DNA of 64,000 nt, from assembly GCA_003138515.1 (NCBI GenBank), contig PLGG01000079.1:1-64000 (forward strand). The letters run 5' to 3'. Origin of the DNA: Acidobacteriaceae bacterium. GTDB taxonomy: Bacteria > Acidobacteriota > Terriglobia > Terriglobales > Acidobacteriaceae. Position 1 is the stretch's first letter; the number at the start of each line of letters is the position of its first letter. The position numbers and the translations under genes are program-made. Shown here piece after piece: positions 1-64,000 of the stretch. The notes under the pieces were generated by a model, which was not told the origin of the DNA, made no database searches, and was given only the letters and a program-made list of their open reading frames with translations.

Positions 1-33
1 AGTGGTTAGTGGGTAGTGGTTAGTGGTTAGAAA
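1..33. repeat. Degenerate 7-nt tandem repeat, copy 1 of a 33-bp direct repeat
   Basis: Four to five AGTGGTT-like units with a 7-nt period. The same 33 bp recur exactly at 347-379. This belongs to the window-wide class of intergenic 7/8-nt period arrays. Confidence 0.85.
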
Positions 34-51
34 GACAGCGAGCGGAAAGGG

Positions 52-163
52 AGAGCGAGGGAACAAGGGAACGAGTGAAGAAGTGAACGGGGGAAGAAGT
101 GAATGAGGGAAGAAGTGAATGAGGGAAGAAGTGAATGAGGGAAGTGGATGAGTGAATCGGGGA
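52..163. repeat. Degenerate 8-nt period array with three exact 16-bp units
   Basis: A purine-rich array. The 16-bp unit GAAGAAGTGAATGAGG occurs exactly at 93-108, 109-124 and 125-140, flanked by diverged copies. A 32-bp stretch at 56-87 is identical to 24669-24700 at the 3' end of the butyrate kinase gene, so this is a dispersed family and not a local expansion. Confidence 0.85.
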
Positions 164-165
164 GC

Positions 166-262
166 AGTGGATCGTGAATTGTGGACCGTCGACGGGGAGC
201 GTAAGAGCGGAGAGCAGTGGACCGAGGATCGTGGATCCTGGACCGGAGACCGGGGACGGGGG
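166..262. repeat. Degenerate 7-nt period array (GTGGAYC-like units)
   Basis: Successive heptamers such as AGTGGAC, CGAGGAT, CGTGGAT, CCTGGAC and CGGAGAC keep a GGA core in register with a 7-nt period. No protein-coding reading of the stretch is convincing. Confidence 0.65.
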
Positions 263-346
263 TTGTAGCATTCCGGTCTTCTCTTCGGTCATCCGTTCGT
301 CGATCATCTGCTCGTCGATCATGGAATAAGTATGCGCCGAAAAAGC

Positions 347-379
347 AGTGGTTAGTGGGTAGTGGTTAGTGGTTAGAAA
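347..379. repeat. Degenerate 7-nt tandem repeat, copy 2 of the 33-bp direct repeat
   Basis: Identical to 1-33. Together with the arrays between the two copies it makes about 380 bp of repeat-dominated non-coding DNA. Confidence 0.85.
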
Positions 380-1031
380 AAAGGCAGGCCGGGAGACGGG
401 TAGTGGCGGCGGAGCGGTCGCGGTCTGCGTGTTGATCATGAGACGATTTTGCGCTAAAGCGGAGTAATAATCGGCAAAGTTCGGGATTGTTTTTTGCGCG
501 TGTTTTCAGGGCGTTGCGGGAAGTGGGCGACGGCGGGGGGATTGACAGAAAAGCAGGGAACACGGAACAAGGGAACAGGGAAACAGCGATCATTGGGTTC
601 TTTCGCCCGCTGACGCGGGCTTTGTTTAGCAAGAAGGCAGGGACCAAGCCACCCGAGCGAGCAGAGAGCGCTCGCCGGGGGCCCCGGCAGGAAACGATCC
701 GCCAACAACATCGATCAATGCATTGCTCATGTCGCTGTTGCACGCTTGCAGTGCGTCCATCAGTCAACACAAGCCGACTTTTGAGGAGTAATCGATATCG
801 GTGAGTGTCTAGGCGATGATGCGCCAACCGGCGAGCAATGGAATACGCTCTCGGCAGTAAACGCCAGCGTATCCATCCAAATCAGTCACGGATCGAATTC
901 CTAATGTAGTGCTGCCGCGGGCAACATTTTCAGCTAAACTCAAAACCGGGCGCCCCCAATTTCCCCGACTGAGCCGCCAGGGCAGCTCAAAACCGAAATC
1001 AGATCCACGCAGCCGATGCGAGGCCGTCTCG
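380..1031. other. Non-coding stretch upstream of the first kinase gene
   Basis: About 650 bases without a supported gene. It contains a short 8-nt period array at 552-587 and a GC-rich hairpin at 605-620. Open frames here on both strands have low-complexity composition and no recognisable domain. The first kinase's open frame extends upstream to an ATG at 909, but that extension does not look like family sequence. Confidence 0.5.
605..627. terminator. Possible intrinsic terminator hairpin
   Basis: A 6-bp perfect GC stem (GCCCGC / GCGGGC) with a TGAC loop, followed by TTTGTTT. Short but plausible. No gene ending here is visible, so its owner is unknown. Confidence 0.35.
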
Positions 1032-3920
1032 ATGGGAAACCAGCAAGAAGCAGCGGAGCAACTTTTTGGCGAAGCTCTGGACCTGAGCGCGGATGAGCGG
1101 CGTGACTTTCTCGACCGCGCCTGCCGCAGCCAGCCGGAATTGCGCAGACGTGTGGATGCTCTTCTCGAGGAGCATGACCGCCTGCACGGCTTTCTCTCCG
1201 AATCCCCACTGAAGCTGCCCGGCGACGGCGCGCTGGACCGGCTGCCCCCAGGCAAGCGGCTTGGCCGCTTTACCATCGTGGAACTGCTCGGCTCCGGCGG
1301 CATGGGCGAGGTGTACCGGGCGACGGACGCGAATCTGCACCGCGACGTCGCCATCAAGGTACTGCGCCCGCAAATGGCCAGCGACCGAGACCTGGTGGCG
1401 CGATTCCAACGGGAGGCCCGCGCTCTGGCGGCGCTGAACCACCCGAACATCTGCACCATTTATGAAATTGGCGCCGAGGACGGTCTGGTCTTCATTGCCA
1501 TGGAGTTGCTGGAAGGCACGAACCTCCACCAGCGCATAGCCGGCAAGCCGCTGGAACTGGAAACGGCGCTGACGCTCGCCATCCAGATTGCCGATGCGCT
1601 CGAGGCCGCGCACAGCAGGGGCATCGTGCATCGCGACATTAAGCCGGCCAACATCTTCGTCACCTCCCGGGAGCATGTGAAGGTTCTCGACTTCGGTATC
1701 GCCAAGGTGGTTCGCTCGGAGGCTCGCGGCGACGCAAGCACCGCGATCACCCAAGCCCATCCGACGAGTCCGGGACTGATCCTGGGCACGGTCGAATATA
1801 TGTCGCCGGAGCAGGTGCGCGGCAAAGACGTGGACGCCCGTGCCGATCTGTTTTCCTTTGGCGTAGTGCTGTATGAGATGGTGACCGGCGTGTTGCCGTT
1901 CCGCGGCGAAACCCAGGGGATGGTCATCGACGCCATCCTGAACCGCGCGCCCGTGCCGCTGTCGGAGTTTTCGGCGGAGCTGCCGTCATTTCTCGAACAG
2001 ATCGTACAAAAAGCGCTGGAGAAGGAGCGCGACCTGCGCTATCAGCACGCCGCCGACATGCGCGCGGACCTGAAGCGGCTGCAGCGCGACACCGAGTCAG
2101 AACCTTCCGCCGTCTCTCCCGTCACATCCTTCGACGCCCGCCGCATCGCCGCTGCACGTAAAACCCCGCTTTGGATCTGGCCTGTCGCCGCCGCTACCGT
2201 TCTTGCCGCCACTTATCTTCTGCGCCCCACGCTTCCGCCTCCGCAGGTGACAGGGACCAAACAGTTGACCAACGACCGTATCCCGAAAAACTGGGATGGG
2301 TTCTCCGGCATGCAGATGCCTCTGTTCACCGACGGATCGCGCATCTATTTCCAGGCGTTTGACAGCCGGGGTTCCGGAGCGCTCGAGGAAGTTTCGACCG
2401 AAGGCGGCGAAACCGTTCCCTTGAGCGTTCCCGAAGGACGGTACGATCTTGACGGTATTTCGCCGGACGGGCACAACCTTCTGGTAGCCACCCAGGGGTT
2501 GAGCTCCGGTGGCCCACTTTGGTCGCTGTCGCTGCCTGGCCTCGAACCGCACCGCATTGGCGACATCGCCGGGCATTGGCATTCGGAAGCATGGTCGCCG
2601 GACGGGAGCCTGCTGTACAGCACCTTCGGACCGGACATCTTCGTGACCGACGCCGATGGAGGGCATCGCCGCAAGCTATTCACGATTCCGGACCGCTTTC
2701 GTTGGTTCTTTTGGCCTATGGTGTCGCCCGATGGCCGCCTGCTGCGCCTGACGCTTGGCGATAGGGCCGGTCCCGGAACTTCGCTGTGGGAAGTGCACAC
2801 CGACGGCAGTCACCTTCGGCCCTTGCTGAGCGGCTGGAACGACGGAGCAAACGTGTGCTGCGGCAGTTGGACTCCGGACGGAAAGTACTTCATTTTTCAG
2901 GCCACGAGCAATGGAGTTTCCAGCCTGTGGGCCATGCGCGAGACCGGCGATTTGTGGCACAAGGTCAGCCATGAGCCCGTCCAGCTCACTGTGGGTGCGA
3001 TGAGCGCCGAGGCCCCGCTGCCGAGCAAAGATGGGAAAAGGATTTTCTTTATCGGCTCCCTGCGCCGCGGCGAGGTGATGCGCTACGACCCCAGGACTCA
3101 TACCCTCGGACCTTTTCTGCCCGGCTTTTCGGCCCAAAACCTGAACTTCTCGAAGGACGGGCAGCGCATGGTGTGGTCGTCGTATCCGGATGGGATTCTG
3201 TGGCAAAGCAACGCAGATGGCAGCGATAGAATTCAGTTGACCTTTGCGCCCATGGAGGCGGCGCTTCCGAGATGGTCGCCCAACGGCTCCCAGATCGCGT
3301 TTACCGCCCACTACCCCGGCAAGCAGTGGCAGATCTTTCTCATTCCATCCGGCGGCGGAGAAGCGGAGCAACTCACCTCCGGCGATGAGGGCAACACGTT
3401 TCCGTCCTGGTCGCCCGACGGCAATTCCTTGGCATATTCGGAATGGTTTGGCTCGGTGAGTGCGGCCAGTCGGTTCCCCATCCGCATCCTGAATCTCAAG
3501 ACGCATCAGGTGACCGCCGTGCCGCAGTCGCAAGCGCTTCGCGACGGCGCGGTCTGGTCGCCCGACGGACGGTATCTGGTCGCGATGCCCCTCGATGAAG
3601 ACGGGCTCAGATTGTACGACTTTTCTCTTCACACCTGGCGGCAGCTCGACCAGGCGAAGCCTTTTAAAGTGGCTTACCCCACCTGGTCGCCGGACAGCAA
3701 ATGCGTTTACTTCAATGCGCAAAACATTCTCCAGAACCCGGAATACCGCATCTGCCTCGCCGACGGTAAGCTCGAGCACATTGCCGATATGGCTGCGGCT
3801 GGCGGCCTTGCGTCCGGATCCTTTGGCTTGTGGACGGGAGTCGCGCCAAACGGTTCGATCCTGGCGACGCGCGACATCAGCACCCAGGAAATCTACGCTC
3901 TCGATGTGAAGTTTCCGTAG
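1032..3920 (+). CDS. Ser/Thr protein kinase with C-terminal TolB/WD40-like beta-propeller
   Basis: A PknB-type transmembrane kinase of 962 residues. The N-terminal ~70 residues are the conserved leader seen on many acidobacterial kinases. The kinase domain shows the glycine loop GSGGMG (87-92), the ATP-binding lysine in AIKVL (109), HRDIKPAN (200-207), DFG (220-222) and [11 protein letters not shown] single membrane segment lies near 379-398. The rest is a repeated beta-propeller with WSPDG-type motifs, which probably sits outside the cytoplasm and senses a ligand or surface. The ATG at 1032 was chosen over an upstream ATG at 909 because family similarity begins here and a weak purine-rich site lies ahead of it. 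A hairpin terminator follows. Substrates are unknown. Confidence 0.93.
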
Positions 3921-3956
3921 CGATCGTCCCAACGACTTTGTTCGACCAAAAGCGAA

Positions 3957-3989
3957 AGCGGGAGCACACCGGATAAGGCGGCTCCCGCT
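3957..3989. terminator. Bidirectional terminator hairpin between convergent genes
   Basis: A perfect 9-bp stem (AGCGGGAGC / GCTCCCGCT) with a 15-nt loop lies between the kinase gene and the convergent gene at 4051. On the minus strand it is followed by a T-rich run (TTTCGCTTTT), so it serves that strand best. Confidence 0.6.
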
Positions 3990-4050
3990 CTGTGTTGCGA
4001 AGTTGGTCCGAAGGCAATTGCGCTGAACCGGAGTGGTCCGGCATACGCTC

Positions 4051-4488
4051 TTACTTTCCCATCGCTGCAAGCTGGACGAGCCCAGGGTTCGTTTGGTTCA
4101 AGGCGTACTCGCGAGCCACTCTGCGCTCATTCTCCGATTTGCCGAATCTGATGGTTATCCCGTCGACGGTGTGATCCTCCGCCAGGAAATAGTTGCCGCC
4201 GTATTTCCGGAACACAACATAGCCGGGCCGATCCGTCGATGCTGAAGTGGACGCCGACTCAATCATGGCCCTGCGCGCGGGGAGCTTCGTACCGCTGCTC
4301 AGGCTTGCAATGAACGGGAATTTATCCAGCGTGCTGATGGTGTAGGTCCCGGCGGGAAAGTGCTCCGATCCGCAACTGAACGCGAAGGGAACATTGACTT
4401 GAGAAACATGGGATTGGGCGTGCGCCTGTGTTAGAGACGCAATGGTGACCAGGGTCGCGAAGGCGATTGTGTGGATGCTGTGCTTCAT
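4051..4488 (-). CDS. Small secreted protein of unknown function
   Basis: A 145-residue protein. The N-terminus is a clear Sec signal peptide: a basic start, a hydrophobic core around ATLVTIASL, and an AHAQ-type cleavage site near residue 25. The mature part has a pattern (PFAFSCGSEHFPAGTYTI) that resembles small exported beta-rich proteins common in acidobacteria. No catalytic motif was recognised. The ATG at 4488 is preceded by a strong GGAGG site 6 nt away, so a longer upstream reading is rejected. Convergent with the kinase gene. Confidence 0.75.
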   Translation of the reverse strand: MKHSIHTIAFATLVTIASLTQAHAQSHVSQVNVPFAFSCGSEHFPAGTYTISTLDKFPFIASLSSGTKLPARRAMIESASTSASTDRPGYVVFRKYGGNYFLAEDHTVDGITIRFGKSENERRVAREYALNQTNPGLVQLAAMGK

Positions 4489-4579
4489 GGCGTTTCCTCC
4501 TTGGGGAATCGCGGTGTTGATCACCGCATTCACTAAGGAGTGCGTCATGGCCGGGGAAAAGGGGCAACACCTGTCTAAT

Positions 4580-5194
4580 TTATTTTTCGCTCCCGCCGGT
4601 CTCTTCCTCTCCGTCTCCCTCCGGCAGCGCCGCCCCTGGGTTCAGCTCTCGATAAAGAAACATCCGCGCCAACGACCAGTCCCGCTTCACCGAGCGCGGC
4701 GCCACATCGAGAGCCGCCGCAATCTGCTCCACCGAAAGGCCCCCAAAATACTTCAGCTCGACCACCTGCGCCTGCCGCGGGCTTTTCTCCTTGAGCTTCT
4801 CCATGGCCCTGTCGAGAAAAAGCACCTCGTCAAGCCGCTCCGGCGAAATCGCCAGGTTGTCTTCCATCTCCACGCGCTGCAACCCGCCCGCGCGGCGCTC
4901 GGCATTGTGCTGCCGCGCGTAATCCACCAGCACGCGCCGCATCACATGCGCCGCCACCCCAATAAAGTGCCCGCGATCCTCGAAGTCAATGTCCTCGCCA
5001 ACCAGCCTCAGGTAGGCCTCATGAATCAGTGCCGTCGCCTGCAGCGTATGATCCGGCCGCTCGCGCCGCATATAGGCCTCGGCAATGCGGTGCAACTCCT
5101 TATAGACGAGAGGAAGCAACTGTTCGCCGGCCGCGGCGTCGCCGGCATTCATCGCTTTCAGCAGCCGCGTCACTTCCCCAGGATTGGTTTCCAC
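4580..5194 (-). CDS. RNA polymerase ECF-type sigma factor (Sig-70_X6-like)
   Basis: A sigma-70 family regulator of 204 residues. Region 2 contains the AYLRLVGE and VDYARQHNAERR signatures. Region 4 has a helix-turn-helix with LSVEQIAAALDVAPRSVKRD. This matches the acidobacterial/planctomycete group often encoded near Ser/Thr kinases, which fits the kinase gene about 650 bp away. The start is a GTG at 5192-5194 with a strong GGGAGGAGG site; a reading extended about 60 residues upstream has non-family sequence. No anti-sigma factor is adjacent, so control may run through the kinase (inference). Confidence 0.9.
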   Translation of the reverse strand: METNPGEVTRLLKAMNAGDAAAGEQLLPLVYKELHRIAEAYMRRERPDHTLQATALIHEAYLRLVGEDIDFEDRGHFIGVAAHVMRRVLVDYARQHNAERRAGGLQRVEMEDNLAISPERLDEVLFLDRAMEKLKEKSPRQAQVVELKYFGGLSVEQIAAALDVAPRSVKRDWSLARMFLYRELNPGAALPEGDGEEETGGSEK

Positions 5195-5493
5195 CCCAAC
5201 TTCCTCCTCCCTGCATCGTACCGCCAACACGTTTGAGGCCGACGGTTTGGGGCGCCGCCGGGTACCTTCCCCAGGCTGCGCAGGATTACCGAGTGGCTCT
5301 TTGAGGTCCCTCAGACTGATCAGGGAACGAACTCTGCACGAATTGCCGCTAATTTGGAGGCTCGCCAGAATCAATCCCCATAAACGCCGTTTGTGTTACT
5401 GAAGCGCATTCCGGACGCGTCGCTGGCAACCCATCCCTGACCCAAATTTCTGCTCTACCGGAGTTAGGGAGGATGGGCGACAATCGGCAAAGA

Positions 5494-6069
5494 TTACTGC
5501 GGATTTTTATTCCACCCATGAAACTGTGAATGGTCGCCGGCGCTCCAGGCTTCACGGAGCCCTGGCGCGCTCAGATCCCAGTCGGGGCGGATTTCGCTTG
5601 TCACGGCGCGCAGATCGTGCCAGAGGTCGATGACGGACGGGCGCCCCCAGAACCAGTAGCCGTTGTAGATGCGGTAGACGACGAGGCCGGGCTTGAGGAC
5701 GAGCGTGTACGGAATCATAGGATTGTGCTCGGGGTCTGTGTACTCCTGAATGTCGATGTCTTTCTGGATCTTTCGTTCAGGATCGGACAGAAATGTCCAC
5801 TGGGCGCCGACCGACTCACGAAACTCCTGAAGGGTGTGGTGGTCGTCGGTAGAGATGGTGACGATCTGGGTGTACGCCACGGCGATCTTGGGATAAAACA
5901 AGGCCAATTCCAAATGTTGTTGATGTTCCTTGGGGCAATAGTGGCCGCGGGCCAGCGTGAGAATGAGCGGGTCATCGCCCTGCAGTTCGCTGAGCTTGCG
6001 GATCGTACTCGTGTGGTCGGGCAACTCGTAATCGGGGAAGTGACTTCCAGGCACAATGTCTGAGCGCAT
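5494..6069 (-). CDS. Redoxin (AhpC/TSA-like thioredoxin-fold protein)
   Basis: A 191-residue protein with a thioredoxin-fold layout: PDYELPDHTSTIRKLSEL at the N-terminus, then a strand and the motif LARGHYCPKE carrying the only cysteine in the peroxidatic position, then IVTIST and the IPYTLVLKPG strand preceding helix 4. It lacks a second resolving cysteine, suggesting a 1-Cys peroxiredoxin-like or redox-sensing role. The start ATG at 6069 has an AAGGAG site. Located upstream of, and co-directional with, the ECF sigma gene, with a gap of 299 bp. Confidence 0.75.
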   Translation of the reverse strand: MRSDIVPGSHFPDYELPDHTSTIRKLSELQGDDPLILTLARGHYCPKEHQQHLELALFYPKIAVAYTQIVTISTDDHHTLQEFRESVGAQWTFLSDPERKIQKDIDIQEYTDPEHNPMIPYTLVLKPGLVVYRIYNGYWFWGRPSVIDLWHDLRAVTSEIRPDWDLSAPGLREAWSAGDHSQFHGWNKNPQ

Positions 6070-6198
6070 GATTGGACTCCTTGGGGGCGAATGGCGAGGC
6101 TCGCATCAGGTTAGATGCATCGGACGCTGATTAGTCCAAAGACCGGCGGATTCACCAGGACTTGAATTACGTGCATGTTCCTCTCCGGTCAGAAGGCG

Positions 6199-7371
6199 TC
6201 ATGACGGCGCGACGGCGGGCGCGGCTTCGGAAGCGGGGGCGGGGCGGGTCGAGGCGCGCGCAAAGAGATACCAGACGAGCCATGCCGGCGCGATCCAGAG
6301 ATAGAGAGCGGAGTGCAGTCCGAAGGGCGAAATGATCTGGATTTCGATGAGGACGTAAATGAGAGCGAGAAGAGAGAGCATGGTTTGCGACGGGTTGCGA
6401 GAGACGGCGAAGAGGACAGCGGGAAGAGCGAGGGATTGATCGAAGATCCAGCCGAAGGGGGCGACGAGAAGCGAGACGAGCAGGAGCGGGCTGCCGTGCT
6501 CGAGCCAATCCCATGCGTGGCGGCGCGGCCAGAAATAGATCAAGGCCCAGATGCAGCCGAGAAGGGCGGGGATGAATGCGATCCACTCGGCGGAGGGGTT
6601 GATGCGGTCGCGGAGGAGGTCGCCGAGACAGGGAGTGAACTCGCGGGTGATGACCGAGGTGCGCATGTAATACGCGTACTGGCCCCAGGCAGCGGGATCG
6701 ACGAGGGAAGTGATCAGCGCGCCAACGGCGAAGGCTGCAGCGCCTCCGGCGAGGATGCGATAGCTGCGGGAGACCACGATCCAGATGAGAAGGACGAGGG
6801 CGTAGGGAAGAAAGAGATGCGGCTTGAAGGTACAGAGCCAGAGTGCGGCGCCAGCTACGAAGGGGCGCGACTTGTGCAGGCGGAGAAAGACGGCAAGTCC
6901 GAAGAGCATGAGGATGGAGGTCTGGCCGAGGATGACGCAGAACAGCGCCGGAGGAAAACAGTATCCGAGCCAGGCAAGGTGGCCGGAGGCGGGGCCGAAG
7001 AGCTTCCAGAGGATGCGCACGGAGGCGATGAGGAGGGCGAGCATCGCGAGAGACCAGGGAAGAGCGGAGGCCGTGGGCGAGAAGTAGCCGAGCGGGTAGG
7101 CCAGCGGCAGAGCCCAGGGAGTGTTGCGCATGTAGTAGGAGCCGGGGCCGCGGAAGCCGGCGTCGCGCTCGATGCGATTGATGGCGTCGGGGTCATACGG
7201 ATTGCCGTGCTGGACGAGTTGGCGGCCGGTGGCCCAGTAGACGATGAAGTCGCGGCGGGCGACGACGGCGGGATTGAAGGACATGATGCTGAGAAAGAGA
7301 GTGGTGAAGACGACGCCGAGCGCGCATGCAATGGCAATGAAGAGTGCGGTGAATTCGCGCTGGCTGGCCAC
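6199..7371 (-). CDS. Polytopic membrane protein, GT87/DUF2029-like glycosyltransferase (copy 1)
   Basis: A 390-residue integral membrane protein with about nine to ten hydrophobic segments. Shared signatures with the next gene are YWATGRQLV-HGNPYD after the first membrane segment (an acidic/polar periplasmic loop typical of GT-C enzymes), MRN-PWALPLAYPLG, GQTS, and FKPHLFLPYA. GT87 enzymes use polyprenyl-phosphate sugars on the periplasmic side; the substrate here is unknown. The start is a GTG at 7371. It is a tandem paralogue of the gene at 7510-8697, 138 bp away on the same strand. Confidence 0.75.
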   Translation of the reverse strand: MASQREFTALFIAIACALGVVFTTLFLSIMSFNPAVVARRDFIVYWATGRQLVQHGNPYDPDAINRIERDAGFRGPGSYYMRNTPWALPLAYPLGYFSPTASALPWSLAMLALLIASVRILWKLFGPASGHLAWLGYCFPPALFCVILGQTSILMLFGLAVFLRLHKSRPFVAGAALWLCTFKPHLFLPYALVLLIWIVVSRSYRILAGGAAAFAVGALITSLVDPAAWGQYAYYMRTSVITREFTPCLGDLLRDRINPSAEWIAFIPALLGCIWALIYFWPRRHAWDWLEHGSPLLLVSLLVAPFGWIFDQSLALPAVLFAVSRNPSQTMLSLLALIYVLIEIQIISPFGLHSALYLWIAPAWLVWYLFARASTRPAPASEAAPAVAPS

Positions 7372-7509
7372 CGATGATGGACCTTTCTTCTGGTAGATCG
7401 CTGTGGGTCATCGCAATTATAGGTGCGGCGCGCGTGGTGCCTGCGAGAGAAGCGGCATGGAGGTTGCGGAGCGCGAACCAAGGCGTTCAATAGCTGGCGC
7501 AGATCCACT

Positions 7510-8697
7510 TCATGCGGATGTGGCGGGCGGAGGCATTGGATCTTTCGGGGCGGTTGCGCGGGCGAAGAGATACCAGATGAGCCAGGCTGGGACGGTCCAG
7601 AGAAAGAGGGTTGAGGTGACTTTGACGAAGCAGATTTCGATGTCGGCAGCGAGGATGAGCAGAGCAAGAATCGCGAGCAGCTTGCGGGAGCGGGTGGCGT
7701 AGGCGCCATCGAGCAGCGCGGGTATGGCCAGGCACTGGTCGTAGAGCCATGAGTAGGGCGCGGCGAGAAGCGAGACGAGGATGAGGGGGCTGGAATCGGA
7801 GAGCCAGTCCCAATGAGCGCGGCGACGCCAGAAGTAGCCGAGAGCCCAAAGACAGGCGAGGGCGGCGGGAAGGTATTGCAGCCAGATTGCGTGAGGACGG
7901 AGCCAATGACGGAAGACGTCGGCCAGACAGGGAATGAACTGGTTTTCGACGGAAGGCGAGCGCATCAAGCGAGCGTAATCGGGCCAGGCCGAGGGGTCGA
8001 TGACGAGGGCGATTGCGCTGGTGAAGGCGAGGGCGGCCGTAAATCCGGCGAGGAGCTTGTAGCTGCGCGAGACGACGATCCAGACGGCAAGCACGGTGGC
8101 GAAGGGCAGGAAGAGATGCGGCTTGAGGGCGCAGAGCCAGAGCGCGGCTCCGGCATTGAAGGGGTGGCAGCGATGGAAGCGCAGAAAAAGGACCAGGCCC
8201 AGGAGAGCGAGGAGCGAAGTCTGGCCCATGGTGAGGCAGATGATGGCGGGAGTAAAGGCAAACCCGAGCCAATGGATGTGATTGGGCGGAGAGCCGTGGA
8301 GCCGATGAAGCATGCGGATGGAAACGAGCAGGCAGGTGAGGAGGAGCAGGGTCCAGAGAATCCCGGCAAAGCGGAGGCCGAGAAAACCGAGGGGGTAGGC
8401 AAGAGGGAGCGCCCAGGGAGGGTTGCGCATGATGAGGACGGTGCGCGGGTCAAGGCCGGCAGCGTGCTCGATGGCCCAGATGGCGTCACGGTCGTAGGGG
8501 TTGCCGTGGTGGACGAGTTGGCGGCCGGTGGCCCAGTAAGAGAGGAAGTCGCGATTGGCAGCCAAGTTGCCTGCAATGGGGACAGCAAAGATGTAGAGGA
8601 TGGTGACGGCAAGGGCCAAGCCGGCGACACTGGCAATCGCAAGTTGGGCAAAGTCGCGGGGCTCCTCGACAGGAGGGAGGTCCGGCTTGCTGGCCAT
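7510..8697 (-). CDS. Polytopic membrane protein, GT87/DUF2029-like glycosyltransferase (copy 2)
   Basis: A 395-residue membrane protein with the same topology and motifs as its downstream neighbour: YWATGRQLVHHGNPYDRD, MRNPPWALPLAYPLG, MGQTSLLALLGLVLFLRFH, ALKPHLFLP and WIVVSRSYKLLAG. The pair arose by tandem duplication and has since diverged substantially. Start ATG at 8697. Likely a polyprenyl-phosphate-dependent glycosyltransferase for cell-envelope glycan or pilin glycosylation. The link to the divergently transcribed pilin genes upstream is inference. Confidence 0.75.
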   Translation of the reverse strand: MASKPDLPPVEEPRDFAQLAIASVAGLALAVTILYIFAVPIAGNLAANRDFLSYWATGRQLVHHGNPYDRDAIWAIEHAAGLDPRTVLIMRNPPWALPLAYPLGFLGLRFAGILWTLLLLTCLLVSIRMLHRLHGSPPNHIHWLGFAFTPAIICLTMGQTSLLALLGLVLFLRFHRCHPFNAGAALWLCALKPHLFLPFATVLAVWIVVSRSYKLLAGFTAALAFTSAIALVIDPSAWPDYARLMRSPSVENQFIPCLADVFRHWLRPHAIWLQYLPAALACLWALGYFWRRRAHWDWLSDSSPLILVSLLAAPYSWLYDQCLAIPALLDGAYATRSRKLLAILALLILAADIEICFVKVTSTLFLWTVPAWLIWYLFARATAPKDPMPPPATSA

Positions 8698-9017
8698 GGA
8701 GGCTATTCTACGGCAGCGGCTGGGGATGGCGATGAGAACCGATTCGGGATGGCGATGAGAACCGATTCATTGAAGGCTTGTAAGGTCTGGGAAGATGGCG
8801 GCAAAGGGAGCGGATGAGAGGCGAAGGGAAGGCGGATTTGCATCGGTGATGGAGGCATTCAGAGGAGAGTTCGCGAAGGCGGGGGATTACCGAATGTATA
8901 CAGGGCAGGCCGATGAGCGAGGGGCTGTAAACGCAGGTAGACAGCCCGGGACGCTACCAACGTGGGAGGACCTATCGTAAGGCGTTGATTCTACAATGAC
9001 GATCTTTTGTCCGAGAT
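8698..9017. other. Intergenic region between divergent GT87-like and pilin genes
   Basis: No gene is supported. It contains an exact tandem duplication of a 23-bp unit (8723-8745 and 8746-8768), beginning GGGATGGCGATG and ending ACCGATTC. The remainder shows no recognisable motif before the pilin promoter. Confidence 0.6.
8723..8768. repeat. Exact 23-bp tandem duplication
   Basis: Two adjacent identical 23-bp units lie just upstream of the second GT87-like gene, in the spot where its promoter and leader would be. Confidence 0.9.
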
Positions 9018-9033
9018 TGGCACGTCAGATGCT
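9018..9033 (+). promoter_or_regulatory. Sigma-54-type -24/-12 promoter upstream of pilin gene 1
   Basis: TTGGCACG is followed at exact -24/-12 spacing by ATGCT. The GG at 9019-9020 and the GC at 9031-9032 are 12 nt apart, as in the consensus TGGCACG-N4-TTGCW, with a single mismatch in the -12 element. Predicted transcription start is near 9044, giving a leader of about 44 nt before the pilin ATG. Confidence 0.6.
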
Positions 9034-9087
9034 ATCTAGAGGGTGCCCGGCTGAGGCTGGGGATTTGAACTCTCGGAGAGAAAACAC

Positions 9088-9273
9088 ATGAATAATCTGT
9101 TTCTGTCGCTTTATGTGAAACTCCAGACCCTGATGGCAACTGAAGATGGTCAGGATCTGGTCGAGTACGCCCTTCTGGTTGCTCTGGTTGCTCTCGCGGC
9201 CATCGTCGGCGTGCAAAACGTGGCCACTGCGGTCACCAAGGTATTCAACAACATCAGCACATCGCTGGCATAG
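9088..9273 (+). CDS. Flp/Fap-type pilin prepilin (copy 1)
   Basis: A 61-residue type IVb (Flp) prepilin for a Tad-type pilus. The leader ends in ...ATEDG, with the class signature G/QDLVEY in which Glu is at +5 and Tyr at +6 of the mature protein; a TadV-like prepilin peptidase would cut after the Gly. A single hydrophobic helix (ALLVALVALAAIVG) follows, and the C-terminus is NNISTSLA. The start ATG has a GGAGAG site. A sigma-54-like promoter lies upstream and a hairpin terminator downstream, so the gene looks monocistronic. No tad assembly genes are in the window. Confidence 0.92.
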   Translation: MNNLFLSLYVKLQTLMATEDGQDLVEYALLVALVALAAIVGVQNVATAVTKVFNNISTSLA

Positions 9274-9315
9274 TCGCTCGGGGAATTTCAATCACCTCAG
9301 CCCCTTATGCGGGAA

Positions 9316-9350
9316 GGCGCGGATCCGGCAAGAAGCCGAACGCGCCTTTT
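9316..9350 (+). terminator. Intrinsic terminator after pilin gene 1
   Basis: A two-part stem: GGCGCG 9316-9321 pairs with CGCGCC 9341-9346, and CGGC 9326-9329 pairs with GCCG 9335-9338. It is followed directly by TTTT. Confidence 0.65.
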
Positions 9351-9498
9351 CGCGCTAAGGACAACCGCTCGTAAGAGAGCAGCAAACAACCGGGCAAGGC
9401 GAACGACCTGAGCACTCAGCCTTGTCCGTAAGGGTGCAAGAGATTGCGGTGGGCCAGTTCGCCGTCTCGGGCCGGAAGATCACAAAGGGGAAGCGAAG

Positions 9499-9684
9499 AT
9501 GCGCAAGACACTTCTGAACATCTACGTGAGATTCCAGGGCCTGAAGGATGGCGAGGAAGGCCAGGACCTGGTTGAGTATATGCTTCTGGTCGCGCTGATT
9601 GCGCTGGTATGCATTTCCGGAGTCAGCAAGGTGGCTGGCGGCGTGAACGCATTGTTCACCCACATCAGCAGCTCGCTGGCATAG
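9499..9684 (+). CDS. Flp/Fap-type pilin prepilin (copy 2)
   Basis: A 61-residue paralogue of the preceding pilin, with the processing signature G/QDLVEY, a hydrophobic helix (MLLVALIALVCISG) and a C-terminus HISSSLA. The mature part differs by containing one cysteine within the helix. The ATG is preceded by AAGGGGAAG. It is separated from copy 1 by a terminator and a 150-bp leader of unknown function, and followed by its own terminator, so the two pilins may be expressed under different conditions (inference). Confidence 0.92.
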   Translation: MRKTLLNIYVRFQGLKDGEEGQDLVEYMLLVALIALVCISGVSKVAGGVNALFTHISSSLA

Positions 9685-9771
9685 TCTCCGGGGAAAGACG
9701 CCGGCGCCGAACCGAAGACTCCGCGACGATCTTGCTCGCGGTTGGCGGACATAGGATTCAGCACGTTAGAC

Positions 9772-9828
9772 GGGAGAGATGGGCCGGTGGAAGTCCTCCC
9801 CCACCAGCTCATTCTCTCCCTTGTTTTT
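9772..9828 (+). terminator. Intrinsic terminator after pilin gene 2
   Basis: An outer stem GGGAGAGA (9772-9779) / TCTCTCCC (9813-9820) and an inner stem GGTGG / CCACC are followed by TTGTTTTTT. It separates the pilin gene from the glycosyltransferase genes downstream. Confidence 0.65.
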
Positions 9829-9944
9829 TGCACGCGCGGAAGGTTGACGAAGGGGGTTCGGATCGATAGATCCCCGGAGGCATGGCGCGGCGAATGCCGT
9901 AAGATCGCAATGATCTCTCAGGGATTTGAACCTGCGGAGCCCAT

Positions 9945-11696
9945 ATGCTGCTGCCAACAGCCAATACGCCAAACTCTGCCCTGATGATTCTTGAATCCGG
10001 GCTGTCGGCGATCGCGGTTGCGTCGGCGTTTGCGTGGCCAAAGCTCGGCAGTGGATTCTTTGCGCGGATGGAGCGAGCCTTTGCGCGATTGGCGCGCAAA
10101 CAGGGTTGGGCAGTGGCGGCGACGGGGTTGAGCGTAATTCTGCTGCGCCTGGCGATTCTTCCTCTGTTTCCGGTTCCGATACCCTTTGTTCCCGACGACT
10201 TCAGCTTCCTGCTTGCCAGTGACACCTTTGTCCACGGCCGGTTGGCGAATCCAACACCGGCGATGTGGCAGCACTTCGAGAGCATCCACATCACTATGCA
10301 ACCGACCTACCAGTCGATGTACTTTCCAGGACAGGGGCTGGTTCTGGCTGCCGGAAAGGTCCTCTTCGGAAATCCGTGGATCGGTTTGTTGATTGTGAGC
10401 GCAATGATGTGCGCGGCGATGTGCTGGATGCTGCAGGCATGGTTGCCGGCAAACTGGGCATTGCTGGGCGGGATGATCGCCGTCCTGCGCCTGGGCGTAT
10501 TCAGTTACTGGACCGACACCTATCACGCAGCGGGCTCGCTGGGAGCGCTCGGCGGCGCGCTCATCCTGGGCAGCCTGCCGCGCTTGATGAAGACGGCGCG
10601 GCTCCGCTATGCGATGTTGATGGGCGCCGGCATCGCGATTCTCGTTCTTACCCGGCCCTACGAGGGCCTTCTCCTTTGTCTTCCAGTTGGGGTTGTGCTG
10701 GGCCGCTGGATGTGGAAGGGCGCCAACCGGCCCAGCGCCGCCGCGCTCGCGCGCCTGGCCGCGGTACCGCTGGCGTTTGGCCTTGCCACCGTTGCGTGGC
10801 TGGGTTATTACGACTATCGCGCTTTTGGAAACCCGCTGACGCCGCCCTATACCGTCGACCGTAATCAGTACGCTATCGCTCCTTATTACGTGTGGCAGCA
10901 TCAGCGGCCTGAGCCGCATTACCGGCATGTGGTGATGAGCGAGTTTTATCACAAAGGAGACGGGCTCGAGTATTACCAGAAGATCCACACGCTGGCCGGT
11001 TTTTTGCCTTATACCCTGAGCAAAGTCGCATTCATGTTCATGTTCTACACCGGCTTTGCCCTGGTTGTTCCTCTGATCATGGTACGGCGTGTTTTCCTGG
11101 ACCGGCGCATTCGCTTTCTGGTGATCTGCGTGCTGATTCTGGCGGCGGGGTTGGCGATCGAGATTTTTCTTCTGCCGCATTATGTGGCGCCGGTGACGGC
11201 AGCCTTCTATGCGATCGGGTTGCAGGCGATGCGGCATCTGCGGTTGTGGAAACCAGAGGGAAAGCCAGCAGGGCTCGCACTGACAAGGATGACGGTGTCA
11301 GTATGCGTGCTGCTGGCCGGCGTGCGGATTTTTGCCGAGCCTCTGCATATTGCTCCCAGCGAATGGCCGGCGAGCAGCTGGAACTTTGTCTGGTGGGGCC
11401 CGCAACAATTCGGCGTGGAACGGGCGCACATGGAAACCTGGCTGGAGCAGCAACCAGGCAAGCAACTGGTCATCGTCCGTTATTACGGGAGCCATTATCC
11501 ATTCGACGAGTGGGTTTACAACCGGGCAGATATCGATGGCTCCAAAGTCGTATGGGCGAGAGAGATGGGTGCTGCCGATAATCTAGAGTTGATGCGATAT
11601 TACGCGGACCGGAAAGCGTGGCTGGTAGAGCCGGATTCCATTCCGGCGCGATTGACGCCCTACCCGATGCCGGAGCAGGCCGCCGGAGGGCACTAA
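9945..11696 (+). CDS. Polytopic membrane protein, GT-C-type glycosyltransferase candidate
   Basis: A 583-residue integral membrane protein with about ten hydrophobic segments. After the first membrane segment there is an acidic motif, PDDFSFLLASDTFVHG, in the position of the catalytic Asp of GT-C enzymes. MYFPGQGLVLAAG, a DTYHAAG motif and RPYEGLLL follow. A long soluble C-terminal part is predicted outside the membrane. This layout matches uncharacterised acidobacterial PMT/ArnT-like proteins. The start at 9945 is an ATG; a later ATG at 9984 is an alternative. It heads a probable glycan gene run with the GT2 gene. Confidence 0.65.
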   Translation: MLLPTANTPNSALMILESGLSAIAVASAFAWPKLGSGFFARMERAFARLARKQGWAVAATGLSVILLRLAILPLFPVPIPFVPDDFSFLLASDTFVHGRLANPTPAMWQHFESIHITMQPTYQSMYFPGQGLVLAAGKVLFGNPWIGLLIVSAMMCAAMCWMLQAWLPANWALLGGMIAVLRLGVFSYWTDTYHAAGSLGALGGALILGSLPRLMKTARLRYAMLMGAGIAILVLTRPYEGLLLCLPVGVVLGRWMWKGANRPSAAALARLAAVPLAFGLATVAWLGYYDYRAFGNPLTPPYTVDRNQYAIAPYYVWQHQRPEPHYRHVVMSEFYHKGDGLEYYQKIHTLAGFLPYTLSKVAFMFMFYTGFALVVPLIMVRRVFLDRRIRFLVICVLILAAGLAIEIFLLPHYVAPVTAAFYAIGLQAMRHLRLWKPEGKPAGLALTRMTVSVCVLLAGVRIFAEPLHIAPSEWPASSWNFVWWGPQQFGVERAHMETWLEQQPGKQLVIVRYYGSHYPFDEWVYNRADIDGSKVVWAREMGAADNLELMRYYADRKAWLVEPDSIPARLTPYPMPEQAAGGH

Positions 11697-11748
11697 GCCG
11701 GCCCCGGTTTTTGGGGCATATGGTACGACGGTTTGAGGAGCTGGAACG

Positions 11749-12537
11749 ATGATCAACGGAAAGCGCATAGCGGTCGTGATGCCGGCGTATAACGCCGAGA
11801 AGACGCTGGAACAAACCGTCCGCGAACTTTCCGACGTCGTCGACATCAAGATTCTTGTCGACGACTCCAGCAAGGACAGCACAGCTGAACTTTCGCGCAG
11901 GCTGGGCGTGCGGACTTTCGTTCATGATGCGAATTACGGCTACGGCCGCAACCAGCAAACCTGCTATCGCGAGGCGCTGGCCGCCGGCGCTGACATTGTA
12001 GTGATGGTTCATCCGGATTATCAATACACGCCGCTGCTGGTTCCCGCGATGGCGGGAATGATCGCGAGCGGCGTATACGACATGGTGCTGGCTTCGCGCA
12101 TTCTGGGCGCGGGCGCGCTGAAGGGCGGCATGCCGTCTTATAAATATGTCGCCAACCGCTTCCTCACGGCGTTCCAGAACCTGCTCATGGGCGTCAAGCT
12201 CTCTGAGTATCACACCGGATTCCGCGCCTTCTCCCGGGAGTTGCTGGAAACGCTGCCGCTCCTTGAAAACTCCGACGACTTTGTCTTCGACAACCAGATG
12301 ATCGCGCAGGCGGTGATGTTCGGCTTTCGCATCGGCGAAATTTCATGCCCGACGAAATACTTTGAGGAAGCATCCTCAATCAATTTCAAGCGCAGCGTGG
12401 AGTATGGGCTGGGCGTTCTGGCGACCACCCTGAGCTATCGGGCGCACAAATGGGGCATGTTGCGCCTGCCACGATTCGACGCCACAGGCCGGAAGGTATC
12501 GCAGCAATACTATTCGCAGATCGCGCAACGGCCTTAG
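11749..12537 (+). CDS. Family 2 glycosyltransferase (dolichol-phosphate-mannose-synthase-like)
   Basis: A 262-residue GT2 enzyme. The nucleotide-sugar-binding start is RIAVVMPAYNAEKTLEQTV. The acidic metal-binding motif is VDDSSKDST (about residue 40) and a second is MVHPDYQYTPLL. ASRILG and HTGFRAFSRELLE match the DPM1/GtrB-like acceptor region. There are no membrane helices in the C-terminal part, so it is probably a peripheral enzyme that charges polyprenyl phosphate for the neighbouring GT-C enzymes. Start ATG at 11749 with a GAGGAGC site. Confidence 0.88.
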   Translation: MINGKRIAVVMPAYNAEKTLEQTVRELSDVVDIKILVDDSSKDSTAELSRRLGVRTFVHDANYGYGRNQQTCYREALAAGADIVVMVHPDYQYTPLLVPAMAGMIASGVYDMVLASRILGAGALKGGMPSYKYVANRFLTAFQNLLMGVKLSEYHTGFRAFSRELLETLPLLENSDDFVFDNQMIAQAVMFGFRIGEISCPTKYFEEASSINFKRSVEYGLGVLATTLSYRAHKWGMLRLPRFDATGRKVSQQYYSQIAQRP

Positions 12538-12544
12538 GTTTCAA

Positions 12545-12787
12545 GTGAATGCACCCGTCCTCAAGAAACCGAAGATCGATGGGGCCAGCCTACGCGACGG
12601 CTTCTCTTTGCCCGAGACAACTGCATGGCCTGGATGGGCAGCCCCGTCACTCTACGCGGCACTGGTCGCGATGGCCATTCCATATCATGAGCCATGGGCG
12701 GATGAAGCCCAGGCATGGCAGTTAGCGCGGAGCCGTTCTCTTGCTTCTCTATTCAACGATCCGATGCAACGGGTAGAGAGTACGTAG
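12545..12787 (+). pseudogene. Truncated N-terminus of a PMT-like membrane glycosyltransferase
   Basis: An 80-residue open frame starting at a GTG. The segment PYHEPWADEAQAWQLARSRS is the typical first-loop motif of large GT-C/PMT-family membrane proteins (HEPWADE-AQ-W), but the frame stops about 20 residues later and no further membrane segments of the family follow before the next gene. It is best read as the remnant of a roughly 500-residue gene that lost its remainder by deletion. A functional short peptide is unlikely. Confidence 0.65.
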
Positions 12788-12838
12788 CATTGCTATGGCG
12801 AGATTCCGTGGCTGCCAGGGAAGCGGGAGAGATTGAGT

Positions 12839-14179
12839 ATGACGAGAGCGCGGTTCGACGGCCTGCTTTTGTTCGTGTTGGGCTGCGCGTTGTTTGTAGC
12901 GGTGGGTTGTTACTGCGAACGCTCTCTCCCTTCCTCGATGGCGGATTTCAGAAGTGTTTACTACCCTGCCCGGTGCCTGCTTCAAAACTCCGACCCATAC
13001 CGGCAAGCCGACCTTCTGCGCGTTTTTCAAGCGGAACAGGGAGACTACGCGTCAACGCCGGAAGGGCTTCGCCAGGTCTCGATGCTCAATGTATATCCAC
13101 CCACCACGCTCCTGCTCGTAGTTCCATTCGCGATGCTTCCCTGGGGCCCCGCACACCTACTGTGGATGATTCTGACTGGGGCAGGCTTCATCCTCGCCGC
13201 TTATCTGATGTGGTCCCTCGGGGCCAGGGATGCGCCGGTCATCACGGGCGGCCTGATGTGCCTTTTTCTCATCGGAAACGAGCTATTGCTTGAGATTGGT
13301 AATCCCGCGGGCATCGCAGTCAGCCTTTGCGTGATCGCAGCATGGTGTTTTCTTAAAGGGCGCTTCGAACTGGCCGGGGTTCTTTGCCTGGCGTTCAGCC
13401 TGGCGGTCAAACCGCACGTTGCGGGCCTTGTCTGGCTTTATTTTCTGTTGGCCGGCGGGCTCAATCGCAAGCGCGCATTGCAAACCCTGGCAATGACTGT
13501 CGTTCTGAGCTTGCCGGCTGTTCTCTGGATCTCGCACGTGGCCCCACATTGGATCGCGGAACTTGGAGCCAATCTTCAATTGGCCTCGGCGCACGGTGGC
13601 GTGAACGACCCGGGCCCTGCCGGGGTCAATCCCCGGCTCCACGGCGCAATCATGATTAGCCTGCAAACCGTCATCAGTCTGTTCCGCGACGATCCGCACT
13701 TCTACGATTTAGTTACGTATCTTCTCTGCGCGCCGCTCCTGCTTGTTTGGGCGCTTACCATTTTCCGGGACCGCTTGTCGCGAGAACGCGCGTGGCTGGC
13801 GCTCGCGGCCATCGCCGCTCTGTCGATGCTTCCGCTCTATCATCGACTCCACGATACGAGCCTCATACTGCTCGCCTTTCCCGCCTTTGCCATGCTGTGG
13901 GCCAAGGGCGGCGCGACTTCGTGGCTCGCGCTCCTGTTCACGGGCGCGGGCGCTGTAACGACCAGCGATATATTCGTGCAGCAGCTCGCCAGTCGAAGCG
14001 TCCACCTGCGAGAGTCCATCCCGGGATTGCCGGGCCAGCTTCTCACACTGGTTCTGGGCCGGCCAGTCCCACTCGTTCTGCTCGGTATGGGCATTTTCTA
14101 TCTCTTTGTTTACGCGCGGCACGCTCCAGATTCGGCTATGTCGCGCTCGAATGCAGGCTGTTCGAATGCGTTGGTCTAA
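12839..14179 (+). CDS. Polytopic membrane protein, GT87/DUF2029-like glycosyltransferase (third in window)
   Basis: A 446-residue membrane protein with about eleven hydrophobic segments. After the first segment comes a loop with DFRSVYYPARCLLQNSDPYR, equivalent to the loop in the tandem pair at 6199-8697. Later motifs are NVYPPTTLLLVVPFAMLPWG, GNPAGIAVSL and LAVKPHVAGLVWLYFLLAG, matching the KPH motif of GT87. The ATG at 12839 is favoured over a TTG at 12833 by spacing from GGGAGA. Co-directional with the GT2 and epimerase genes. Confidence 0.72.
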   Translation: MTRARFDGLLLFVLGCALFVAVGCYCERSLPSSMADFRSVYYPARCLLQNSDPYRQADLLRVFQAEQGDYASTPEGLRQVSMLNVYPPTTLLLVVPFAMLPWGPAHLLWMILTGAGFILAAYLMWSLGARDAPVITGGLMCLFLIGNELLLEIGNPAGIAVSLCVIAAWCFLKGRFELAGVLCLAFSLAVKPHVAGLVWLYFLLAGGLNRKRALQTLAMTVVLSLPAVLWISHVAPHWIAELGANLQLASAHGGVNDPGPAGVNPRLHGAIMISLQTVISLFRDDPHFYDLVTYLLCAPLLLVWALTIFRDRLSRERAWLALAAIAALSMLPLYHRLHDTSLILLAFPAFAMLWAKGGATSWLALLFTGAGAVTTSDIFVQQLASRSVHLRESIPGLPGQLLTLVLGRPVPLVLLGMGIFYLFVYARHAPDSAMSRSNAGCSNALV

Positions 14180-14208
14180 TCGAAACATGCACGAGGAAAG
14201 ATAGGTCA

Positions 14209-15246
14209 ATGGCGAGTTTTCTTGTAACGGGTGGCGCGGGATTCTTTGGCGGCATTCTCAAGCGCAGGCTACTGGGCGACGGGGCTCAGGTGGTGAGCGT
14301 TGACCTTGTGCCCGACGCCGATCGGCATCCCGCGCTGACCAGCCTCCAGGTTGATATCCGCGACGAAACATCCATGCGCAGCGTCTTTGCAGCGCACAAA
14401 TTCGACGCAGTCTTCCATATCGCGGCGATGCTGGCGCACGGCAAGATGAACCGCGAACTGCTGTGGACAAGCAACGTGGACGGAACCGGCGTGATTGCTC
14501 AATGCGCGCGTGACGCCGGGGTCAAAAAACTCGTGTTCACCTCGAGCAACTGCCTGTGGGCGAGTAATATGGGCCGGCCGGTGCGGGAAGACGACACGCC
14601 CGCACCTGCTGAAATATACGGAGAGTCAAAACTGGCCGGCGAAAAGCTGCTCGAGGAATTCCAGAACGATTTGGACGTGGTGGTTCTGCGCTGTCCCACC
14701 ATTATCGACAGCGGCCGACTCGGTCTGCTGGCAATTCTGTTCGAGTTCATCATGGAGAACAAGACGGTTTGGGTCGTGGGTTCGGGCGGCAATCGCTACC
14801 AGTTCATCCACGCCGGCGACCTTGCGCAGGCATGCGTGCAGTCCCTCGAAACCCTTGGCTCGGCAACTTTCCACGTTGGCAGTGACAACGTGCCCAGCTT
14901 GAGGGAGTGCTTTGACGCGGTGATACGGCAGGCGGGCAGCCGCTCGCGAGTGAGATCGCTGCCCAAGGGACCGACGTTGGCGGCCATGCGCCTGGCGCAC
15001 ACGCTGCGCGTCTCGCCTCTCGGCCCGTACCACTACCGGATGATCGCGGAGGATTTCATCTTTGACACGACGCGCATCCGTGGGGCATTGGGTTGGCGGC
15101 CAACCGTCAACAACAGCGAAATGCTGACCGCGGCCTACCGCTATTATGCGGAGAATCGCAATGAGATTCTTGCGCGCAGCAATGTATCGGCTCATTCTCG
15201 CGCCGCCGACATGGGCATTCTCCGGCTTTTGAAGTGGATGTCGTGA
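14209..15246 (+). CDS. NAD(P)-dependent sugar epimerase/dehydratase (extended SDR)
   Basis: A 345-residue Rossmann-fold SDR. The nucleotide-binding motif is TGGAGFFGG near the N-terminus and the NAD ribose Asp is in VVSVDLVPDAD. The active site has a Ser/Thr in FTSSN and the YGESKLAGEK Tyr-x-x-x-Lys pair. It likely acts on a nucleotide sugar for the adjacent glycosyltransferases; the exact substrate cannot be read from the sequence. The same frame is open further upstream, but the ATG at 14209 directly precedes the Rossmann motif and follows the upstream gene closely. Confidence 0.88.
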   Translation: MASFLVTGGAGFFGGILKRRLLGDGAQVVSVDLVPDADRHPALTSLQVDIRDETSMRSVFAAHKFDAVFHIAAMLAHGKMNRELLWTSNVDGTGVIAQCARDAGVKKLVFTSSNCLWASNMGRPVREDDTPAPAEIYGESKLAGEKLLEEFQNDLDVVVLRCPTIIDSGRLGLLAILFEFIMENKTVWVVGSGGNRYQFIHAGDLAQACVQSLETLGSATFHVGSDNVPSLRECFDAVIRQAGSRSRVRSLPKGPTLAAMRLAHTLRVSPLGPYHYRMIAEDFIFDTTRIRGALGWRPTVNNSEMLTAAYRYYAENRNEILARSNVSAHSRAADMGILRLLKWMS

Positions 15247-15473
15247 ACTGCATGCCGCGGTTTGACGCAGCGGGCAGAATAGCCGCCCAGCATTATGAGT
15301 TCCGACTCCGCCAGGGATGCTCATAGATCGTAAGTTGAGCAATAGGAACTGAAGGTTCATTCCAGAAAACCCTTTCGCATGAAGTTTCGTTCATTGGCAC
15401 CGCATCGATCTCCATGCACCGTCTATTTCCAAGTATGATTTGTGACGAAAGGGCTGGCGCTATACTGGCGGCG

Positions 15474-18056
15474 ATGCGGAGCGTTCGGAGCAGGTTCCGA
15501 CTTGAACTTACGCTACGGCTTGGCGGCGCGAGGCGGGTCGCGGCCGGGCTTCTTCTTCTGTGTTGGTCGATGCTGGCGGGGGGGCTTGCAGGGGGGCTGG
15601 CGGAGGGGCTGGCGGAGGGCCAGCAGAATACTGTTGGCGCGCAGGTGACGGTGACGGTGGTCGACGAAAATGGCCACGCGGTGGAAGGCGCGCAGGTGAC
15701 GATTGCGGAGCCGGGAATGGCGCCGGCGCAATTGTGGACGGATTACGCGGGGAGCTGCAGGTACACAGTGCGGCAACGGGAGCCGTACCAGATCGCTGTG
15801 GAGAAGGCCGGATTCTATAAGGCCGAAGCGAGCGGCACCGGACGAAATCAAAACAGCGTGGATGAAAACGGCGTGGGCCAAGGCAGCTTGAGAGTGGTGA
15901 TCGCGCACGAGCAGATTGTGCGCGAGCAGGTGAATGTGACGGCGTCGACGCCGGGGATCGATACACAACAGATCTCCGACCAGAGCACGATGAATACGCC
16001 GGAGATCGTGAACATTCCCTATCCTACGTCGCATGACATTCGCAATCTGCTGCAGTTCAATCCCGGCGTGGTGCCGGATGCGACCGGGCAAGTTCACGTG
16101 GCCGGATCGGAGACGTGGGAGACGCTGGACACGATGGATGGGTTCGACATCCGCTCGCCGTTGGGCGGGACGCTGAGCCTGCGGGTGAGCGCGGATGCGG
16201 TACGGTCGATTGACGCGGAGACGACGCGGTACCCAGTGGAGTTTGGGCGGGCGACGGGCGGCGTGATCGCGTTTTACACGGGGATGGGCGACAACAAGTT
16301 CCGCTTCAATGCGACGAATTTCATTCCGTCGTTTCGCGACCGGAACGGACTCCGCTTCGATCAATTCGTGCCGCGATTCACGTTCAGCGGGCCGCTGAAG
16401 CGCGATCGCGCGTGGTGGTACGACGGCGTGGAACTGGAGGCCGACAACATCTACATTTCCGAGTTGCCGGCGAACGCGAATAGCGACGAACTGGTGCGCG
16501 GGAGCAATCTGACGAAGATGCAGGCGAACGTGACTTCGTCGAACATCGTGACGGCGGGGCTGCTCTACAACAACTATCACTCGCCTTACGACGGGATTTC
16601 GTCGCTTACACCGCAACCGAGCACGGTGAAGCGCAACACGATCGCGTGGATGCCGTACGCGCGGGATCAGCAGAGCTTTGGCAACGGCGCGCTGCTCGAT
16701 TTAGGGGTGGGGTTTGTGAGCATTCGCGACGGATACGAGCCGCACGGGAGTGCGCCTTACGAGTACACGCCGGAACAGACGGAAGGCAGTTACTTCGAGA
16801 ATCTGAGCGGGCGATCGCAGAGGATGGGGGGGACAGCTGCGTTGTACCTGCCGCCACACCAGTGGCTGGGGCGGCACGATGTGAAGGCGGGACTGGACCT
16901 GGATCATATTGCGTATGACCAGAGACAGACGCGAATGCCGGTGAGTTACCTGCGAGAGGACGGAACGCTGGAACGGCAGAGTGTGTTTGCGGCGGCGCCG
17001 GCGTTCACGCTGCACAACGGCGAGATTGGCGCGTACGTGCAGGACCGATGGCAGCCGGCAAAGGGGTGGGCGCGTGGATTACTTGTTGAGCCGGGGTTGC
17101 GATTCGATTGGGACGAGATTGTGCGGAAGCCGCTGTTTGCGCCGCGGCTGGCTGCGGTTTATACGCCGGGGGATAAGGGTGCGACGAAGATTTCGGCGGG
17201 GGTCGGGCTGTACTACGAGCACACTCAGCTGGAATATCTGGCGCAGACGAATGCGGGCATTCGATCCGACACATATTTCGAGGCAGATGGAACGACGGCG
17301 ACGGGGCCGGCGGAGGAGACGGAGTTTACTGCCGAGGATGGTTTGCTGCATGCGCCGCGGGCGCTGAACTGGAGCGTGGGGGTGGAGCGGAAGCTGCCGT
17401 GGGCGATTTATGCGGGCGCGAGTTTTCTGGAGAAGCGGACGACGGACGTTTTTACGTTTGCGAATCAGAGTGCAAGTGGGGCGCTGGCCGGCGATTATTT
17501 GCTGATCAACGGGCGGGAGGATCGCTACAGCTCAGAGGAGTTCGACGCGCGAAAATTGTTTGCAAATGGGTACACGGTGTATGTGTCGTACACACATTCC
17601 TCGGCGCGGACCAACGCGGCGCTCGACTATTGGCCGACACCATCTCCGCTGGGGACGCAGCAGAGCGGGCCGCTGCCGTGGGACGTGCCGGACCGAATCA
17701 TTTCGTGGGGATGGCTGCCGATTCCGCTGAAAATGCTCAAGGAGCGCTGGGATTTTGTGTACGCGCTCGACGAGCATACGGGCTTTCCGTACACGGCGGT
17801 GAATGCGGCGCAGCAGGTGGTTGGCGCGGCGGGAGGGCAGCGGTTTCCGAGTTTCGTGAACTTCAGCCCGGGACTCGAATGGAAGTTTCATTTTCGCGGA
17901 CAGTACTGGGGACTGCGCGGCGTGATGGAGAATGCGACGGACAGCGGGGATCCGGCGGTGGTGAACGACGTAGTGGATTCGCCGGAGTTTGGAGCTTTCA
18001 GCGAGTTGAAGGGGCGGGCGTTCACGGCGAGGATACGGCTGATCGGGACGAAGTGA
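15474..18056 (+). CDS. Oar-like TonB-dependent outer-membrane receptor with carboxypeptidase-regulatory-like domain
   Basis: An 860-residue outer-membrane protein. A signal peptide covers roughly 1-50 and includes an unusual glycine-rich duplication (GGLAGGLAEGLAEG). A CarboxypepD_reg-like beta-sandwich follows (TVTVVDENGHAVEGAQVTI). The plug domain contains the N-P-G-V turn (LLQFNPGVVPDA) and GGVIAFYTG, then a large beta-barrel ends in ARIRLIG. This family is greatly expanded in acidobacteria and probably takes up large ligands with TonB energy. The ATG at 15474 was chosen because the basic, hydrophobic signal starts there. A hairpin terminator follows at 18193. Confidence 0.9.
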   Translation: MRSVRSRFRLELTLRLGGARRVAAGLLLLCWSMLAGGLAGGLAEGLAEGQQNTVGAQVTVTVVDENGHAVEGAQVTIAEPGMAPAQLWTDYAGSCRYTVRQREPYQIAVEKAGFYKAEASGTGRNQNSVDENGVGQGSLRVVIAHEQIVREQVNVTASTPGIDTQQISDQSTMNTPEIVNIPYPTSHDIRNLLQFNPGVVPDATGQVHVAGSETWETLDTMDGFDIRSPLGGTLSLRVSADAVRSIDAETTRYPVEFGRATGGVIAFYTGMGDNKFRFNATNFIPSFRDRNGLRFDQFVPRFTFSGPLKRDRAWWYDGVELEADNIYISELPANANSDELVRGSNLTKMQANVTSSNIVTAGLLYNNYHSPYDGISSLTPQPSTVKRNTIAWMPYARDQQSFGNGALLDLGVGFVSIRDGYEPHGSAPYEYTPEQTEGSYFENLSGRSQRMGGTAALYLPPHQWLGRHDVKAGLDLDHIAYDQRQTRMPVSYLREDGTLERQSVFAAAPAFTLHNGEIGAYVQDRWQPAKGWARGLLVEPGLRFDWDEIVRKPLFAPRLAAVYTPGDKGATKISAGVGLYYEHTQLEYLAQTNAGIRSDTYFEADGTTATGPAEETEFTAEDGLLHAPRALNWSVGVERKLPWAIYAGASFLEKRTTDVFTFANQSASGALAGDYLLINGREDRYSSEEFDARKLFANGYTVYVSYTHSSARTNAALDYWPTPSPLGTQQSGPLPWDVPDRIISWGWLPIPLKMLKERWDFVYALDEHTGFPYTAVNAAQQVVGAAGGQRFPSFVNFSPGLEWKFHFRGQYWGLRGVMENATDSGDPAVVNDVVDSPEFGAFSELKGRAFTARIRLIGTK

Positions 18057-18063
18057 GGAAGAC

Positions 18064-18153
18064 AGCTTTTAGCTCTTAGCTTTTAGCCTTTAGCTCGTCG
18101 TGCACCGGGAAGTTCTTTGGGTTATTCCGGAAGTAGGCGAGGGAGGCACGACG
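18064..18153. repeat. 7-nt period array followed by a TCGTGC/GCACGA inverted repeat
   Basis: Heptamers GCTTTTA, GCTCTTA, GCTTTTA, GCCTTTA are followed at once by a TCGTGC motif. Its inverse (GCACGAC) occurs about 45 nt downstream, so the element can fold. The same motif follows the arrays at 22107, 25798 and 28517. Confidence 0.75.
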
Positions 18154-18192
18154 CAACAAAGGCAGGAAAAGCCTTATAAGGGGCAAACGCAA

Positions 18193-18216
18193 ACATGCCG
18201 CCCGAGGGCGGCATGT
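18193..18216. terminator. Terminator hairpin between convergent genes
   Basis: A 10-bp perfect stem (ACATGCCGCC / GGCGGCATGT) with a 4-nt loop. The minus-strand side is followed by TTTGCGTTT, so it best terminates the small membrane-protein gene at 18281 and may also stop the receptor transcript. Confidence 0.7.
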
Positions 18217-18280
18217 TGAGCAAGGGTGATTGCAGTGGGCGTTCGAGGCTTAGGTCAAACGCCAGATGCCGACGCGAACG

Positions 18281-18520
18281 CTAGATGCCGACGCCAAATT
18301 CGCTGGCCTGCTGCGAGCCTGCGTTCGAGTAGAAGTCGTAGGGCGTGCGCTTTTTGAATCTGTAGCGGTTGCGGAGCTCTGCGCCGACATAGATGCCGAC
18401 CGCGGCAACGGCAATTCCCACAGAGAACCAAGTAATGACACGGAGAGCGATCGATCCGGTCTTTTCTTCCGGTTCGGAGGATTCTGGAACGAGCAATTCT
18501 GACTTAGGATCGGCGGACAT
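18281..18520 (-). CDS. Small single-pass membrane protein of unknown function
   Basis: A 79-residue protein. A polar N-terminal ~30 residues precede one strong membrane helix (VITWFSVGIAVAAVGIYVGAEL), a basic stop-transfer (RNRYRFKKR), then a short cytoplasmic tail with PYDFYSNAG. The ATG at 18520 has an AGGAGG site 9 nt upstream; the longer reading starting 7 codons earlier would place that site inside the gene. No family recognised. It sits directly downstream of, and in the same direction as, the adenosine deaminase gene. Confidence 0.7.
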   Translation of the reverse strand: MSADPKSELLVPESSEPEEKTGSIALRVITWFSVGIAVAAVGIYVGAELRNRYRFKKRTPYDFYSNAGSQQASEFGVGI

Positions 18521-18603
18521 CGAGCACGGCCTCCTACGCAAACATGATAACGCAGATTACATCGGGGCCGGCGGGGCCCGGGTCCGGAAAACTCGGAAGT
18601 AAT

Positions 18604-19620
18604 CTACGCGAAAGTGTTAATTTGGGCCAGCCAAGAGGATTTTTCTGTTTCAGGAAGGAAACTGGCGCGAATGGAATTGGCAGCCAACTGGCGGAGCTCG
18701 TCGCGTGTAAATCTCTGTTGGGTATGGGCGAGGAGGAACTCGTTGGCAAGATCGGAGCCGAAGAAGGCGGGGTCGTCTGAGTTGATGGTGACGAGGAGGC
18801 CGCGATCGAAGTAGTGGCGAAGGGGGTGGGTGGCGAAGGAGGGGCAGACACCGGTGCAGACGTTGGAGGTGGGGTTGAGCTCGACGGCGATGCCGCGATT
18901 TTTGAGCTCCGCGAGGAGCGATTCGTCCTGGATGGCAGATAAGGCGTGGCCGATGCGCTCGGAGCCGATGTCGAGCGCTTCCCAGATGGCCTCGGGACCG
19001 GTGGTTTCGCCAGCGTGGTTGGTGAGGCGCAGGCCGGCGGCCTGGGCGCGCGCGTAGAGGTGGCGGAAAGGCTCGGAACCGGAGCGGCGCTCATCGCCGC
19101 CGAGACCGATGGCGACGATGGAGGGGTAGAATTCGCGCAACTCGGCGGCCTTGCGAAAGACGCGGTCGGCTTCCTCGACGGTGAAGTGGCGGACGGCGTC
19201 GAAGATCCAGTAGAGGGAAAGGCCAAGCTCGCGGGCGGCGCGTTCGCGGGCGCGTTCGAGAGCGGCAAAGATGGGCTCGAAGCAGCGGGGATCGAAGTTG
19301 CGCCACATATAGATGACGCCGACAGAGATGAAGACCTCGGCGTGGACGACGCCCTGCGCGGCGAGCTGCTCCATCATGTGCCAGGCGACTATCTCATAGT
19401 CTTCTGGGTCGCGCAGGCGGCGAGTGACGGCCTTGAAGGACTCAATGAATTCAGTGAAATCAGTGAACCGGTATAGGGCCTCGGCTTCGTGGTGCGTGAG
19501 GGGATACTTGTCGTGACGGGCGCTGAGCTCGACCAGGGTGGCGGGCGCGATGGTGCCTTCGAGATGCAGATGCAGCTCGGCCTTGGGCAGGCCGCGGATG
19601 AATTCCTGGATTTCCGTCAC
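18604..19620 (-). CDS. add: Adenosine deaminase
   Basis: A 338-residue member of the adenosine/AMP deaminase family (metal-dependent hydrolase), converting adenosine to inosine in purine salvage. Zn ligands are visible as HLHLEG (His17, His19), NHAGE (His and the catalytic Glu) and the SDDP motif (Asp). The substrate-proximal region has GLGGDERR and HALS. Length matches bacterial Add. The related adenine deaminase cannot be fully excluded by eye. The start is a GTG at 19620 with no clear ribosome-binding site. The C-terminus is complete. Confidence 0.88.
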   Translation of the reverse strand: MTEIQEFIRGLPKAELHLHLEGTIAPATLVELSARHDKYPLTHHEAEALYRFTDFTEFIESFKAVTRRLRDPEDYEIVAWHMMEQLAAQGVVHAEVFISVGVIYMWRNFDPRCFEPIFAALERARERAARELGLSLYWIFDAVRHFTVEEADRVFRKAAELREFYPSIVAIGLGGDERRSGSEPFRHLYARAQAAGLRLTNHAGETTGPEAIWEALDIGSERIGHALSAIQDESLLAELKNRGIAVELNPTSNVCTGVCPSFATHPLRHYFDRGLLVTINSDDPAFFGSDLANEFLLAHTQQRFTRDELRQLAANSIRASFLPETEKSSWLAQINTFA

Positions 19621-19635
19621 AGCTTAAGTTTAGCC

Positions 19636-19673
19636 GGTCAGCGAGTCAGCAAGTCAGCGAGTCAGCGGGTCGG
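19636..19673. repeat. 8-nt period array (GTCAGCGA-like units)
   Basis: Five GTCAGCRA-like octamers in register between the adenosine deaminase gene and the next gene. Another member of the degenerate intergenic array class. Confidence 0.75.
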
Positions 19674-19799
19674 CCTCAGCATTCGCATTGCGGTTAGGCC
19701 TCTGACCGCTCGATTTCGTGCTTCCCACCCTTGCGGCAAAGGCAAGAACGCCGCAAGGATGGGGCACCCAAATTCGTACATGAACAAGCGGTCAGAAAC

Positions 19800-20522
19800 C
19801 TAGTTCGTTTTAATCGCGGTTGCGTGGTTGCCGACGAAGGTAACGGTCCACTTCTTGCCGGCCTGATCGTAGGAAATGGTGCGATTGCCTACGTTGGAAC
19901 TATCCACTTTTTGATTGTGGCCGATGGACATTTGGGTTTGAAGCTCGCTCATGCCGGTGAGGACCTGATGCGCGTCGATGGCGGCCCAGACGTTCGGCGG
20001 CCAGTTGTCGTAGATCTTATGCGGATCGTCGTAATAGAAAAGGACGTCGCAGAAATATTGTTCCTGGTCGCCGTCGAATGCGCCGATGACGGTGGCATAG
20101 AGGTCTGTGCTGTGGGGAAGCGAGAAGATGGCGAATACCTGGCGAGAGCCGTGAGAGATGCCGTCGTCGAGATCGGCGGGCGGGACGGCCTTAATGACTT
20201 TCTTGATGTCGAGTTGCTGTGCCGCTGGAATTTTTCCTTGGTCTTTGGCGAAGTCGATATGACCGGATTTGTAAGTGAAGTAGGGCATGGTGTAGCCGTT
20301 TTTCATCCAGACGCTTGTGCCCTCGAGTTTCAGCGAGTCGTCGAAGGAGGTCATGAACTTCATGCGCACGATGGCGACGTCGTCGGGCGTGAGGTTCTGG
20401 TCGGGGGCGGTTTGCGGGAGGACACCGGGACTGCGGCGGTGCTCAAAGACAGAGAAGAGATAGATGCCGCCGATGGTGAGGGTGACGAGCGTCATGAGGA
20501 TGGCTTTTTGCCAGGTTTTCAT
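19800..20522 (-). CDS. Membrane-anchored protein of unknown function, partner of the APC transporter
   Basis: A 240-residue protein with one N-terminal membrane anchor (AILMTLVTLTIGGIYLFSVF) and a ~210-residue extracytoplasmic domain. Features include VRMKFMTSFDDSLKLEG, AFDGDQEQYFCDVLFYYDD and a C-terminal strand pattern ISYDQAGKKWTVTFVG. No catalytic motif recognised. Its ATG lies 5 nt after the stop of the transporter gene, so the two are almost certainly translated from one mRNA. A role in transport or sensing is inferred from that context only. Confidence 0.7.
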   Translation of the reverse strand: MKTWQKAILMTLVTLTIGGIYLFSVFEHRRSPGVLPQTAPDQNLTPDDVAIVRMKFMTSFDDSLKLEGTSVWMKNGYTMPYFTYKSGHIDFAKDQGKIPAAQQLDIKKVIKAVPPADLDDGISHGSRQVFAIFSLPHSTDLYATVIGAFDGDQEQYFCDVLFYYDDPHKIYDNWPPNVWAAIDAHQVLTGMSELQTQMSIGHNQKVDSSNVGNRTISYDQAGKKWTVTFVGNHATAIKTN

Positions 20523-20527
20523 GGGGC

Positions 20528-22087
20528 CTACTGCGTCGACCGGGGCGGAGCGAATTCGGAGCGGTGACGGCTATAGAGGAAGTAGATGAACAGGCCGATG
20601 ACCAGCCAGATGAGGAAGCGATACCAGGTGATGATGGGCAGTCCGGCCATGAGCAGGAAGCAGAAGATGACGCTGAGCGCGGGAATGATGGGACCGCCGG
20701 GAACGACGAAACCGCGGCGGCGGTGAGGGTCGCGGAAGCGGAGGACGATGACTCCGATGGAGACGAGGACAAAGGCGAAGAGCGTGCCGATGTTGGAGAG
20801 GTCGGCGAGCGTGCCGATATCGAAGAGGCCGGAGGGAATGGCGACGACAAAACCGGCAACCCAAGTGGAAAAGGCCGGGGTGCGAAAGAGGGGATGGACG
20901 TTGGAGAAGATTTTGGGCAGCAGGCCGTCGCGGGACATGGAGAACCAAACGCGGGACTGGCCGATCTGGTAGACGAGGATGGAGGAGATCATTCCCATGA
21001 GCGCGCCGAGCAGGACAACGAGACGGATCCAGTAGAGCGGATGGCCGCCGGGGAGGACGGAAAGTTTCTTGAGCGCGTTGACGACGGGAGCCGCGTCGCC
21101 GACCATCGATTGCCAGGGGACGAGGCCGGTGAGGCAGACGGCGACGGCGACATAGAGCACGGTGCAGACGACCAGCGTGGCGATGATGCCGATAGGCAGA
21201 TCGCGCTGGGGGTTGCGGCACTCTTCGGCAGCGGTGGAGACGGAATCGAAGCCGATGTAGGTGAAGAAGATAATGGAGCCGCCGGTGAGCACGCCGGACC
21301 AGCCGTTGGGCATGAAGGGATGCCAGTTGGAGGGGTGAATGAAGCTGATGACAGAGAAGACAAAAATGAGGATGGCGATGAGCTTGAATCCGACCATCAT
21401 GTTGTTGGTGGAAGCGGACTCGCGGATGCCGCGGACCAGGATCACCGTGATGAACATGACGATGAGGAATGCGGGGATGTTGAAGCCGAAGTGCCAGCCG
21501 GGGTTGTAGAGGTTGTTTCCGGCCAGGTCCTGCAGGCCGTCGGGGAGATAAGCGGGCGAGATCCATCGGGCGCTCGGATGCAGGCCGAACCAGTCGAGCA
21601 GGTCGACGATGTGGGCGGCGAAGCCGACGCTGACGCTCATGTTGGAGCCGGCGTACTCGAGGATCAGATCCCAGCCGATGATCCAGGCGATGAGCTCGCC
21701 GAGTGTGGCATAGGTGTAGGTATAGGCTGAGCCGGCGATGGGAATCATGGAGGCCAGTTCGGCATAGCAGAGGCCGGTGAGAGCGCAGACGAAGGCCACC
21801 ATCACCATGGAGAGGGCAATGGCCGGCCCCGCGCCGGGACGGCCTGCGAGCGCGGTGTGCGTGACGACGTAGTGGATAAGGGGAGTGTTTGTGATGGTGG
21901 CGTTGGGAAGCTGCTCGCCGGAGATCGCGGTGCCGATGACGGTGAAGATGCCCGAGCCGATGACCGCGCCGATGCCGAGCGCGGTGAGCGACCAAGGCCC
22001 GAGCGTCTTCTTCAGCGCGTGCTCGGGCTCCGTCGAGTCGCTGATGAGCTTGTCAATCGACTTTCGGGCGAAGAACTGGCTGGGCAG
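20528..22087 (-). CDS. APC-superfamily amino acid permease (cationic amino acid transporter-like)
   Basis: A 519-residue, ~12-helix transporter. The N-terminus reads QFFARKSIDKLI, then LGPWSLTALGIGAVIGSGIF, the canonical TM1 G-x-G-x-I-G-S-G-I-F substrate motif; later come AYTYTYATLGELIAWIIGWDL and FFTYIGFDSVSTAAEECRNP (TM6). No ATG, GTG or TTG occurs in frame before TM1. The only initiator with a good ribosome-binding site (AGAGGAGA, 6 nt away) is a CTG at 22085-22087, and an in-frame stop lies a few codons upstream. The first in-frame ATG at 21808 would remove TM1. It heads the operon with the gene at 19800. Confidence 0.85.
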   Translation of the reverse strand: MPSQFFARKSIDKLISDSTEPEHALKKTLGPWSLTALGIGAVIGSGIFTVIGTAISGEQLPNATITNTPLIHYVVTHTALAGRPGAGPAIALSMVMVAFVCALTGLCYAELASMIPIAGSAYTYTYATLGELIAWIIGWDLILEYAGSNMSVSVGFAAHIVDLLDWFGLHPSARWISPAYLPDGLQDLAGNNLYNPGWHFGFNIPAFLIVMFITVILVRGIRESASTNNMMVGFKLIAILIFVFSVISFIHPSNWHPFMPNGWSGVLTGGSIIFFTYIGFDSVSTAAEECRNPQRDLPIGIIATLVVCTVLYVAVAVCLTGLVPWQSMVGDAAPVVNALKKLSVLPGGHPLYWIRLVVLLGALMGMISSILVYQIGQSRVWFSMSRDGLLPKIFSNVHPLFRTPAFSTWVAGFVVAIPSGLFDIGTLADLSNIGTLFAFVLVSIGVIVLRFRDPHRRRGFVVPGGPIIPALSVIFCFLLMAGLPIITWYRFLIWLVIGLFIYFLYSRHRSEFAPPRSTQ

Positions 22088-22106
22088 AGCAGGTCTCCTC
22101 TGTGAA

Positions 22107-22204
22107 GCAGCTTCTAGCCTCTAGCTCCTAGCTGCTAGCTTTCCGTGCCGAAGGGGACCCCGGGGTTTCAGCGAGGTGAGGCTAGAAGCCAGCAGCTAGA
22201 GGCC
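22107..22204. repeat. Inverted-repeat element built of 7-nt units
   Basis: The left arm 22107-22142 has heptamers AGCTTCT, AGCCTCT, AGCTCCT, AGCTGCT. The right arm 22178-22204 carries the complementary motif (GGCTAGAAG...CAGCTAGAGG). The ~35-nt spacer starts with CCGTGC and also contains a GGGGACCCCGGGG hairpin. A REP/MITE-like layout. Confidence 0.8.
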
Positions 22205-22208
22205 GTTC

Positions 22209-22364
22209 TTAACGCTTCGACTGGCCGCGGACCATCTTCTTCACTTTTTTCTTGAGTGAGCCGCGGGGGGTGGTGCGCTTGGCTTTGGGGGCGGCTTTCT
22301 TTCGCGAAGCGCGCTTGAGCTTCTTGCGTTCTGCCTTGTCTTTGATTTTGGTGGTGTCGGCCAC
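22209..22364 (-). CDS. Small Lys/Arg-rich basic protein (51 residues)
   Basis: Starts at a GTG (22362-22364) with AAAGAGG 5 nt upstream and ends at TAA. The translation begins MADTTKIKDKAERKKLKRAS and ends KKKVKKMVRGQSKR. Over a third of its residues are Lys or Arg, with no hydrophobic core. Such proteins commonly bind nucleic acid or ribosomes; that is inference. Its coding reality is supported by the start context and by the lack of another explanation for the stretch. Confidence 0.6.
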   Translation of the reverse strand: MADTTKIKDKAERKKLKRASRKKAAPKAKRTTPRGSLKKKVKKMVRGQSKR

Positions 22365-22626
22365 GTTAACCTCTTTCCATCGAATGTGTTCGGGAAGCCC
22401 GCAGCGCGGGCGTTCAAGAGATTTATGTTAGCAGGTGGATCGCATGCGGCGAAAGCGCGGCGCGCATTCATCGCATTGCGGGGCGCATGCGCGCAGGCAA
22501 GTCGATTGCAGCGTACAATAAAGGAAGATCTTCTCAATGCCAGGCCTGCTCGGCTCCGGCTGACTAAGCGCTTCTGACGAGCTTTGCACCTCTACGCAGC
22601 AATCACTATGTATGCAGGAGTTCGTC

Positions 22627-22842
22627 ATGCGTTCCGATCAGGTTCACCGCGCGCTCGCGCGAGGAATGAACCGCTTTGAAGTCTGCCGACTGGTCTCGAA
22701 GGGCGTAAGAGTGACCCATAAAACGGGCGCGCGCTTCGAGGATTCGATTAACAGCGTTTTGCTCTACCTGGGAGATCACGATCTCCCCAAGGGGGGGCTG
22801 CATCCGAGCGCCGCTGCGGAGAAGCTGGAACCCGTGGCGTAA
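22627..22842 (+). CDS. RNA polymerase omega (RpoZ)-like small protein
   Basis: A 71-residue protein. The pattern MRSD-x4-RAL...NRFEVCRLVSKGVR-x3-K-x-GARFEDSINSVLLYL parallels acidobacterial RpoZ (N-R-Y-L-L-C-Q-L-x-S-K...HK-x5-R-x-x-D-x-x-N-x-V-L). The C-terminal ~20 residues differ. Omega normally helps assemble beta' and is usually encoded next to gmk; here it stands alone, so this may be a second, diverged omega. The ATG at 22627 has AGGAG 6 nt upstream. A shared terminator follows. Confidence 0.6.
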   Translation: MRSDQVHRALARGMNRFEVCRLVSKGVRVTHKTGARFEDSINSVLLYLGDHDLPKGGLHPSAAAEKLEPVA

Positions 22843-22844
22843 CG

Positions 22845-22912
22845 ACAGTTGTCAGTTCTCAGTTGTCAGTTTTCAGTTCTCGGTTCACAGTTCGTAGTTC
22901 TTAATTTCCGGC
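22845..22912. repeat. 7-nt period array (GTCAGTT-like units)
   Basis: Heptamers GTCAGTT, CTCAGTT, GTCAGTT, TTCAGTT, CTCGGTT, CACAGTT, CGTAGTT begin within a few bases of the stop codon of the omega-like gene. Confidence 0.8.
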
Positions 22913-22971
22913 GAGGTGTGGGACGTCTTTGAAACTGACCAGAGTGCAACAAAGTTTAAGCTAAACGCAAA

Positions 22972-23006
22972 AGAGGGACGGCAGATTCGCCGTCCCTCTC
23001 GTTTTT
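22972..23006. terminator. Strong bidirectional intrinsic terminator
   Basis: An 11-bp perfect stem (AGAGGGACGGC / GCCGTCCCTCT) with a 6-nt loop. A run of five T follows on the plus strand and a T-rich tail (TTTTGCGTTT) follows on the minus strand. It serves the omega-like gene and the convergent cold-shock gene. Confidence 0.88.
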
Positions 23007-23051
23007 GGTTCCGAACTTGTTCTCAGTTCCGAACTGTTTCAGGCTTGCCGC

Positions 23052-23252
23052 TTAGACAACCTGAACGTTTTCTGCCTGCCAGCCCTTGGGGCCCTTGGTC
23101 ACGTCGAACTGGACCTTCTGGCCTTCCTGCAGGGACCGGAAACCGGTCGACTTGATGGCGGTGTGATGGACGAAGACGTCCTCGCCGTTTTCACGGCTCA
23201 AAAATCCAAATCCCTTTGCGTCATTGAACCACTTGACTGTGCCTTGTTCCAT
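23052..23252 (-). CDS. Cold-shock domain protein (CspA family)
   Basis: A 66-residue single-domain nucleic-acid-binding protein. [15 protein letters not shown] contains RNP1 and DVFVHH is RNP2; the fold ends in [17 protein letters not shown]. Csp proteins melt RNA structure and act as RNA chaperones. The ATG at 23252 has GAGGAG 8 nt upstream. A possible -10 element (TACACT on the minus strand, near 23364-23369) would give a leader of about 100 nt, resembling the long regulatory leaders of csp genes; this is weak evidence. Confidence 0.93.
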
Positions 23253-23556
23253 TGTGTTGCTCCTCAAACTTACTGAATTACCGCTGAATGCAATGTGGAG
23301 TGTTGCGTGTAGGCGGTAACCGGAACAGGCAAGAACTTCAGATCGAATTCTACGATTGCACTTAGTGTAGCACGAAATGGGCTTGCGGACGGGAAAATCT
23401 TTGGGCTTGAGATGGTTAAGGCGATTGGTTTGAGGGATTTAAGGAGTGGGGGCGGAGGGACACAGATGGCGGCGACGAAGGCAGGGTACACTCAATATCG
23501 CTAGAAGGTGGGTCGCTGGAGAGTGGGTCGCTCAAAAGCGGCCAGAGAGGTGAAGC

Positions 23557-24699
23557 TTGAGCGGCGAGCAGGAGAGGGTTCTTGTCCTGAACCCCGGAAC
23601 GACGTCGACGAAGTTCGGCGTTTATACGCGCGCGGGCGAGGAGATGTCGCGCAACATTCACCATGGAGACGAGGAGATCGAACGCTTCCGCGGCAGGCCG
23701 ATGCTGGACCGTCTGGAATATCGCGCGGGGCGGATCGAGGCGGCGCTCGAAGAGGCAGGATTCACTCCTAAAGGTAAAACGGCGGAGCCGTGGGCCGCGG
23801 TGGCGGGACGGGGCGGGCTGCTGCCGCCGATGGAGTGCGGGACGTACCTTGTGGACGACATGATGGTGGAGGAGTTGCGGCGGGCGCGTCGCGGAGAACA
23901 TGCGTCGAACCTGGGAGCGGTGCTGGCGCTCAAGTTTGCAACGGCGGCCGGCGCGAAGGCGTACATCGTGGACCCGGTGACGGCCGATGAGTGGCAGGAA
24001 TGCGCGCGGTATTCCGGCTCGCCGCTGGTGAAGCGGTCGTTCGTGGGGCACGCGCTGAACACCAAGGCCGTGGCCCGGCGTCATGCGCGCGGGCTGGGGC
24101 GGCGCTACGAGGAGATGCGGCTGATCGTGGTGCACATGGGCAGCGGGGTTACGGTGACGGCGCACCGCGGCGGGCGCATGATCGACAGCAATTCGATCGA
24201 AGAAGGCCCGTTCGGGCCGGACCGCACGGGATCGCTGCCGGTGCGCGAGCTGATCAAGCTGTGCTTCAGCGGAAAGATGACGGAGGGTGAACTGGATCGC
24301 CACGTCTTCGGTGACGGCGGGCTGTTCGCGTATCTCGGAACGCGCGACCTGATCGAGGTGGAGCGGAGAATTGTCGCGGGCGACCGGCAGGCCGCGGCCG
24401 TCTTCGAGGCCATGGCCTATCAGATTGGAAAAGAGACGGGCGCGATGGCCACGGTGCTTGAAGGTAAGGTGGACGCGGTGCTGGTGACCGGCGGCATGGC
24501 GCGCTCCGAGCGGATGGTGGCGCAAGTACGCGGCTATGTGGATTGGATCGCGCCGGTGGCTGTGTATCCCGGCGAGGACGAGCTGCGGGCGCTGGCCGAG
24601 GGGGTATTCCGCGTGCTGGACGGAGAGGAAGAAGCGAAGCGGATGGGGAAAAACAGGGAACAAGGGAACGAGGGAACAAGGGAACGAGTGAAGAAGTGA
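23557..24699 (+). CDS. buk: Butyrate kinase
   Basis: A 380-residue acetokinase-family enzyme, interconverting butyryl-phosphate + ADP and butyrate + ATP. Motifs are VLNPGTTSTKFGVY (phosphate 1), GRGGLLPPMECGTYLV, VHMGSGVTVTAHRGGRMID (the adenosine region) and ILVTGGMARSE-like VLVTGGMARSE near the C-terminus. The start is a TTG with GAGAGG 6 nt upstream. No phosphate butyryltransferase gene is adjacent. The last ~14 codons (NREQGNEGTRERVKK) are encoded by an 8-nt repeat array and are not family sequence. Confidence 0.93.
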   Translation: MSGEQERVLVLNPGTTSTKFGVYTRAGEEMSRNIHHGDEEIERFRGRPMLDRLEYRAGRIEAALEEAGFTPKGKTAEPWAAVAGRGGLLPPMECGTYLVDDMMVEELRRARRGEHASNLGAVLALKFATAAGAKAYIVDPVTADEWQECARYSGSPLVKRSFVGHALNTKAVARRHARGLGRRYEEMRLIVVHMGSGVTVTAHRGGRMIDSNSIEEGPFGPDRTGSLPVRELIKLCFSGKMTEGELDRHVFGDGGLFAYLGTRDLIEVERRIVAGDRQAAAVFEAMAYQIGKETGAMATVLEGKVDAVLVTGGMARSERMVAQVRGYVDWIAPVAVYPGEDELRALAEGVFRVLDGEEEAKRMGKNREQGNEGTRERVKK

Positions 24700-24733
24700 A
24701 AGAGTGAACGAGCGAAAGAGTGAAGACGTGAAG
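24655..24733. repeat. 8-nt period array overlapping the 3' end of butyrate kinase
   Basis: Octamers AAGGGAAC, GAGGGAAC, AAGGGAAC, GAGTGAAG, AAGTGAAA, GAGTGAAC, GAGCGAAA. Positions 24669-24700 are identical to 56-87. The array encodes the C-terminal tail and stop codon of buk. Confidence 0.85.
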
Positions 24734-24741
24734 GGCCGCCG

Positions 24742-24885
24742 GCTACAGGCTGGAGTTTAGAGCTAAGAGCTAGGAGCAAAAAGCAAATAGCCAAAAGCCA
24801 AAAGCTAAAAGCCAAAAGCCAAAAGCTAAAAGCTGAAAGCTGAGACCTGAAACCTGACCAGTGACAACTGACGGCTGAACACTGC
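24742..24885. repeat. Long 7-nt period array (GCCAAAA/GCTAAAA units)
   Basis: About 18 heptamers in register: GCCAAAA, GCTAAAA, GCTGAAA and so on, drifting into CCTGAAA, CCTGACC, AGTGACA, ACTGACG. This drift shows that the GCTAG-type and GTCAGTT-type arrays are one continuous family. Confidence 0.85.
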
Positions 24886-24926
24886 AATAGAATTCGGTAG
24901 AGAATCAAGGGACAGCGAGGGACAGA

Positions 24927-25793
24927 GTGGCGGTTCTGGCGGTGCAGCAGATCCGGCGCATGCGGGGCGGGGCGCAGGGCCAGTTGATGCTGGGCGCGGA
25001 CGGGCACGTGTACGTGGTGAAGTTCCAGAACAACCCGCAGCACACGCGGGTGCTGGCCAACGAGCTGATGGCCTCGCGGCTGGCGGCGGCGGCGGGACTG
25101 ACGGTGCCGGAGACCGATCTGGTGGAGGTCTCGAGCTGGCTGATCGAGAATACGCCGGAGCTGGAGATCGACATGGGGCGGACGCGGGCGCGCTGCCTGC
25201 CGGGATTGCACTTCGGGTCGCGCTTTGCCGGGGGCACGATGCCGGGCCAGGTGGTGGACTACCTGACCGAAGAGCATCTTGCCGAGTTGAAGAACCTGGG
25301 CGAGTTCGCCGGCATCCTGGCTCTGGACAAGTGGACGGGCAATGCCAACGGGCGGCAGGCGGTGTTCACGCGGCGGCAGCGGGAGAAGCGCTACAGGGCC
25401 GTCTTCATCGATTTCGGGTACTGCTTTCACGCCGGGGAGTGGCGCTTTGAAGATGCGCCGCTGCGCGGCGTCTATTACCGCAACGATGTGTACCGGGAGA
25501 TCACGGGATGGGAGTCATTTGAGCCGTGGCTGACGAGACTTGAAAACCTGCCGGCGGAGACGATCTGGGATGCGGCCAACGGCGTTCCCCCCGAATGGTA
25601 TGGCGGCGACCAGAGTGAGATGGAAGCGCTTGTCGAAAAGCTGCTTGCGCGGCGGAGCCGGATCAGGGAGCTGATCGAGGCGTTTGGGAACTCGGATAGG
25701 AGGCCGTTTCCGAAATGGGGAGGGAGGGGAGGTGGGTGGCGGGAAGGGGCTTGGAAGGGTGGCCGATGGGGGGATACGATGAGGGTGAATTGA
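24927..25793 (+). CDS. HipA-like kinase family protein
   Basis: A 288-residue protein resembling the HipA-like (HipA_2) kinase fold. The N-terminal part has GADGHVYVVKFQNNPQHTRVLANE, with a candidate ATP-binding Lys. The catalytic loop candidate is LALDKWTGNANGRQAVF, where HipA proteins carry D-x4-N-x-D-R, so the last Asp is replaced here by Asn. The metal-binding motif is FIDFGYCF. A Gly/Arg-rich tail ends the protein. The start is a GTG at 24927. It precedes a DUF3037 gene, a known recurrent pairing. Its targets are unknown, and whether it is a toxin-like or regulatory kinase cannot be told. Confidence 0.78.
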   Translation: MAVLAVQQIRRMRGGAQGQLMLGADGHVYVVKFQNNPQHTRVLANELMASRLAAAAGLTVPETDLVEVSSWLIENTPELEIDMGRTRARCLPGLHFGSRFAGGTMPGQVVDYLTEEHLAELKNLGEFAGILALDKWTGNANGRQAVFTRRQREKRYRAVFIDFGYCFHAGEWRFEDAPLRGVYYRNDVYREITGWESFEPWLTRLENLPAETIWDAANGVPPEWYGGDQSEMEALVEKLLARRSRIRELIEAFGNSDRRPFPKWGGRGGGWREGAWKGGRWGDTMRVN

Positions 25794-25797
25794 GGGA

Positions 25798-25987
25798 CAG
25801 CTTCTAGCTCCTAGCTTCCAGCTATTTTCGTGCGGACGCAGGGAGCGGAGAGTTTGAGTGAGAGGAGATCGGCAGTGAGCTTGGTGCTCGACGGCCGAAG
25901 CCGAGGGCTGAAGCTGAAAGCTGGGAGCTTGAAACTGAGGGCTGAAAGCTAGCAGCTAGAGGCTAGAGGCTAGAAGCTAGAAGCTAA
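25798..25987. repeat. Inverted-repeat element built of 7-nt units
   Basis: The left arm 25798-25823 (AGCTTCT, AGCTCCT, AGCTTCC) is followed by ATTTTCGTGCGG. The right arm 25904-25987 has heptamers GCTGAAA, GCTAGCA, GCTAGAG, GCTAGAG, GCTAGAA, GCTAGAA. The element fills the whole gap between the HipA-like and DUF3037 genes. Confidence 0.8.
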
Positions 25988-25990
25988 ACC

Positions 25991-26926
25991 ATGGAGAGCG
26001 GAAGCCATCGTCGGGAGTGCGCATTTCAACTGCTTCGGTATGTGCCGGACGCGGTGCGGAACGAGTATGTGCACATCGGCGTGATCCTGCGCGACACCGG
26101 CACGGCGGACGAATCTGGGAAGGTCGAGCCGGGGAAGGTCGAGCCCGGGAGGGTCGGGCCCGGGAGGGTCGAGGTGCGCTTTACGCGCGACTGGCGGCGG
26201 GTGAGGTGCCTCGATCCCGACGCCGATACGGCGCTGCTCGAAGGGATGGAGAGCGAGCTGCGGCGAAGGCTCCAAGAGGGGGCGGACCTGGGGGGAACGA
26301 AACTGGAGGCGACGGACCTTGAGGCGGCGGGAGGGCGGCTGATGCGGATTCTCGGAGAATCGCTCTCGCTGAACGTGCAGATGACCGAGCCCAAGGGCTA
26401 CCTGGCCGAAAGTGTTCCCGCGGGAATGGAAGAGCTGATGCGGGTCTACGTGGACCCTCCGCCGCGGGAGCGGGCGCCGAGGCTGAGCGGACGCGCGGCG
26501 ATCCAGTCACGCATGCGCGCGGAGTTCGAGCACGCCGGGGTGTGGGATCTTCTGAGAAAGAGAATCGCCGCTTCGGAGTACACGCGGGCGGGCGATCCGT
26601 TGCGCATCGACGTGGGCTACCGGCCCAACGGGGTGGTGCGGATGTTCCAGGCGGTGAGCTTCGAACCGGGGCTGGAGATGGCCAAGGTGCTCGCGTTTTC
26701 AGCGGCCGCCTTGCGCGCCGGCGTGGAGCGCGTGGAGAAAGCCGAGCTCGAGTTGACGGCGGTGATCGAGCCGGCGGCGCGCGTGGGAGCGACCGAGGAG
26801 GAACCGGAGCGGCTGGAACTCTACCGCTTCGGAGTGGAGACGATGGAGGAACATCGGATTCGCGTGCTGACCACCTCGGATATGGGCCGCGTAGCGGAGA
26901 CGGCGCGGCGCGAGCTGCACGTGTAA
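25991..26926 (+). CDS. DUF3037 domain protein
   Basis: A 311-residue protein. The N-terminus ECAFQLLRYVPDAVRNEYVHIGVILRD is the DUF3037 signature (YVPD..R.E.VNVGV-like). Residues ~43-62 come from four 15-bp units (26117-26176), giving a G-K/R-V-E/G-P repeat absent from the family, an apparent recent in-frame expansion. The C-terminal half has LSGRAAIQSRMRAEFE and DPLRIDVGYRPNGVVRMFQAV. DUF3037 genes are often neighbours of HipA-like kinase genes; the biochemical role is unknown. ATG start at 25991. Confidence 0.8.
   Translation: MESGSHRRECAFQLLRYVPDAVRNEYVHIGVILRDTGTADESGKVEPGKVEPGRVGPGRVEVRFTRDWRRVRCLDPDADTALLEGMESELRRRLQEGADLGGTKLEATDLEAAGGRLMRILGESLSLNVQMTEPKGYLAESVPAGMEELMRVYVDPPPRERAPRLSGRAAIQSRMRAEFEHAGVWDLLRKRIAASEYTRAGDPLRIDVGYRPNGVVRMFQAVSFEPGLEMAKVLAFSAAALRAGVERVEKAELELTAVIEPAARVGATEEEPERLELYRFGVETMEEHRIRVLTTSDMGRVAETARRELHV
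26117..26176. repeat. In-frame 15-bp tandem repeat inside the DUF3037 gene
   Basis: Four 15-bp units (GGGAAGGTCGAGCC-like) at 26117, 26132, 26147 and 26162, each encoding a Gly-Lys/Arg-Val-Glu/Gly-Pro-like pentapeptide. Confidence 0.85.
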
Positions 26927-27262
26927 AGAGCCGGAGCGCGGGAAAGGGTCCGGAGAACGCACCGGAGCGCGGCTCTAAGTTATTTTCTTTCAATGCAAAA
27001 GAGGATCCTCGCAGAACCCGAAAATATTTTTGTGAAGTTTGCCGATCATTTATGGGCTACGCGGTAGGATCAATCCTGTTGATGGATTTCAGGGGTATCG
27101 CGGCCGTTGCCGGGAGCGATTGAGTCAGGATTGGCTCAAAATTTGTTCCGAGTTTGCTTCGGGCGGACGGCTGGCGAATCACTGAATTTTCGGAAAAGGC
27201 ATGGCCATGGGCCGTGCCTTTTTGTTTTTGAAGGCCTTTTCGTTTCTTGAAGGAAGGTGCGC
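26927..27262 (+). promoter_or_regulatory. Leader region upstream of the phage-derived module
   Basis: About 335 bases without a gene. It includes the most A/T-rich stretch nearby (about 26985-27060), a plausible promoter zone, although no clear -35/-10 pair was found. A strong terminator hairpin then lies only 40 bp before the portal start. That layout fits attenuation or antitermination of the module. No terminase gene or remnant was recognised here. Confidence 0.4.
27195..27229 (+). terminator. Strong intrinsic terminator just upstream of the portal gene
   Basis: A 12-bp stem (AAAGGCATGGCC / GGCCGTGCCTTT, one G-U pair) with a 3-nt ATG loop, followed by TTGTTTTT. It ends 33 bp before the portal start codon, leaving little room for a separate promoter. 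Confidence 0.8.
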
Positions 27263-28537
27263 GTGAAGGTAGGCGAGCAATTACGGGAGATGTGGCGGCA
27301 GGCCCGCCGCGGCAGGCAGGCCGGAGACGGTGGGGAGTCCCGGCGGGTGGAGCTAGAGGCGGGTGCGGAGGCGGAGCGCAAGACGCTGGCGCTGCCGGCG
27401 ATTCTGAGCCCGGTGCAATTCCCGGGCAAGCATCTGCCCAAGCCGACGCCGATGAACCTGCGCCGGTTTGCGGAGACACCGGTGGTGCGGCGGGCGATCA
27501 ACGTGATCAAGGACCGCATCGCGGCGATGGACTGGCAGATTCGAGTGCGTCGTGGCGTGCGGCCCGAGGAAGTGGCTTTTGCGGCGCGCAAGTTGCAGGC
27601 GCTGCGCCGCGCGCTGGAGGAGCCGAACCCGGCCGACAGCTTCCGCACGCTGGTGGAGCAGGCGATCGAGGACGCGCTGACCGGCGGCTTTGGAGCGATC
27701 GAGATGGAGCCGACGGGCGATCCGGAGCGGCCGGCGATGCTGTGGCCGGTGGACGGAGCGTCGATCCGCGTCAACGCCGGGTGGGACGGGGACGAGGACA
27801 CACCGCGCTATGCGCAGGCCGTGCCGGGACAACTGGAGTCGGGCGCGGTAGAGCTGCTCGACCGGCAGTTGATGTACATCCGGATGAATCCGCGCAGCTT
27901 TACTCCTTTCGGGCTGGGGCCGCTGGAGGTGGCGTTCGAGACGGTGAACCAATTCCTGAGCGCGAATCGGTTCGCGGGAAAATTGGCGGCAAATTCGGTG
28001 GCGCAATACGCGCTGTGGCTGAACGAGGCCACGCCGGCGCAGCACGACCGGCTGATCCGCTGGTGGCAGGACGAGATCGAGGGCACCGGGCGCGTGCCGC
28101 TGATCTCGACCGAGCAGAAGCCGGAGGTGCTGCGCTTCGCGCAGGGAACGGACGCGGACCTGAGGCTGGCATGGCAGGAATTTTTGATCCGGATGGTGGC
28201 CAATGCATTTGGGCTGCCGCCGCTGATGCTGGGCCTGGAAGCAGACGTGAATCAATCGACGGCGTCGGAGATGGCCGACGAGGCATTCCGCGGAGCGATT
28301 TCGCCGCTGGCCATGCTGGTGGCCGGGCACATCACGCGCGACCTCTTTGCCAAGTGCATCGGCTGGCGGGAGTTCGAGTTTGTCTTCAACGAGCTGAGCG
28401 CGCGGGACGAGCAGACGGAGCTGCAGGTGCAGGTGCAGTTGCTGCAGGCCGGCGTGCTGACGATCGACGAAGTGCGGGCGATGCGAGGACTGGCACCGCT
28501 GGGGCAGGAGAAACAGCCGCTAGCTGCTAGCTCCTAG
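27263..28537 (+). CDS. Phage portal protein (HK97-like)
   Basis: A 424-residue protein. Portal signatures are FAETPVVRRAINVIKDRIAAMDW near residue 70, ALTGGFGAIEMEPTG, FGLGPLEVAFETVNQFL, and the C-terminal RMVANAFGLPPLMLGLEADVNQSTA followed by GAISPLAMLVAGHITRDLF. Portals form the dodecameric DNA gate at the capsid vertex. The GTG at 27263 is favoured over one at 27257 because AGGAAGG lies 6 nt upstream. The last codons and stop lie inside a 7-nt repeat element (C-terminus LAASS). No terminase gene precedes it. The frame is intact. Confidence 0.88.
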   Translation: MKVGEQLREMWRQARRGRQAGDGGESRRVELEAGAEAERKTLALPAILSPVQFPGKHLPKPTPMNLRRFAETPVVRRAINVIKDRIAAMDWQIRVRRGVRPEEVAFAARKLQALRRALEEPNPADSFRTLVEQAIEDALTGGFGAIEMEPTGDPERPAMLWPVDGASIRVNAGWDGDEDTPRYAQAVPGQLESGAVELLDRQLMYIRMNPRSFTPFGLGPLEVAFETVNQFLSANRFAGKLAANSVAQYALWLNEATPAQHDRLIRWWQDEIEGTGRVPLISTEQKPEVLRFAQGTDADLRLAWQEFLIRMVANAFGLPPLMLGLEADVNQSTASEMADEAFRGAISPLAMLVAGHITRDLFAKCIGWREFEFVFNELSARDEQTELQVQVQLLQAGVLTIDEVRAMRGLAPLGQEKQPLAASS

Positions 28538-28660
28538 CCGCTAGCTCATCGTGCGGCGTGAGGCTTGGAGATGAGGCAATCTCTTGAGCCAGGTAAGGAA
28601 CCTGGGAATTGGGCGGCAGTAGAGAAAAGCTGGCAGCTAGGAGCTAGTAGCTAGCGGCTG
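28517..28660. repeat. Inverted-repeat element between portal and protease genes
   Basis: The left arm 28517-28547 (CTAGCTG, CTAGCTC, CTAGCCG units) overlaps the portal stop codon and is followed by ATCGTGCGG. The right arm 28629-28660 (GGCAGCTAGGAGCTAGTAGC) is its complement. The same class of element occurs between ordinary host genes. Confidence 0.82.
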
Positions 28661-28677
28661 TGTTTGACGGAGCGAGC

Positions 28678-29178
28678 ATGCGACTGGAAGCGATGGCGGT
28701 AAAGATTCCTCATGTGGACAAGCACCCCAACCGGGTGCCCTTTGAGGGCGTGTTGACAGTGGTGAACGCGGCCAGCGACAGAGCGCCGGCGGGAGCGCGC
28801 GGGCACCGCGTGATGCTGACGCGCGAGGCGGCAGAGAAGGCGCTGGCATCGCTGGTGGGCATGGCCGTGGATTACCGGCCGGGATGGGACGGCCACGATG
28901 CGCGGCGCAAGATCGGCCTGCTGACCGAGGCCGATGTGGTCGGTCCGCGGCTGGTGGTGCGCGGTTACTTGTACGCCCGCGATTTTCCCGAGGTGGCGCA
29001 GGCGATCACGGCGCATGCCCCGGAATCACTGGGCATGAGTTACGAGCTGGCCGATGCGCGCGTGGAGGATATGCGGGCCGAGATATGGAAGCTGACCCGA
29101 GTGACCTTTACCGGAGCGGCGGTTCTGCTGCGGGAGAAGGCAGCTTACCGGGCGACAAGTTTCCGCATGGCAAGTTAG
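28678..29178 (+). CDS. Capsid maturation (prohead) protease-like protein
   Basis: A 166-residue protein between portal and scaffold candidates, the usual place of the prohead protease. A strand/helix pattern PFEGVLTVVN...GHRVMLTREAAEKAL precedes GHDARRKIGLL (candidate His73) and ESLGMSYELADARVED (candidate Ser117/Ser121). This resembles the His...Ser arrangement of phage maturation proteases, but the family match is by position and pattern only. The ATG at 28678 has a GGAG site; a GTG at 28660 in the preceding repeat is less likely. Confidence 0.6.
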   Translation: MRLEAMAVKIPHVDKHPNRVPFEGVLTVVNAASDRAPAGARGHRVMLTREAAEKALASLVGMAVDYRPGWDGHDARRKIGLLTEADVVGPRLVVRGYLYARDFPEVAQAITAHAPESLGMSYELADARVEDMRAEIWKLTRVTFTGAAVLLREKAAYRATSFRMAS

Positions 29179-29299
29179 CGGAAGACAGCGAAGTTAGCGG
29201 ATCTAGTGGATCTGGCGAAGTTAGCCAAAGGAGTAAGCCGGGCGGTAAATGAGTAAGTAAGTGAGTTAGTAAATCAGCGAGTAAGAACGTGAACAAAAA

Positions 29300-29325
29300 G
29301 GCTCCGCTCGCGGAGCCCTTTTGTT
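29300..29325. terminator. Intrinsic terminator inside the phage-derived module
   Basis: A 7-bp perfect stem (GGCTCCG / CGGAGCC) with a CTCG loop, preceded by five A and followed by CTTTTGTTT. It could stop transcription on either strand. It sits between the protease-like and scaffold-like genes, 52 bp before the latter. Confidence 0.75.
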
Positions 29326-29376
29326 TGACAGTGAACCGCCGCAGTGAGCAATTCGCGGAATCAGGAGAGGAAAAAC

Positions 29377-29775
29377 ATGGAACAAGGGGAAACGAACATC
29401 GTGGAGCGGCTGGAAGCCGCGACGACAGCGCTGGAAAGCGCGCTCTGCCGGTTGGAAGAGCGGCAGGGTGAGCTTTCCGGCGAGGTGGAGAGGATCTTGG
29501 CGACCGTGGAACAAAGCCGCCGCGAAACCGAGCTGGCGGAGAAGCTGGCCACGGTCGAGCGGGAGCTGGCCGAAGTAAAAGCGGCGTCGACGCAGAACGC
29601 ACTGAACCCGCTGCGCCGCACCATGCCCGCAGCCACCGCTGAGATGCTGGCCAAGCATGGCATCGGCGATGGCCCGGTGGATGTGCGCTCGCTGGATGCG
29701 GCCTTGTCCGGACTGAGCCTGGAGCAGCGCATCGCGGTCAAGACGCAACTGCTGCGGGCCGGTGCGATCTCGTAG
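29377..29775 (+). CDS. Coiled-coil protein, scaffold candidate of the capsid
   Basis: A 132-residue, mostly helical protein. Residues ~8-75 form a charged coiled coil (ERLEAATTALESAL, ERQGELSGEVERILATVEQS, EKLATVERELAEVKA). A Pro-containing linker (NPLRRTMPA) and a compact C-terminal helical part follow (LEQRIAVKTQLLRAG). Its size, coiled-coil content and position immediately before the major capsid gene fit a scaffolding protein; no sequence family was recognised. The ATG at 29377 has AGGAGAGG upstream and was preferred to a GTG at 29344. Confidence 0.6.
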   Translation: MEQGETNIVERLEAATTALESALCRLEERQGELSGEVERILATVEQSRRETELAEKLATVERELAEVKAASTQNALNPLRRTMPAATAEMLAKHGIGDGPVDVRSLDAALSGLSLEQRIAVKTQLLRAGAIS

Positions 29776-29938
29776 AAGCAGCTTCTAGCTACTAGCTTCT
29801 TGAGCGCAGAGGGTAGCCGGCAGGCGAAGCGCGATCAAAGTGAAAGATCGCGGACAGCGCGCCGGCGAATGATCAATCATCAACGCCAGATCAGGCACGA
29901 ACAAGCTGGGAGCTAGGAGCAAGAAGCTAGCAGCTAAG
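29776..29938. repeat. Inverted-repeat element between scaffold and capsid genes
   Basis: The left arm 29776-29801 (GCTTCTAGCTACTAGCTTC) and right arm 29904-29938 (AGCTAGGAGCAAGAAGCTAG) are complementary around a ~100-nt spacer. It starts directly after the scaffold stop codon. Confidence 0.8.
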
Positions 29939-29969
29939 CACGGCCCCATGGAGGGGGTGGAGAGAATCT

Positions 29970-30938
29970 ATGAACGCAACCTTTGCAGACATTCATGCGG
30001 CAGCGGATTTCATCGGGCCGGGCGCTATCGAAGTTCCGCTGTATCAGACGGAGATCTTCGACATTTGCCGGCGGTCAAGTTCATTTGGCCAGCGCATCAA
30101 GCAGGTTCCGGCGACCGGACATCCGTCGCGCTTCTTTGAGGAGACGGCGATTCCCAATCCGGGGACAGCGGGCTTTGTGAATCCGCGCAGCATCAATCCC
30201 ACGGTGGTGAGCCCGACGCGCGTCGAGCTGAGCGTGCCGCTGAAAGCGGTTGTGGCGCAGATCAACTACAACCTCTTCGACATCGAGCTGGGCGACCAGC
30301 AGAAGCAGTTCGCCTATCTGCAGGCCAAGGACCTTGTGGATACGGTGAGCGGCGTGATGGTGGCGCACGACGTGGCACTGTGGAACGGCAACGACACCAG
30401 CTTGAGCGCGCCCACGACCACGCAGTACATGGGATGCGCGGCGCAGATCGCCGCCGGAGGCAACTCGGTGACCGTGACCACCTCAATGAAGATCGTGGAC
30501 ACGATCAAGACCACAGTGGCGCAGATGGTGGCCAACAACGGCTATCACGTGCGTCCCACGGCGGTCTATGCCAACCCGGTTCTGTTGGACCTGATCGACC
30601 AGGAGATGAAGTCGGAGTACAACGTGGTTCTCAACACCGACCAGATCACGGGCGGCTTCCGCGTGAAGATGCTTTCGACGCAGGCCGGGGACATACCGTT
30701 GATTCCGGATTGGAGCCTGAGTTACACGGGCACGCCGGGAAGCGGCAATGCAGTGCTTCCGGCCTACATCGTGACCGAGGATCTGATCGAGTATCACTGG
30801 CTGGGCGATCCCACGCCGCGCGTCTTCCAGCTTGGACTGCCGAATTCGCTGACCCACCAGTATGTGGCGGTCAAGTTCGGCGCTCCAGTGGTGAAGGGCG
30901 CGAACTTCGCCCATTACCAGGTGCTGGTCGACCGGTAA
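29970..30938 (+). CDS. Phage major capsid protein (HK97-fold type)
   Basis: A 322-residue protein. The N-terminal region has VPLYQTEIFDICRRSSSFGQ, then a beta-hinge-like stretch (ATGHPSRFFEETAIPNPGTAGF). The P-domain-like region shows VELSVPLKAVVAQINYNLFDIELG. Later come DTIKTTVAQMVANNGYHVRPTAVYANPVLLDLID (spine helix and strand), VLNTDQITGGFRVKMLST and a C-terminal VAVKFGAPVVKGANFAHYQVL. This is the usual order in HK97-fold coat proteins. The start ATG has GGAGAGA 5 nt upstream. The frame is intact and its composition is like the host's. Confidence 0.82.
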   Translation: MNATFADIHAAADFIGPGAIEVPLYQTEIFDICRRSSSFGQRIKQVPATGHPSRFFEETAIPNPGTAGFVNPRSINPTVVSPTRVELSVPLKAVVAQINYNLFDIELGDQQKQFAYLQAKDLVDTVSGVMVAHDVALWNGNDTSLSAPTTTQYMGCAAQIAAGGNSVTVTTSMKIVDTIKTTVAQMVANNGYHVRPTAVYANPVLLDLIDQEMKSEYNVVLNTDQITGGFRVKMLSTQAGDIPLIPDWSLSYTGTPGSGNAVLPAYIVTEDLIEYHWLGDPTPRVFQLGLPNSLTHQYVAVKFGAPVVKGANFAHYQVLVDR

Positions 30939-30944
30939 ACGAAA

Positions 30945-31062
30945 ACAGGGATCAGGGATCAGGGGTCAGGGATCAGTCTGAAGTGAAAACGAGTTTGCAG
31001 TCAGCTCCTGAGGCTTTAACTCGCAGATTGATCGCTGACCACTGATCATTGGCGCCTGACAA
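30945..31062. repeat. 7-nt period array (CAGGGAT units) with diverged inverse arm
   Basis: The left arm 30945-30978 has CAGGGAT, CAGGGAT, CAGGGGT, CAGGGAT. The right part 31030-31062 carries the approximate complement (CTGACCACTGATCATTG). It fills the gap between capsid and connector genes. Confidence 0.75.
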
Positions 31063-31079
31063 CTTTGAAAGGATGCGCG

Positions 31080-31703
31080 ATGGCATATCTGGAGCCAGCG
31101 GACTACACGAACTATGGATTGCCGGCCGGGACCACGGCAGACTGGATTACGGCGGCGACGGCCTTGATCAACAGTTACTGCAGGCGGCCGGATCTGAACG
31201 TGATTCAGTACACGGAGCGGCTGCGCGTAACGGCGGGGGCGCAGACCGTGCGGCTGAGCTATCTGCCGTTGGCCCCGCTGACGCCGGCGACGACGCCGAT
31301 GGTGAGCCTGGAAGGACGCTATGCAAGGCCCCGGCGCGGGGAGATTCCACAGGAGCCGCTGATCGAGATCGCATGGGCGTTTGCGCTGCCCGGGCAATGG
31401 ACGTCGATCGATGCCACGCTTGTGGACTTCGACCCCAACACCGGGGAGCTGACGCTGCCGTGGAATGTTCTGGGACTGCCGTTCAACGAAGTGCAGGCGA
31501 CTTACACGGCGGGCCTGGCGGCGATCGGCGACGACGTGAAGTCGGCGTGCGCGCAGATTGTGCGCAATGCGCAGGCGACGCCGGCGCTGAACGCGAGCAT
31601 GAGCAGGATCGACACGATGCAAATCAAGTATTTTTCAAGTTCGCTGATCGATGAGACGGTGCAGGCGTGGCTGAATCCGTACGTTGCGAACAGGCTGGGG
31701 TGA
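31080..31703 (+). CDS. Head-tail connector (adaptor) protein
   Basis: A 207-residue protein. The N-terminal EPADYTNYGL...WITAATALINSYCRRP resembles the helical start of gp6/YqbG-type connectors (a short helix plus 'I..YC.R'). A central beta region follows (TERLRVTAGAQTVRLSYLPLAPLTP), then VQATYTAGLAAIGDDVKSACAQIVRNAQATP, typical of the C-terminal helical part. These proteins bind beneath the portal and open the path to the tail. The ATG at 31080 has AAAGGA upstream. It starts a run of tightly packed genes. Confidence 0.72.
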   Translation: MAYLEPADYTNYGLPAGTTADWITAATALINSYCRRPDLNVIQYTERLRVTAGAQTVRLSYLPLAPLTPATTPMVSLEGRYARPRRGEIPQEPLIEIAWAFALPGQWTSIDATLVDFDPNTGELTLPWNVLGLPFNEVQATYTAGLAAIGDDVKSACAQIVRNAQATPALNASMSRIDTMQIKYFSSSLIDETVQAWLNPYVANRLG

Positions 31704-31706
31704 GCG

Positions 31707-32141
31707 ATGAGCGATACGGCGCCGCGTAACCCGCGGGGCGCGCCGCAGATGCTGGCCGACGCGCTGCTGCGCAGCGCATCGGGTACGACGGCCCTTCTGC
31801 GCGTGACCGGCACGAACACGGATACGAGCATGTCGGAGGTGGGCTTGGTGGCGACCACGTTCGCCGACGTTCCGGTAAGCCCGGTGGTGATGCGCAAGCT
31901 GCGGCCGACGTGGCAGGAGCGCGGCGAGTCGAAGTGGGAGCTGCTGGTGTCGGCAACGAGTGTGGAGCAGCAGATCAACACTCTCGATTTGCCGTCGGCA
32001 CAGTCTCTATTCGCCATGACTTTGGCGGTTACCGTGGCCGGGCAAGACTATCTGATTGAGTCGATCGCTTCCAATGAGGCGTTCGGCCAGGTGTATCTCT
32101 ACCGGCTGCTTTTGCGCGAGGCACGGCAGCAGGCGGTGTAA
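31707..32141 (+). CDS. Phage-module protein, neck or head-closure candidate
   Basis: A 144-residue protein starting 3 nt after the connector stop. The middle has a beta-rich pattern: GTNTDTSMSEVGLVATTFADVPVSPVVMRK cut by short turns, then KWELLVSATSVEQQINTL. The C-terminal half has AMTLAVTVAGQDYLIESIASNEAFGQVYLYRLLLREAR. The size and position suit a head-closure or stopper protein, but no family was recognised. Translational coupling to the connector is likely. Confidence 0.6.
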   Translation: MSDTAPRNPRGAPQMLADALLRSASGTTALLRVTGTNTDTSMSEVGLVATTFADVPVSPVVMRKLRPTWQERGESKWELLVSATSVEQQINTLDLPSAQSLFAMTLAVTVAGQDYLIESIASNEAFGQVYLYRLLLREARQQAV

Positions 32142-32158
32142 CCGCGCGAGGAGCATCG

Positions 32159-32644
32159 ATGCAGAATGCGAAAGATTCTTTTTATATGGCGTTGCGCACG
32201 CGGCTCACCGAGATCAATCCGCAGCGGACGATCATGGTACGTGGCACCGTAAGGCCGGGAATCCTGGTGGAGGAATCAGAGGCTCCATTCAGCCAGTTCC
32301 CCAGCGACGTGTTTGTGCTGCGCTGGCTGGGCCTGGCTGTCGATCTGGACCTAGCATCGACGATGACGGGCGAGCAATGCGAAATCGTCTACCAGACGTG
32401 CGGCACACAGAGCTTCGGCGGGCTGGACCGCGGCCGAACCTTGAGCGCGATGGACGGGGAATTGATGGCGATGATTCAGCCCTTCTACACACCGAAGCTG
32501 AATTACGCCGCCACACCGCCGGCCGCCATGCTGACGCAGGTTTTCTGGGATGAGCCGGTGTTCTCGCCCATCGTTACCCAGCGCGACCGACTGAGCCGCA
32601 GCGCGACGGTGTTGGTTTACAGCTACCAGGAGCAGGGGGAGTAA
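32159..32644 (+). CDS. Phage-module protein, tail-completion candidate
   Basis: A 161-residue protein. Its features include MALRTRLTEINPQRTIMVRGTVRPGILVEE near the N-terminus, FVLRWLGLAVDLD, ALMAMIQPFYTPKLNY-like LMAMIQPFYTPKLNY, and a C-terminal RSATVLVYSYQEQGE. The order after the connector and head-closure candidates, and its length, fit a minor tail/tail-terminator protein. The ATG has a GAGGAG site. It is coupled to the next gene with no gap. No confident family. Confidence 0.58.
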   Translation: MQNAKDSFYMALRTRLTEINPQRTIMVRGTVRPGILVEESEAPFSQFPSDVFVLRWLGLAVDLDLASTMTGEQCEIVYQTCGTQSFGGLDRGRTLSAMDGELMAMIQPFYTPKLNYAATPPAAMLTQVFWDEPVFSPIVTQRDRLSRSATVLVYSYQEQGE

Positions 32645-33619
32645 ATGGCAGCAACTTGGTTTTCCGCTCCGGCGCCGATGGCGCGAAGGGTGCGTGCTTT
32701 CTTTGCGCCGGTGAATCGCGGCGCGCAGACGCCCGTTCTTTTCGATCCGTCGGAACAGGACCGGTTTAGTCTCGATGTTCCACTGGCACCTTGGATCAGC
32801 CTGGGATGGGTGCAGGATTTTGTGCGCAAGACGACGAGTAAGTCTGCGGCGCTGATGACCGGAATTCCCGCAGCGGCGCTCGAACAGGTGCGCGAGACCC
32901 TCGAGGCGCAGGTAGGTCTTCAATTTCTAAGCTGGACGAAGTTGACGATGGGTCTGGCTACCGGATCGCAACATATGAACATCCTTGCGCCGGCGATTGG
33001 CGCGGCTCCTGCAGCCGATGGAGCACAAGCATCGCCCGCAGTCACACCTCAAAGCGGTTCGACGAGCACATCGATTCTGCTGACGCTTACGGACGCGGCT
33101 AAATTCACACCCGGCGCGATCGTTGCTGCGGATGTGGATTACACCGGGCAGACCGGCTATGTGGGCACGCCGGTGGCCGGAGCGTATGTGCGCCAGGCGC
33201 TCACGGATGTGGACTACGTGCGGCGCGTAACATTTAACGTCGCGCTAGTGTCGCAAGTTACCGCGACCGGGCTGACTCTGGCCGAGCCGTTGCCGGGCGG
33301 CGCCCCCGCAACGGGCGCCAAGGTGCAGGCAGTGACCGGATTCGTCGATCGAGAAGGCGGAAGCTTCTACCAAGAGTGGTCGGGACTCTTTGTGATGGAA
33401 GGCAGCCAGGGAGAGAGAGTCTTCTTCCACTATCCAAGACTGCAAGCTATAACCGGAGCGGAGGAGACTAATACCCCGCTCAATCCAAAAAATCAGAGCG
33501 GACATTCGCGTGTTCTACTCAAGGCTCAGTTTCTGGCGTTGCCGGTGACAGACCCATTGGATGGAGAACGCGTGGTATGTTACCGGAGCTTTCTGCCAGC
33601 GGCAAACGCGCTTGTATAG
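32645..33619 (+). CDS. Phage-module protein, tail-tube candidate
   Basis: A 324-residue protein starting at the base after the previous stop. It shows an alternating beta-rich composition (STSILLTLTDAAKFTPGAIVAADVDYTGQTGYVGTP in short strands), an Ala/Thr/Gly-rich middle, and a C-terminal block SRVLLKAQFLALPVTDPLDGERVVCYRSFL. The context, between the tail-completion candidate and the hub, suggests the tube or a structural tail subunit; no motif proves it. The intact frame and Shine-Dalgarno coupling support expression. Confidence 0.5.
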   Translation: MAATWFSAPAPMARRVRAFFAPVNRGAQTPVLFDPSEQDRFSLDVPLAPWISLGWVQDFVRKTTSKSAALMTGIPAAALEQVRETLEAQVGLQFLSWTKLTMGLATGSQHMNILAPAIGAAPAADGAQASPAVTPQSGSTSTSILLTLTDAAKFTPGAIVAADVDYTGQTGYVGTPVAGAYVRQALTDVDYVRRVTFNVALVSQVTATGLTLAEPLPGGAPATGAKVQAVTGFVDREGGSFYQEWSGLFVMEGSQGERVFFHYPRLQAITGAEETNTPLNPKNQSGHSRVLLKAQFLALPVTDPLDGERVVCYRSFLPAANALV

Positions 33620-33659
33620 TGCGCGGCAATAAATCTAAGTTACCAGACTGCGAGTTGCG

Positions 33660-35969
33660 ATGAAGATACAAATCCAAAGGCAGGATTACACGGCTGCGTT
33701 CGACTCCGTGCGTCCATTGACCATCAAGCGCAAGCTGAACGCACCGTCTGTCTGCGAGTTATGGTTGAGCCTACCAGTCAACGGCAGTCTCGCAACGCCA
33801 GCGCGCTTTCAATCTATTTCGGTGACCGGCGATGACGGGACAACTTACTTCACGGGGTATATCGCTGTAACTCCCTTGCCAGAGTATGCGGGAATGGGCC
33901 TTGAAGGGCCACGCTACCGGCTGGCGATTCAGGCCGTCAGCGATGAGATTTTGTTGGACCAGGTGCTGATGCCGCCCAGCGCCGGATTGGTCGAAGAGGA
34001 TGCGGGGACGTTGCTCGCCGCCCTTGTGGCTCACACTGGATCGACATCGCTGCGGACGACTTCACTGAATACTCTTGTGGGGAACTTTACTCCGGAGCCG
34101 GGAGCAAGTTGGAGCAAAAGCGCCGGAGAGGCGGCGGGCATGGCACGGGCGGCATATCGTGCGCAGAGCGGCGCAATCACGCTGTCCGCAGTACAGGCGA
34201 CGGTGCATCCTTTGAACGAAACCGATGGCAGCCTGAACTTGGGTAACCTGGCCATGACGGCAAGCGTTAAGCGCGCGCTGGCCAACGATGTTACCGTTTG
34301 CGGCGAGAATGAGCCGGCAGCCTATGTTACGGAGTACTTTCTCGGCGACGGAGCGACAACACAGTTCAATCTGGCAGTTGAGCCATACTTTCCCGCGACT
34401 TCAAAATCCACAATCATCAGCGAGCTTTTTAACGAGCCACAAATCAACGATGCGGTGTGGGAGTTTTCCGAGGGAACGGGCTACCTTACGATTGGCCCCG
34501 GCGGCCTGGCGATGAACGGTGGCAGCGGGATCGACGGGCAGACGCTGCTGACGTGGATCGATCCAATCGAAATGGGCGGAACGCTGCTGCTTGAAGCAGT
34601 GGGAGTGAAACTGTCTCCCGGGAGCACCGGCATCGTGGCGGGATTCTTTACCGACCTCCTGACTGCGGCGAATTGCACGGCGGGATTTCAGGCTACGGCG
34701 CAACAAGGCACCGGGTCCGTGACGTTGCAGCCAGTCGTGGAGGGCACTCCAGCCGGAATCACGTTTGCATTGAACCCAGCCAACCAGTACACGCTCCGTG
34801 TTCGCGTCCATTGTCCGGAGTGTAATCGCGCGCAAGCAATGTATTACTCCTTTGGAGATCAGGGGCTCATAGGCGCCGGCGGTGAATGGGCCATCGCTTC
34901 TGGAAAGATCCAGATGGAGATTCAAGAATTTGTCAACGGCGTCGGCGCAACTCCTGTCACGCTGTATGACGGGGCTGTTACCTACCTGCCTGGCTCGTGC
35001 CTGGTGGTGCCGGCCAGCAGTATCAATTTAATTGGAACGATTCGCGCCGTAAGCCTTACGAACTTGGGGTCAGGCTGGGTTGTAAGTACCCCATCGGGCG
35101 GCGGACCGTATACGCGAAGGGTTGGCACAACCGCCGAAGCCGCGGAGTGCCATCTGGAGCGCACTGGCAAGGTGACGTTTTACACCGGATACACCCCGGC
35201 TGCAGGCGAGCAGATTGCAGTGAGTTATCGTGCGGTTGGGCGGGCCGTGGGCCGCGCGGTGAACTCGACCAGCCAACAGGCGCTGGCACACGCCGGCTCG
35301 CCAACAGTGGCCGCATGGATCGGTTCAGTCAGTCGTCCCCAGGCACGCAGCTCCGCGGATTGCCGCAACGCCGCACTGGTGATGGAGCAGGCCGCAGCCA
35401 GCGTGAGCGCGCTTTGGAGTGGAACGTACAAAGGGAACCGGATGAGCTTTGCAGCGGATGTTTGGCCCGGCGATGCACTGCTGCTGAACGCACCCTCGAC
35501 AAATCTGAATGCGGAAGTCGTGGTGCGCACAGTCAAAGTAACTTACCGCGCCAGTTACCCTGACTTAGTGGCATACGAGATCACCTTTGCCAATGACTGG
35601 GCAGATGACTTAGCCATCAAGACCAGTGCAGCGGTGCCAGCCAACACCTGGTTGCCAGCTCCCATTGCCCCTACAGTGCTCGCCAATCTTGCCGGACTTA
35701 CGGTGGCCGCGATGAACGGGAGCACAGTTACGGTGAATACCGGAGTGACACCGCCAAGCGGCGGCGGGTTCGAGATTCGATTGCGCGATTTTGCTTTCAT
35801 GCCCGGCGAGGATCCGACGCTGGTGTTGCGCGGCTCGCAGCCGAGTCTTACGTTTTCACGCATTTCGGCGAGCGATCGGTTCTACATTCGGATGTACGAT
35901 GGTTCGACGCCGCCAAATTATTCGGAGTTTTCGACGGCGTTGTTTATCAATCTGCCGTTGAGCTCTTGA
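33660..35969 (+). CDS. Large tail hub/tail-tip protein with lectin-like insertion
   Basis: A 769-residue protein. The N-terminal ~200 residues (MKIQIQRQDYTAAFDSVRPL; FTGYIAVTPLPE; RLAIQAVSDEILLDQVLM) look like the beta-barrel hub domains of phage baseplates. After YVTEYFLGDGATTQFNL an inserted region (about 255-450) has a jelly-roll/concanavalin-like pattern (GGTLLLEAVGVKLSPGSTGI). Hub-like sequence resumes (GRAVGRAVNSTSQQAL; MSFAADVWPGDALLLNAP; RTVKVTYRA). The C-terminal ~120 residues form a fibronectin-like sandwich. Probably the cell-contact tip. No tape-measure gene precedes it. Confidence 0.6.
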   Translation: MKIQIQRQDYTAAFDSVRPLTIKRKLNAPSVCELWLSLPVNGSLATPARFQSISVTGDDGTTYFTGYIAVTPLPEYAGMGLEGPRYRLAIQAVSDEILLDQVLMPPSAGLVEEDAGTLLAALVAHTGSTSLRTTSLNTLVGNFTPEPGASWSKSAGEAAGMARAAYRAQSGAITLSAVQATVHPLNETDGSLNLGNLAMTASVKRALANDVTVCGENEPAAYVTEYFLGDGATTQFNLAVEPYFPATSKSTIISELFNEPQINDAVWEFSEGTGYLTIGPGGLAMNGGSGIDGQTLLTWIDPIEMGGTLLLEAVGVKLSPGSTGIVAGFFTDLLTAANCTAGFQATAQQGTGSVTLQPVVEGTPAGITFALNPANQYTLRVRVHCPECNRAQAMYYSFGDQGLIGAGGEWAIASGKIQMEIQEFVNGVGATPVTLYDGAVTYLPGSCLVVPASSINLIGTIRAVSLTNLGSGWVVSTPSGGGPYTRRVGTTAEAAECHLERTGKVTFYTGYTPAAGEQIAVSYRAVGRAVGRAVNSTSQQALAHAGSPTVAAWIGSVSRPQARSSADCRNAALVMEQAAASVSALWSGTYKGNRMSFAADVWPGDALLLNAPSTNLNAEVVVRTVKVTYRASYPDLVAYEITFANDWADDLAIKTSAAVPANTWLPAPIAPTVLANLAGLTVAAMNGSTVTVNTGVTPPSGGGFEIRLRDFAFMPGEDPTLVLRGSQPSLTFSRISASDRFYIRMYDGSTPPNYSEFSTALFINLPLSS

Positions 35970-36013
35970 ACGGAAGCACGAGCGAAAACGATGTATTCAA
36001 CGGAGTCCGGTGG

Positions 36014-36241
36014 ATGCTCATGATGAATGAATTCGAGGCCCAGGTACTGAGCGATCTATGTGTACTGAAATCGCAGATGACCGGACTGTTGGGCGACGGC
36101 AACGGCGGCCGTCTGGCGGAACTGGAGCGGCGCATGGACCGCCATGAGCAGAACTGGCAGCGCGCCAAGGGATTCCTCGCGGCTGTGAGCGTACTGTTCG
36201 CCGTGATCGAAGTGGCCGTTGAGGCGTGGCACCGGCACTAG
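36014..36241 (+). CDS. Small membrane protein, XhlA/holin-like candidate
   Basis: A 75-residue protein. A charged N-terminal helix (EFEAQVLSDLCVLKSQM) and an arginine/glutamate coiled segment (GGRLAELERRMDRHEQNWQR) precede one membrane segment (AKGFLAAVSVLFAVIEVAVEA). This order matches hemolysin XhlA-type proteins found in phage lysis cassettes, but no endolysin is nearby. The ATG at 36014 has GGAG 8 nt upstream; a TTG overlapping the hub stop codon is the alternative start. Last gene of the phage-derived module. Confidence 0.6.
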   Translation: MLMMNEFEAQVLSDLCVLKSQMTGLLGDGNGGRLAELERRMDRHEQNWQRAKGFLAAVSVLFAVIEVAVEAWHRH

Positions 36242-36266
36242 AGCAGTTGTCTCGGACGAACCTTCG

Positions 36267-36272
36267 TATAAT
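36267..36272 (+). promoter_or_regulatory. -10 element TATAAT giving a probable leaderless purE mRNA
   Basis: A perfect TATAAT ends 6 nt before the purE ATG, so transcription should start at or within 1-2 nt of the A of the start codon. No ribosome-binding site precedes the ATG and the -35 region is weak. Confidence 0.55.
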
Positions 36273-36278
36273 GACCCC

Positions 36279-36782
36279 ATGAGCGAACAACCGCTGGTGG
36301 GCGTTGTGATGGGCAGCAAGAGCGACTACGAAGTGCTCTCGGCGGCCGTAGAAATTCTGCGCGCGCTCAAGATTCCACATGAAGCGCGCATCGTAAGCGC
36401 GCACCGAACGCCGGACTGGCTTTTCAAATACGCAGAGACGGCTCGCGAGCGCGGACTGCGCGCGATCATCGCCGGAGCCGGCGGCGCGGCGCATCTGCCC
36501 GGAATGCTGGCCGCGAAAACGCTCGTGCCCGTGCTCGGAGTTCCTGTTCCCGCCACGCAGCTCAACGGCCTGGATGCGTTGCTGTCTATCGTGCAGATGC
36601 CCAAGGGCGTCCCCGTTGGAACACTGGCCATTGGCAAGGCCGGTGCGGCCAACGCCGCGCTGCTGGCCGCGGAGATTCTGGCCGGAACCGATACCGCTCT
36701 CTACGACCGTCTCGCCGCGTGGCGCGCCGCGCGCACCCAGGAAGTGCTCGACCAGAAGATTGGCGAGGAGCAGGCCGGGTGA
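36279..36782 (+). CDS. purE: N5-carboxyaminoimidazole ribonucleotide mutase
   Basis: A 167-residue class I PurE, step 6 of purine biosynthesis, isomerising N5-CAIR to CAIR. Motifs are VVMGSKSDYEVL, RIVSAHRTPDWLF (the catalytic His), AGAGGAAHLPGMLAA and GVPVPATQLNGLDALLSIVQMP. Usual length. It overlaps purK by 4 nt in the GTGA arrangement, so the two are translationally coupled. The gene appears leaderless, with its own promoter between it and the phage-derived module. Confidence 0.96.
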   Translation: MSEQPLVGVVMGSKSDYEVLSAAVEILRALKIPHEARIVSAHRTPDWLFKYAETARERGLRAIIAGAGGAAHLPGMLAAKTLVPVLGVPVPATQLNGLDALLSIVQMPKGVPVGTLAIGKAGAANAALLAAEILAGTDTALYDRLAAWRAARTQEVLDQKIGEEQAG

Positions 36783-37936
36783 GTTCCGCTTCCGATTCAA
36801 AAACAGCGCAAATCCTTCCCGGTAGCTTGCTGGCCATTCTCGGTGGCGGCCAATTGGGGCGCATGACCGCAATGGCTGCGCGCACTATGGGCTATCGCGT
36901 GCGCGTGATGGACCCCGAGGCAAGGTGCCCGGCGAGCTTTGTGGCGGATGAAACCATCGTGGGCCGCTGGGACGACGTGGATGCTGCGCGGCGACTGGCT
37001 GCGGGCGCGGACGCAGTGACGCTGGAGATCGAGCAGATCGGCGTGGATGCGTTGCGTGAAGTTGCGAGCCTTGCGCCGTTGCGGCCAGGCGTAGAACCGG
37101 TCGGGATTATTCAGGATAAGACACTGCAAAAAACGTGGCTCGAGGAAAATGGCTTTCCCGTGGGCCCGTTTCGGGTCGTTCGCAGCGAAGCGGAACTGCA
37201 TGATGCGGTAGCCACGCTCGGCGGGCAGGTGTTTCTGAAGATCGGACACGGCGGTTACGATGGCCGCGGCCAGGCGCGGATCGTCACTTCGTGCGGTTCT
37301 GGTCTTGGAGAAGTTTGGAGTCAACTTGGCGCGCGGCCCGCTGTGGCCGAGCAAGCCCTCAATCTCGAATGCGAGATCAGCGTGATGGCCGCGCGGAGCC
37401 CGTCGGGTGAAGTTCGCGTGTATCCGGCCGCGCGCAATCACCACGAGAATCAAATTCTGGCGTGGAGCGTGCTGCCCGCAGGCGTGCCGGCTGCACTTGA
37501 ATCGCGCGCGGAAATACTGGTCGCGGACCTGGTGACGAAGCTCGGGATCGAGGGACTGCTTTGCGCGGAGATTTTCATTACGCGTAGTGGAGAGCTATAC
37601 ATCAACGAGCTTGCGCCACGGCCGCACAACAGCTATCACCAAAGCGAGCGCGGCTGCGTGACCAGCCAGTTCGAGCAGCTTGTGCGTGCGGTTTGCAATC
37701 TGCCGCTGGGCTCGACGGAACCGATCAGTCCGGCGGCGATCGTGAATCTGCTTGGCGATGTGTGGCTGAAGGGCGAGCCGAGGTTTGCTGCGGCACTCGC
37801 GGTTCCCGGCGTGCGATTGCACCTCTACGAGAAGCACACGCCGCGAGCAGGGCGCAAGATGGGGCATTTGTCGGCGGTGGGGGTGTCGGCGGAAGAGGCA
37901 CTGGAGCGAGTGCTGGAAGCGAAGGAGAGACTCTAA
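36779..37936 (+). CDS. purK: 5-(carboxyamino)imidazole ribonucleotide synthase
   Basis: A 385-residue ATP-grasp ligase that makes N5-CAIR from AIR, ATP and bicarbonate for PurE. N-terminal ILGGGQLGRMTAMAARTMGYRV is the preATP-grasp Rossmann part. The ATP-grasp motifs are VFLKIGHGGYDGRGQ, EQALNLECEISVMAAR and INELAPRPHNSYHQSERGC. The start is a GTG overlapping the purE stop, with a GAGGAG site. Its 3' end overlaps the convergent acetyltransferase gene by 4 nt. Confidence 0.95.
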   Translation: MSSASDSKTAQILPGSLLAILGGGQLGRMTAMAARTMGYRVRVMDPEARCPASFVADETIVGRWDDVDAARRLAAGADAVTLEIEQIGVDALREVASLAPLRPGVEPVGIIQDKTLQKTWLEENGFPVGPFRVVRSEAELHDAVATLGGQVFLKIGHGGYDGRGQARIVTSCGSGLGEVWSQLGARPAVAEQALNLECEISVMAARSPSGEVRVYPAARNHHENQILAWSVLPAGVPAALESRAEILVADLVTKLGIEGLLCAEIFITRSGELYINELAPRPHNSYHQSERGCVTSQFEQLVRAVCNLPLGSTEPISPAAIVNLLGDVWLKGEPRFAAALAVPGVRLHLYEKHTPRAGRKMGHLSAVGVSAEEALERVLEAKERL

Positions 37937-38469
37937 CGCGTGAGCCGGTAGAGGACGTGGCGGCGCAGCGGATGACCCTCGGGCAACGCCGGGTGATCGA
38001 AATCGTCACGCGGATCGTGCGCCATACCGATCTTCTCCATCACGCGACGAGAGCGCAGGTTTTCGGGAACTGTGAAGGAGACGAGGCTGTCGAGGCCCAA
38101 CTCATCGAATCCGAAGCGGACCGCAGCGCGTGCGCCTTCAGTCGCCAATCCCCGGCCCCAGCAATCGAACGCGAGCCGCCAGCCGACTTCGACCGCGGGC
38201 ATGAAGGGCGCATCGAAGGCCGGGATGGACAGTCCGATGAAGCCAATGAAGGAATGATTCTCAAGCAACTCGGCGGCGAACGGTCCAAAGCCGTGACGTT
38301 CGAAGTGGGCCTGAGCGCGGTCGACGAGCGCGTCGGACTCGGCGGGCGAGAGCGGAACGGGCAGGAACTCCATGACGCGAGGATCGGCGTTGATCATTTG
38401 GAAAGGCAGCCGGTCTGTCTCGCGCCATCGGCGCAGCAGAAGACGTTCTGTTCTGATCGTTTCGCGCAT
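37933..38469 (-). CDS. GNAT-family N-acetyltransferase (RimJ/RimL-like)
   Basis: A 178-residue acetyltransferase. IRTERLLLRRWRETD is the typical RimJ/RimL start. FIGFIGLSIP, then VEVGWRLAFDCWGRGLATEGARAAVRFGF, contain the acetyl-CoA pyrophosphate loop region, and FTVPENLRSRRVMEKIGM is the conserved C-terminal motif. This subfamily acetylates protein N-termini or small amines; the substrate is unknown. Its stop codon overlaps the purK stop by 3 nt on the opposite strand. Confidence 0.9.
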   Translation of the reverse strand: MRETIRTERLLLRRWRETDRLPFQMINADPRVMEFLPVPLSPAESDALVDRAQAHFERHGFGPFAAELLENHSFIGFIGLSIPAFDAPFMPAVEVGWRLAFDCWGRGLATEGARAAVRFGFDELGLDSLVSFTVPENLRSRRVMEKIGMAHDPRDDFDHPALPEGHPLRRHVLYRLTR

Positions 38470-38502
38470 GAGTCGCCAGATATGCCGCCGACCAGGTATT
38501 GT

Positions 38503-40332
<1,830 letters not shown>

Positions 40333-40730
40333 AGGTGCAGTTTTTCCTTCTCTCGGAGTCGGCCGCGCGGGCCCTCGGAACGGTTAGGGGAGTGAAAGGT
40401 GAAAAAATGGGAACATTCGCCGCACAATGCGGCAGATTTCATTTTATCAGGCGAACAACTGCCGGCCGATTCGGAGGGCGTGCACAGCGCACGTTTGAAC
40501 GATCTATAGCTGCGATCCGCCAGCATTCAACCGGCGTTCACAATTCAGGCGTCAGTGGCCCGATACGATGAGGGGGAGTCCGGCTGCAAGTGCATTTGAC
40601 GCGAGTGCAAGCGGACATCTCGAGTGGAAGGATGACTTTACCTGGGATTCGCTTGGACTCGATCGATCAGATCCGTGGCGAATTCGATAGTATTAGCCCT
40701 GCTAAGGTGTAATTCCCCGCATTTCATTCG
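40333..40730. other. Divergent intergenic region, typA / porin
   Basis: About 400 bases with no supported gene. A short hairpin (CCGCA/TGCGG) lies near 40420-40432. A TAGTAT hexamer at 40688-40693 could be the porin -10, but no matching -35 is visible. No repeats of the 7/8-nt class are here. Confidence 0.45.
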
Positions 40731-42296
40731 ATGCCTTTTTGCCGCCCCAATTTGATTTCCCGAACGCTCTGCTGGTTGACTTGCGCGTTTCTGCTGACGG
40801 CGGCGATCGCCCGAGCGCAGACACCAAGCGATTTACCGTCCGCGCCGCAGCCGCAGATCGCGACTGAGGGCGGCGGGTCAAGACAGGCCGATCTCTTGGT
40901 CGCATTCTCGCAGCAAACAACAACTCCCTCCACATCAGCCAGCGACACTTCTTCATCCGGCTCAGAGGGCCAGGAGGCGGACCAACCGTCGACGACGCTT
41001 ACCATGGCGCCGCACTCTGAGAATGCGCGCTATTGGATTTCCGGGCAGGTCAACAGCATCTTCCAGATGCACGGACATTTCCATTCGCCGTACGAGGGTC
41101 CCAATAGCCTCGTCGACGATTTCGAGACGAAAGCCTCGGAGGTCGCGACACTCTATCTTGGCTATCAACTCTTCCCGAACTCGCTGTACAACACGGACCT
41201 GATCGTCAATTTTGAGAATGCAGGCGGTCGCGGGATTTCTGAGGAGCTAGGCCTGGCGGGCGAAACGAACGTTGACGTTGTTCGCGACCCGACCCTTGGT
41301 CTTGGGCCATATCTCGCTCGCGGCGAGATTCACCAGATTGTGGGCCTGACCGATGAGATGACGGATCAGGATCGCGGGCCGTTCGCGCTGGCGAGCAAAG
41401 TTCCCGTGAGGCGGTTCGAGATCCGCTTGGGAAAGATGAGCCTCGCCGACGTCTTCGACCTAAATTCCGTTGGCTCAGACAGCCATCTGCAATTCGCGAA
41501 TTGGACCATCGTCAACAACGGCGCGTGGGACTACGCGGCAGATACGCGCGGCTATACCTTTGCCGGAATTCTGGAGTACGACGACCGCATTTGGTCAGCG
41601 CGCTACGCCATCGCGGTAATGCCAACCGTCGCGAACGGCGCCGACCTCGATTGGGCGCTCAGACGCGCCAGCGCGCAGAACTGGGAGTTCGAAGTGCGCA
41701 AGGGGCTGTTCGCCGAGTGGCTTAATCCGAAGCGCGAGGGCGCCGTGCGTGTACTCAGCTATGTGAACCACGCGCACATGGGTGACTTCCGGGAATCGGT
41801 GGACCAGTACCTGAATGGCCAAGTGGTGACACCCGACATTACTGAGACCAGGAAATTTGGCGCGGTGAAGTACGGCTTTGGCCTGAATACCGAGCAGGAA
41901 GTAACGGATAGCCTGCGGCTCTTCGCGCGTTTCGGCTGGAACGAGGATCAGCATGAATCGTTTGTCTACACCGAGGTCGGCCAAACGATTCTCTTTGGCG
42001 GCGACTACAACGGACACTGCTGGCACCGGCTCAACGACAAAGTGGGCGTGGCGTTTGTGTCAAACGCCATCAAGCGCGACCACCAGAATTATCTGCACTA
42101 CGGCGGGCTGGGATTCCTGCTGGGCGACGGCAATCTGCGCTATGGGCGCGAGGACATCTTGGAGTGGTATTACAACGCGCATCTTTGGCGTGGATTGTTT
42201 GCCATGGTGGGTGGTACTCAGATTGCGCATCCCGGCTACAACACCGACCGCGGCCCGGTATATGTGACGACGGTGAGAGCGCACATCGACTTTTGA
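40731..42296 (+). CDS. OprB-like carbohydrate-selective porin
   Basis: A 521-residue outer-membrane protein. A Sec signal peptide (RTLCWLTCAFLLTAAIARAQ) precedes a low-complexity linker. WISGQVNSIFQMHGHFHSPY starts the barrel. Middle motifs are RLGKMSLADVFDLN and FLNPKREGAV-like LNPKREGAVRVLSYVNHAHMG. The C-terminal YNAHLWRGLFAMVGGTQ and NTDRGPVYVTTVRAHIDF end in a barrel-assembly Phe. The 'P-x-YN-x-DRGP' ending is typical of OprB-family barrels that admit sugars. An 8-nt repeat array begins right after the stop. Confidence 0.88.
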   Translation: MPFCRPNLISRTLCWLTCAFLLTAAIARAQTPSDLPSAPQPQIATEGGGSRQADLLVAFSQQTTTPSTSASDTSSSGSEGQEADQPSTTLTMAPHSENARYWISGQVNSIFQMHGHFHSPYEGPNSLVDDFETKASEVATLYLGYQLFPNSLYNTDLIVNFENAGGRGISEELGLAGETNVDVVRDPTLGLGPYLARGEIHQIVGLTDEMTDQDRGPFALASKVPVRRFEIRLGKMSLADVFDLNSVGSDSHLQFANWTIVNNGAWDYAADTRGYTFAGILEYDDRIWSARYAIAVMPTVANGADLDWALRRASAQNWEFEVRKGLFAEWLNPKREGAVRVLSYVNHAHMGDFRESVDQYLNGQVVTPDITETRKFGAVKYGFGLNTEQEVTDSLRLFARFGWNEDQHESFVYTEVGQTILFGGDYNGHCWHRLNDKVGVAFVSNAIKRDHQNYLHYGGLGFLLGDGNLRYGREDILEWYYNAHLWRGLFAMVGGTQIAHPGYNTDRGPVYVTTVRAHIDF

Positions 42297-42301
42297 AAGC
42301 A

Positions 42302-42375
42302 GGGACCGAGGGACCAAGGGACCAAGGGAACAAGGGACCGAGGGTGGTGACGGAGTGAAGAAGTGAAGGATTGAG
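42302..42375. repeat. 8-nt period array (GGGACCGA/GGGACCAA units)
   Basis: Octamers GGGACCGA, GGGACCAA, GGGACCAA, GGGAACAA, GGGACCGA continue into GTGAAGAAGTGAAG, which resembles the arrays at 52-163 and 24655-24733. It starts within 6 bp of the porin stop codon. Confidence 0.82.
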
Positions 42376-42414
42376 CGGAGGAAAACCGCCGGCGACAAGC
42401 TTCGGGCTACTGGC

Positions 42415-42816
42415 TCACTTGGCTGGCGGCGTTTGCGGCTGGGCCTGCGATTGGTCGGGCAGGGTCACGATGACTTCGCCGGGTTTGGCGTAGTGCAGCT
42501 TCTCCCGCGCCTCGCGTTCAATCGCGTCGGGATCGGAATTCAGCCGCTCGATCTGCTGCCGCATCTGCGCATTTTCCCGCTGCAGGTCCTTGATCTCCTG
42601 CTGCAGGGCGCGGTCCTCGGCGCGCTTCTGCTGCCAAACCGACAAGCCATGATTGCCGTAGATGACGTGCCATGTGACCATGAGCGCCAAAATGACGGCG
42701 ACTCCAGTACCCGCAGGCCGCCAAAGGCGCTGCATCCATCCGAGCGCCCAGGTGCGCAGCCAAGCAGGCTTCTTGCCTGCCGCCACCGTCTTCGCGTGCC
42801 CATTCTCTTCCGGCAT
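42415..42816 (-). CDS. FtsB/DivIC-like septum formation initiator
   Basis: A 133-residue single-pass membrane protein. A ~35-residue cytoplasmic N-terminus precedes one helix (GTGVAVILALMVTWHVIYG), then a periplasmic coiled coil (LQQEIKDLQRENAQMRQQIERL), then DPDAIEREAREKLHYAKPGEVIV, the conserved FtsB/DivIC block. A Pro/Gln-rich tail follows. It links the early and late division proteins through FtsL and FtsQ. Located 37 nt downstream of the phosphohexomutase gene on the same strand, so probably cotranscribed. Confidence 0.85.
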   Translation of the reverse strand: MPEENGHAKTVAAGKKPAWLRTWALGWMQRLWRPAGTGVAVILALMVTWHVIYGNHGLSVWQQKRAEDRALQQEIKDLQRENAQMRQQIERLNSDPDAIEREAREKLHYAKPGEVIVTLPDQSQAQPQTPPAK

Positions 42817-42853
42817 CGAATCCCAATCCGTGCTTGCGGTCCGCGATTGGACC

Positions 42854-44269
42854 TTAGCTCAGCACAAACTTCTCGGCTGCCGACCGCAACGACTGCAGAT
42901 CGCGCTCGCTGCGCGTTTCGGTATAAGCTCGGACCACAGGTTCGGTCCCCGACAATCGGAAGCAAACCCATGAGCCGTCGTCCAGAATCAGCTTGAGGCC
43001 GTCGGTCCTGACGACCTGGACGACCTTGCGCCCGCCCAACTCATTCGGATCAGCCTTCAACTTCTCAGTGAACGCGGCTTTCTGCTCCGCGGTCAAGTGG
43101 AAGTTCTCGCGAACCGGGAAATAGGAACCAACCTTGGCAAAAAGGGCCTTTAATTGTGCGCCGAGGCTGGCGCCGCGCGTTGCCACCATCTCCGCCACGA
43201 GCAGACCGGCAATTACGCCGTCTTTCTCCGGGACGTGACCGCGAATGGTGAGGCCTGCAGATTCCTCGCCGCCGATGGCGATTTTGTCCTGATCGATCAG
43301 CGCGCCGATATATTTGAAGCCCACCGGCGTTTCATAGAGCGGAACTTTGTAAAACTCGGCGAGCGCGTTGATCAGGTTGGTGGTCGCGACGCTCTTGGCC
43401 ACGCCGTTCTTCCAGCCGCGCGTCTCCACCAGATAATCGAAGAGCAATGCGATGACGTAATTCGGCTGGATAAACGTTCCGTCACCGTCCACGATGCCGA
43501 AGCGGTCCGCATCGCCGTCTGTGGCGATTACGAGGGCCGCGCCGATCTCCGTCATTTTTTTCTTCGCAGCATCGAGGAGCTCGTCGGAGGGCTCGGGCGC
43601 GCGGCCACCGAAGAGCACGTCGCGGTAGTCGTGGACGGTTTCGACGGTGACGCCGGCCTGGCGGAGCAGGTGGCAGGGATAGCCGCGGCCCGCGCCCCAA
43701 AACGGATCGTAGACCACTTTGATGCCCGACTTGGCGATGGCCTTCAGATCCACGAGCTCGGCGAGGCGCTTGAGGAACGCAGGCTTCACGTCCACGGTCT
43801 CGAATTGGTCCGCCGTTGCGAGCGGGCTGGGAACGTCGTGGCCGCCGCCTCCGCCGGCAATCTCTTCAATAGCGGCTTCGATTTGTTGAGTGGCTTCGGG
43901 CAGAGCCGGCGCGCCGTCGGGCGTGGAGTACTTGATGCCGTTATACTCCGGCGGATTGTGCGAGGCGGTGAAGTTGATAGAGCCCGAAGTCTTTAGCGCA
44001 CGTACAGCATAGGCAATCGCCGGCGTGGGAGCAGCCTCGGGAATCACGATGGGCGTGACGCCCGCGCCTGCCAGCACGCGCGCGGCCTCGGCCACAAAGC
44101 TCTCGCCCAGAAAGCGCGGATCGCGGCCCACGAGCACGCGATGCGGCGCTGGAAGCGTCTTCACATAAGCGGCGATTCCCGCCACAGCCAGCCGAATATT
44201 GGCCACCGTAAATTCGTCGGCCACAATCGCCCGCCATCCCGAAGTGCCAAATTTGATCGCTGAGGTCAT
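42854..44269 (-). CDS. Phosphoglucomutase/phosphomannomutase
   Basis: A 471-residue alpha-D-phosphohexomutase. Motifs in order: IKFGTSGWRAIVADEFT (N-terminal), SINFTASHNPPEYNGIKYS (active-site phosphoserine in TASHN), ATDGDADRFGIVD (Mg-binding D-G-D-A-D-R), GGEESAGLTIRGHVPEKD (sugar specificity, GEESAG) and RLSGTEPVVRAYTE (phosphate-binding). It interconverts hexose 1- and 6-phosphates for envelope glycans. The ATG at 44269 has GGAGA upstream; a longer reading from 44338 is rejected. Confidence 0.93.
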   Translation of the reverse strand: MTSAIKFGTSGWRAIVADEFTVANIRLAVAGIAAYVKTLPAPHRVLVGRDPRFLGESFVAEAARVLAGAGVTPIVIPEAAPTPAIAYAVRALKTSGSINFTASHNPPEYNGIKYSTPDGAPALPEATQQIEAAIEEIAGGGGGHDVPSPLATADQFETVDVKPAFLKRLAELVDLKAIAKSGIKVVYDPFWGAGRGYPCHLLRQAGVTVETVHDYRDVLFGGRAPEPSDELLDAAKKKMTEIGAALVIATDGDADRFGIVDGDGTFIQPNYVIALLFDYLVETRGWKNGVAKSVATTNLINALAEFYKVPLYETPVGFKYIGALIDQDKIAIGGEESAGLTIRGHVPEKDGVIAGLLVAEMVATRGASLGAQLKALFAKVGSYFPVRENFHLTAEQKAAFTEKLKADPNELGGRKVVQVVRTDGLKLILDDGSWVCFRLSGTEPVVRAYTETRSERDLQSLRSAAEKFVLS

Positions 44270-44455
44270 CCGTTTCTCCACACGTGCGGCCTCGCGGGCC
44301 GCAAAGTTCATACTGCAACACCGGACCCGGATCGGCAAGCTGCAGTTCGATCACCAGATCGAAACGAACCGATGGGAGGCTTTGCGAGGCCATTTGGGCG
44401 TAGAGTGTTGGCAGAATCGTTTTCGGCAGAATCGTACTTAACGTGGAGGGGCCAA

Positions 44456-44806
44456 ATGCTCGAATCTACTTCGTCCGCGCGGATCGTGATGACCACCGTG
44501 ATGAGCGCCGAGGAGGGCACGCGCCTGGGGCGCACGCTCGTGGAGGAGCGCCTGGCTGCATGCGCCACACTCCTTCCCCCCGTTCACTCGATTTACCGCT
44601 GGCAGGGCAAGATCGAGTCGTCAGCCGAGACCCTGCTTCTACTCAAGACCGCGAGCGAACAGTTGCCCGCTCTTGAATCGAGACTGCAGGAGCTCCACAG
44701 TTACCAAACTCCTGAATTCCTGGTGCTTGGGATCGAGGCCGGGAGCCACTCTTATCTGAAATGGCTACACGCCTGCCTGAATGCGCCGCAAGGTACCAAA
44801 GTATAA
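44456..44806 (+). CDS. cutA: Divalent-cation tolerance protein CutA
   Basis: A 116-residue CutA1-family trimer-forming protein. Motifs are VMTTVMSAEEGTRLGRTLVEERLAACA split around the first helix, the conserved ACATLLPPVHSIYRWQGKIESSAETLLLLKT core (W-x-G-x-I/E), and a C-terminal LHSYQTPEFLVLGIEAGS with S-Y-x-x-P-E. Metal/copper tolerance was reported in E. coli; its broader role is unclear. The ATG at 44456 has a GGAGGGG site. Divergent from the phosphohexomutase gene. Confidence 0.93.
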   Translation: MLESTSSARIVMTTVMSAEEGTRLGRTLVEERLAACATLLPPVHSIYRWQGKIESSAETLLLLKTASEQLPALESRLQELHSYQTPEFLVLGIEAGSHSYLKWLHACLNAPQGTKV

Positions 44807-44861
44807 ACGAACGTCATAGCCAATAAAAGACCCTCTGCTATCCTTGTTGGATTCTGTCTTC

Positions 44862-45023
44862 ATGCGTTGGCTCCTCATCGTACTTCTTGTATCGCTCGGG
44901 GCGCTGCTCGTTGCGGCTGCGGGGGCTGCCCGTCACATTTGGCTGCAGCGCACCAGGCTCGGGAGTGAACGCTCCGCTGCCCTGGAGCCGGCTGAGGAGC
45001 CCGACCTGAAAGTGAAGCCCTGA
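44862..45023 (+). CDS. Small single-pass membrane protein (53 residues)
   Basis: An ATG-to-TGA frame. An N-terminal helix (LLIVLLVSLGALLVAAAGAA) preceded by MRW is followed by a polar tail with RHIWLQRTRLGSERSA and an acidic/basic C-terminus. A membrane protein or an uncleaved signal-anchored peptide. It is supported by composition and open frame only; no ribosome-binding site is clear. Lies between cutA and mqnD on the same strand. Confidence 0.5.
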   Translation: MRWLLIVLLVSLGALLVAAAGAARHIWLQRTRLGSERSAALEPAEEPDLKVKP

Positions 45024-45149
45024 GAATTGTTGCGATGAGCGGTCCGGCATTCCGCCGGAAGCAGACGGTTATCGTGTGGTCATACACTGAATGCTGTTGC
45101 AAGATTGAAGAAAAATTACAGTTTCGTTGCCGAAAGGATCTCCCCCGAC

Positions 45150-46022
45150 GTGAGCACCAAAACCCCCGATCTCGCAGGCTCGAAGGCCGTGAACGAAATC
45201 TCCATCGCCCATAGCCCGGACTCCGATGATGCCTTCATGTTCTATGGCTTGGCGACCAACAAGGTTCGGGTGCCCGGCTACCGCTTCAGTCACACGCTCT
45301 GTGACATTGAGACGCTCAACCGCCGGGCCCGCGAAGAGGCGTTCTACGACATAACGGCCATCAGCTTTCACGCTTATCCGTATTTGCAGGAGAACTACAC
45401 GCTGATGGGCTGCGGCGGCAGCGTGGGCGAAGGTTACGGTCCGATGGTCGTCGCCAGCCGCATGCTCGACGTGAACGACCTCGGCCGCATCCGCGTTGCG
45501 GTTCCGGGCACGCTGACCACGGCCTATCTCGCGCTCAAAATCCTCAACCCGGAGATTATGACCGTTACCGTTCCATTCGACCGCATCATTCCCGAGATTC
45601 TGGCCGGCAACTACGATGCGGGCCTCATCATTCACGAGGGGCAGCTCACCTATTCCACCAGCGGACTCTTTAGAGTGATTGACCTTGGCGCCTGGTGGCG
45701 CGAAACCACCGGCCTGGTGCTGCCGCTGGGCGGTAACGCGATCCGCCGCTCGCTCGGCGCCAAAGCGCACAAAGTCATCTCCAAGGCGCTTCGCGACTCG
45801 ATCCGGTATGCCCTGGACCATCGCGAGCAGGCCCTCGAATACGCTATGCAGTTTGCGCGCGACCTCGACACCACAATGGCCAGCCAATTTGTGAGCATGT
45901 ATGTGAATGAGCGCACTCTTGACTACGGCGCCGATGGCCGCGAAGCGATCCGCAAGCTGCTGGCAATGGGCCACGAGCGCGGCATTATCTCCATTGCCCC
46001 GCAAGTCGACTTTGTGGATTAG
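45150..46022 (+). CDS. mqnD: 1,4-dihydroxy-6-naphthoate synthase-like protein (MqnD)
   Basis: A 290-residue periplasmic-binding-protein-fold enzyme of the futalosine menaquinone pathway. The N-terminus ISIAHSPDSDDAFMFYGLATNKV is the MqnD signature (S-P-D-S-D-D-x-F-M-x-Y). Further motifs are DIETLNRRA, DITAISFHAYPY, GPMVVAS, TAYLALKI and LIIHEGQLTY (the catalytic His). MqnA is related but shows a different N-terminal pattern. The start is ambiguous: a GTG at 45150 fits family length, while the frame is open to a TTG at 45105 with no ribosome-binding site. Confidence 0.85.
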   Translation: MSTKTPDLAGSKAVNEISIAHSPDSDDAFMFYGLATNKVRVPGYRFSHTLCDIETLNRRAREEAFYDITAISFHAYPYLQENYTLMGCGGSVGEGYGPMVVASRMLDVNDLGRIRVAVPGTLTTAYLALKILNPEIMTVTVPFDRIIPEILAGNYDAGLIIHEGQLTYSTSGLFRVIDLGAWWRETTGLVLPLGGNAIRRSLGAKAHKVISKALRDSIRYALDHREQALEYAMQFARDLDTTMASQFVSMYVNERTLDYGADGREAIRKLLAMGHERGIISIAPQVDFVD

Positions 46023-46213
46023 CGCATCTTCAGGATGAGCTGCGTCGCTGCCGCCGCTGCATGCGACTGCGCCGCTTTCTTGCCCGGGTGCGGACACAGT
46101 ACCTTTAGGGCGTTCAATCCGCTCTAAGGTCATTGTGCTGGCCCAACAATCTTCGCGGGCTTTCTAATTTTTTTCTAATCTTTGCCGATGCATCCAACAA
46201 GGAGCTTTGCCGG

Positions 46214-47203
46214 ATGCCTTCGCCCACGTCTCCCGCCATCCTCTTTGCGTCGCCGGACCCGGCACTTCTCTGCGCCATCGAACCGATGCTTTTGGCCGCA
46301 GGCGCGCGGGTCGACGTGGTTCTGTCCGCTGAGGCGGCGCGCGTTTCCATCGCCAGCGGGAAACCGCCAGGCCTGCTTCTGCTCGATGCGAGCCTGCCCG
46401 ACATGCCGATCAGCCAGTTGCTCGCCGCGGCGCGGTCCCAGGGCGACGTCCCACGCTTCCCTATTGTTCTGGTTGCAGACACGGTAACCCAGGAATGGAT
46501 CGATCGACTTGCCGACGGCGCGGTTGACGATCTCATCCTTCGCTCAGCTGAACGCGCCTACTGGCAGGTGCGGATTGACCTTGTGATGCGGGATCAGCGG
46601 ATGGCTCTCGAGCTTGAAACTCTTCGCGATGCGGCCATCCGCAACGCTCAGTTTGACCGCCTTACCGGCGTCTACAACCGCGAAACCATGCTCGCCATGC
46701 TCTTCCGCGAGACCGACCGCGTGCAACGCATGGGCAGTTCGCTCTGCCTGGTGCTCTTCGATATCGATGACTTCGGCCACTGGAACTCGCGGCTAGGCGT
46801 GGACGCCTGCGATGAGCTGCTTTGCCAGGTGGCGAGCCGTACCGGCGCCATTCTGCGCAGCTACGATTTGCTGGGGCGCCCCGGTATGGACGTGTTCCTG
46901 ATCGCCCTGCCTGCATGCAGCCCCGCCAGCGCCATGATCCTGGCCGAGCGTCTTCGCGTGGATGTTTTCTCCGTGCCCTTCCGCGTGGCGGGCGAGGCCG
47001 TCCGCCTCTCCGCGTGCTTTGGTATCGCCAACAGCCGCGGCCGGTCGCCAGTGGTGGTTCTGCGCGAGGCCGAAAAGGCCCTCGAATGGGCCAAGGCCGC
47101 TGGGCCGGAGTCTATCCAGTGTTTCGGATGTCCGCCGGAACCTGCTCCGTCGCCGGTGACTTTTCTCTCCGCGAGTTCCGGCGACGAGCTGCTGGCGTGG
47201 TAG
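46214..47203 (+). CDS. Response regulator with degenerate GGDEF domain
   Basis: A 329-residue protein. Residues ~1-125 form a receiver-like domain with the phosphoacceptor in LLLLDASLPD (Asp58). Residues ~150-300 match GGDEF (RNAQFDRLTGVYNRETM; LVLFDIDDFGHWN), but the signature loop reads GMDVF (224-228) instead of GG(D/E)EF and the usual G-H-x-x-G-D is replaced by GVDACDE. It is likely inactive as a diguanylate cyclase and may act as a GTP/c-di-GMP-binding or protein-interaction module. The ATG at 46214 has AAGGAG upstream. Confidence 0.82.
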   Translation: MPSPTSPAILFASPDPALLCAIEPMLLAAGARVDVVLSAEAARVSIASGKPPGLLLLDASLPDMPISQLLAAARSQGDVPRFPIVLVADTVTQEWIDRLADGAVDDLILRSAERAYWQVRIDLVMRDQRMALELETLRDAAIRNAQFDRLTGVYNRETMLAMLFRETDRVQRMGSSLCLVLFDIDDFGHWNSRLGVDACDELLCQVASRTGAILRSYDLLGRPGMDVFLIALPACSPASAMILAERLRVDVFSVPFRVAGEAVRLSACFGIANSRGRSPVVVLREAEKALEWAKAAGPESIQCFGCPPEPAPSPVTFLSASSGDELLAW

Positions 47204-47322
47204 CGCAGTCCGGTCCGAGCCCGTCGATTTTAGGCGTTGCGGAACGCGTTTGGCTGTTGCGGAGTGGGTTTAGCTGTTGCGAGGGAGGCGGACGAAAAAG
47301 CGTGGCAAACGCAAGTCTCGGC

Positions 47323-48573
47323 CTACCTGTCACACGCCGTCGTCGCGGCCGCCGATTCCAGGAATTCCTGAAAGACGTCGTTTGAAAGCAGCCGGCCGCG
47401 TGCGGTGAGGCGAACGCGCGCGCCGTCGGCGACCAACAGGCCATCGTCGACAAGCCGCTCGACCGTTTCCATCGCCGGCTCGACCAACTCGGGGCCGAAT
47501 TCGTGCCGGAGCGCGTCGACGCAAACACCTTCATTCATGCGCAACCCGAGAAACCATGCTTCTTCGTGCTGACGCGCCGGCGAGAGCCATGTTGTCTCAG
47601 GCGTTGTCGGACCAGCGAGATATTGCTTCAGATCGTCGGCCGTGGTTGAGCGGAGCACATCGGGCGGTTCTGGCTGGCCTCTGGCGCCGTTCCCAAAGGC
47701 TGCTGCATGGAACGCCATGGATGACGCATCCAGGCCGACGCCAAGATATGGCCGCCGCTGCCAATAGCGCAGATTGTGCCTCGACTCGAATCCGGGGCGA
47801 GCGAAATTCGAAATTTCATACTGGCTAAGCCCGGTTTCTTCCAGCTGCTCGATCGCCAACTCGTACATCCGGGCGATCATATCGTCGGACGGCACCAGAT
47901 CGGCACGATAGCGCGCACCACGTTTGAGCACTTCGCGGCCAAGGCGGGAATCCTCGTCCACCTCGAGGATGTACACGCTGGCGTGGGGAACGCCGGCATC
48001 CACCAGAGCAGCCAGCGACTCTTCCCACGACGCCACCGTCTGTCCGGCCAGACCCGCGATCAGATCCAGATTCAGGTTTGCGATTCCAGCAGCGCGAAGA
48101 CGCCGGAGATCGGTCTCGACCGCGGCACGATCGTGCAGCCGGCCACTAGCCCGCGCCTCGCTGTCGACAAACGATTGCACGCCCAGGCTCACGCGGCTGA
48201 CACCCGCGGCGACGACCGCTGCCAACGTCGCGTCGGCCAACTGCCCTGGCGCGCACTCCATGGTGACTTCCGCGCCGGCGTCGAGATCGAATTCGGCTCG
48301 CACAGCGGCAAAGAGCCGCTCCAGCAGATTCGGCTCGAGGAGCGATGGCGTTCCCCCCCCCAGGTAGACCGTGTCCACGCGCCGGGGGAGTTCCGCTCCC
48401 ATTGCTGCCGCCCAGGCTTTTGCTGCATTCAGGTCATCAATCAGCCGGTCCACATAAGGAACGTGATCCGCGGCCGGATACACTCCCGACGCAAAGTTGC
48501 AATAGGTGCACTTCGACCGGCAAAAGGGGAAGGAAATGTAAATTCCGAGCGAATTGGCGCCGTTGCCGGTCAT
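47323..48573 (-). CDS. hemW: Radical SAM protein HemW (coproporphyrinogen III oxidase-like)
   Basis: A 416-residue radical SAM enzyme. The 4Fe-4S motif is Cys18-x3-Cys22-x2-Cys25 in FCRSKCTYC followed by NFAS. Other motifs are DTVYLGGGTPSLL, EVTMECAPGQL, GVSRVSLGVQSF and a C-terminal HemN_C winged-helix region (NEGVCVDALRHEFG). HemW proteins are heme chaperones rather than true coproporphyrinogen dehydrogenases; true HemN has an extra N-terminal cysteine absent here. Length fits HemW. Convergent with the GGDEF gene. Confidence 0.9.
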   Translation of the reverse strand: MTGNGANSLGIYISFPFCRSKCTYCNFASGVYPAADHVPYVDRLIDDLNAAKAWAAAMGAELPRRVDTVYLGGGTPSLLEPNLLERLFAAVRAEFDLDAGAEVTMECAPGQLADATLAAVVAAGVSRVSLGVQSFVDSEARASGRLHDRAAVETDLRRLRAAGIANLNLDLIAGLAGQTVASWEESLAALVDAGVPHASVYILEVDEDSRLGREVLKRGARYRADLVPSDDMIARMYELAIEQLEETGLSQYEISNFARPGFESRHNLRYWQRRPYLGVGLDASSMAFHAAAFGNGARGQPEPPDVLRSTTADDLKQYLAGPTTPETTWLSPARQHEEAWFLGLRMNEGVCVDALRHEFGPELVEPAMETVERLVDDGLLVADGARVRLTARGRLLSNDVFQEFLESAAATTACDR

Positions 48574-48663
48574 AGAGGGATTGTTTCACGCGCGTCTCGA
48601 GTCCGCGCGCCTTGGAAATCTCCGTCGCCGATCATGCAATGATGGAAGGAAGGAGATCCGGTT

Positions 48664-49800
48664 TTGAAAGCCTGGCCAGTCTTTGCCATCTTAGTCATCC
48701 AGGGCCTCCTCTTTCTTGCTCATTGGTTTGTCTACTCCACCTTCATCGCCTTTTGGCCCGGGCTCGCTCCCGCGGGGACCGCTGAGCTGCGCATCGCGAT
48801 GCTGGTTCTGGCCTTCAGCTTTGTCGTAGCCTCGCTGCTTTCGTTCCGCTATTCCAATCCTCTGGTCCGAGCCATTTACTGGGCCGCGGCTGTCTGGCTC
48901 GGCTTTCTCAACTTCTTTTTCTGGGCGTCAGTCTTGATCCGGCTGGCGTGGTTTGCGGTGCGAATCTCTCACCTGGTGGCGAACTCCGCCGCAATCCGCG
49001 CGCCACTGGCAGCGACGATCTACACAATCGCTGCGCTGACCGGAATCTACGGTCTCATCAACGCCCGCATCATTCGCGTTCGCCGTGTCGCAGTGCATAT
49101 CCCCGACCTGCCCCAGGCGTGGCACGGACGCAAGGGCGTCCTGCTCAGCGATTTGCACCTTGGACCCATTAACGGCGTCCGTTTTTGCCGTCGCCTGGTT
49201 GCGCTGGTTTCGAGTTTTCATCCCGACGTAGTCTTTCTTCCCGGCGACCTTTTTGACGGCACAAAGGGCGATCTCGATCGATTGCTTTCGCCCTTCCACC
49301 AGCTTTCGGCACCACTGGGCACTTACTTCTCAACCGGCAACCACGAGGAATTTACGTCCCCCGCGCTTTACATCGAGGCGATCAAGCGGGTGGGCGTTCG
49401 TGTACTCGCCAATGAACAAGTTGTCGTCGATGGCCTAAGGATCGCCGGCGTGCTCTATCACGACTCATCATCGCCACTGCACATGAGGGCCGCGCTCAGT
49501 GGTATGCGCCCCGAAAGTCTCGAAAATGAGCGCACCCAGCCCGGGATTCTACTCAATCATGCGCCGACGCGCCTGCCCATCGTGGAGCAGGCCGGCTTCA
49601 GCCTGCAACTCTCCGGCCACACCCATGGCGGGCAGTTCGTGCCCTACACCTGGATCACGCGCCGCATCTATGGCCGGTTCACGCGCGGCCTGCATCGTTT
49701 TGGCTCGCTCCAGGTTTACACTTCAACGGGCGCGGGAACCTGGGGTCCTCCGATGCGCGTCGGCACGCGGCCGGAGATTGTTCTGCTCGAATTCATTTAA
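48664..49800 (+). CDS. Membrane-anchored metallophosphoesterase
   Basis: A 378-residue protein. Four hydrophobic segments lie within residues 1-135. The C-terminal calcineurin-like domain has VLLSDLHLGPI (D-x-H), VFLPGDLFDG (G-D-x-x-D), YFSTGNHEE (G-N-H-E), and the late histidines in QLSGHTHGGQF (G-H-x-H). It resembles YkuE/YaeI-type phosphodiesterases that act on membrane lipids; the substrate is not readable here. The start is a TTG with AAGGAGAT upstream. Confidence 0.9.
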   Translation: MKAWPVFAILVIQGLLFLAHWFVYSTFIAFWPGLAPAGTAELRIAMLVLAFSFVVASLLSFRYSNPLVRAIYWAAAVWLGFLNFFFWASVLIRLAWFAVRISHLVANSAAIRAPLAATIYTIAALTGIYGLINARIIRVRRVAVHIPDLPQAWHGRKGVLLSDLHLGPINGVRFCRRLVALVSSFHPDVVFLPGDLFDGTKGDLDRLLSPFHQLSAPLGTYFSTGNHEEFTSPALYIEAIKRVGVRVLANEQVVVDGLRIAGVLYHDSSSPLHMRAALSGMRPESLENERTQPGILLNHAPTRLPIVEQAGFSLQLSGHTHGGQFVPYTWITRRIYGRFTRGLHRFGSLQVYTSTGAGTWGPPMRVGTRPEIVLLEFI

Positions 49801-49835
49801 CTGCTTTAATCCTCTTAGTGCGCCGATATGCAAGC

Positions 49836-51569
49836 ATGGAGAACACTGCTTTGAGTCCAAAATCATCCGCGCAAGTTCAGCCCGTGATTCGCACCAGCCT
49901 TCATGGGCTCGATCTGCTTATGAATCCGCGCCTCAACAAGGGCACCGCATTCACAGAGGCGGAACGAGACGTTTTCGATTTGCATGGCCTGCTGCCGCCT
50001 CACGTCGGAACTCTCGAAAGCCAAAGCGAGCGCCGCAAGCGCGTGCTCGACTGCCACCCCACCGCGTTTGACAAATACGCTTCCATGCGCGACCTGCAGG
50101 ACAACAATGAGACGTTGTTCTACTCGCTGATTGCCCAACACACCGAGGAGTTGCTGCCCGTCGTCTATACGCCCGCGGTGGGCGAGGGTTGCCAGCGATT
50201 CTCCGAGATCTGGCGCAAGCCGCGCGGGGTGTTCCTCAGCTACCCCGACAAGGACCGCATCCAGCAGATTCTTTCGAGCCCGCGCTACGACGCCGTGCGC
50301 TGCATCGTGGTCAGTGACGGTGAGCGCATCCTGGGCCTCGGCGATCAAGGGACGGGCGGCATGGGAATTCCGATCGGCAAAATGGCGCTTTATACCGCGC
50401 TGGGCGGCATTCCGCCGGAGCATTGCTTGCCCGTGCTGCTCGACGTGGGCACCGACAACCAAAAACTGCTCAACGATCCGATTTACATCGGCTGGGAGCA
50501 CGAGCGCGTCCGCGGGCAAGAGTACGATGACTTTGTCGAAGCTTTTGTGACCGCGGTCGAGCGCCGCTGGCCGCACATTCTTTTGCAGTGGGAGGATTTT
50601 GCCGGCGTGAACGCGTCCCGCCTTCTCGAGCGCTACCGCGACCGGCTCTGCACATTCAATGACGACATTCAAGGAACCGCGGCTGTGACGACCGCGACGT
50701 TGCTGGCAGCCGTCTACGCTACCGGCATTCCGCTCAGAGAGCAGATCATTGCGATGTTCGGCACCGGATCGGCAGGCGCTGGCATTCTCGATCTTCTCAT
50801 CGCTGCGATGAAAGAGGAGGGTTTGAGCGCAGAACAGGCGCGCAAACGCATTTACGCCTTCAACCACTTGGGGCTGCTCATTGAAGGCTGCGAAGGGATA
50901 AAGCCTGGGCAAGCGGAGTTCCTGCGCAAACACGAGGACGTTGCCGGATGGAAGTTGACGGCGTCGGATTCTGGTGCCATTTCGCTGATTGATGTTGTGC
51001 GCAACGCAGGCATCACGGTGCTGGCCGGCGTGAGCGCTCAGCCGGGAGCGTTTACCGAGGAGATTGTGCGCGAGATGGCGCGCCACACTCCGCATCCGAT
51101 CATCTTTCCGCTGTCGAACCCCACTTCGCAAGCCGAGGCAATGCCCGCCGATCTGCTCCGCTGGACCGATGGCCGCGCGCTGGTGGGCACAGGCAGTCCA
51201 TTTGCTCCGGTCGAAGTGAACGGCAAGCTCATCCGCATCGCGCAGGTCAACAACTCTTACATCTTTCCCGGCCTGGCTCTCGGCATTCTCGTGTCGCGCG
51301 CTATCCGCGTTACCGACGGCATGATCATGGCCGTCACAAAGACGTTGGCATCGCTTTCGCCGGCGCGCGCCGATAAAAATGCTCCGCTGCTACCACCGCT
51401 CGCCGATGCCCGCAAAACGAGCGCGTCAGTCGCCGAGGCAGTCTTCCGGCAAGCGATTGCCGAGGGGGTCGCCGAACCCGCCGATGAAGCAGCGATCGCT
51501 GCAGATTTGCGCGCGTATATGTGGGAGCCGGTGTACTGTCCTTACGAACGCGTCGATATTGCGAAATGA
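49836..51569 (+). CDS. maeA: NAD-dependent malic enzyme
   Basis: A 577-residue enzyme that decarboxylates malate to pyruvate. Motifs are LNKGTAFTEAERD near the N-terminus, VVYTPAVGEGC (catalytic Tyr), GERILGLGDQGTGGMGIPIGK (catalytic Lys in the family position), LQWEDFAGVNA and FNDDIQGTAAVT (metal-binding E-D-F and D-D), and the Rossmann MFGTGSAGAGI. It matches the ~565-residue SfcA/MaeA type. A TTTAAT box ends 7 nt before an in-frame GTG at 49818, so a leaderless start there is possible; the ATG at 49836 is used here. Confidence 0.93.
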   Translation: MENTALSPKSSAQVQPVIRTSLHGLDLLMNPRLNKGTAFTEAERDVFDLHGLLPPHVGTLESQSERRKRVLDCHPTAFDKYASMRDLQDNNETLFYSLIAQHTEELLPVVYTPAVGEGCQRFSEIWRKPRGVFLSYPDKDRIQQILSSPRYDAVRCIVVSDGERILGLGDQGTGGMGIPIGKMALYTALGGIPPEHCLPVLLDVGTDNQKLLNDPIYIGWEHERVRGQEYDDFVEAFVTAVERRWPHILLQWEDFAGVNASRLLERYRDRLCTFNDDIQGTAAVTTATLLAAVYATGIPLREQIIAMFGTGSAGAGILDLLIAAMKEEGLSAEQARKRIYAFNHLGLLIEGCEGIKPGQAEFLRKHEDVAGWKLTASDSGAISLIDVVRNAGITVLAGVSAQPGAFTEEIVREMARHTPHPIIFPLSNPTSQAEAMPADLLRWTDGRALVGTGSPFAPVEVNGKLIRIAQVNNSYIFPGLALGILVSRAIRVTDGMIMAVTKTLASLSPARADKNAPLLPPLADARKTSASVAEAVFRQAIAEGVAEPADEAAIAADLRAYMWEPVYCPYERVDIAK

Positions 51570-51604
51570 AAAGCGCGAGCTGAGGGGTGCGGGGCTGAGA
51601 GTCT

Positions 51605-54106
51605 CTATCCGCCGGCCGGCACTTCCTCCAGCAGCCGCTTCCACGTCTTCTGGTTTTTGCGGAAGGCTTTCTTTAGGTCGTCGAGCGTCCGCTCGAAGTC
51701 CGCGTTGGTGCGCAGGTTGTTCCACGCGGGATTCTTCTGGAACCAGGGATAATTTTCATTGCCGAGATAGATGGCGCGCCGAAGCCAATGCAGAGCTTCG
51801 CTGGAGTCGCCGTCGACGGCGAAGTAAGTAGCCAGGCGGTAAGCCATTTCGCTGTCGGCCTCGGCGGCAGCCAGCGTGTCGTCCTTGAGCAGCGCAGCGC
51901 CGCGGTCACGCGCGCCTGCCTGCACATAGCAGATGGCCAGCGTGGGAACGGCAATGCGCAGTGAAGGATCGTCGGCGATCACGCCCTCCAGAGTCTCAAT
52001 GGCCTTGTCGAGATTCCCAGTGCGCATCTGCTGATAGCCCGACGAAGTGCGCAGCAGTGGATGGCGCGGCTCCAACGCCAGGCCTTTTTCGAGCTCGTCG
52101 CCGGCCAGCTCGATCTGGTTCTGGTAGTGGTACACGCGAGCGCGATGATTGTAGAGAATCGCCGCATTGGCCGGATTCAGTTTGAGCGCGCGGCTGAATG
52201 CGCCCAGCGCCTCGTCGTACATGCCGTCGCCGCGTAGCGCCAGGCCGGCCACCATGTGCACATTCCAGTCATTCGCAGCGCCAGCGAGCAGGTTGGCAAT
52301 ACCGTGCCGCGCCGACTCTTTTTCGCCGCGCGACAGCAACATATAGATGCGGTAAAGATTGGTCTCAGTCGACGCCGGATCGAGCTTTAGGGCCTCTTCG
52401 AAGGCTCTGCGCGCGCGCATCACGTGGATCTGCCCACCGAACCCATGCCGCGCGTACTGCAGTTCGGCGATGCCTAACCCGCTCCATCCCGCGGCGAATC
52501 CGGAATCAGCCTCGGTGACGCGGGTGAACAACGCGTGCGCGCGATCCAGATCGGCGCGCGAGCCGGTGCGCACCATGAACGAACTCAAGAGCGCCCGGGC
52601 CTGCAAGTATCTCTCGCTCACCGGCCCGGGCAGCGAGCCATCACGCGCCGCACTGCGCGCCGAATCCGTACTTTGCCCGGTGCGCGACGCTTCGATTCCT
52701 TCCGTGGTCCCCGTTCCCTGCAGCGTTGCGAACACTTCGTTTGAAATCTCCGACTGCACCGCGATCAAGTCAAGCGACGCTACGCGAATCGATCCGCCGG
52801 TGCGCACGCTCTGCGAAGCCACGTCGAGCAATTGCCAGTTCAGGTCGAATCCGTTTTCCGAGCGCACAAAGTTCCCGGCGAGCACAAACTTCACCAACAG
52901 CTTTTGCCCAACCGCCAGCGGGTCCATCTGCGCCCAGGGCCGCGCGCCAGCCAGCGGCATCAGCGCGCTCGATGGCCGCACCACCAGCGCCGGAATCCGC
53001 GCAAGCCGGGCCGCAATCGCATCGGCGAGCGCGTAGCCGTAAAGCGGCGCCGCCTCCGTCGCGCCCAGGTTGGCGAAGGGCAGCACAACCAGCGAATTCT
53101 GCGTTTTTTGCTCGCCAGCCGACTCGCGAAACCGCTCCGCCAGCATGGAAAGCAAACCTGTCGTGCGCTTCTCCGCCTCAGCGCCCGTCGCGGGCAGGTT
53201 GGCCGCCGCATCGCCGGGAATGATCCCCGTCTCGATGCGCAGCGCCTTCATGATGGTCTTCAGTCCCTCGCGCACCTCGGCCGACGATGCCGTGCGCGCG
53301 CCCGGATTCTTTTCGAGACAAGCGGCAATCACGCTCTTGAGCTCCAGAGAAATTTCCGGGACGATCGCGCTCAAGTCCTCCGGCTCGAGAAACTGAATGG
53401 CGCGAATGGCTTGAAAGTCCTCGGCGTCAGGACGAGCGAAAGGGTGGCGTCCGCTCGCCAACTCGTACAGAATTACGCCCAGCGCCCACACGTCCGACTG
53501 GACGCTCGAGTGTCCAGTGACGAACTGCTCTGGCGCCATGTAACGGATTGTCCCGCCGCGCGCCGTGAACGTTGACGCGACGGATTTGTCTTTGGCCGGC
53601 GCCGGCGTCGCCGGGTCGAAGCGTGCGTCTTCGGGAGTGAGCCGCCGCGCCAGCCCGAAATCCAGAATCTTCACCAGGCCGCCGTCGGTCAGCATCACGT
53701 TCTGCGGCTTCAGATCGCGATGAAAGATACCCAGCGCGTGTGCCGACTGCAATCCGTCGGCAATCTGGATTCCCACCGAGAGCACAAGTTGCAGGCTGGC
53801 CGGCCCGGCTGCGATCAATTCGTCCAGCGGCTGGCCCGGCACAAACTGCATGGCGATGTAAGCCTCGTCGCCGCTCTCACCCACCTCGTAAATCGCGCAC
53901 ACATTAGGATGCTCGATGGCCGAAGCCAGCCGCGCCTCGCGCAACACCGTCGACCGCATCTGCTCGGCGGTCAGCAGCCCGGTGTGCAGCATCTTAAGCA
54001 CGACGGGCCGCTGCAGAAGGGTGTCGTTGGCCGCGTACACCACACCGCTGCCGCCAGCGCCCAGACGCCGCAGAATCTCGTAATGGGCAATTGTCTTTCG
54101 CTTCAT
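51605..54106 (-). CDS. Ser/Thr protein kinase with TolB-like and TPR domains
   Basis: An 833-residue kinase. The N-terminal catalytic domain has LGAGGSGVVY (15-24), the ATP-binding Lys38, HRDLKPQN (129-136), DFG (149-151) and RGGTIRYMAPEQF. A region at about 335-480 resembles TolB N-terminal domains (VVLPFANLGATEAA; GYALADAIAARLARIP), followed by a TPR solenoid to the C-terminus (FTRVTEADSGFAAGWSGLGI; FSRALKLNPANAAILYNHR). No membrane segment is evident, unlike the first kinase, so it is probably cytoplasmic. Targets unknown. Confidence 0.92.
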   Translation of the reverse strand: MKRKTIAHYEILRRLGAGGSGVVYAANDTLLQRPVVLKMLHTGLLTAEQMRSTVLREARLASAIEHPNVCAIYEVGESGDEAYIAMQFVPGQPLDELIAAGPASLQLVLSVGIQIADGLQSAHALGIFHRDLKPQNVMLTDGGLVKILDFGLARRLTPEDARFDPATPAPAKDKSVASTFTARGGTIRYMAPEQFVTGHSSVQSDVWALGVILYELASGRHPFARPDAEDFQAIRAIQFLEPEDLSAIVPEISLELKSVIAACLEKNPGARTASSAEVREGLKTIMKALRIETGIIPGDAAANLPATGAEAEKRTTGLLSMLAERFRESAGEQKTQNSLVVLPFANLGATEAAPLYGYALADAIAARLARIPALVVRPSSALMPLAGARPWAQMDPLAVGQKLLVKFVLAGNFVRSENGFDLNWQLLDVASQSVRTGGSIRVASLDLIAVQSEISNEVFATLQGTGTTEGIEASRTGQSTDSARSAARDGSLPGPVSERYLQARALLSSFMVRTGSRADLDRAHALFTRVTEADSGFAAGWSGLGIAELQYARHGFGGQIHVMRARRAFEEALKLDPASTETNLYRIYMLLSRGEKESARHGIANLLAGAANDWNVHMVAGLALRGDGMYDEALGAFSRALKLNPANAAILYNHRARVYHYQNQIELAGDELEKGLALEPRHPLLRTSSGYQQMRTGNLDKAIETLEGVIADDPSLRIAVPTLAICYVQAGARDRGAALLKDDTLAAAEADSEMAYRLATYFAVDGDSSEALHWLRRAIYLGNENYPWFQKNPAWNNLRTNADFERTLDDLKKAFRKNQKTWKRLLEEVPAGG

Positions 54107-54199
54107 CGCTCAATTCAAGTCTAGCGGCGATCGCGTAAGGACCGTCTCAAGAAGGGGCTTTCGCCGCACCGCCGTCTATCTGTTAACGTCGAAGTGAAG

Positions 54200-55699
54200 A
54201 TGAACGGCATAGGTGGATTTGCGGCGGAAAACAGCCGGCGCCGAGCGCGTGAGTCGTCCGCGGCACGGCTGCTCGTCACCTTTGTGCTCGCCACGCCGCT
54301 GTGCCCTCTTGCTGCGCAACAAAGTGCGGAGCCGCCGGCACAGCAAACAAAGCAGCAGCCCGGCACGGAAGCGCCACTCCACACCGGGACCAGCAGCGGC
54401 CTTGATATCGACGCCCGCTTACAGAACTTGCTCGCCGATCACCAATACCTTCGCATCCAGGCGCAGATCGGCCAGTTGCCGCCGGAGCAGGCACAGTTCT
54501 ATCGCGGCATTCTGGCCAACCGCTCCAATCAACTTGATCAATCAGTCCGGCTTCTCGAGCCGCTCGTGGATCAGGTGACTGCGAGCGGAGACGCCGCTCG
54601 CGAAAAGCTGCTCCGCATGACACTGGCTGAAGACTACCTCCGCCTTGGCGATTGGGCCAAGGCCGGCCAGGCCTACCAAACCCTCAACGCGCGGCTTGGC
54701 GCCAAGCTCACCCAAAGCGAGCAGGACGAAATTGAGATGCCGCTCAAAATGCTGCCGCTGGCCAAGGGCAATCCGCCGATCACGGTCGATCCCTGCGAAC
54801 CATTCAGGCTTCAGGCGAGCAACGATCCTCTCGGCCTTATCGATGTTCCCGTCTTTATCGGCGCGCGTTCTCATAGCTGGATGCTCGATCCCACTGCACC
54901 CTTCAATCTCATCTCTCGATCCATTGCGGAGGATGTTGGACTGACTATCTCAAAGGAATCCGCCACTATTCACACCCTTACCGGACGCCCCATTCAAATC
55001 CACATTACGGTGATTCCGCGCTTCACCATCGGCGGCCGCCTCACGCTGCACGATGTCACCGCATTCGTTTTCGACGACGTGGACTATTCTTTCCCTCACT
55101 CCGGCTATCGGGTCGAGGGCGTCCTCGGGTATCCCGCGCTCGCCGCCATGGGCCGGCTCACCGTTTCCGATAACACCATCCAGGTGGATCCCGCGAAAGA
55201 AATCGATCAGAAGGAAGACAAGAATCGCCTCACGGCAGGCGCTCGCTTCTATTTCGACGGAGATCAGGTCATCGTCGCGCTCGGAAGGTCGCCCGACCCC
55301 GCCGCCGATTCCTCCTCGCAAGGAGTGGCAGCGGACAGCCGCGTCGACGCTGGTGAAAACGAGGATCGGATGTTCGCCATCGATGCCGGTGGCCAGCAAA
55401 CTTATCTAACCTCGCGCTGGTTCGACGAGCACGCCGCCGCGTTCAACGGCCAGAAGATGGAACCCTTCTCGATCCCCGGCATTGATGCGGGGCCTGGGTC
55501 GGCCTATGTCGCCGAGACCGTTCCCCTGGCCGTTGGCGATATCTCGATCGACCTTCACTACATACCCGTCCTAACGCAGCCTTTTGGCTCAGCCGCCCGC
55601 GACGATGTGTACGGTGTAATCGGAATCGACGGCCTGGACCAACTCAAGAGCTATACCTTCGACTACCGCACCATGCGATTCAGTGCGACAGCCGAGTGA
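54200..55699 (+). CDS. Secreted retropepsin-like aspartic protease-fold protein
   Basis: A 499-residue protein. The N-terminus is basic with a hydrophobic stretch (AARLLVTFVLATPLCPLAA), a signal peptide. A ~150-residue helical region with TPR-like pattern follows. Two retropepsin-like lobes come next: the first has LDPTAPFNLIS where D-T-G is expected (Asp230), the second has FAIDAGGQQTYLTS (Asp395) matching D-T/A-G. The altered first motif may abolish catalysis. The pattern VFDDVDYSFP and VLGYPALAAMG resembles the flap and hinge strands. ATG at 54200; a GTG at 54194 is possible. Confidence 0.75.
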   Translation: MNGIGGFAAENSRRRARESSAARLLVTFVLATPLCPLAAQQSAEPPAQQTKQQPGTEAPLHTGTSSGLDIDARLQNLLADHQYLRIQAQIGQLPPEQAQFYRGILANRSNQLDQSVRLLEPLVDQVTASGDAAREKLLRMTLAEDYLRLGDWAKAGQAYQTLNARLGAKLTQSEQDEIEMPLKMLPLAKGNPPITVDPCEPFRLQASNDPLGLIDVPVFIGARSHSWMLDPTAPFNLISRSIAEDVGLTISKESATIHTLTGRPIQIHITVIPRFTIGGRLTLHDVTAFVFDDVDYSFPHSGYRVEGVLGYPALAAMGRLTVSDNTIQVDPAKEIDQKEDKNRLTAGARFYFDGDQVIVALGRSPDPAADSSSQGVAADSRVDAGENEDRMFAIDAGGQQTYLTSRWFDEHAAAFNGQKMEPFSIPGIDAGPGSAYVAETVPLAVGDISIDLHYIPVLTQPFGSAARDDVYGVIGIDGLDQLKSYTFDYRTMRFSATAE

Positions 55700-55740
55700 A
55701 TAGAGCAGGGGCATGGAATCGGCGGAAGGTGGGCTGATCG

Positions 55741-55962
55741 TTACTTCTTGTTTTTTTCTTGCTTCATCTGCTCGCGCCGGCCCAGCACGAGAGCTGCAAT
55801 TCCAAACACGAGCAGAACCAGTCCCCACCATAAATTGGCATCGATCCCCATGCTCCTCGCATACACGTCGGCATTGGAGCGCGTGGCCAGGCCGAAGGCT
55901 GTCAGGACGGTTCCGATCAATGTGAACAACATGCCCAACGAAATGCGCGGATCGTAGAACAT
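55741..55962 (-). CDS. Small two-helix membrane protein downstream of the symporter
   Basis: A 73-residue protein with two membrane segments (LGMLFTLIGTVLTAFGLAT and LWWGLVLLVFGIAALVLG) and a basic C-terminal tail (RREQMKQEKNKK). It has an AAGGAG site and its start lies 16 nt after the symporter stop on the same strand, implying cotranscription. Perhaps a transporter accessory subunit; no family recognised. Confidence 0.75.
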   Translation of the reverse strand: MFYDPRISLGMLFTLIGTVLTAFGLATRSNADVYARSMGIDANLWWGLVLLVFGIAALVLGRREQMKQEKNKK

Positions 55963-55978
55963 TGCTCTCCTTCGCTGC

Positions 55979-57817
55979 TCAGATGAAGATCAGGCTCACA
56001 GCAATCGTGGCCAACAAGATTGCCGCGGCCAGCGCCTCAGGGCGTTTCCACCATGACCCAATCGCAGGCGGCCGCGCTGTTAGCGAAAACACAAGACCCT
56101 TGAGTTCCTCCGCCTGTGCCGCCTTTGTAAACAGGCTCACCGCCGCTGACACCAGCAGACTCACGAGGAAGGCTAACATCGCCGTCCCCAGCCCCAGCGC
56201 CAGGTCGCTCTCGGGATGGTGCAGCACCCCAATCCAGCCGCCGTTGATGCCTGGTTGCTCGCCACCCGGCAGCGCGAGCCCGTGATACAGAAGAGCCGCG
56301 GCCGCTCCGGCAATCAATCCCGCGAACGCGCCGTGCCCAGTCGCACGCTTCCAGAAAACTCCAAGCATCAACACCGCAAAGAGCGGGGCATTCACGACGG
56401 CGAAAACCAGCAGGACCGCGTCGAGCAGGCTATTGAAGCGCATGGCCGCGCACGCAGCACCGAACGCAAGCAGCATTCCGCCCACTACCGCCCACCGAGC
56501 CACAGCGAGCAGGCGCTTGTCGGCAGCGTTCCTGGCGAGAAAGGCCTGAAAGATGTCGCACGTAAGGACGGTGCTGAACGAAGTCACGCTGGCGGCCACG
56601 CCGCCCATCAGGCAGGCGAGCAGAGCTGTGAGCCCCAGCCCGAGCAGACCCGCAGGAAGAAACTGGAGGAGCGTGTTCGGAGTGGCCATCGCGTAGTCGA
56701 GCACGGCGTGGCCGTCGGCGCCCATGACCGGCTTTCCATCCGCATCGGCTTTTGCGGGAACAAGCCCGCTCCCCACTTCGACCGCCGGCGGGACAACAGT
56801 GATCTCGTGATAAATGACACCGTTGTCATTGTGGATCACGATTGATGTGTGGGGAGTGGGCAGGCCGACCGCGATCAGCCCCGGAAGGATTAGGACGATG
56901 ATGACAAAAATGCGCAGAGCCGCCGCGATGATTGGCGCCTTTCGCGCGGCCCCCACATTTTTCGCCGCCATGGCCGCCTGCAACAATCTGAAGTCTGAGC
57001 ACCATGTGCTGCCGCCCAGTACCAGGCCTGCGCCAACTGCGAGAACGACAGCGCCGGCGCCCAAAGAGTGTGTGCCCGCATGCAATGCGTTCGACGGAAC
57101 CGCGGCCTTCAATCCGTTCCAGCCGCCGATCCGCTTGAGTCCGAGCAGCACTATCGGCAGCATTCCGGCGATGACGAGACAAAACTGAAGCGCCTGGTTG
57201 TACATCGCGGCGCCGAGCCCGCCGAGCAGAGCATAGGCAAGCACCAGAACTGCCGGCAGCGCCATTGCAAGCAGCATCGTTCCGCTGGGCGGCAGGTTGA
57301 GCATGCCGGCAGCCTGATCGAATACGTGCAACGCCACAAAGACGCGCCCCATTGCGTAGAGAGCAATCCCCGCGCTGAACGCGGACATCGCGGAAAACAT
57401 CGACGCATTCAGCGCGCGTGTCTTCCGATCAAAGCGCTGCCCGAGATACTCCGGAATCGACCGCGCGGCGACTTCAGCCGGTTTTTCTGCGGGCGCGGCC
57501 GACCCTGAATTCGAACCGTAGAGGACGGGCATCAGATATAGGCCCGCGAAGAGCATGGCCGGAATCGAGCCAAGCGCGAAAAATGCCACGCTGGCCAGAC
57601 CGAACTGGGCCCCAGCCGCGCCCATGCCGAGCACCTCCTGCGAGCCCAGGCTGGCGCCCGACATTGCCAAACCGCACAGCCAGCCCGGCATCGCACGCCC
57701 AGCCTGCATGAACTGCTGGCTACTCGTCATCACCGGCTTCAGCGAGAATCCGGCAACCAACATAAAAAAGCAGTAGATCAGCAGGATCAGCGAGTCAGTG
57801 GGAGCGAGACTGGGCAC
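55979..57817 (-). CDS. Sodium/solute symporter (SSS family)
   Basis: A 612-residue transporter with about 13-14 hydrophobic segments. Signatures are SSQQFMQAGRAMPGWLCGLAM near TM1-2, GASLGSQEVLGMGAAGAQFG, AMYNQALQFCLVIAGMLPIV, and VASVTSFSTVLTCDIFQAFL (the Na+-site region TM8). A ~70-residue extracytoplasmic loop carries a polar insertion. It probably imports a sugar or organic solute with sodium. The start is a GTG with AAAGGA upstream. Followed by the small membrane-protein gene. Confidence 0.85.
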   Translation of the reverse strand: MPSLAPTDSLILLIYCFFMLVAGFSLKPVMTSSQQFMQAGRAMPGWLCGLAMSGASLGSQEVLGMGAAGAQFGLASVAFFALGSIPAMLFAGLYLMPVLYGSNSGSAAPAEKPAEVAARSIPEYLGQRFDRKTRALNASMFSAMSAFSAGIALYAMGRVFVALHVFDQAAGMLNLPPSGTMLLAMALPAVLVLAYALLGGLGAAMYNQALQFCLVIAGMLPIVLLGLKRIGGWNGLKAAVPSNALHAGTHSLGAGAVVLAVGAGLVLGGSTWCSDFRLLQAAMAAKNVGAARKAPIIAAALRIFVIIVLILPGLIAVGLPTPHTSIVIHNDNGVIYHEITVVPPAVEVGSGLVPAKADADGKPVMGADGHAVLDYAMATPNTLLQFLPAGLLGLGLTALLACLMGGVAASVTSFSTVLTCDIFQAFLARNAADKRLLAVARWAVVGGMLLAFGAACAAMRFNSLLDAVLLVFAVVNAPLFAVLMLGVFWKRATGHGAFAGLIAGAAAALLYHGLALPGGEQPGINGGWIGVLHHPESDLALGLGTAMLAFLVSLLVSAAVSLFTKAAQAEELKGLVFSLTARPPAIGSWWKRPEALAAAILLATIAVSLIFI

Positions 57818-57926
57818 AAACCGTTCCTTTCATCTTGATGGTACAGAATTGACGCGGCCCGCCGCGGTGCGCCCGACGTAATGCGATTTTGCGACGGACA
57901 GACCTTCACATCCTTCACTGCGAGCA

Positions 57927-57965
57927 CAAAAGAAAACGGCGGCAAGGGAATTACCCCTGCCACCG
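57927..57965 (-). terminator. Intrinsic terminator of the sigma/Spy operon
   Basis: A ~12-bp stem with two mismatches and an AATTA loop. Read on the minus strand it is followed by GTTTTCTTTT. It lies downstream of the Spy-like gene, the last gene of the three-gene minus-strand operon. Confidence 0.6.
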
Positions 57966-58087
57966 CGATCTTCTCTGTTAACAGATGTCTTACGTTATGT
58001 GAAGGATCTGATTTTTAGTTTCGCTCAGATCCCGGTTTGGCTGCCTCACTTTCGGGCGGCATGCGGCACACGCCGCGCATCGCACTG

Positions 58088-58795
58088 TTATTGGTCCGCG
58101 CCCGTTCCCGGCGCTGCTCCCGGTGCTGGAGGAGGAGCCGGAGCCGCTTGTGGCGCCGCATCCGGCGGTGGCGGAGGCCCCTGCGGCCGATGGAACTGCT
58201 CCCCGGGCCCACGGAATTGGTCGCCTGGTTCGCCCATTCCCGGCCCTTCGCCCTCGCGTCCCCATGGGCCCCGGTCATGATCGCGCATTTCCTCCTGTCC
58301 CATCCGCTCCGGGTGTATGGTCTGGAGCAGTTTCCACTGGTCCGGCTTCAACTGCATCCGAATATCCAGCAGAAAACGCGCATTCGCTTTTTCCAGGTCC
58401 GCACGCGCGCCGACAACCTTATCAATCTGCGCTTCAATCGCCGCGCGGTCCGGAGTGTCGGCCTTCATCAACGGAATCATCTCCAACTCCGCTTTGCTCA
58501 GAGTGGCTCGCAAGTCGATGAGCTTCATGCGATGGTTCTGCAGAATTCCATCCATCGCCTTGCGCTGATCGTCGGTCAGGTTTAATTGCTTCACGACGTT
58601 GGGATTGTTCCAGAACTGCCCGTTCGCGAATCCGAAGGAACGTTCCATCGGAGGCCGATGTTGCCCGAAACCAGGCCCCATGCCTGGCCCGCCTGGCCCG
58701 CCCGGGCCGCCAGGCCCTTGCGCAGAAGCCCAACCTCCTGCCATCATTACTCCCGCTACCGCCAAAACCAGTCGTACAGTTTTCAACTTGTTCAT
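58088..58795 (-). CDS. Spy/CpxP-like periplasmic LTxxQ-motif protein
   Basis: A 235-residue exported protein. A signal peptide ends in GGWASAQ, then a Gly/Pro-rich linker. The helical core has QLNLTDDQRKAMDGILQNHRMKL, an LTxxQ-type motif, and a second repeat MQLKPDQWKLLQTIHPERM. The C-terminal ~60 residues are Pro/Gly/Ala-rich. Spy/CpxP proteins are ATP-independent chaperones and feed back on envelope stress signalling, which suits the sigma/anti-sigma genes immediately upstream. The ATG has a GAGGGG site. Confidence 0.85.
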   Translation of the reverse strand: MNKLKTVRLVLAVAGVMMAGGWASAQGPGGPGGPGGPGMGPGFGQHRPPMERSFGFANGQFWNNPNVVKQLNLTDDQRKAMDGILQNHRMKLIDLRATLSKAELEMIPLMKADTPDRAAIEAQIDKVVGARADLEKANARFLLDIRMQLKPDQWKLLQTIHPERMGQEEMRDHDRGPWGREGEGPGMGEPGDQFRGPGEQFHRPQGPPPPPDAAPQAAPAPPPAPGAAPGTGADQ

Positions 58796-58874
58796 TGATT
58801 TCCCCTCCCTTGTGTCTCAAGGGACCCTTTCTCGCCTTCTCGTCCTTCAGTTCTTGCCTTGTTCTGCGTGTTCT

Positions 58875-59354
58875 TCATTTCGTACCGTTGCTATCCATCA
58901 TTTGCGCCAGCGGCTCCATGGCCGCCGGAACCTGCCGCGATACATCGCTGTCGACCGATGCCAGCAGATCCTCATTCTCATTCGCTGCCTTCTTTACGGC
59001 GGTTGGTTGCCGCTTGGTAACGGTTGCGGCCTTGACAGGCTTTTCGGGCGCTGCATGCACCTGCGCGGCTTTTTGCTCTGCGGCATTGATCGCCGCTTTC
59101 GATGCTTCGATCCGGGCCAGCTCTTGCCGCTGATGGCGTTCGTATAATCCGCCCGCCAGGCTTCCGGCCGCAAGCATGCATCCCAGAGCCCAGGTCGCTG
59201 CCAGGCGCCAGTTGTGCCGCGCTGTCCTTACCACTGTCGGTGGCCGGTTATACGCGGCATCGCTCCAGGCATCCACGCTCACTTTGAAGTTCTCGAGCGC
59301 CCCAGCCACCATCGGATCGTCGATTTCTCCCGCCAATTTGTCTCTCCGGCTCAT
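58875..59354 (-). CDS. Single-pass membrane protein, anti-sigma factor candidate
   Basis: A 159-residue protein. A ~45-residue acidic N-terminal part precedes one membrane helix (LAATWALGCMLAAGSLAGGLY) and a charged, Ala/Lys-rich periplasmic tail. Its start overlaps the sigma factor's stop by 4 nt (ATGA-type coupling), the usual arrangement of an ECF sigma gene and its membrane anti-sigma. No ZAS-type Cys/His motif was seen, so it is a non-canonical type. Function is inferred from topology and coupling. Confidence 0.7.
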   Translation of the reverse strand: MSRRDKLAGEIDDPMVAGALENFKVSVDAWSDAAYNRPPTVVRTARHNWRLAATWALGCMLAAGSLAGGLYERHQRQELARIEASKAAINAAEQKAAQVHAAPEKPVKAATVTKRQPTAVKKAANENEDLLASVDSDVSRQVPAAMEPLAQMMDSNGTK

Positions 59355-59995
59355 CTTGTTCCTCTCAACTCCGCGCGCACTCTCGCGAGCGCCCGCGATA
59401 AGTGGGCCTTCACCGTGCCCTCGCTCAATCCCGTGGCCAGCGCAATCTCGCTCAGCTCACGGTCCTCGACGTAACGCAGCAGGAACACCGTTCGTTGCCG
59501 CGCGCTCAGTCCATCCACAATCTTCCAAACCTGCGCCACCTGTTCCCGAGCTACAATCTGTTGCTCCGCGCTCCGCTCGCCATTCGGCAGCCAGTCGCTG
59601 GCCTCGTCCACGCCAATCGCGTTCGCCTGCGTATGCCGCCAGAACCGCAGGCGCCGGTTGCGCCAATGGTCCTTCTGTAAATTGATGGCGATCCGCATCA
59701 GCCAAGTCATCGCGCTGGAATCGCCGCGAAAGCGGTTCCAGTTCCGATGCGCCTTCAAGAAACACTCCTGCGTCAGCGTCTCGGCAAGGTCCACGTCCCT
59801 GAGCGATGCCAGCAGAAAGCGGAAGATTTGCGGCCGGTGGCTTTCGACGATGCTCGCAAAATCCTGCGCGGCAATCTCCTCCGCGGCTTCTGCCGTCATC
59901 GGCTTTACGGCTGTTCCGGCTGCCATCACTTTGGTAGACGTCCGCATCGGGGCCAAGTTTACAACCCCTCGCTTCATTTTCGCGTCAAGGCCCAC
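59351..59995 (-). CDS. RNA polymerase ECF-type sigma factor
   Basis: A 214-residue sigma factor. Region 2 has FRFLLASLRDVDLAETLTQECFLKAHRNW and region 2.4-like FRGDSSAMTWLMRIAINLQKDHWR in short blocks. Region 4 has LSARQRTVFLLRYVEDRELSEIALATGLSEGTVKAHLSRA. A ~35-residue N-terminal extension of low complexity makes the start uncertain: a GTG at 59995 is the furthest, with ATGs at 59977 and 59947. It heads the operon with the anti-sigma candidate and the Spy-like gene; divergent from the oxidoreductase gene. Confidence 0.9.
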   Translation of the reverse strand: MGLDAKMKRGVVNLAPMRTSTKVMAAGTAVKPMTAEAAEEIAAQDFASIVESHRPQIFRFLLASLRDVDLAETLTQECFLKAHRNWNRFRGDSSAMTWLMRIAINLQKDHWRNRRLRFWRHTQANAIGVDEASDWLPNGERSAEQQIVAREQVAQVWKIVDGLSARQRTVFLLRYVEDRELSEIALATGLSEGTVKAHLSRALARVRAELRGTR

Positions 59996-60142
59996 GAAAC
60001 CCAGTCGAAGAAGGAATACGGGTTGGCCGCAAACCCATTATCCCCATCGAGGGTTGACGGGCTCCAGCATGCAGCCATGCGCCTCTGCGCGCAACGGTAT
60101 AATTCGTTGCGGTGGAGAGAGCTTCCGGCAGCGAACGATACT

Positions 60143-60176
60143 GGATGATGCTGGAAGCTGAATGCTGAGGGCTGAG
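60143..60176. repeat. Short 7-nt period array (GCTGAGG units)
   Basis: GCTGAAT, GCTGAGG, GCTGAGG in register, in the promoter/leader region of the Gfo/Idh/MocA oxidoreductase gene. Confidence 0.6.
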
Positions 60177-60215
60177 GGAAAAGAGCCTAGAACGGGGAAG
60201 CGATTGGAGAAGCAA

Positions 60216-61535
60216 ATGATTTCCCGCCGAAAATTTGTCAACGGATTGGCTGCCGGTGCGGCGGCTTCAGCATTTGCGTCAACGGCAAAGAGCTATGCGC
60301 AAATTCTCGGCGCGAACGATCGACTGAACTTTGCCATTAACGGCCTCAACGGCCGCGGCCGCGCGCATTTGTCGTCGCTGCGGGCCAACAGCAGCAACGC
60401 GCGGGTCGCTTATATCTGCGACGTCGACACCGGTATTCTTGCCAAGTTCGCAGCGGAAGCGGAGCAGAAGCTCGGCTATGCGCCCAAAGCCGAAACAGAT
60501 TTCCGGCATGTGCTGGAATCGAAGGACGTCGACGCGATCACGATCGCTACTCCCGATCACTGGCACACACCGCTGGCGGTGCTGGGTTTGAAAGCCGGCA
60601 AACACGTTTACGTCGAAAAACCCTCCAGTCAGAATCCGCGCGAGGGCGAGCTGCTTGTGGCAGCGCAGAAGAAATATGGAAAGCTCGTCCAGGTCGGCGA
60701 TCAGCAGCGATCCTCGGACTACACCATCCGCATGATCCAGCAGATTCACGATGGCCTGATCGGCGAGGCGTACATGGCCAAGTCGTGGTACGTGAATACA
60801 CGCGGCTCCATGGGCATTGGCAAGCCCGCTCCAGTGCCCGCGTCGCTCAACTGGGATCTGTGGCAGGGTCCCGCGCCGCGCAGCGAGTACAAAGACAACA
60901 TTCATCCCTACAACTGGCACTGGCTGCGGCGCTATGGCACCGGAGAGACGCTCAACAACGGAACTCACGAGGTTGACGTCTGCCGCTGGGCGCTACAGGC
61001 GGAGACTCCTCAGGCTGTTACCGCAAGCGGCGGCCGCTACCAGTTCAAAGACGATTGGCAGTTCCCCGACACGATCATCACCAACTTTGAATACCCAGGC
61101 AAGCTCATCTCGTGGGAGGGGCGCTCCTGCCAGGGAATACGCCTCTACGATCGCGACCGGGGTTCGGTCATCTCGGGCACCAAGGGCTCGGTGGTCATCG
61201 ATCGCGACGGCTACGACGTCTTCGATTGGAAAGGGAAACAGATCGACACATATCGCGTCGGCCACGTCACTTCCACGGGCGATCTGATCGGAGCCGACTC
61301 AATGACCGACGCTCACTTCGCCAACTTCATCGCTGCTATTCGCGGCCACGAGACGCTTCACTCACCTGCTTCGTTGGCAAATGTCACCGTCACCATGCTT
61401 TTGCTGTCGAACATCGCCTGGTTCGTCGACAGGCTATTGCGGATCGACCCGGAAACCTCTCACATCATTGGCGACCCGGAGGCCATGAAGTACTGGGCCC
61501 GCACGTACGAACCGGGCTGGGAAGTAACTGTTTGA
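60216..61535 (+). CDS. Tat-exported Gfo/Idh/MocA-family oxidoreductase
   Basis: A 439-residue protein. The N-terminus MISRRKFVNGLAAGAAASAF is a twin-arginine signal (S-R-R-x-F-x-x-G). The Rossmann domain follows (NFAINGLNGRGRAHLS; VAYICDVD), with VDAITIATPDHWHTPLAV, then HVYVEKPSS, the Gfo/Idh E-K-P motif. The C-terminal domain carries NNGTHEVDVCRWAL, with the catalytic His region. Such enzymes act on sugars or sugar derivatives in the periplasm. The ATG at 60216 has TTGGAGAAG upstream; an earlier ATG at 60162 precedes the Tat signal and is rejected. Confidence 0.9.
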   Translation: MISRRKFVNGLAAGAAASAFASTAKSYAQILGANDRLNFAINGLNGRGRAHLSSLRANSSNARVAYICDVDTGILAKFAAEAEQKLGYAPKAETDFRHVLESKDVDAITIATPDHWHTPLAVLGLKAGKHVYVEKPSSQNPREGELLVAAQKKYGKLVQVGDQQRSSDYTIRMIQQIHDGLIGEAYMAKSWYVNTRGSMGIGKPAPVPASLNWDLWQGPAPRSEYKDNIHPYNWHWLRRYGTGETLNNGTHEVDVCRWALQAETPQAVTASGGRYQFKDDWQFPDTIITNFEYPGKLISWEGRSCQGIRLYDRDRGSVISGTKGSVVIDRDGYDVFDWKGKQIDTYRVGHVTSTGDLIGADSMTDAHFANFIAAIRGHETLHSPASLANVTVTMLLLSNIAWFVDRLLRIDPETSHIIGDPEAMKYWARTYEPGWEVTV

Positions 61536-61561
61536 ACTGTGAACTGTGGCCAGTGAACAAG
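61527..61561. repeat. 7-nt period array overlapping the oxidoreductase stop codon
   Basis: ACTGTTT, GAACTGT, GAACTGT, GGCCAGT in register. The stop codon of the oxidoreductase lies inside, another case of an array abutting a gene end. Confidence 0.6.
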
Positions 61562-61659
61562 AATCGAGGCGGACACCCTGGCCGAGGCTCTGCGAGATTC
61601 CGCCGCGCGCAATAATCCGCAAGATTCCGGGTGAATGAGATCAAAGGGGAGAGCAGCCC

Positions 61660-62550
61660 ATGACAACGTCGCCGCAATCACTTTCTGCCGCACAAGCCGG
61701 GACGATCACCCTTGGCGGCGACCTGACCGTGAACCGCATGGGCTACGGCGCCATGCGCATCACGGGCAATGGCATCTGGGGACCGCCCGACGACGTCGAT
61801 GCCGCACTCGCCACACTGCGCCGCGCCGTCGAGCTCGGCGTAAACTTTATCGACACGGCGGACTCCTACGGCCCCGATGTCTCTGAGGAGCTGATCGCGA
61901 AAGCGCTCTGGCCTTATCCGGCCGGCCTTGTCATCGCGACCAAAGCCGGATGGACGCGCCACGGCCCTGGCGTTTGGCAGCACGACGCGAGCCCTGCGCA
62001 TTTACAGGAAGCAATCGAAGGCAGCCTCAAGCGCCTACGCCTGGAGCGCATCGACGTTTACCAGCTTCATGTGCCCGATCCGGCCGTTTCCTTTGACGCC
62101 TCGATGGAAACTCTCGCGCAGCTCAAGGAGCAGGGGAAGATTCGCCATGTCGGTCTCTCCAACGTCACGCTCGAGCACATTCATCGCGCGCAGAAGATCG
62201 TTCCGATTGTCAGCGTGCAGAATCGCTACAGCTTTTCCGATCGTGAGTGGGATTTTGTGGTTGATTATTGCGAGGCAAACAGCATCGCGTTTCTGCCCTG
62301 GGGGCCAATGGCGCAGGGCCGAAAGGCCAGCGAGGTGGTAGAAAAGATCGCTGCCGCACGGAACGTCTCGACGGCAGTTGTCTCGCTGGCATGGCTGCTG
62401 CGGCGCTCGCCGGTGATACTGCCGATTCCCGGCACCAGCTCGGTGAAGCACCTTGAAGAGAACGTCGGTGCGGCCGCTTTTCGGCTCACCGGCGCGGAGT
62501 TCGCCGAGCTCGGGGCTGTTGTACCCAAGCCCTACTGGCTGCGAGGCTAA
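61660..62550 (+). CDS. Aldo/keto reductase family protein
   Basis: A 296-residue TIM-barrel oxidoreductase. Motifs are MGYGAMRITGNGIWGPP, NFIDTADSYGPDVSEELIAKAL (catalytic Asp and Tyr in D-x4-Y), VIATKAGWTR (catalytic Lys), VYQLHVPDP (the usual catalytic His), IRHVGLSNV and VSVQNRYSF. The C-terminal NADPH site has ILPIPGTSSVKHLEENV. It resembles YdbC/AKR-type enzymes; the substrate is unknown. Its 3' end overlaps the convergent transporter gene by 4 nt. Confidence 0.92.
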   Translation: MTTSPQSLSAAQAGTITLGGDLTVNRMGYGAMRITGNGIWGPPDDVDAALATLRRAVELGVNFIDTADSYGPDVSEELIAKALWPYPAGLVIATKAGWTRHGPGVWQHDASPAHLQEAIEGSLKRLRLERIDVYQLHVPDPAVSFDASMETLAQLKEQGKIRHVGLSNVTLEHIHRAQKIVPIVSVQNRYSFSDREWDFVVDYCEANSIAFLPWGPMAQGRKASEVVEKIAAARNVSTAVVSLAWLLRRSPVILPIPGTSSVKHLEENVGAAAFRLTGAEFAELGAVVPKPYWLRG

Positions 62551-64000
62551 GATCCCGGTGCGCCTCGTTTCGACTCAGGTCCGTTCGCCTCACGGTTCTT
62601 GCGATGGCGCCGGTTGTGCTCCGCCCCGCGCATCAGCAATACCAGCGGGATGTTGGCCAGGAAGAAGATCCCCATCAGATAAAACGCGTCAGAATAGCTC
62701 AACAACGCCGCCTGCTGCTGGAGCCGCTGATAGATGAGCCCGCCGGCTTTGTGCGCCGCCGTCACTTTGTCAAACCCTTGATGAGCCAGGAACGGCGTCA
62801 ACTGCGCGAAGGCCTGCTGGCTCGCCGGACTCGAAGCCGCGAGATGGTCGCCGAGCGTCTGCTGGTGAAACTGCTCGCGGCGCGCCACCAGCGTGGTCAC
62901 AAACGAGATGCCAACGCTCGAGCCGATGTTGCGCATGGTGTTGTAGAGGCTCGTGCCATAGCTCGTCTCCGCCTTTGGAATCGGGCTCATGGTGAGCGTG
63001 GTCAACGGCACAAAGAGAAACCCCAGGGCAAATCCCTGAACGATTTGAATCCAGAAGAGGTCCCACGTCCCTGAGTCGAGCGTCATCCGCGCATAGCCGA
63101 AGAAGCAAATGCTGGCCAGGGCAAATGCGAAGATCAGCATCCAGCGCGCGTCCCACCCTTTGCCCAGCAGATAGCCCACCAGCGGCATGCATAGCGCGGT
63201 TCCGATTCCGCGCGGACTGTTCCAGATTCCGGCCGTGGTCGCCGTCCAGCCCAGCAGGGTCTGCATGAAGAGCGGCAGCAGCACCAGGCTGCCGTACAGA
63301 ATGAATCCCATCATGGTGGCCAATGTGACACCGGAGGCAAAGGTGCGCGAGCGCAGGAGAGCAAAGTGCACAATGGGATCTTTCGCCCGCAGCTCGCGGA
63401 AGACGAAAGCGGCAAGGCAAACCAGGGCAATCACGCTGAGGATGCAAATCAGGTTCGATCCGAACCAGTCCTTCTCCTGGCCTTTGTCGAGCATGATCTG
63501 CAGCGCGCCCATGCCGACGGCCAGCATGCCAATTCCCCAGGCGTCCACGCCCAGCGACCGGCGCCTGAGGTAGTGCGGGTCGACGACGTACTGCGAGATC
63601 AAGAGCAGGCTGAGGATGCCCACCGGCAGGTTGATGAAGAAAACCCAGCGCCAGGTCCACGTGTCGGTGATCCAGCCGCCCAGCGTGGGACCAAGAATCG
63701 GAGCCGCGATAATCCCCAGGCTCCAAAAGGCCATCGCCTTGCCCTGCTCCCTGCCTGGAAACTCCTCAAGGAGCACGGCCTGCGAAAGCGGCTGCAGCCC
63801 GCCGCCGGTGAAGCCCTGCAAGACGCGGAAGACAATCAACATGGGCAGATTCGGTGCGAGCCCGCACAGCAGGCTCGAAAGCGTAAAGCCGGTCACGGCA
63901 AGCAGCAGCAGCCTCTTGCGGCCTAGCACGCCTGCCAGCCACCCCGTGATGGGCAGAATGATGGCGTTGGCCACCAGGTAGGAGGTCAGCACCCACGTCG
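62547..64000 (-). CDS. DHA2-family MFS drug efflux transporter (EmrB/QacA-like), partial
   Basis: The N-terminal end lies beyond the right edge; about 484 residues are visible. The visible start TWVLTSYLVANAI is motif D1-like of EmrB proteins, followed by GWLAGVLGRKRLLLLA (motif A), VLQGFTGGGLQPLSQAVLLEEF (motif B) and LGPTLGGWITDTWTWRWVFFINLPVG (motif C). Twelve or more helices remain. Such pumps are H+ antiporters, often paired with an EmrA-like adaptor that would lie outside the window. Confidence 0.9.
   Translation of the reverse strand, partial: TWVLTSYLVANAIILPITGWLAGVLGRKRLLLLAVTGFTLSSLLCGLAPNLPMLIVFRVLQGFTGGGLQPLSQAVLLEEFPGREQGKAMAFWSLGIIAAPILGPTLGGWITDTWTWRWVFFINLPVGILSLLLISQYVVDPHYLRRRSLGVDAWGIGMLAVGMGALQIMLDKGQEKDWFGSNLICILSVIALVCLAAFVFRELRAKDPIVHFALLRSRTFASGVTLATMMGFILYGSLVLLPLFMQTLLGWTATTAGIWNSPRGIGTALCMPLVGYLLGKGWDARWMLIFAFALASICFFGYARMTLDSGTWDLFWIQIVQGFALGFLFVPLTTLTMSPIPKAETSYGTSLYNTMRNIGSSVGISFVTTLVARREQFHQQTLGDHLAASSPASQQAFAQLTPFLAHQGFDKVTAAHKAGGLIYQRLQQQAALLSYSDAFYLMGIFFLANIPLVLLMRGAEHNRRHRKNREANGPESKRGAPGS

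Follow-up and report, generated by a model that had tools for sequence, protein, structure and literature searches.

A conserved terminator-like hairpin before the portal gene of a phage-derived capsid cluster in Acidobacteriaceae suggests control by read-through

A phage-type gene cluster next to purE

The window, the whole stretch of 64,000 nucleotides analyzed here, is contig C18 of genome G000, and the best matches to its portal protein are loci labelled Acidobacteriaceae, including Terracidiphilus. Its phage-type genes (27257-36241) are all co-directional and are preceded on the same strand by genes for a HipA-like kinase and a DUF3037 protein (table 1); purE, which starts at 36219, follows the module, and purK comes next. 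Two hairpins interrupt this arrangement, hairpin 1 at the junction of the DUF3037 and portal genes and hairpin 2 at that of the protease-like and scaffold-like ORFs. The portal gene named in the initial annotation is borne out by its Pfam match, and its start looks likelier to be the GTG at 27263, behind AAGGAAGG, than the GTG at 27257. The scaffold name given there does not go beyond position and a coiled-coil look, the ORF having no Pfam or PHROG family and only weak NCBIfam matches far under the cut-off. No family match was found for the protease-like ORF in Pfam, PHROG or NCBIfam, and a search by sequence for a solved relative of the capsid-like protein returned none; a structure model of the latter was unusable (mean pLDDT 31).

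Table 1. Coordinates of the genes and sequence elements at the portal locus, with the basis for each assignment
Feature	Position	Strand	Basis
HipA-like kinase gene, upstream neighbor	24927..25793	+	Pfam HipA_2 1.8e-10; PADLOC PDC-M66A 2.5e-9
DUF3037 gene, partner of the HipA-like gene, directly 5' of the leader	25991..26926	+	Pfam DUF3037 3e-15; PADLOC PDC-M66B 5e-6, short stretch
45-bp promoter-like block	27038..27082	+	conserved in 54/78 non-identical loci; promoter role putative
Leader, block to hairpin 1	27083..27192	+	unconserved among relatives
Hairpin 1, terminator-like stem-loop	27193..27223	+	fold and conservation in relatives
T tract of hairpin 1	27219..27229	+	read from sequence; overlaps the A-T end of the stem
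Portal protein gene	27257..28537	+	Pfam Phage_portal 1.6e-53; PHROG portal
Protease-like ORF	28660..29178	+	position alone
Hairpin 2, core stem-loop	29300..29317	+	fold; T-rich stretch 29318-29325 after it
Scaffold-like ORF	29377..29775	+	position and coiled-coil look only
Capsid-like ORF	29970..30938	+	position; identity 76-87% across 28 aligned relatives
Head-tail adaptor gene	31065..31703	+	phrog_442 1.6e-14
Five further module ORFs	31707-32141, 32159-32644, 32645-33619, 33660-35969, 35966-36241	+	colinear in relatives

The last module ORF encodes 91 amino acids and looks holin-like by eye, part of it resembling a coiled coil and a single hydrophobic stretch lying close to the end; it is 76-91% identical in 14 relatives. 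Intergenic heptamer tandem repeats of several sequence types occur at 22845-22901, 24761-24841, 25940-25988, 28515-28547 and 30946-30976, and an inverted repeat around 28519-28655 consists of two heptamer arrays facing each other. Searches of the window found no tRNA or tmRNA and no Rfam family at gathering score; five weak Rfam matches near the hairpins were judged to be chance.

The portal is present in 28 of 36 genomes of the genus (own genome included) and in none of 24 genomes of other families. Across the family it was found in 121 of 200 genomes and 54 of 79 genera, 7 of the 121 by weak 24-29% matches only. Regions downstream of the portal are colinear in 15 cases (one ends after the eighth gene), with purE next in 10 of 14, and dN/dS of the module genes lies between 0.037 and 0.168 (three comparisons, dS exceeding 1 in some), against 0.077 and 0.113 for purE. 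The gene set is usually single-copy, under purifying selection and mostly found at one locus before purE. Such selection and colinearity fit a domesticated prophage or a gene transfer agent (GTA); the phage-type portal, terminase and head genes expected of the latter are present and under purifying selection, with capsid, protease and scaffold assigned by position. Among GenBank phages a related portal was found in two records (one phage) at 26% identity.

A decaying prophage remnant without present function would account for the in-frame stops that interrupt about 14 of the 114 strong portal matches in the family, for some other matches lying in pieces, for the stops in 3 of 19 terminase matches and for genome G021, which has no portal match and two stops in its terminase match. 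We consider decay highly improbable given that dN/dS in the three comparisons is like that of purE, that the portals of the 28 genus genomes have no in-frame stops and that the hairpin stem has undergone compensatory changes (see below). In G021 a degenerate block is present, and the gene after it looks by eye like purE.

Among 21 IMG/VR contigs (L236-L256), 18 have the HipA-DUF3037 pair placed between the terminase and portal genes. The pair looks like cargo because in the other three (L247, L250, L255) neither gene was matched between terminase and portal; in most relatives the HipA-like gene is likewise cargo of the cluster.

Two hairpins, one of them conserved across the family

Both hairpins are where the initial annotation placed them, and each was more stable than all 200 of its shuffles. 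Hairpin 1 comprises 14 pairs and a loop of 3, followed by GTTTTTG, and with its tail reaches -22.5 kcal/mol (z -4.77); its stem ends 33 bp before the portal GTG at 27257, as had been noted. The core of hairpin 2 has 7 pairs and a loop of 4, is lengthened by flanking A-U pairs, reaches -17.8 kcal/mol (z -4.59) and, again in agreement with the initial annotation, precedes the scaffold-like ATG at 29377 by about 52 bp. A crude terminator scan of 20 kb returned 22 sites, near chance overall (shuffles 16.8 +/- 4.1); the two hairpins stand out by the stability of each and, in the case of hairpin 1, also by conservation. Neither is a common genome repeat, each pattern occurring once in the genome.

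The initial annotation had asked for a comparison of both hairpins in relatives, and this separated them. We collected 109 portal loci, many of them on metagenome-assembled contigs, and set aside 11 in which the portal alignment began after residue 12; 78 of the remaining 98 have different upstream DNA, and 76 could be scored (L093 is short and L097 has unread bases). With an energy-based finder, a hairpin with a T tract lies within 160 bp of the portal start in 75 of these 76 non-identical loci, window included, as against 39 of 423 random windows, with medians of 28 bp from the start and -20.1 kcal/mol. In the sole miss, L047, part of the hairpin consists of unread bases; the score of L030 comes from a non-canonical hairpin, the canonical one lying further upstream. 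An earlier finder, which over-extended stems and was replaced, gave 61 of 78 loci and 33 of 342 random windows. Other module junctions carry a hairpin in only 3-15 of 43-73 loci, the exception being the scaffold junction (39 of 67).

Conservation extends to pairing rather than letters. Of the 75 loci, 70 entered a count of stem pairs: position 5 is TG in 35, TA in 25 and CG in 10; position 6 is GT in 28, GC in 26, AT in 13 and unpaired in 3; position 4 is AT in 65 and GC in 5. These stem and locus counts overstate the number of events because the relatives are not independent. In the wider family Acidobacteriaceae (65 loci, 3 unscored), a hairpin lies within 330 bp of a fixed portal anchor in 58 of 62 scored loci; 17 of the 62 repeat the first set, and among the 45 new ones it is found in 41. 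A rerun with slightly different windows gave 57 of 62; the opposite strand gave 16 of 62 and coding DNA upstream 17 of 61, and with a cut-off of -13 kcal/mol the count was 54 of 62 at the portal versus 5 of 61 in that coding DNA. A GGCATGGCC-type stem is found in just 37 of the 62 loci, so the hairpin outlives its letters. In an uncontrolled count, it was also found within 330 bp of the estimated start in 19 of 21 IMG/VR contigs with portals 54-83% identical.

Hairpin 1 thus has, in the window and in relatives, the stable G+C-rich stem-loop and immediately following T tract of an intrinsic terminator, and we infer that it works as one. A role other than termination, as a 5'-end or processing element that stabilizes portal mRNA or tunes its translation, would suit a hairpin at a median of 28 bp from the start codon; we think it very unlikely, since such a role has no need of the T tract, which accompanies the stem in 75 of 76 loci.

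Little room appears to be left for a promoter behind hairpin 1, as had been claimed for both hairpins: the gaps between hairpin and portal start are short, except that 14 of 75 measure at least 45 bp and 11 at least 60 bp, and a TAnnnT hexamer occurs in 2 of 75 gaps against a shuffled mean of 29.3. A crude scan of 20 kb for sigma-70-like promoters returned two, neither near either hairpin. The claim does not carry over to hairpin 2, where gaps are about 50-140 bp, mostly 50-75, and could hold a promoter. Hairpin 2 is real but lineage-limited: 39 of 67 loci have a hairpin before the scaffold-like ORF, 34 of them with a GGCTCCG-like stem, and 28 have none; in a deep clade it is present in 5 of 18 and missing in 13.

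A promoter-like block before the portal and terminase operons

Upstream of hairpin 1, a 45-bp ungapped block is shared by 54 of the 78 loci and absent from 24. The hairpin begins 39-295 bp after the block's -10-like hexamer (median 86, 52 loci), the sequence in between being unconserved and often made up of heptamer repeats. The block differs from a plain sigma-70 promoter in that its TTGC and TAnnnT parts stand about 20 bp apart, and the promoter scan did not flag it.

It is not a signature of the portal only, since it also precedes an HTH gene and, as a variant, a terminase operon, and half-sites of it occur on a dispersed repeat. The HTH gene is mob_myst_A-like and has the portal-type block 5' of it in two genomes (L112:1501-1533, minus strand; L114 near 1088, plus strand); in L112 two ORFs follow it, one DUF5681-like and one with a TIR domain. 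The HTH gene occurs in 9 of 41 genomes and is not favored as the regulator. The dispersed repeat has a left end that resembles the portal block, with TTTGCMGATMATT and then CACAAT at the same spacing (L183-L193 in G022, L175-L182 in G000), and ten aligned copies are alike in further stretches over about 300 bp. In G022 the block model has about 59 matches at E <= 1, most of them to its first 16-20 positions only.

The distribution of the block bears on the best rival explanation, which is also plainer. On this view the HipA-DUF3037 unit, as a toxin/antitoxin-like defense pair, has to be expressed, hairpin 1 simply ends its transcripts and so keeps them out of the capsid genes, and the capsid operon is served by a promoter that has escaped recognition, either one overlapping the hairpin or one read by an unusual sigma factor. 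Of the 78 loci, 58 have a DUF3037 gene no more than 1.5 kb upstream, and the hairpin is present in 57 of these. The gene also occurs in 23 of the 24 loci that have no block, which this explanation suits; in a retron study, the HipA kinase is described, in the part of the paper available, as a toxin held by DUF3037 (PMC12548924). It fails, however, at the 12 loci that have at least 2 kb of upstream sequence and no DUF3037, all of which keep both hairpin and block, so that these two features go with the portal. The short and TAnnnT-depleted gaps also weigh against it, as does the terminase operon, which has a leader hairpin of its own with no DUF3037 before it. We regard it as rather doubtful.

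Searches for the block, by pattern and with a sequence model, led to the terminase operon. On contig C26 of G000, a variant block is followed by a leader, a strong hairpin (GGGGCGACTCG..CGAGTTGCCCC, then TTTTCCTTTTCC), a 136-aa ORF, a 2570-aa ORF and the large terminase gene (phrog_2 6.4e-25). The 136-aa ORF is small-terminase-like by its place only. The 2570-aa ORF (L194:3860-11572, minus strand), between the first ORF and the terminase gene, contains a pectate-lyase-like domain and is tail-spike-like by guess. Over 16 terminase regions the variant block matches at 32, 32, 32 and 26 of 33 key positions in four, at 21-25 in eight and at 17-20 in four, the last being the level of 20 shuffles (17-20). 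A strong hairpin was detected by the finder in 9 of 14 terminase leaders and by eye in one more; four have none. In 12 of the 18 regions (L219-L226, L230, L231, L234, L235), HipA-DUF3037-portal, or what remains of it, comes just after the terminase gene; in L233 the portal is gone. The gene set is split in G000, G013, G006, G019 and G016, since their terminase region is without HipA-DUF3037-portal.

The initial annotation had offered attenuation as one form of control. As an RNA switch, the leader would adopt a terminator or an antiterminator fold depending on a signal. A terminator does stand at the end of the leader, and the window's own leader pairs with the 5' arm of hairpin 1 better than its shuffles do (z -2.04). 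Such pairing is not kept among relatives, however: over 52 portal leaders the mean z is +0.61, which speaks against a general antiterminator pairing, and neither a conserved leader sequence nor an Rfam family at gathering score was found. The terminase leaders L194, L220, L227 and L228 have stretches that are alike between genomes by eye, including facing CTTCTTC / GAAGAAG, and possibly form a structured RNA, a point in favor of an RNA switch. On the whole we take RNA refolding to be a very unlikely means of control.

Proposed control and comparison with known systems

We propose that hairpin 1 terminates transcription and thereby holds a vertically inherited, phage-derived capsid operon off, and that read-through is mediated by a protein, a reading to which we give an even chance. 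In the window's genus, transcription would start at the block, roughly 120-390 bp 5' of the portal gene, cross the short unconserved leader and halt at hairpin 1, which only a termination-resistant polymerase would pass. Such resistance would most likely be conferred by a protein that is loaded at the block or close to it, as in Q-, AlpA- or GafZ-type processive antitermination; a protein is favored over an RNA switch because the leaders have no common alternative fold. In relatives that lack the block, transcription may arrive from upstream genes and meet the same stop. The polymerase that has passed hairpin 1 would also pass hairpin 2, which would act as an additional stop in some lineages. 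Since the terminase operon has a variant block and a strong hairpin of its own, a single factor might control it together with the portal operon.

Provided that hairpin 1 acts as a terminator and that no transcript begins after it, the capsid genes can be expressed only by read-through, which is what the initial annotation had claimed for both hairpins. The conservation of hairpin 1 (75/76 and 41/45) and the matching plan of the terminase operon support this at the portal, suggesting that the capsid genes are silent unless polymerase runs through a conserved stop; the case is weaker for hairpin 2, which 28 of 67 loci lack. We infer promoter activity of the block, termination in the cell and an antiterminator from these arrangements of sequence. 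A genome search of NusG-family genes identified no antiterminator gene and left three unlinked NusG-family leads only.

More speculatively, and less likely than not, the Acidobacteriaceae may possess a family-wide, vertically kept GTA-like element independent of the alphaproteobacterial ones, with a HipA-DUF3037 defense pair just upstream, in which head and terminase operons, even where apart, are switched together by one factor that loads at the shared block and passes the terminator before each. Such control would be convergent with lambda Q and with the Caulobacter GTA lock. In culturable soil Acidobacteria, the two leaders and one block would offer a handle with which to identify the factor and the condition of induction.

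In the excerpts of papers on Acidobacteria available to us, the gene set appears only within a predicted-prophage cluster and is nowhere named a GTA. Cluster 153 of Eichorst et al. (2018, PMC5900883) includes a region of Terracidiphilus gabretensis S55 (contig 10, 700000-740000) that covers our locus L059 (716489-729769). The accessible portion of that paper describes the cluster as a predicted prophage and mentions neither terminators in leaders nor shared blocks nor inheritance as a single copy throughout the family. The pair upstream of hairpin 1 resembles the candidate HipA-DUF3037 defense pair PDC-M66 in having the same two families adjacent, the DUF3037 match being short; unlike PDC-M66, as far as the available text describes it (PMC12548924), the pair here sits inside a capsid gene cluster, and the likeness is one of genes.

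The plan of a promoter with a loading element and a terminator before late genes is that of lambdoid Q at PR'/tR' (PMC6606751, in the portion available), and here the block, with its putative promoter role, and the hairpin are both present. The features in common would be a promoter-proximal terminator within an untranslated leader before the late genes and a special DNA element at the promoter. The acidobacterial arrangement differs in comprising two operons, each with its own putative terminator, and in having no known Q gene; its promoter is putative, and a pause would be hypothetical.

The control proposed here also resembles that of the Caulobacter crescentus GTA, which involves GafY, IHF and GafZ (PMC11150451). 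As far as the available part of that study describes the Caulobacter cluster, both are chromosomal phage-derived capsid clusters in which read-through is needed (by prediction in our case), with a terminator, likewise predicted here, between the large terminase and portal genes and further promoters, putative here, elsewhere in the genome. The Caulobacter terminator consists of three 150-bp repeats after the first gene, and its promoter and its GafY/GafZ and IHF sites were tested. In the Acidobacteriaceae, by contrast, there is a single hairpin and a different block, in another phylum, with no known GafY/GafZ counterpart; the term GTA denotes likeness, not membership. Antitermination control of a domesticated capsid cluster has been demonstrated, in the literature available to us, for this one alphaproteobacterial GTA. 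If our reading is true, the Acidobacteriaceae would provide a second such cluster in another phylum, and placing virion genes behind a terminator would be a recurring solution.
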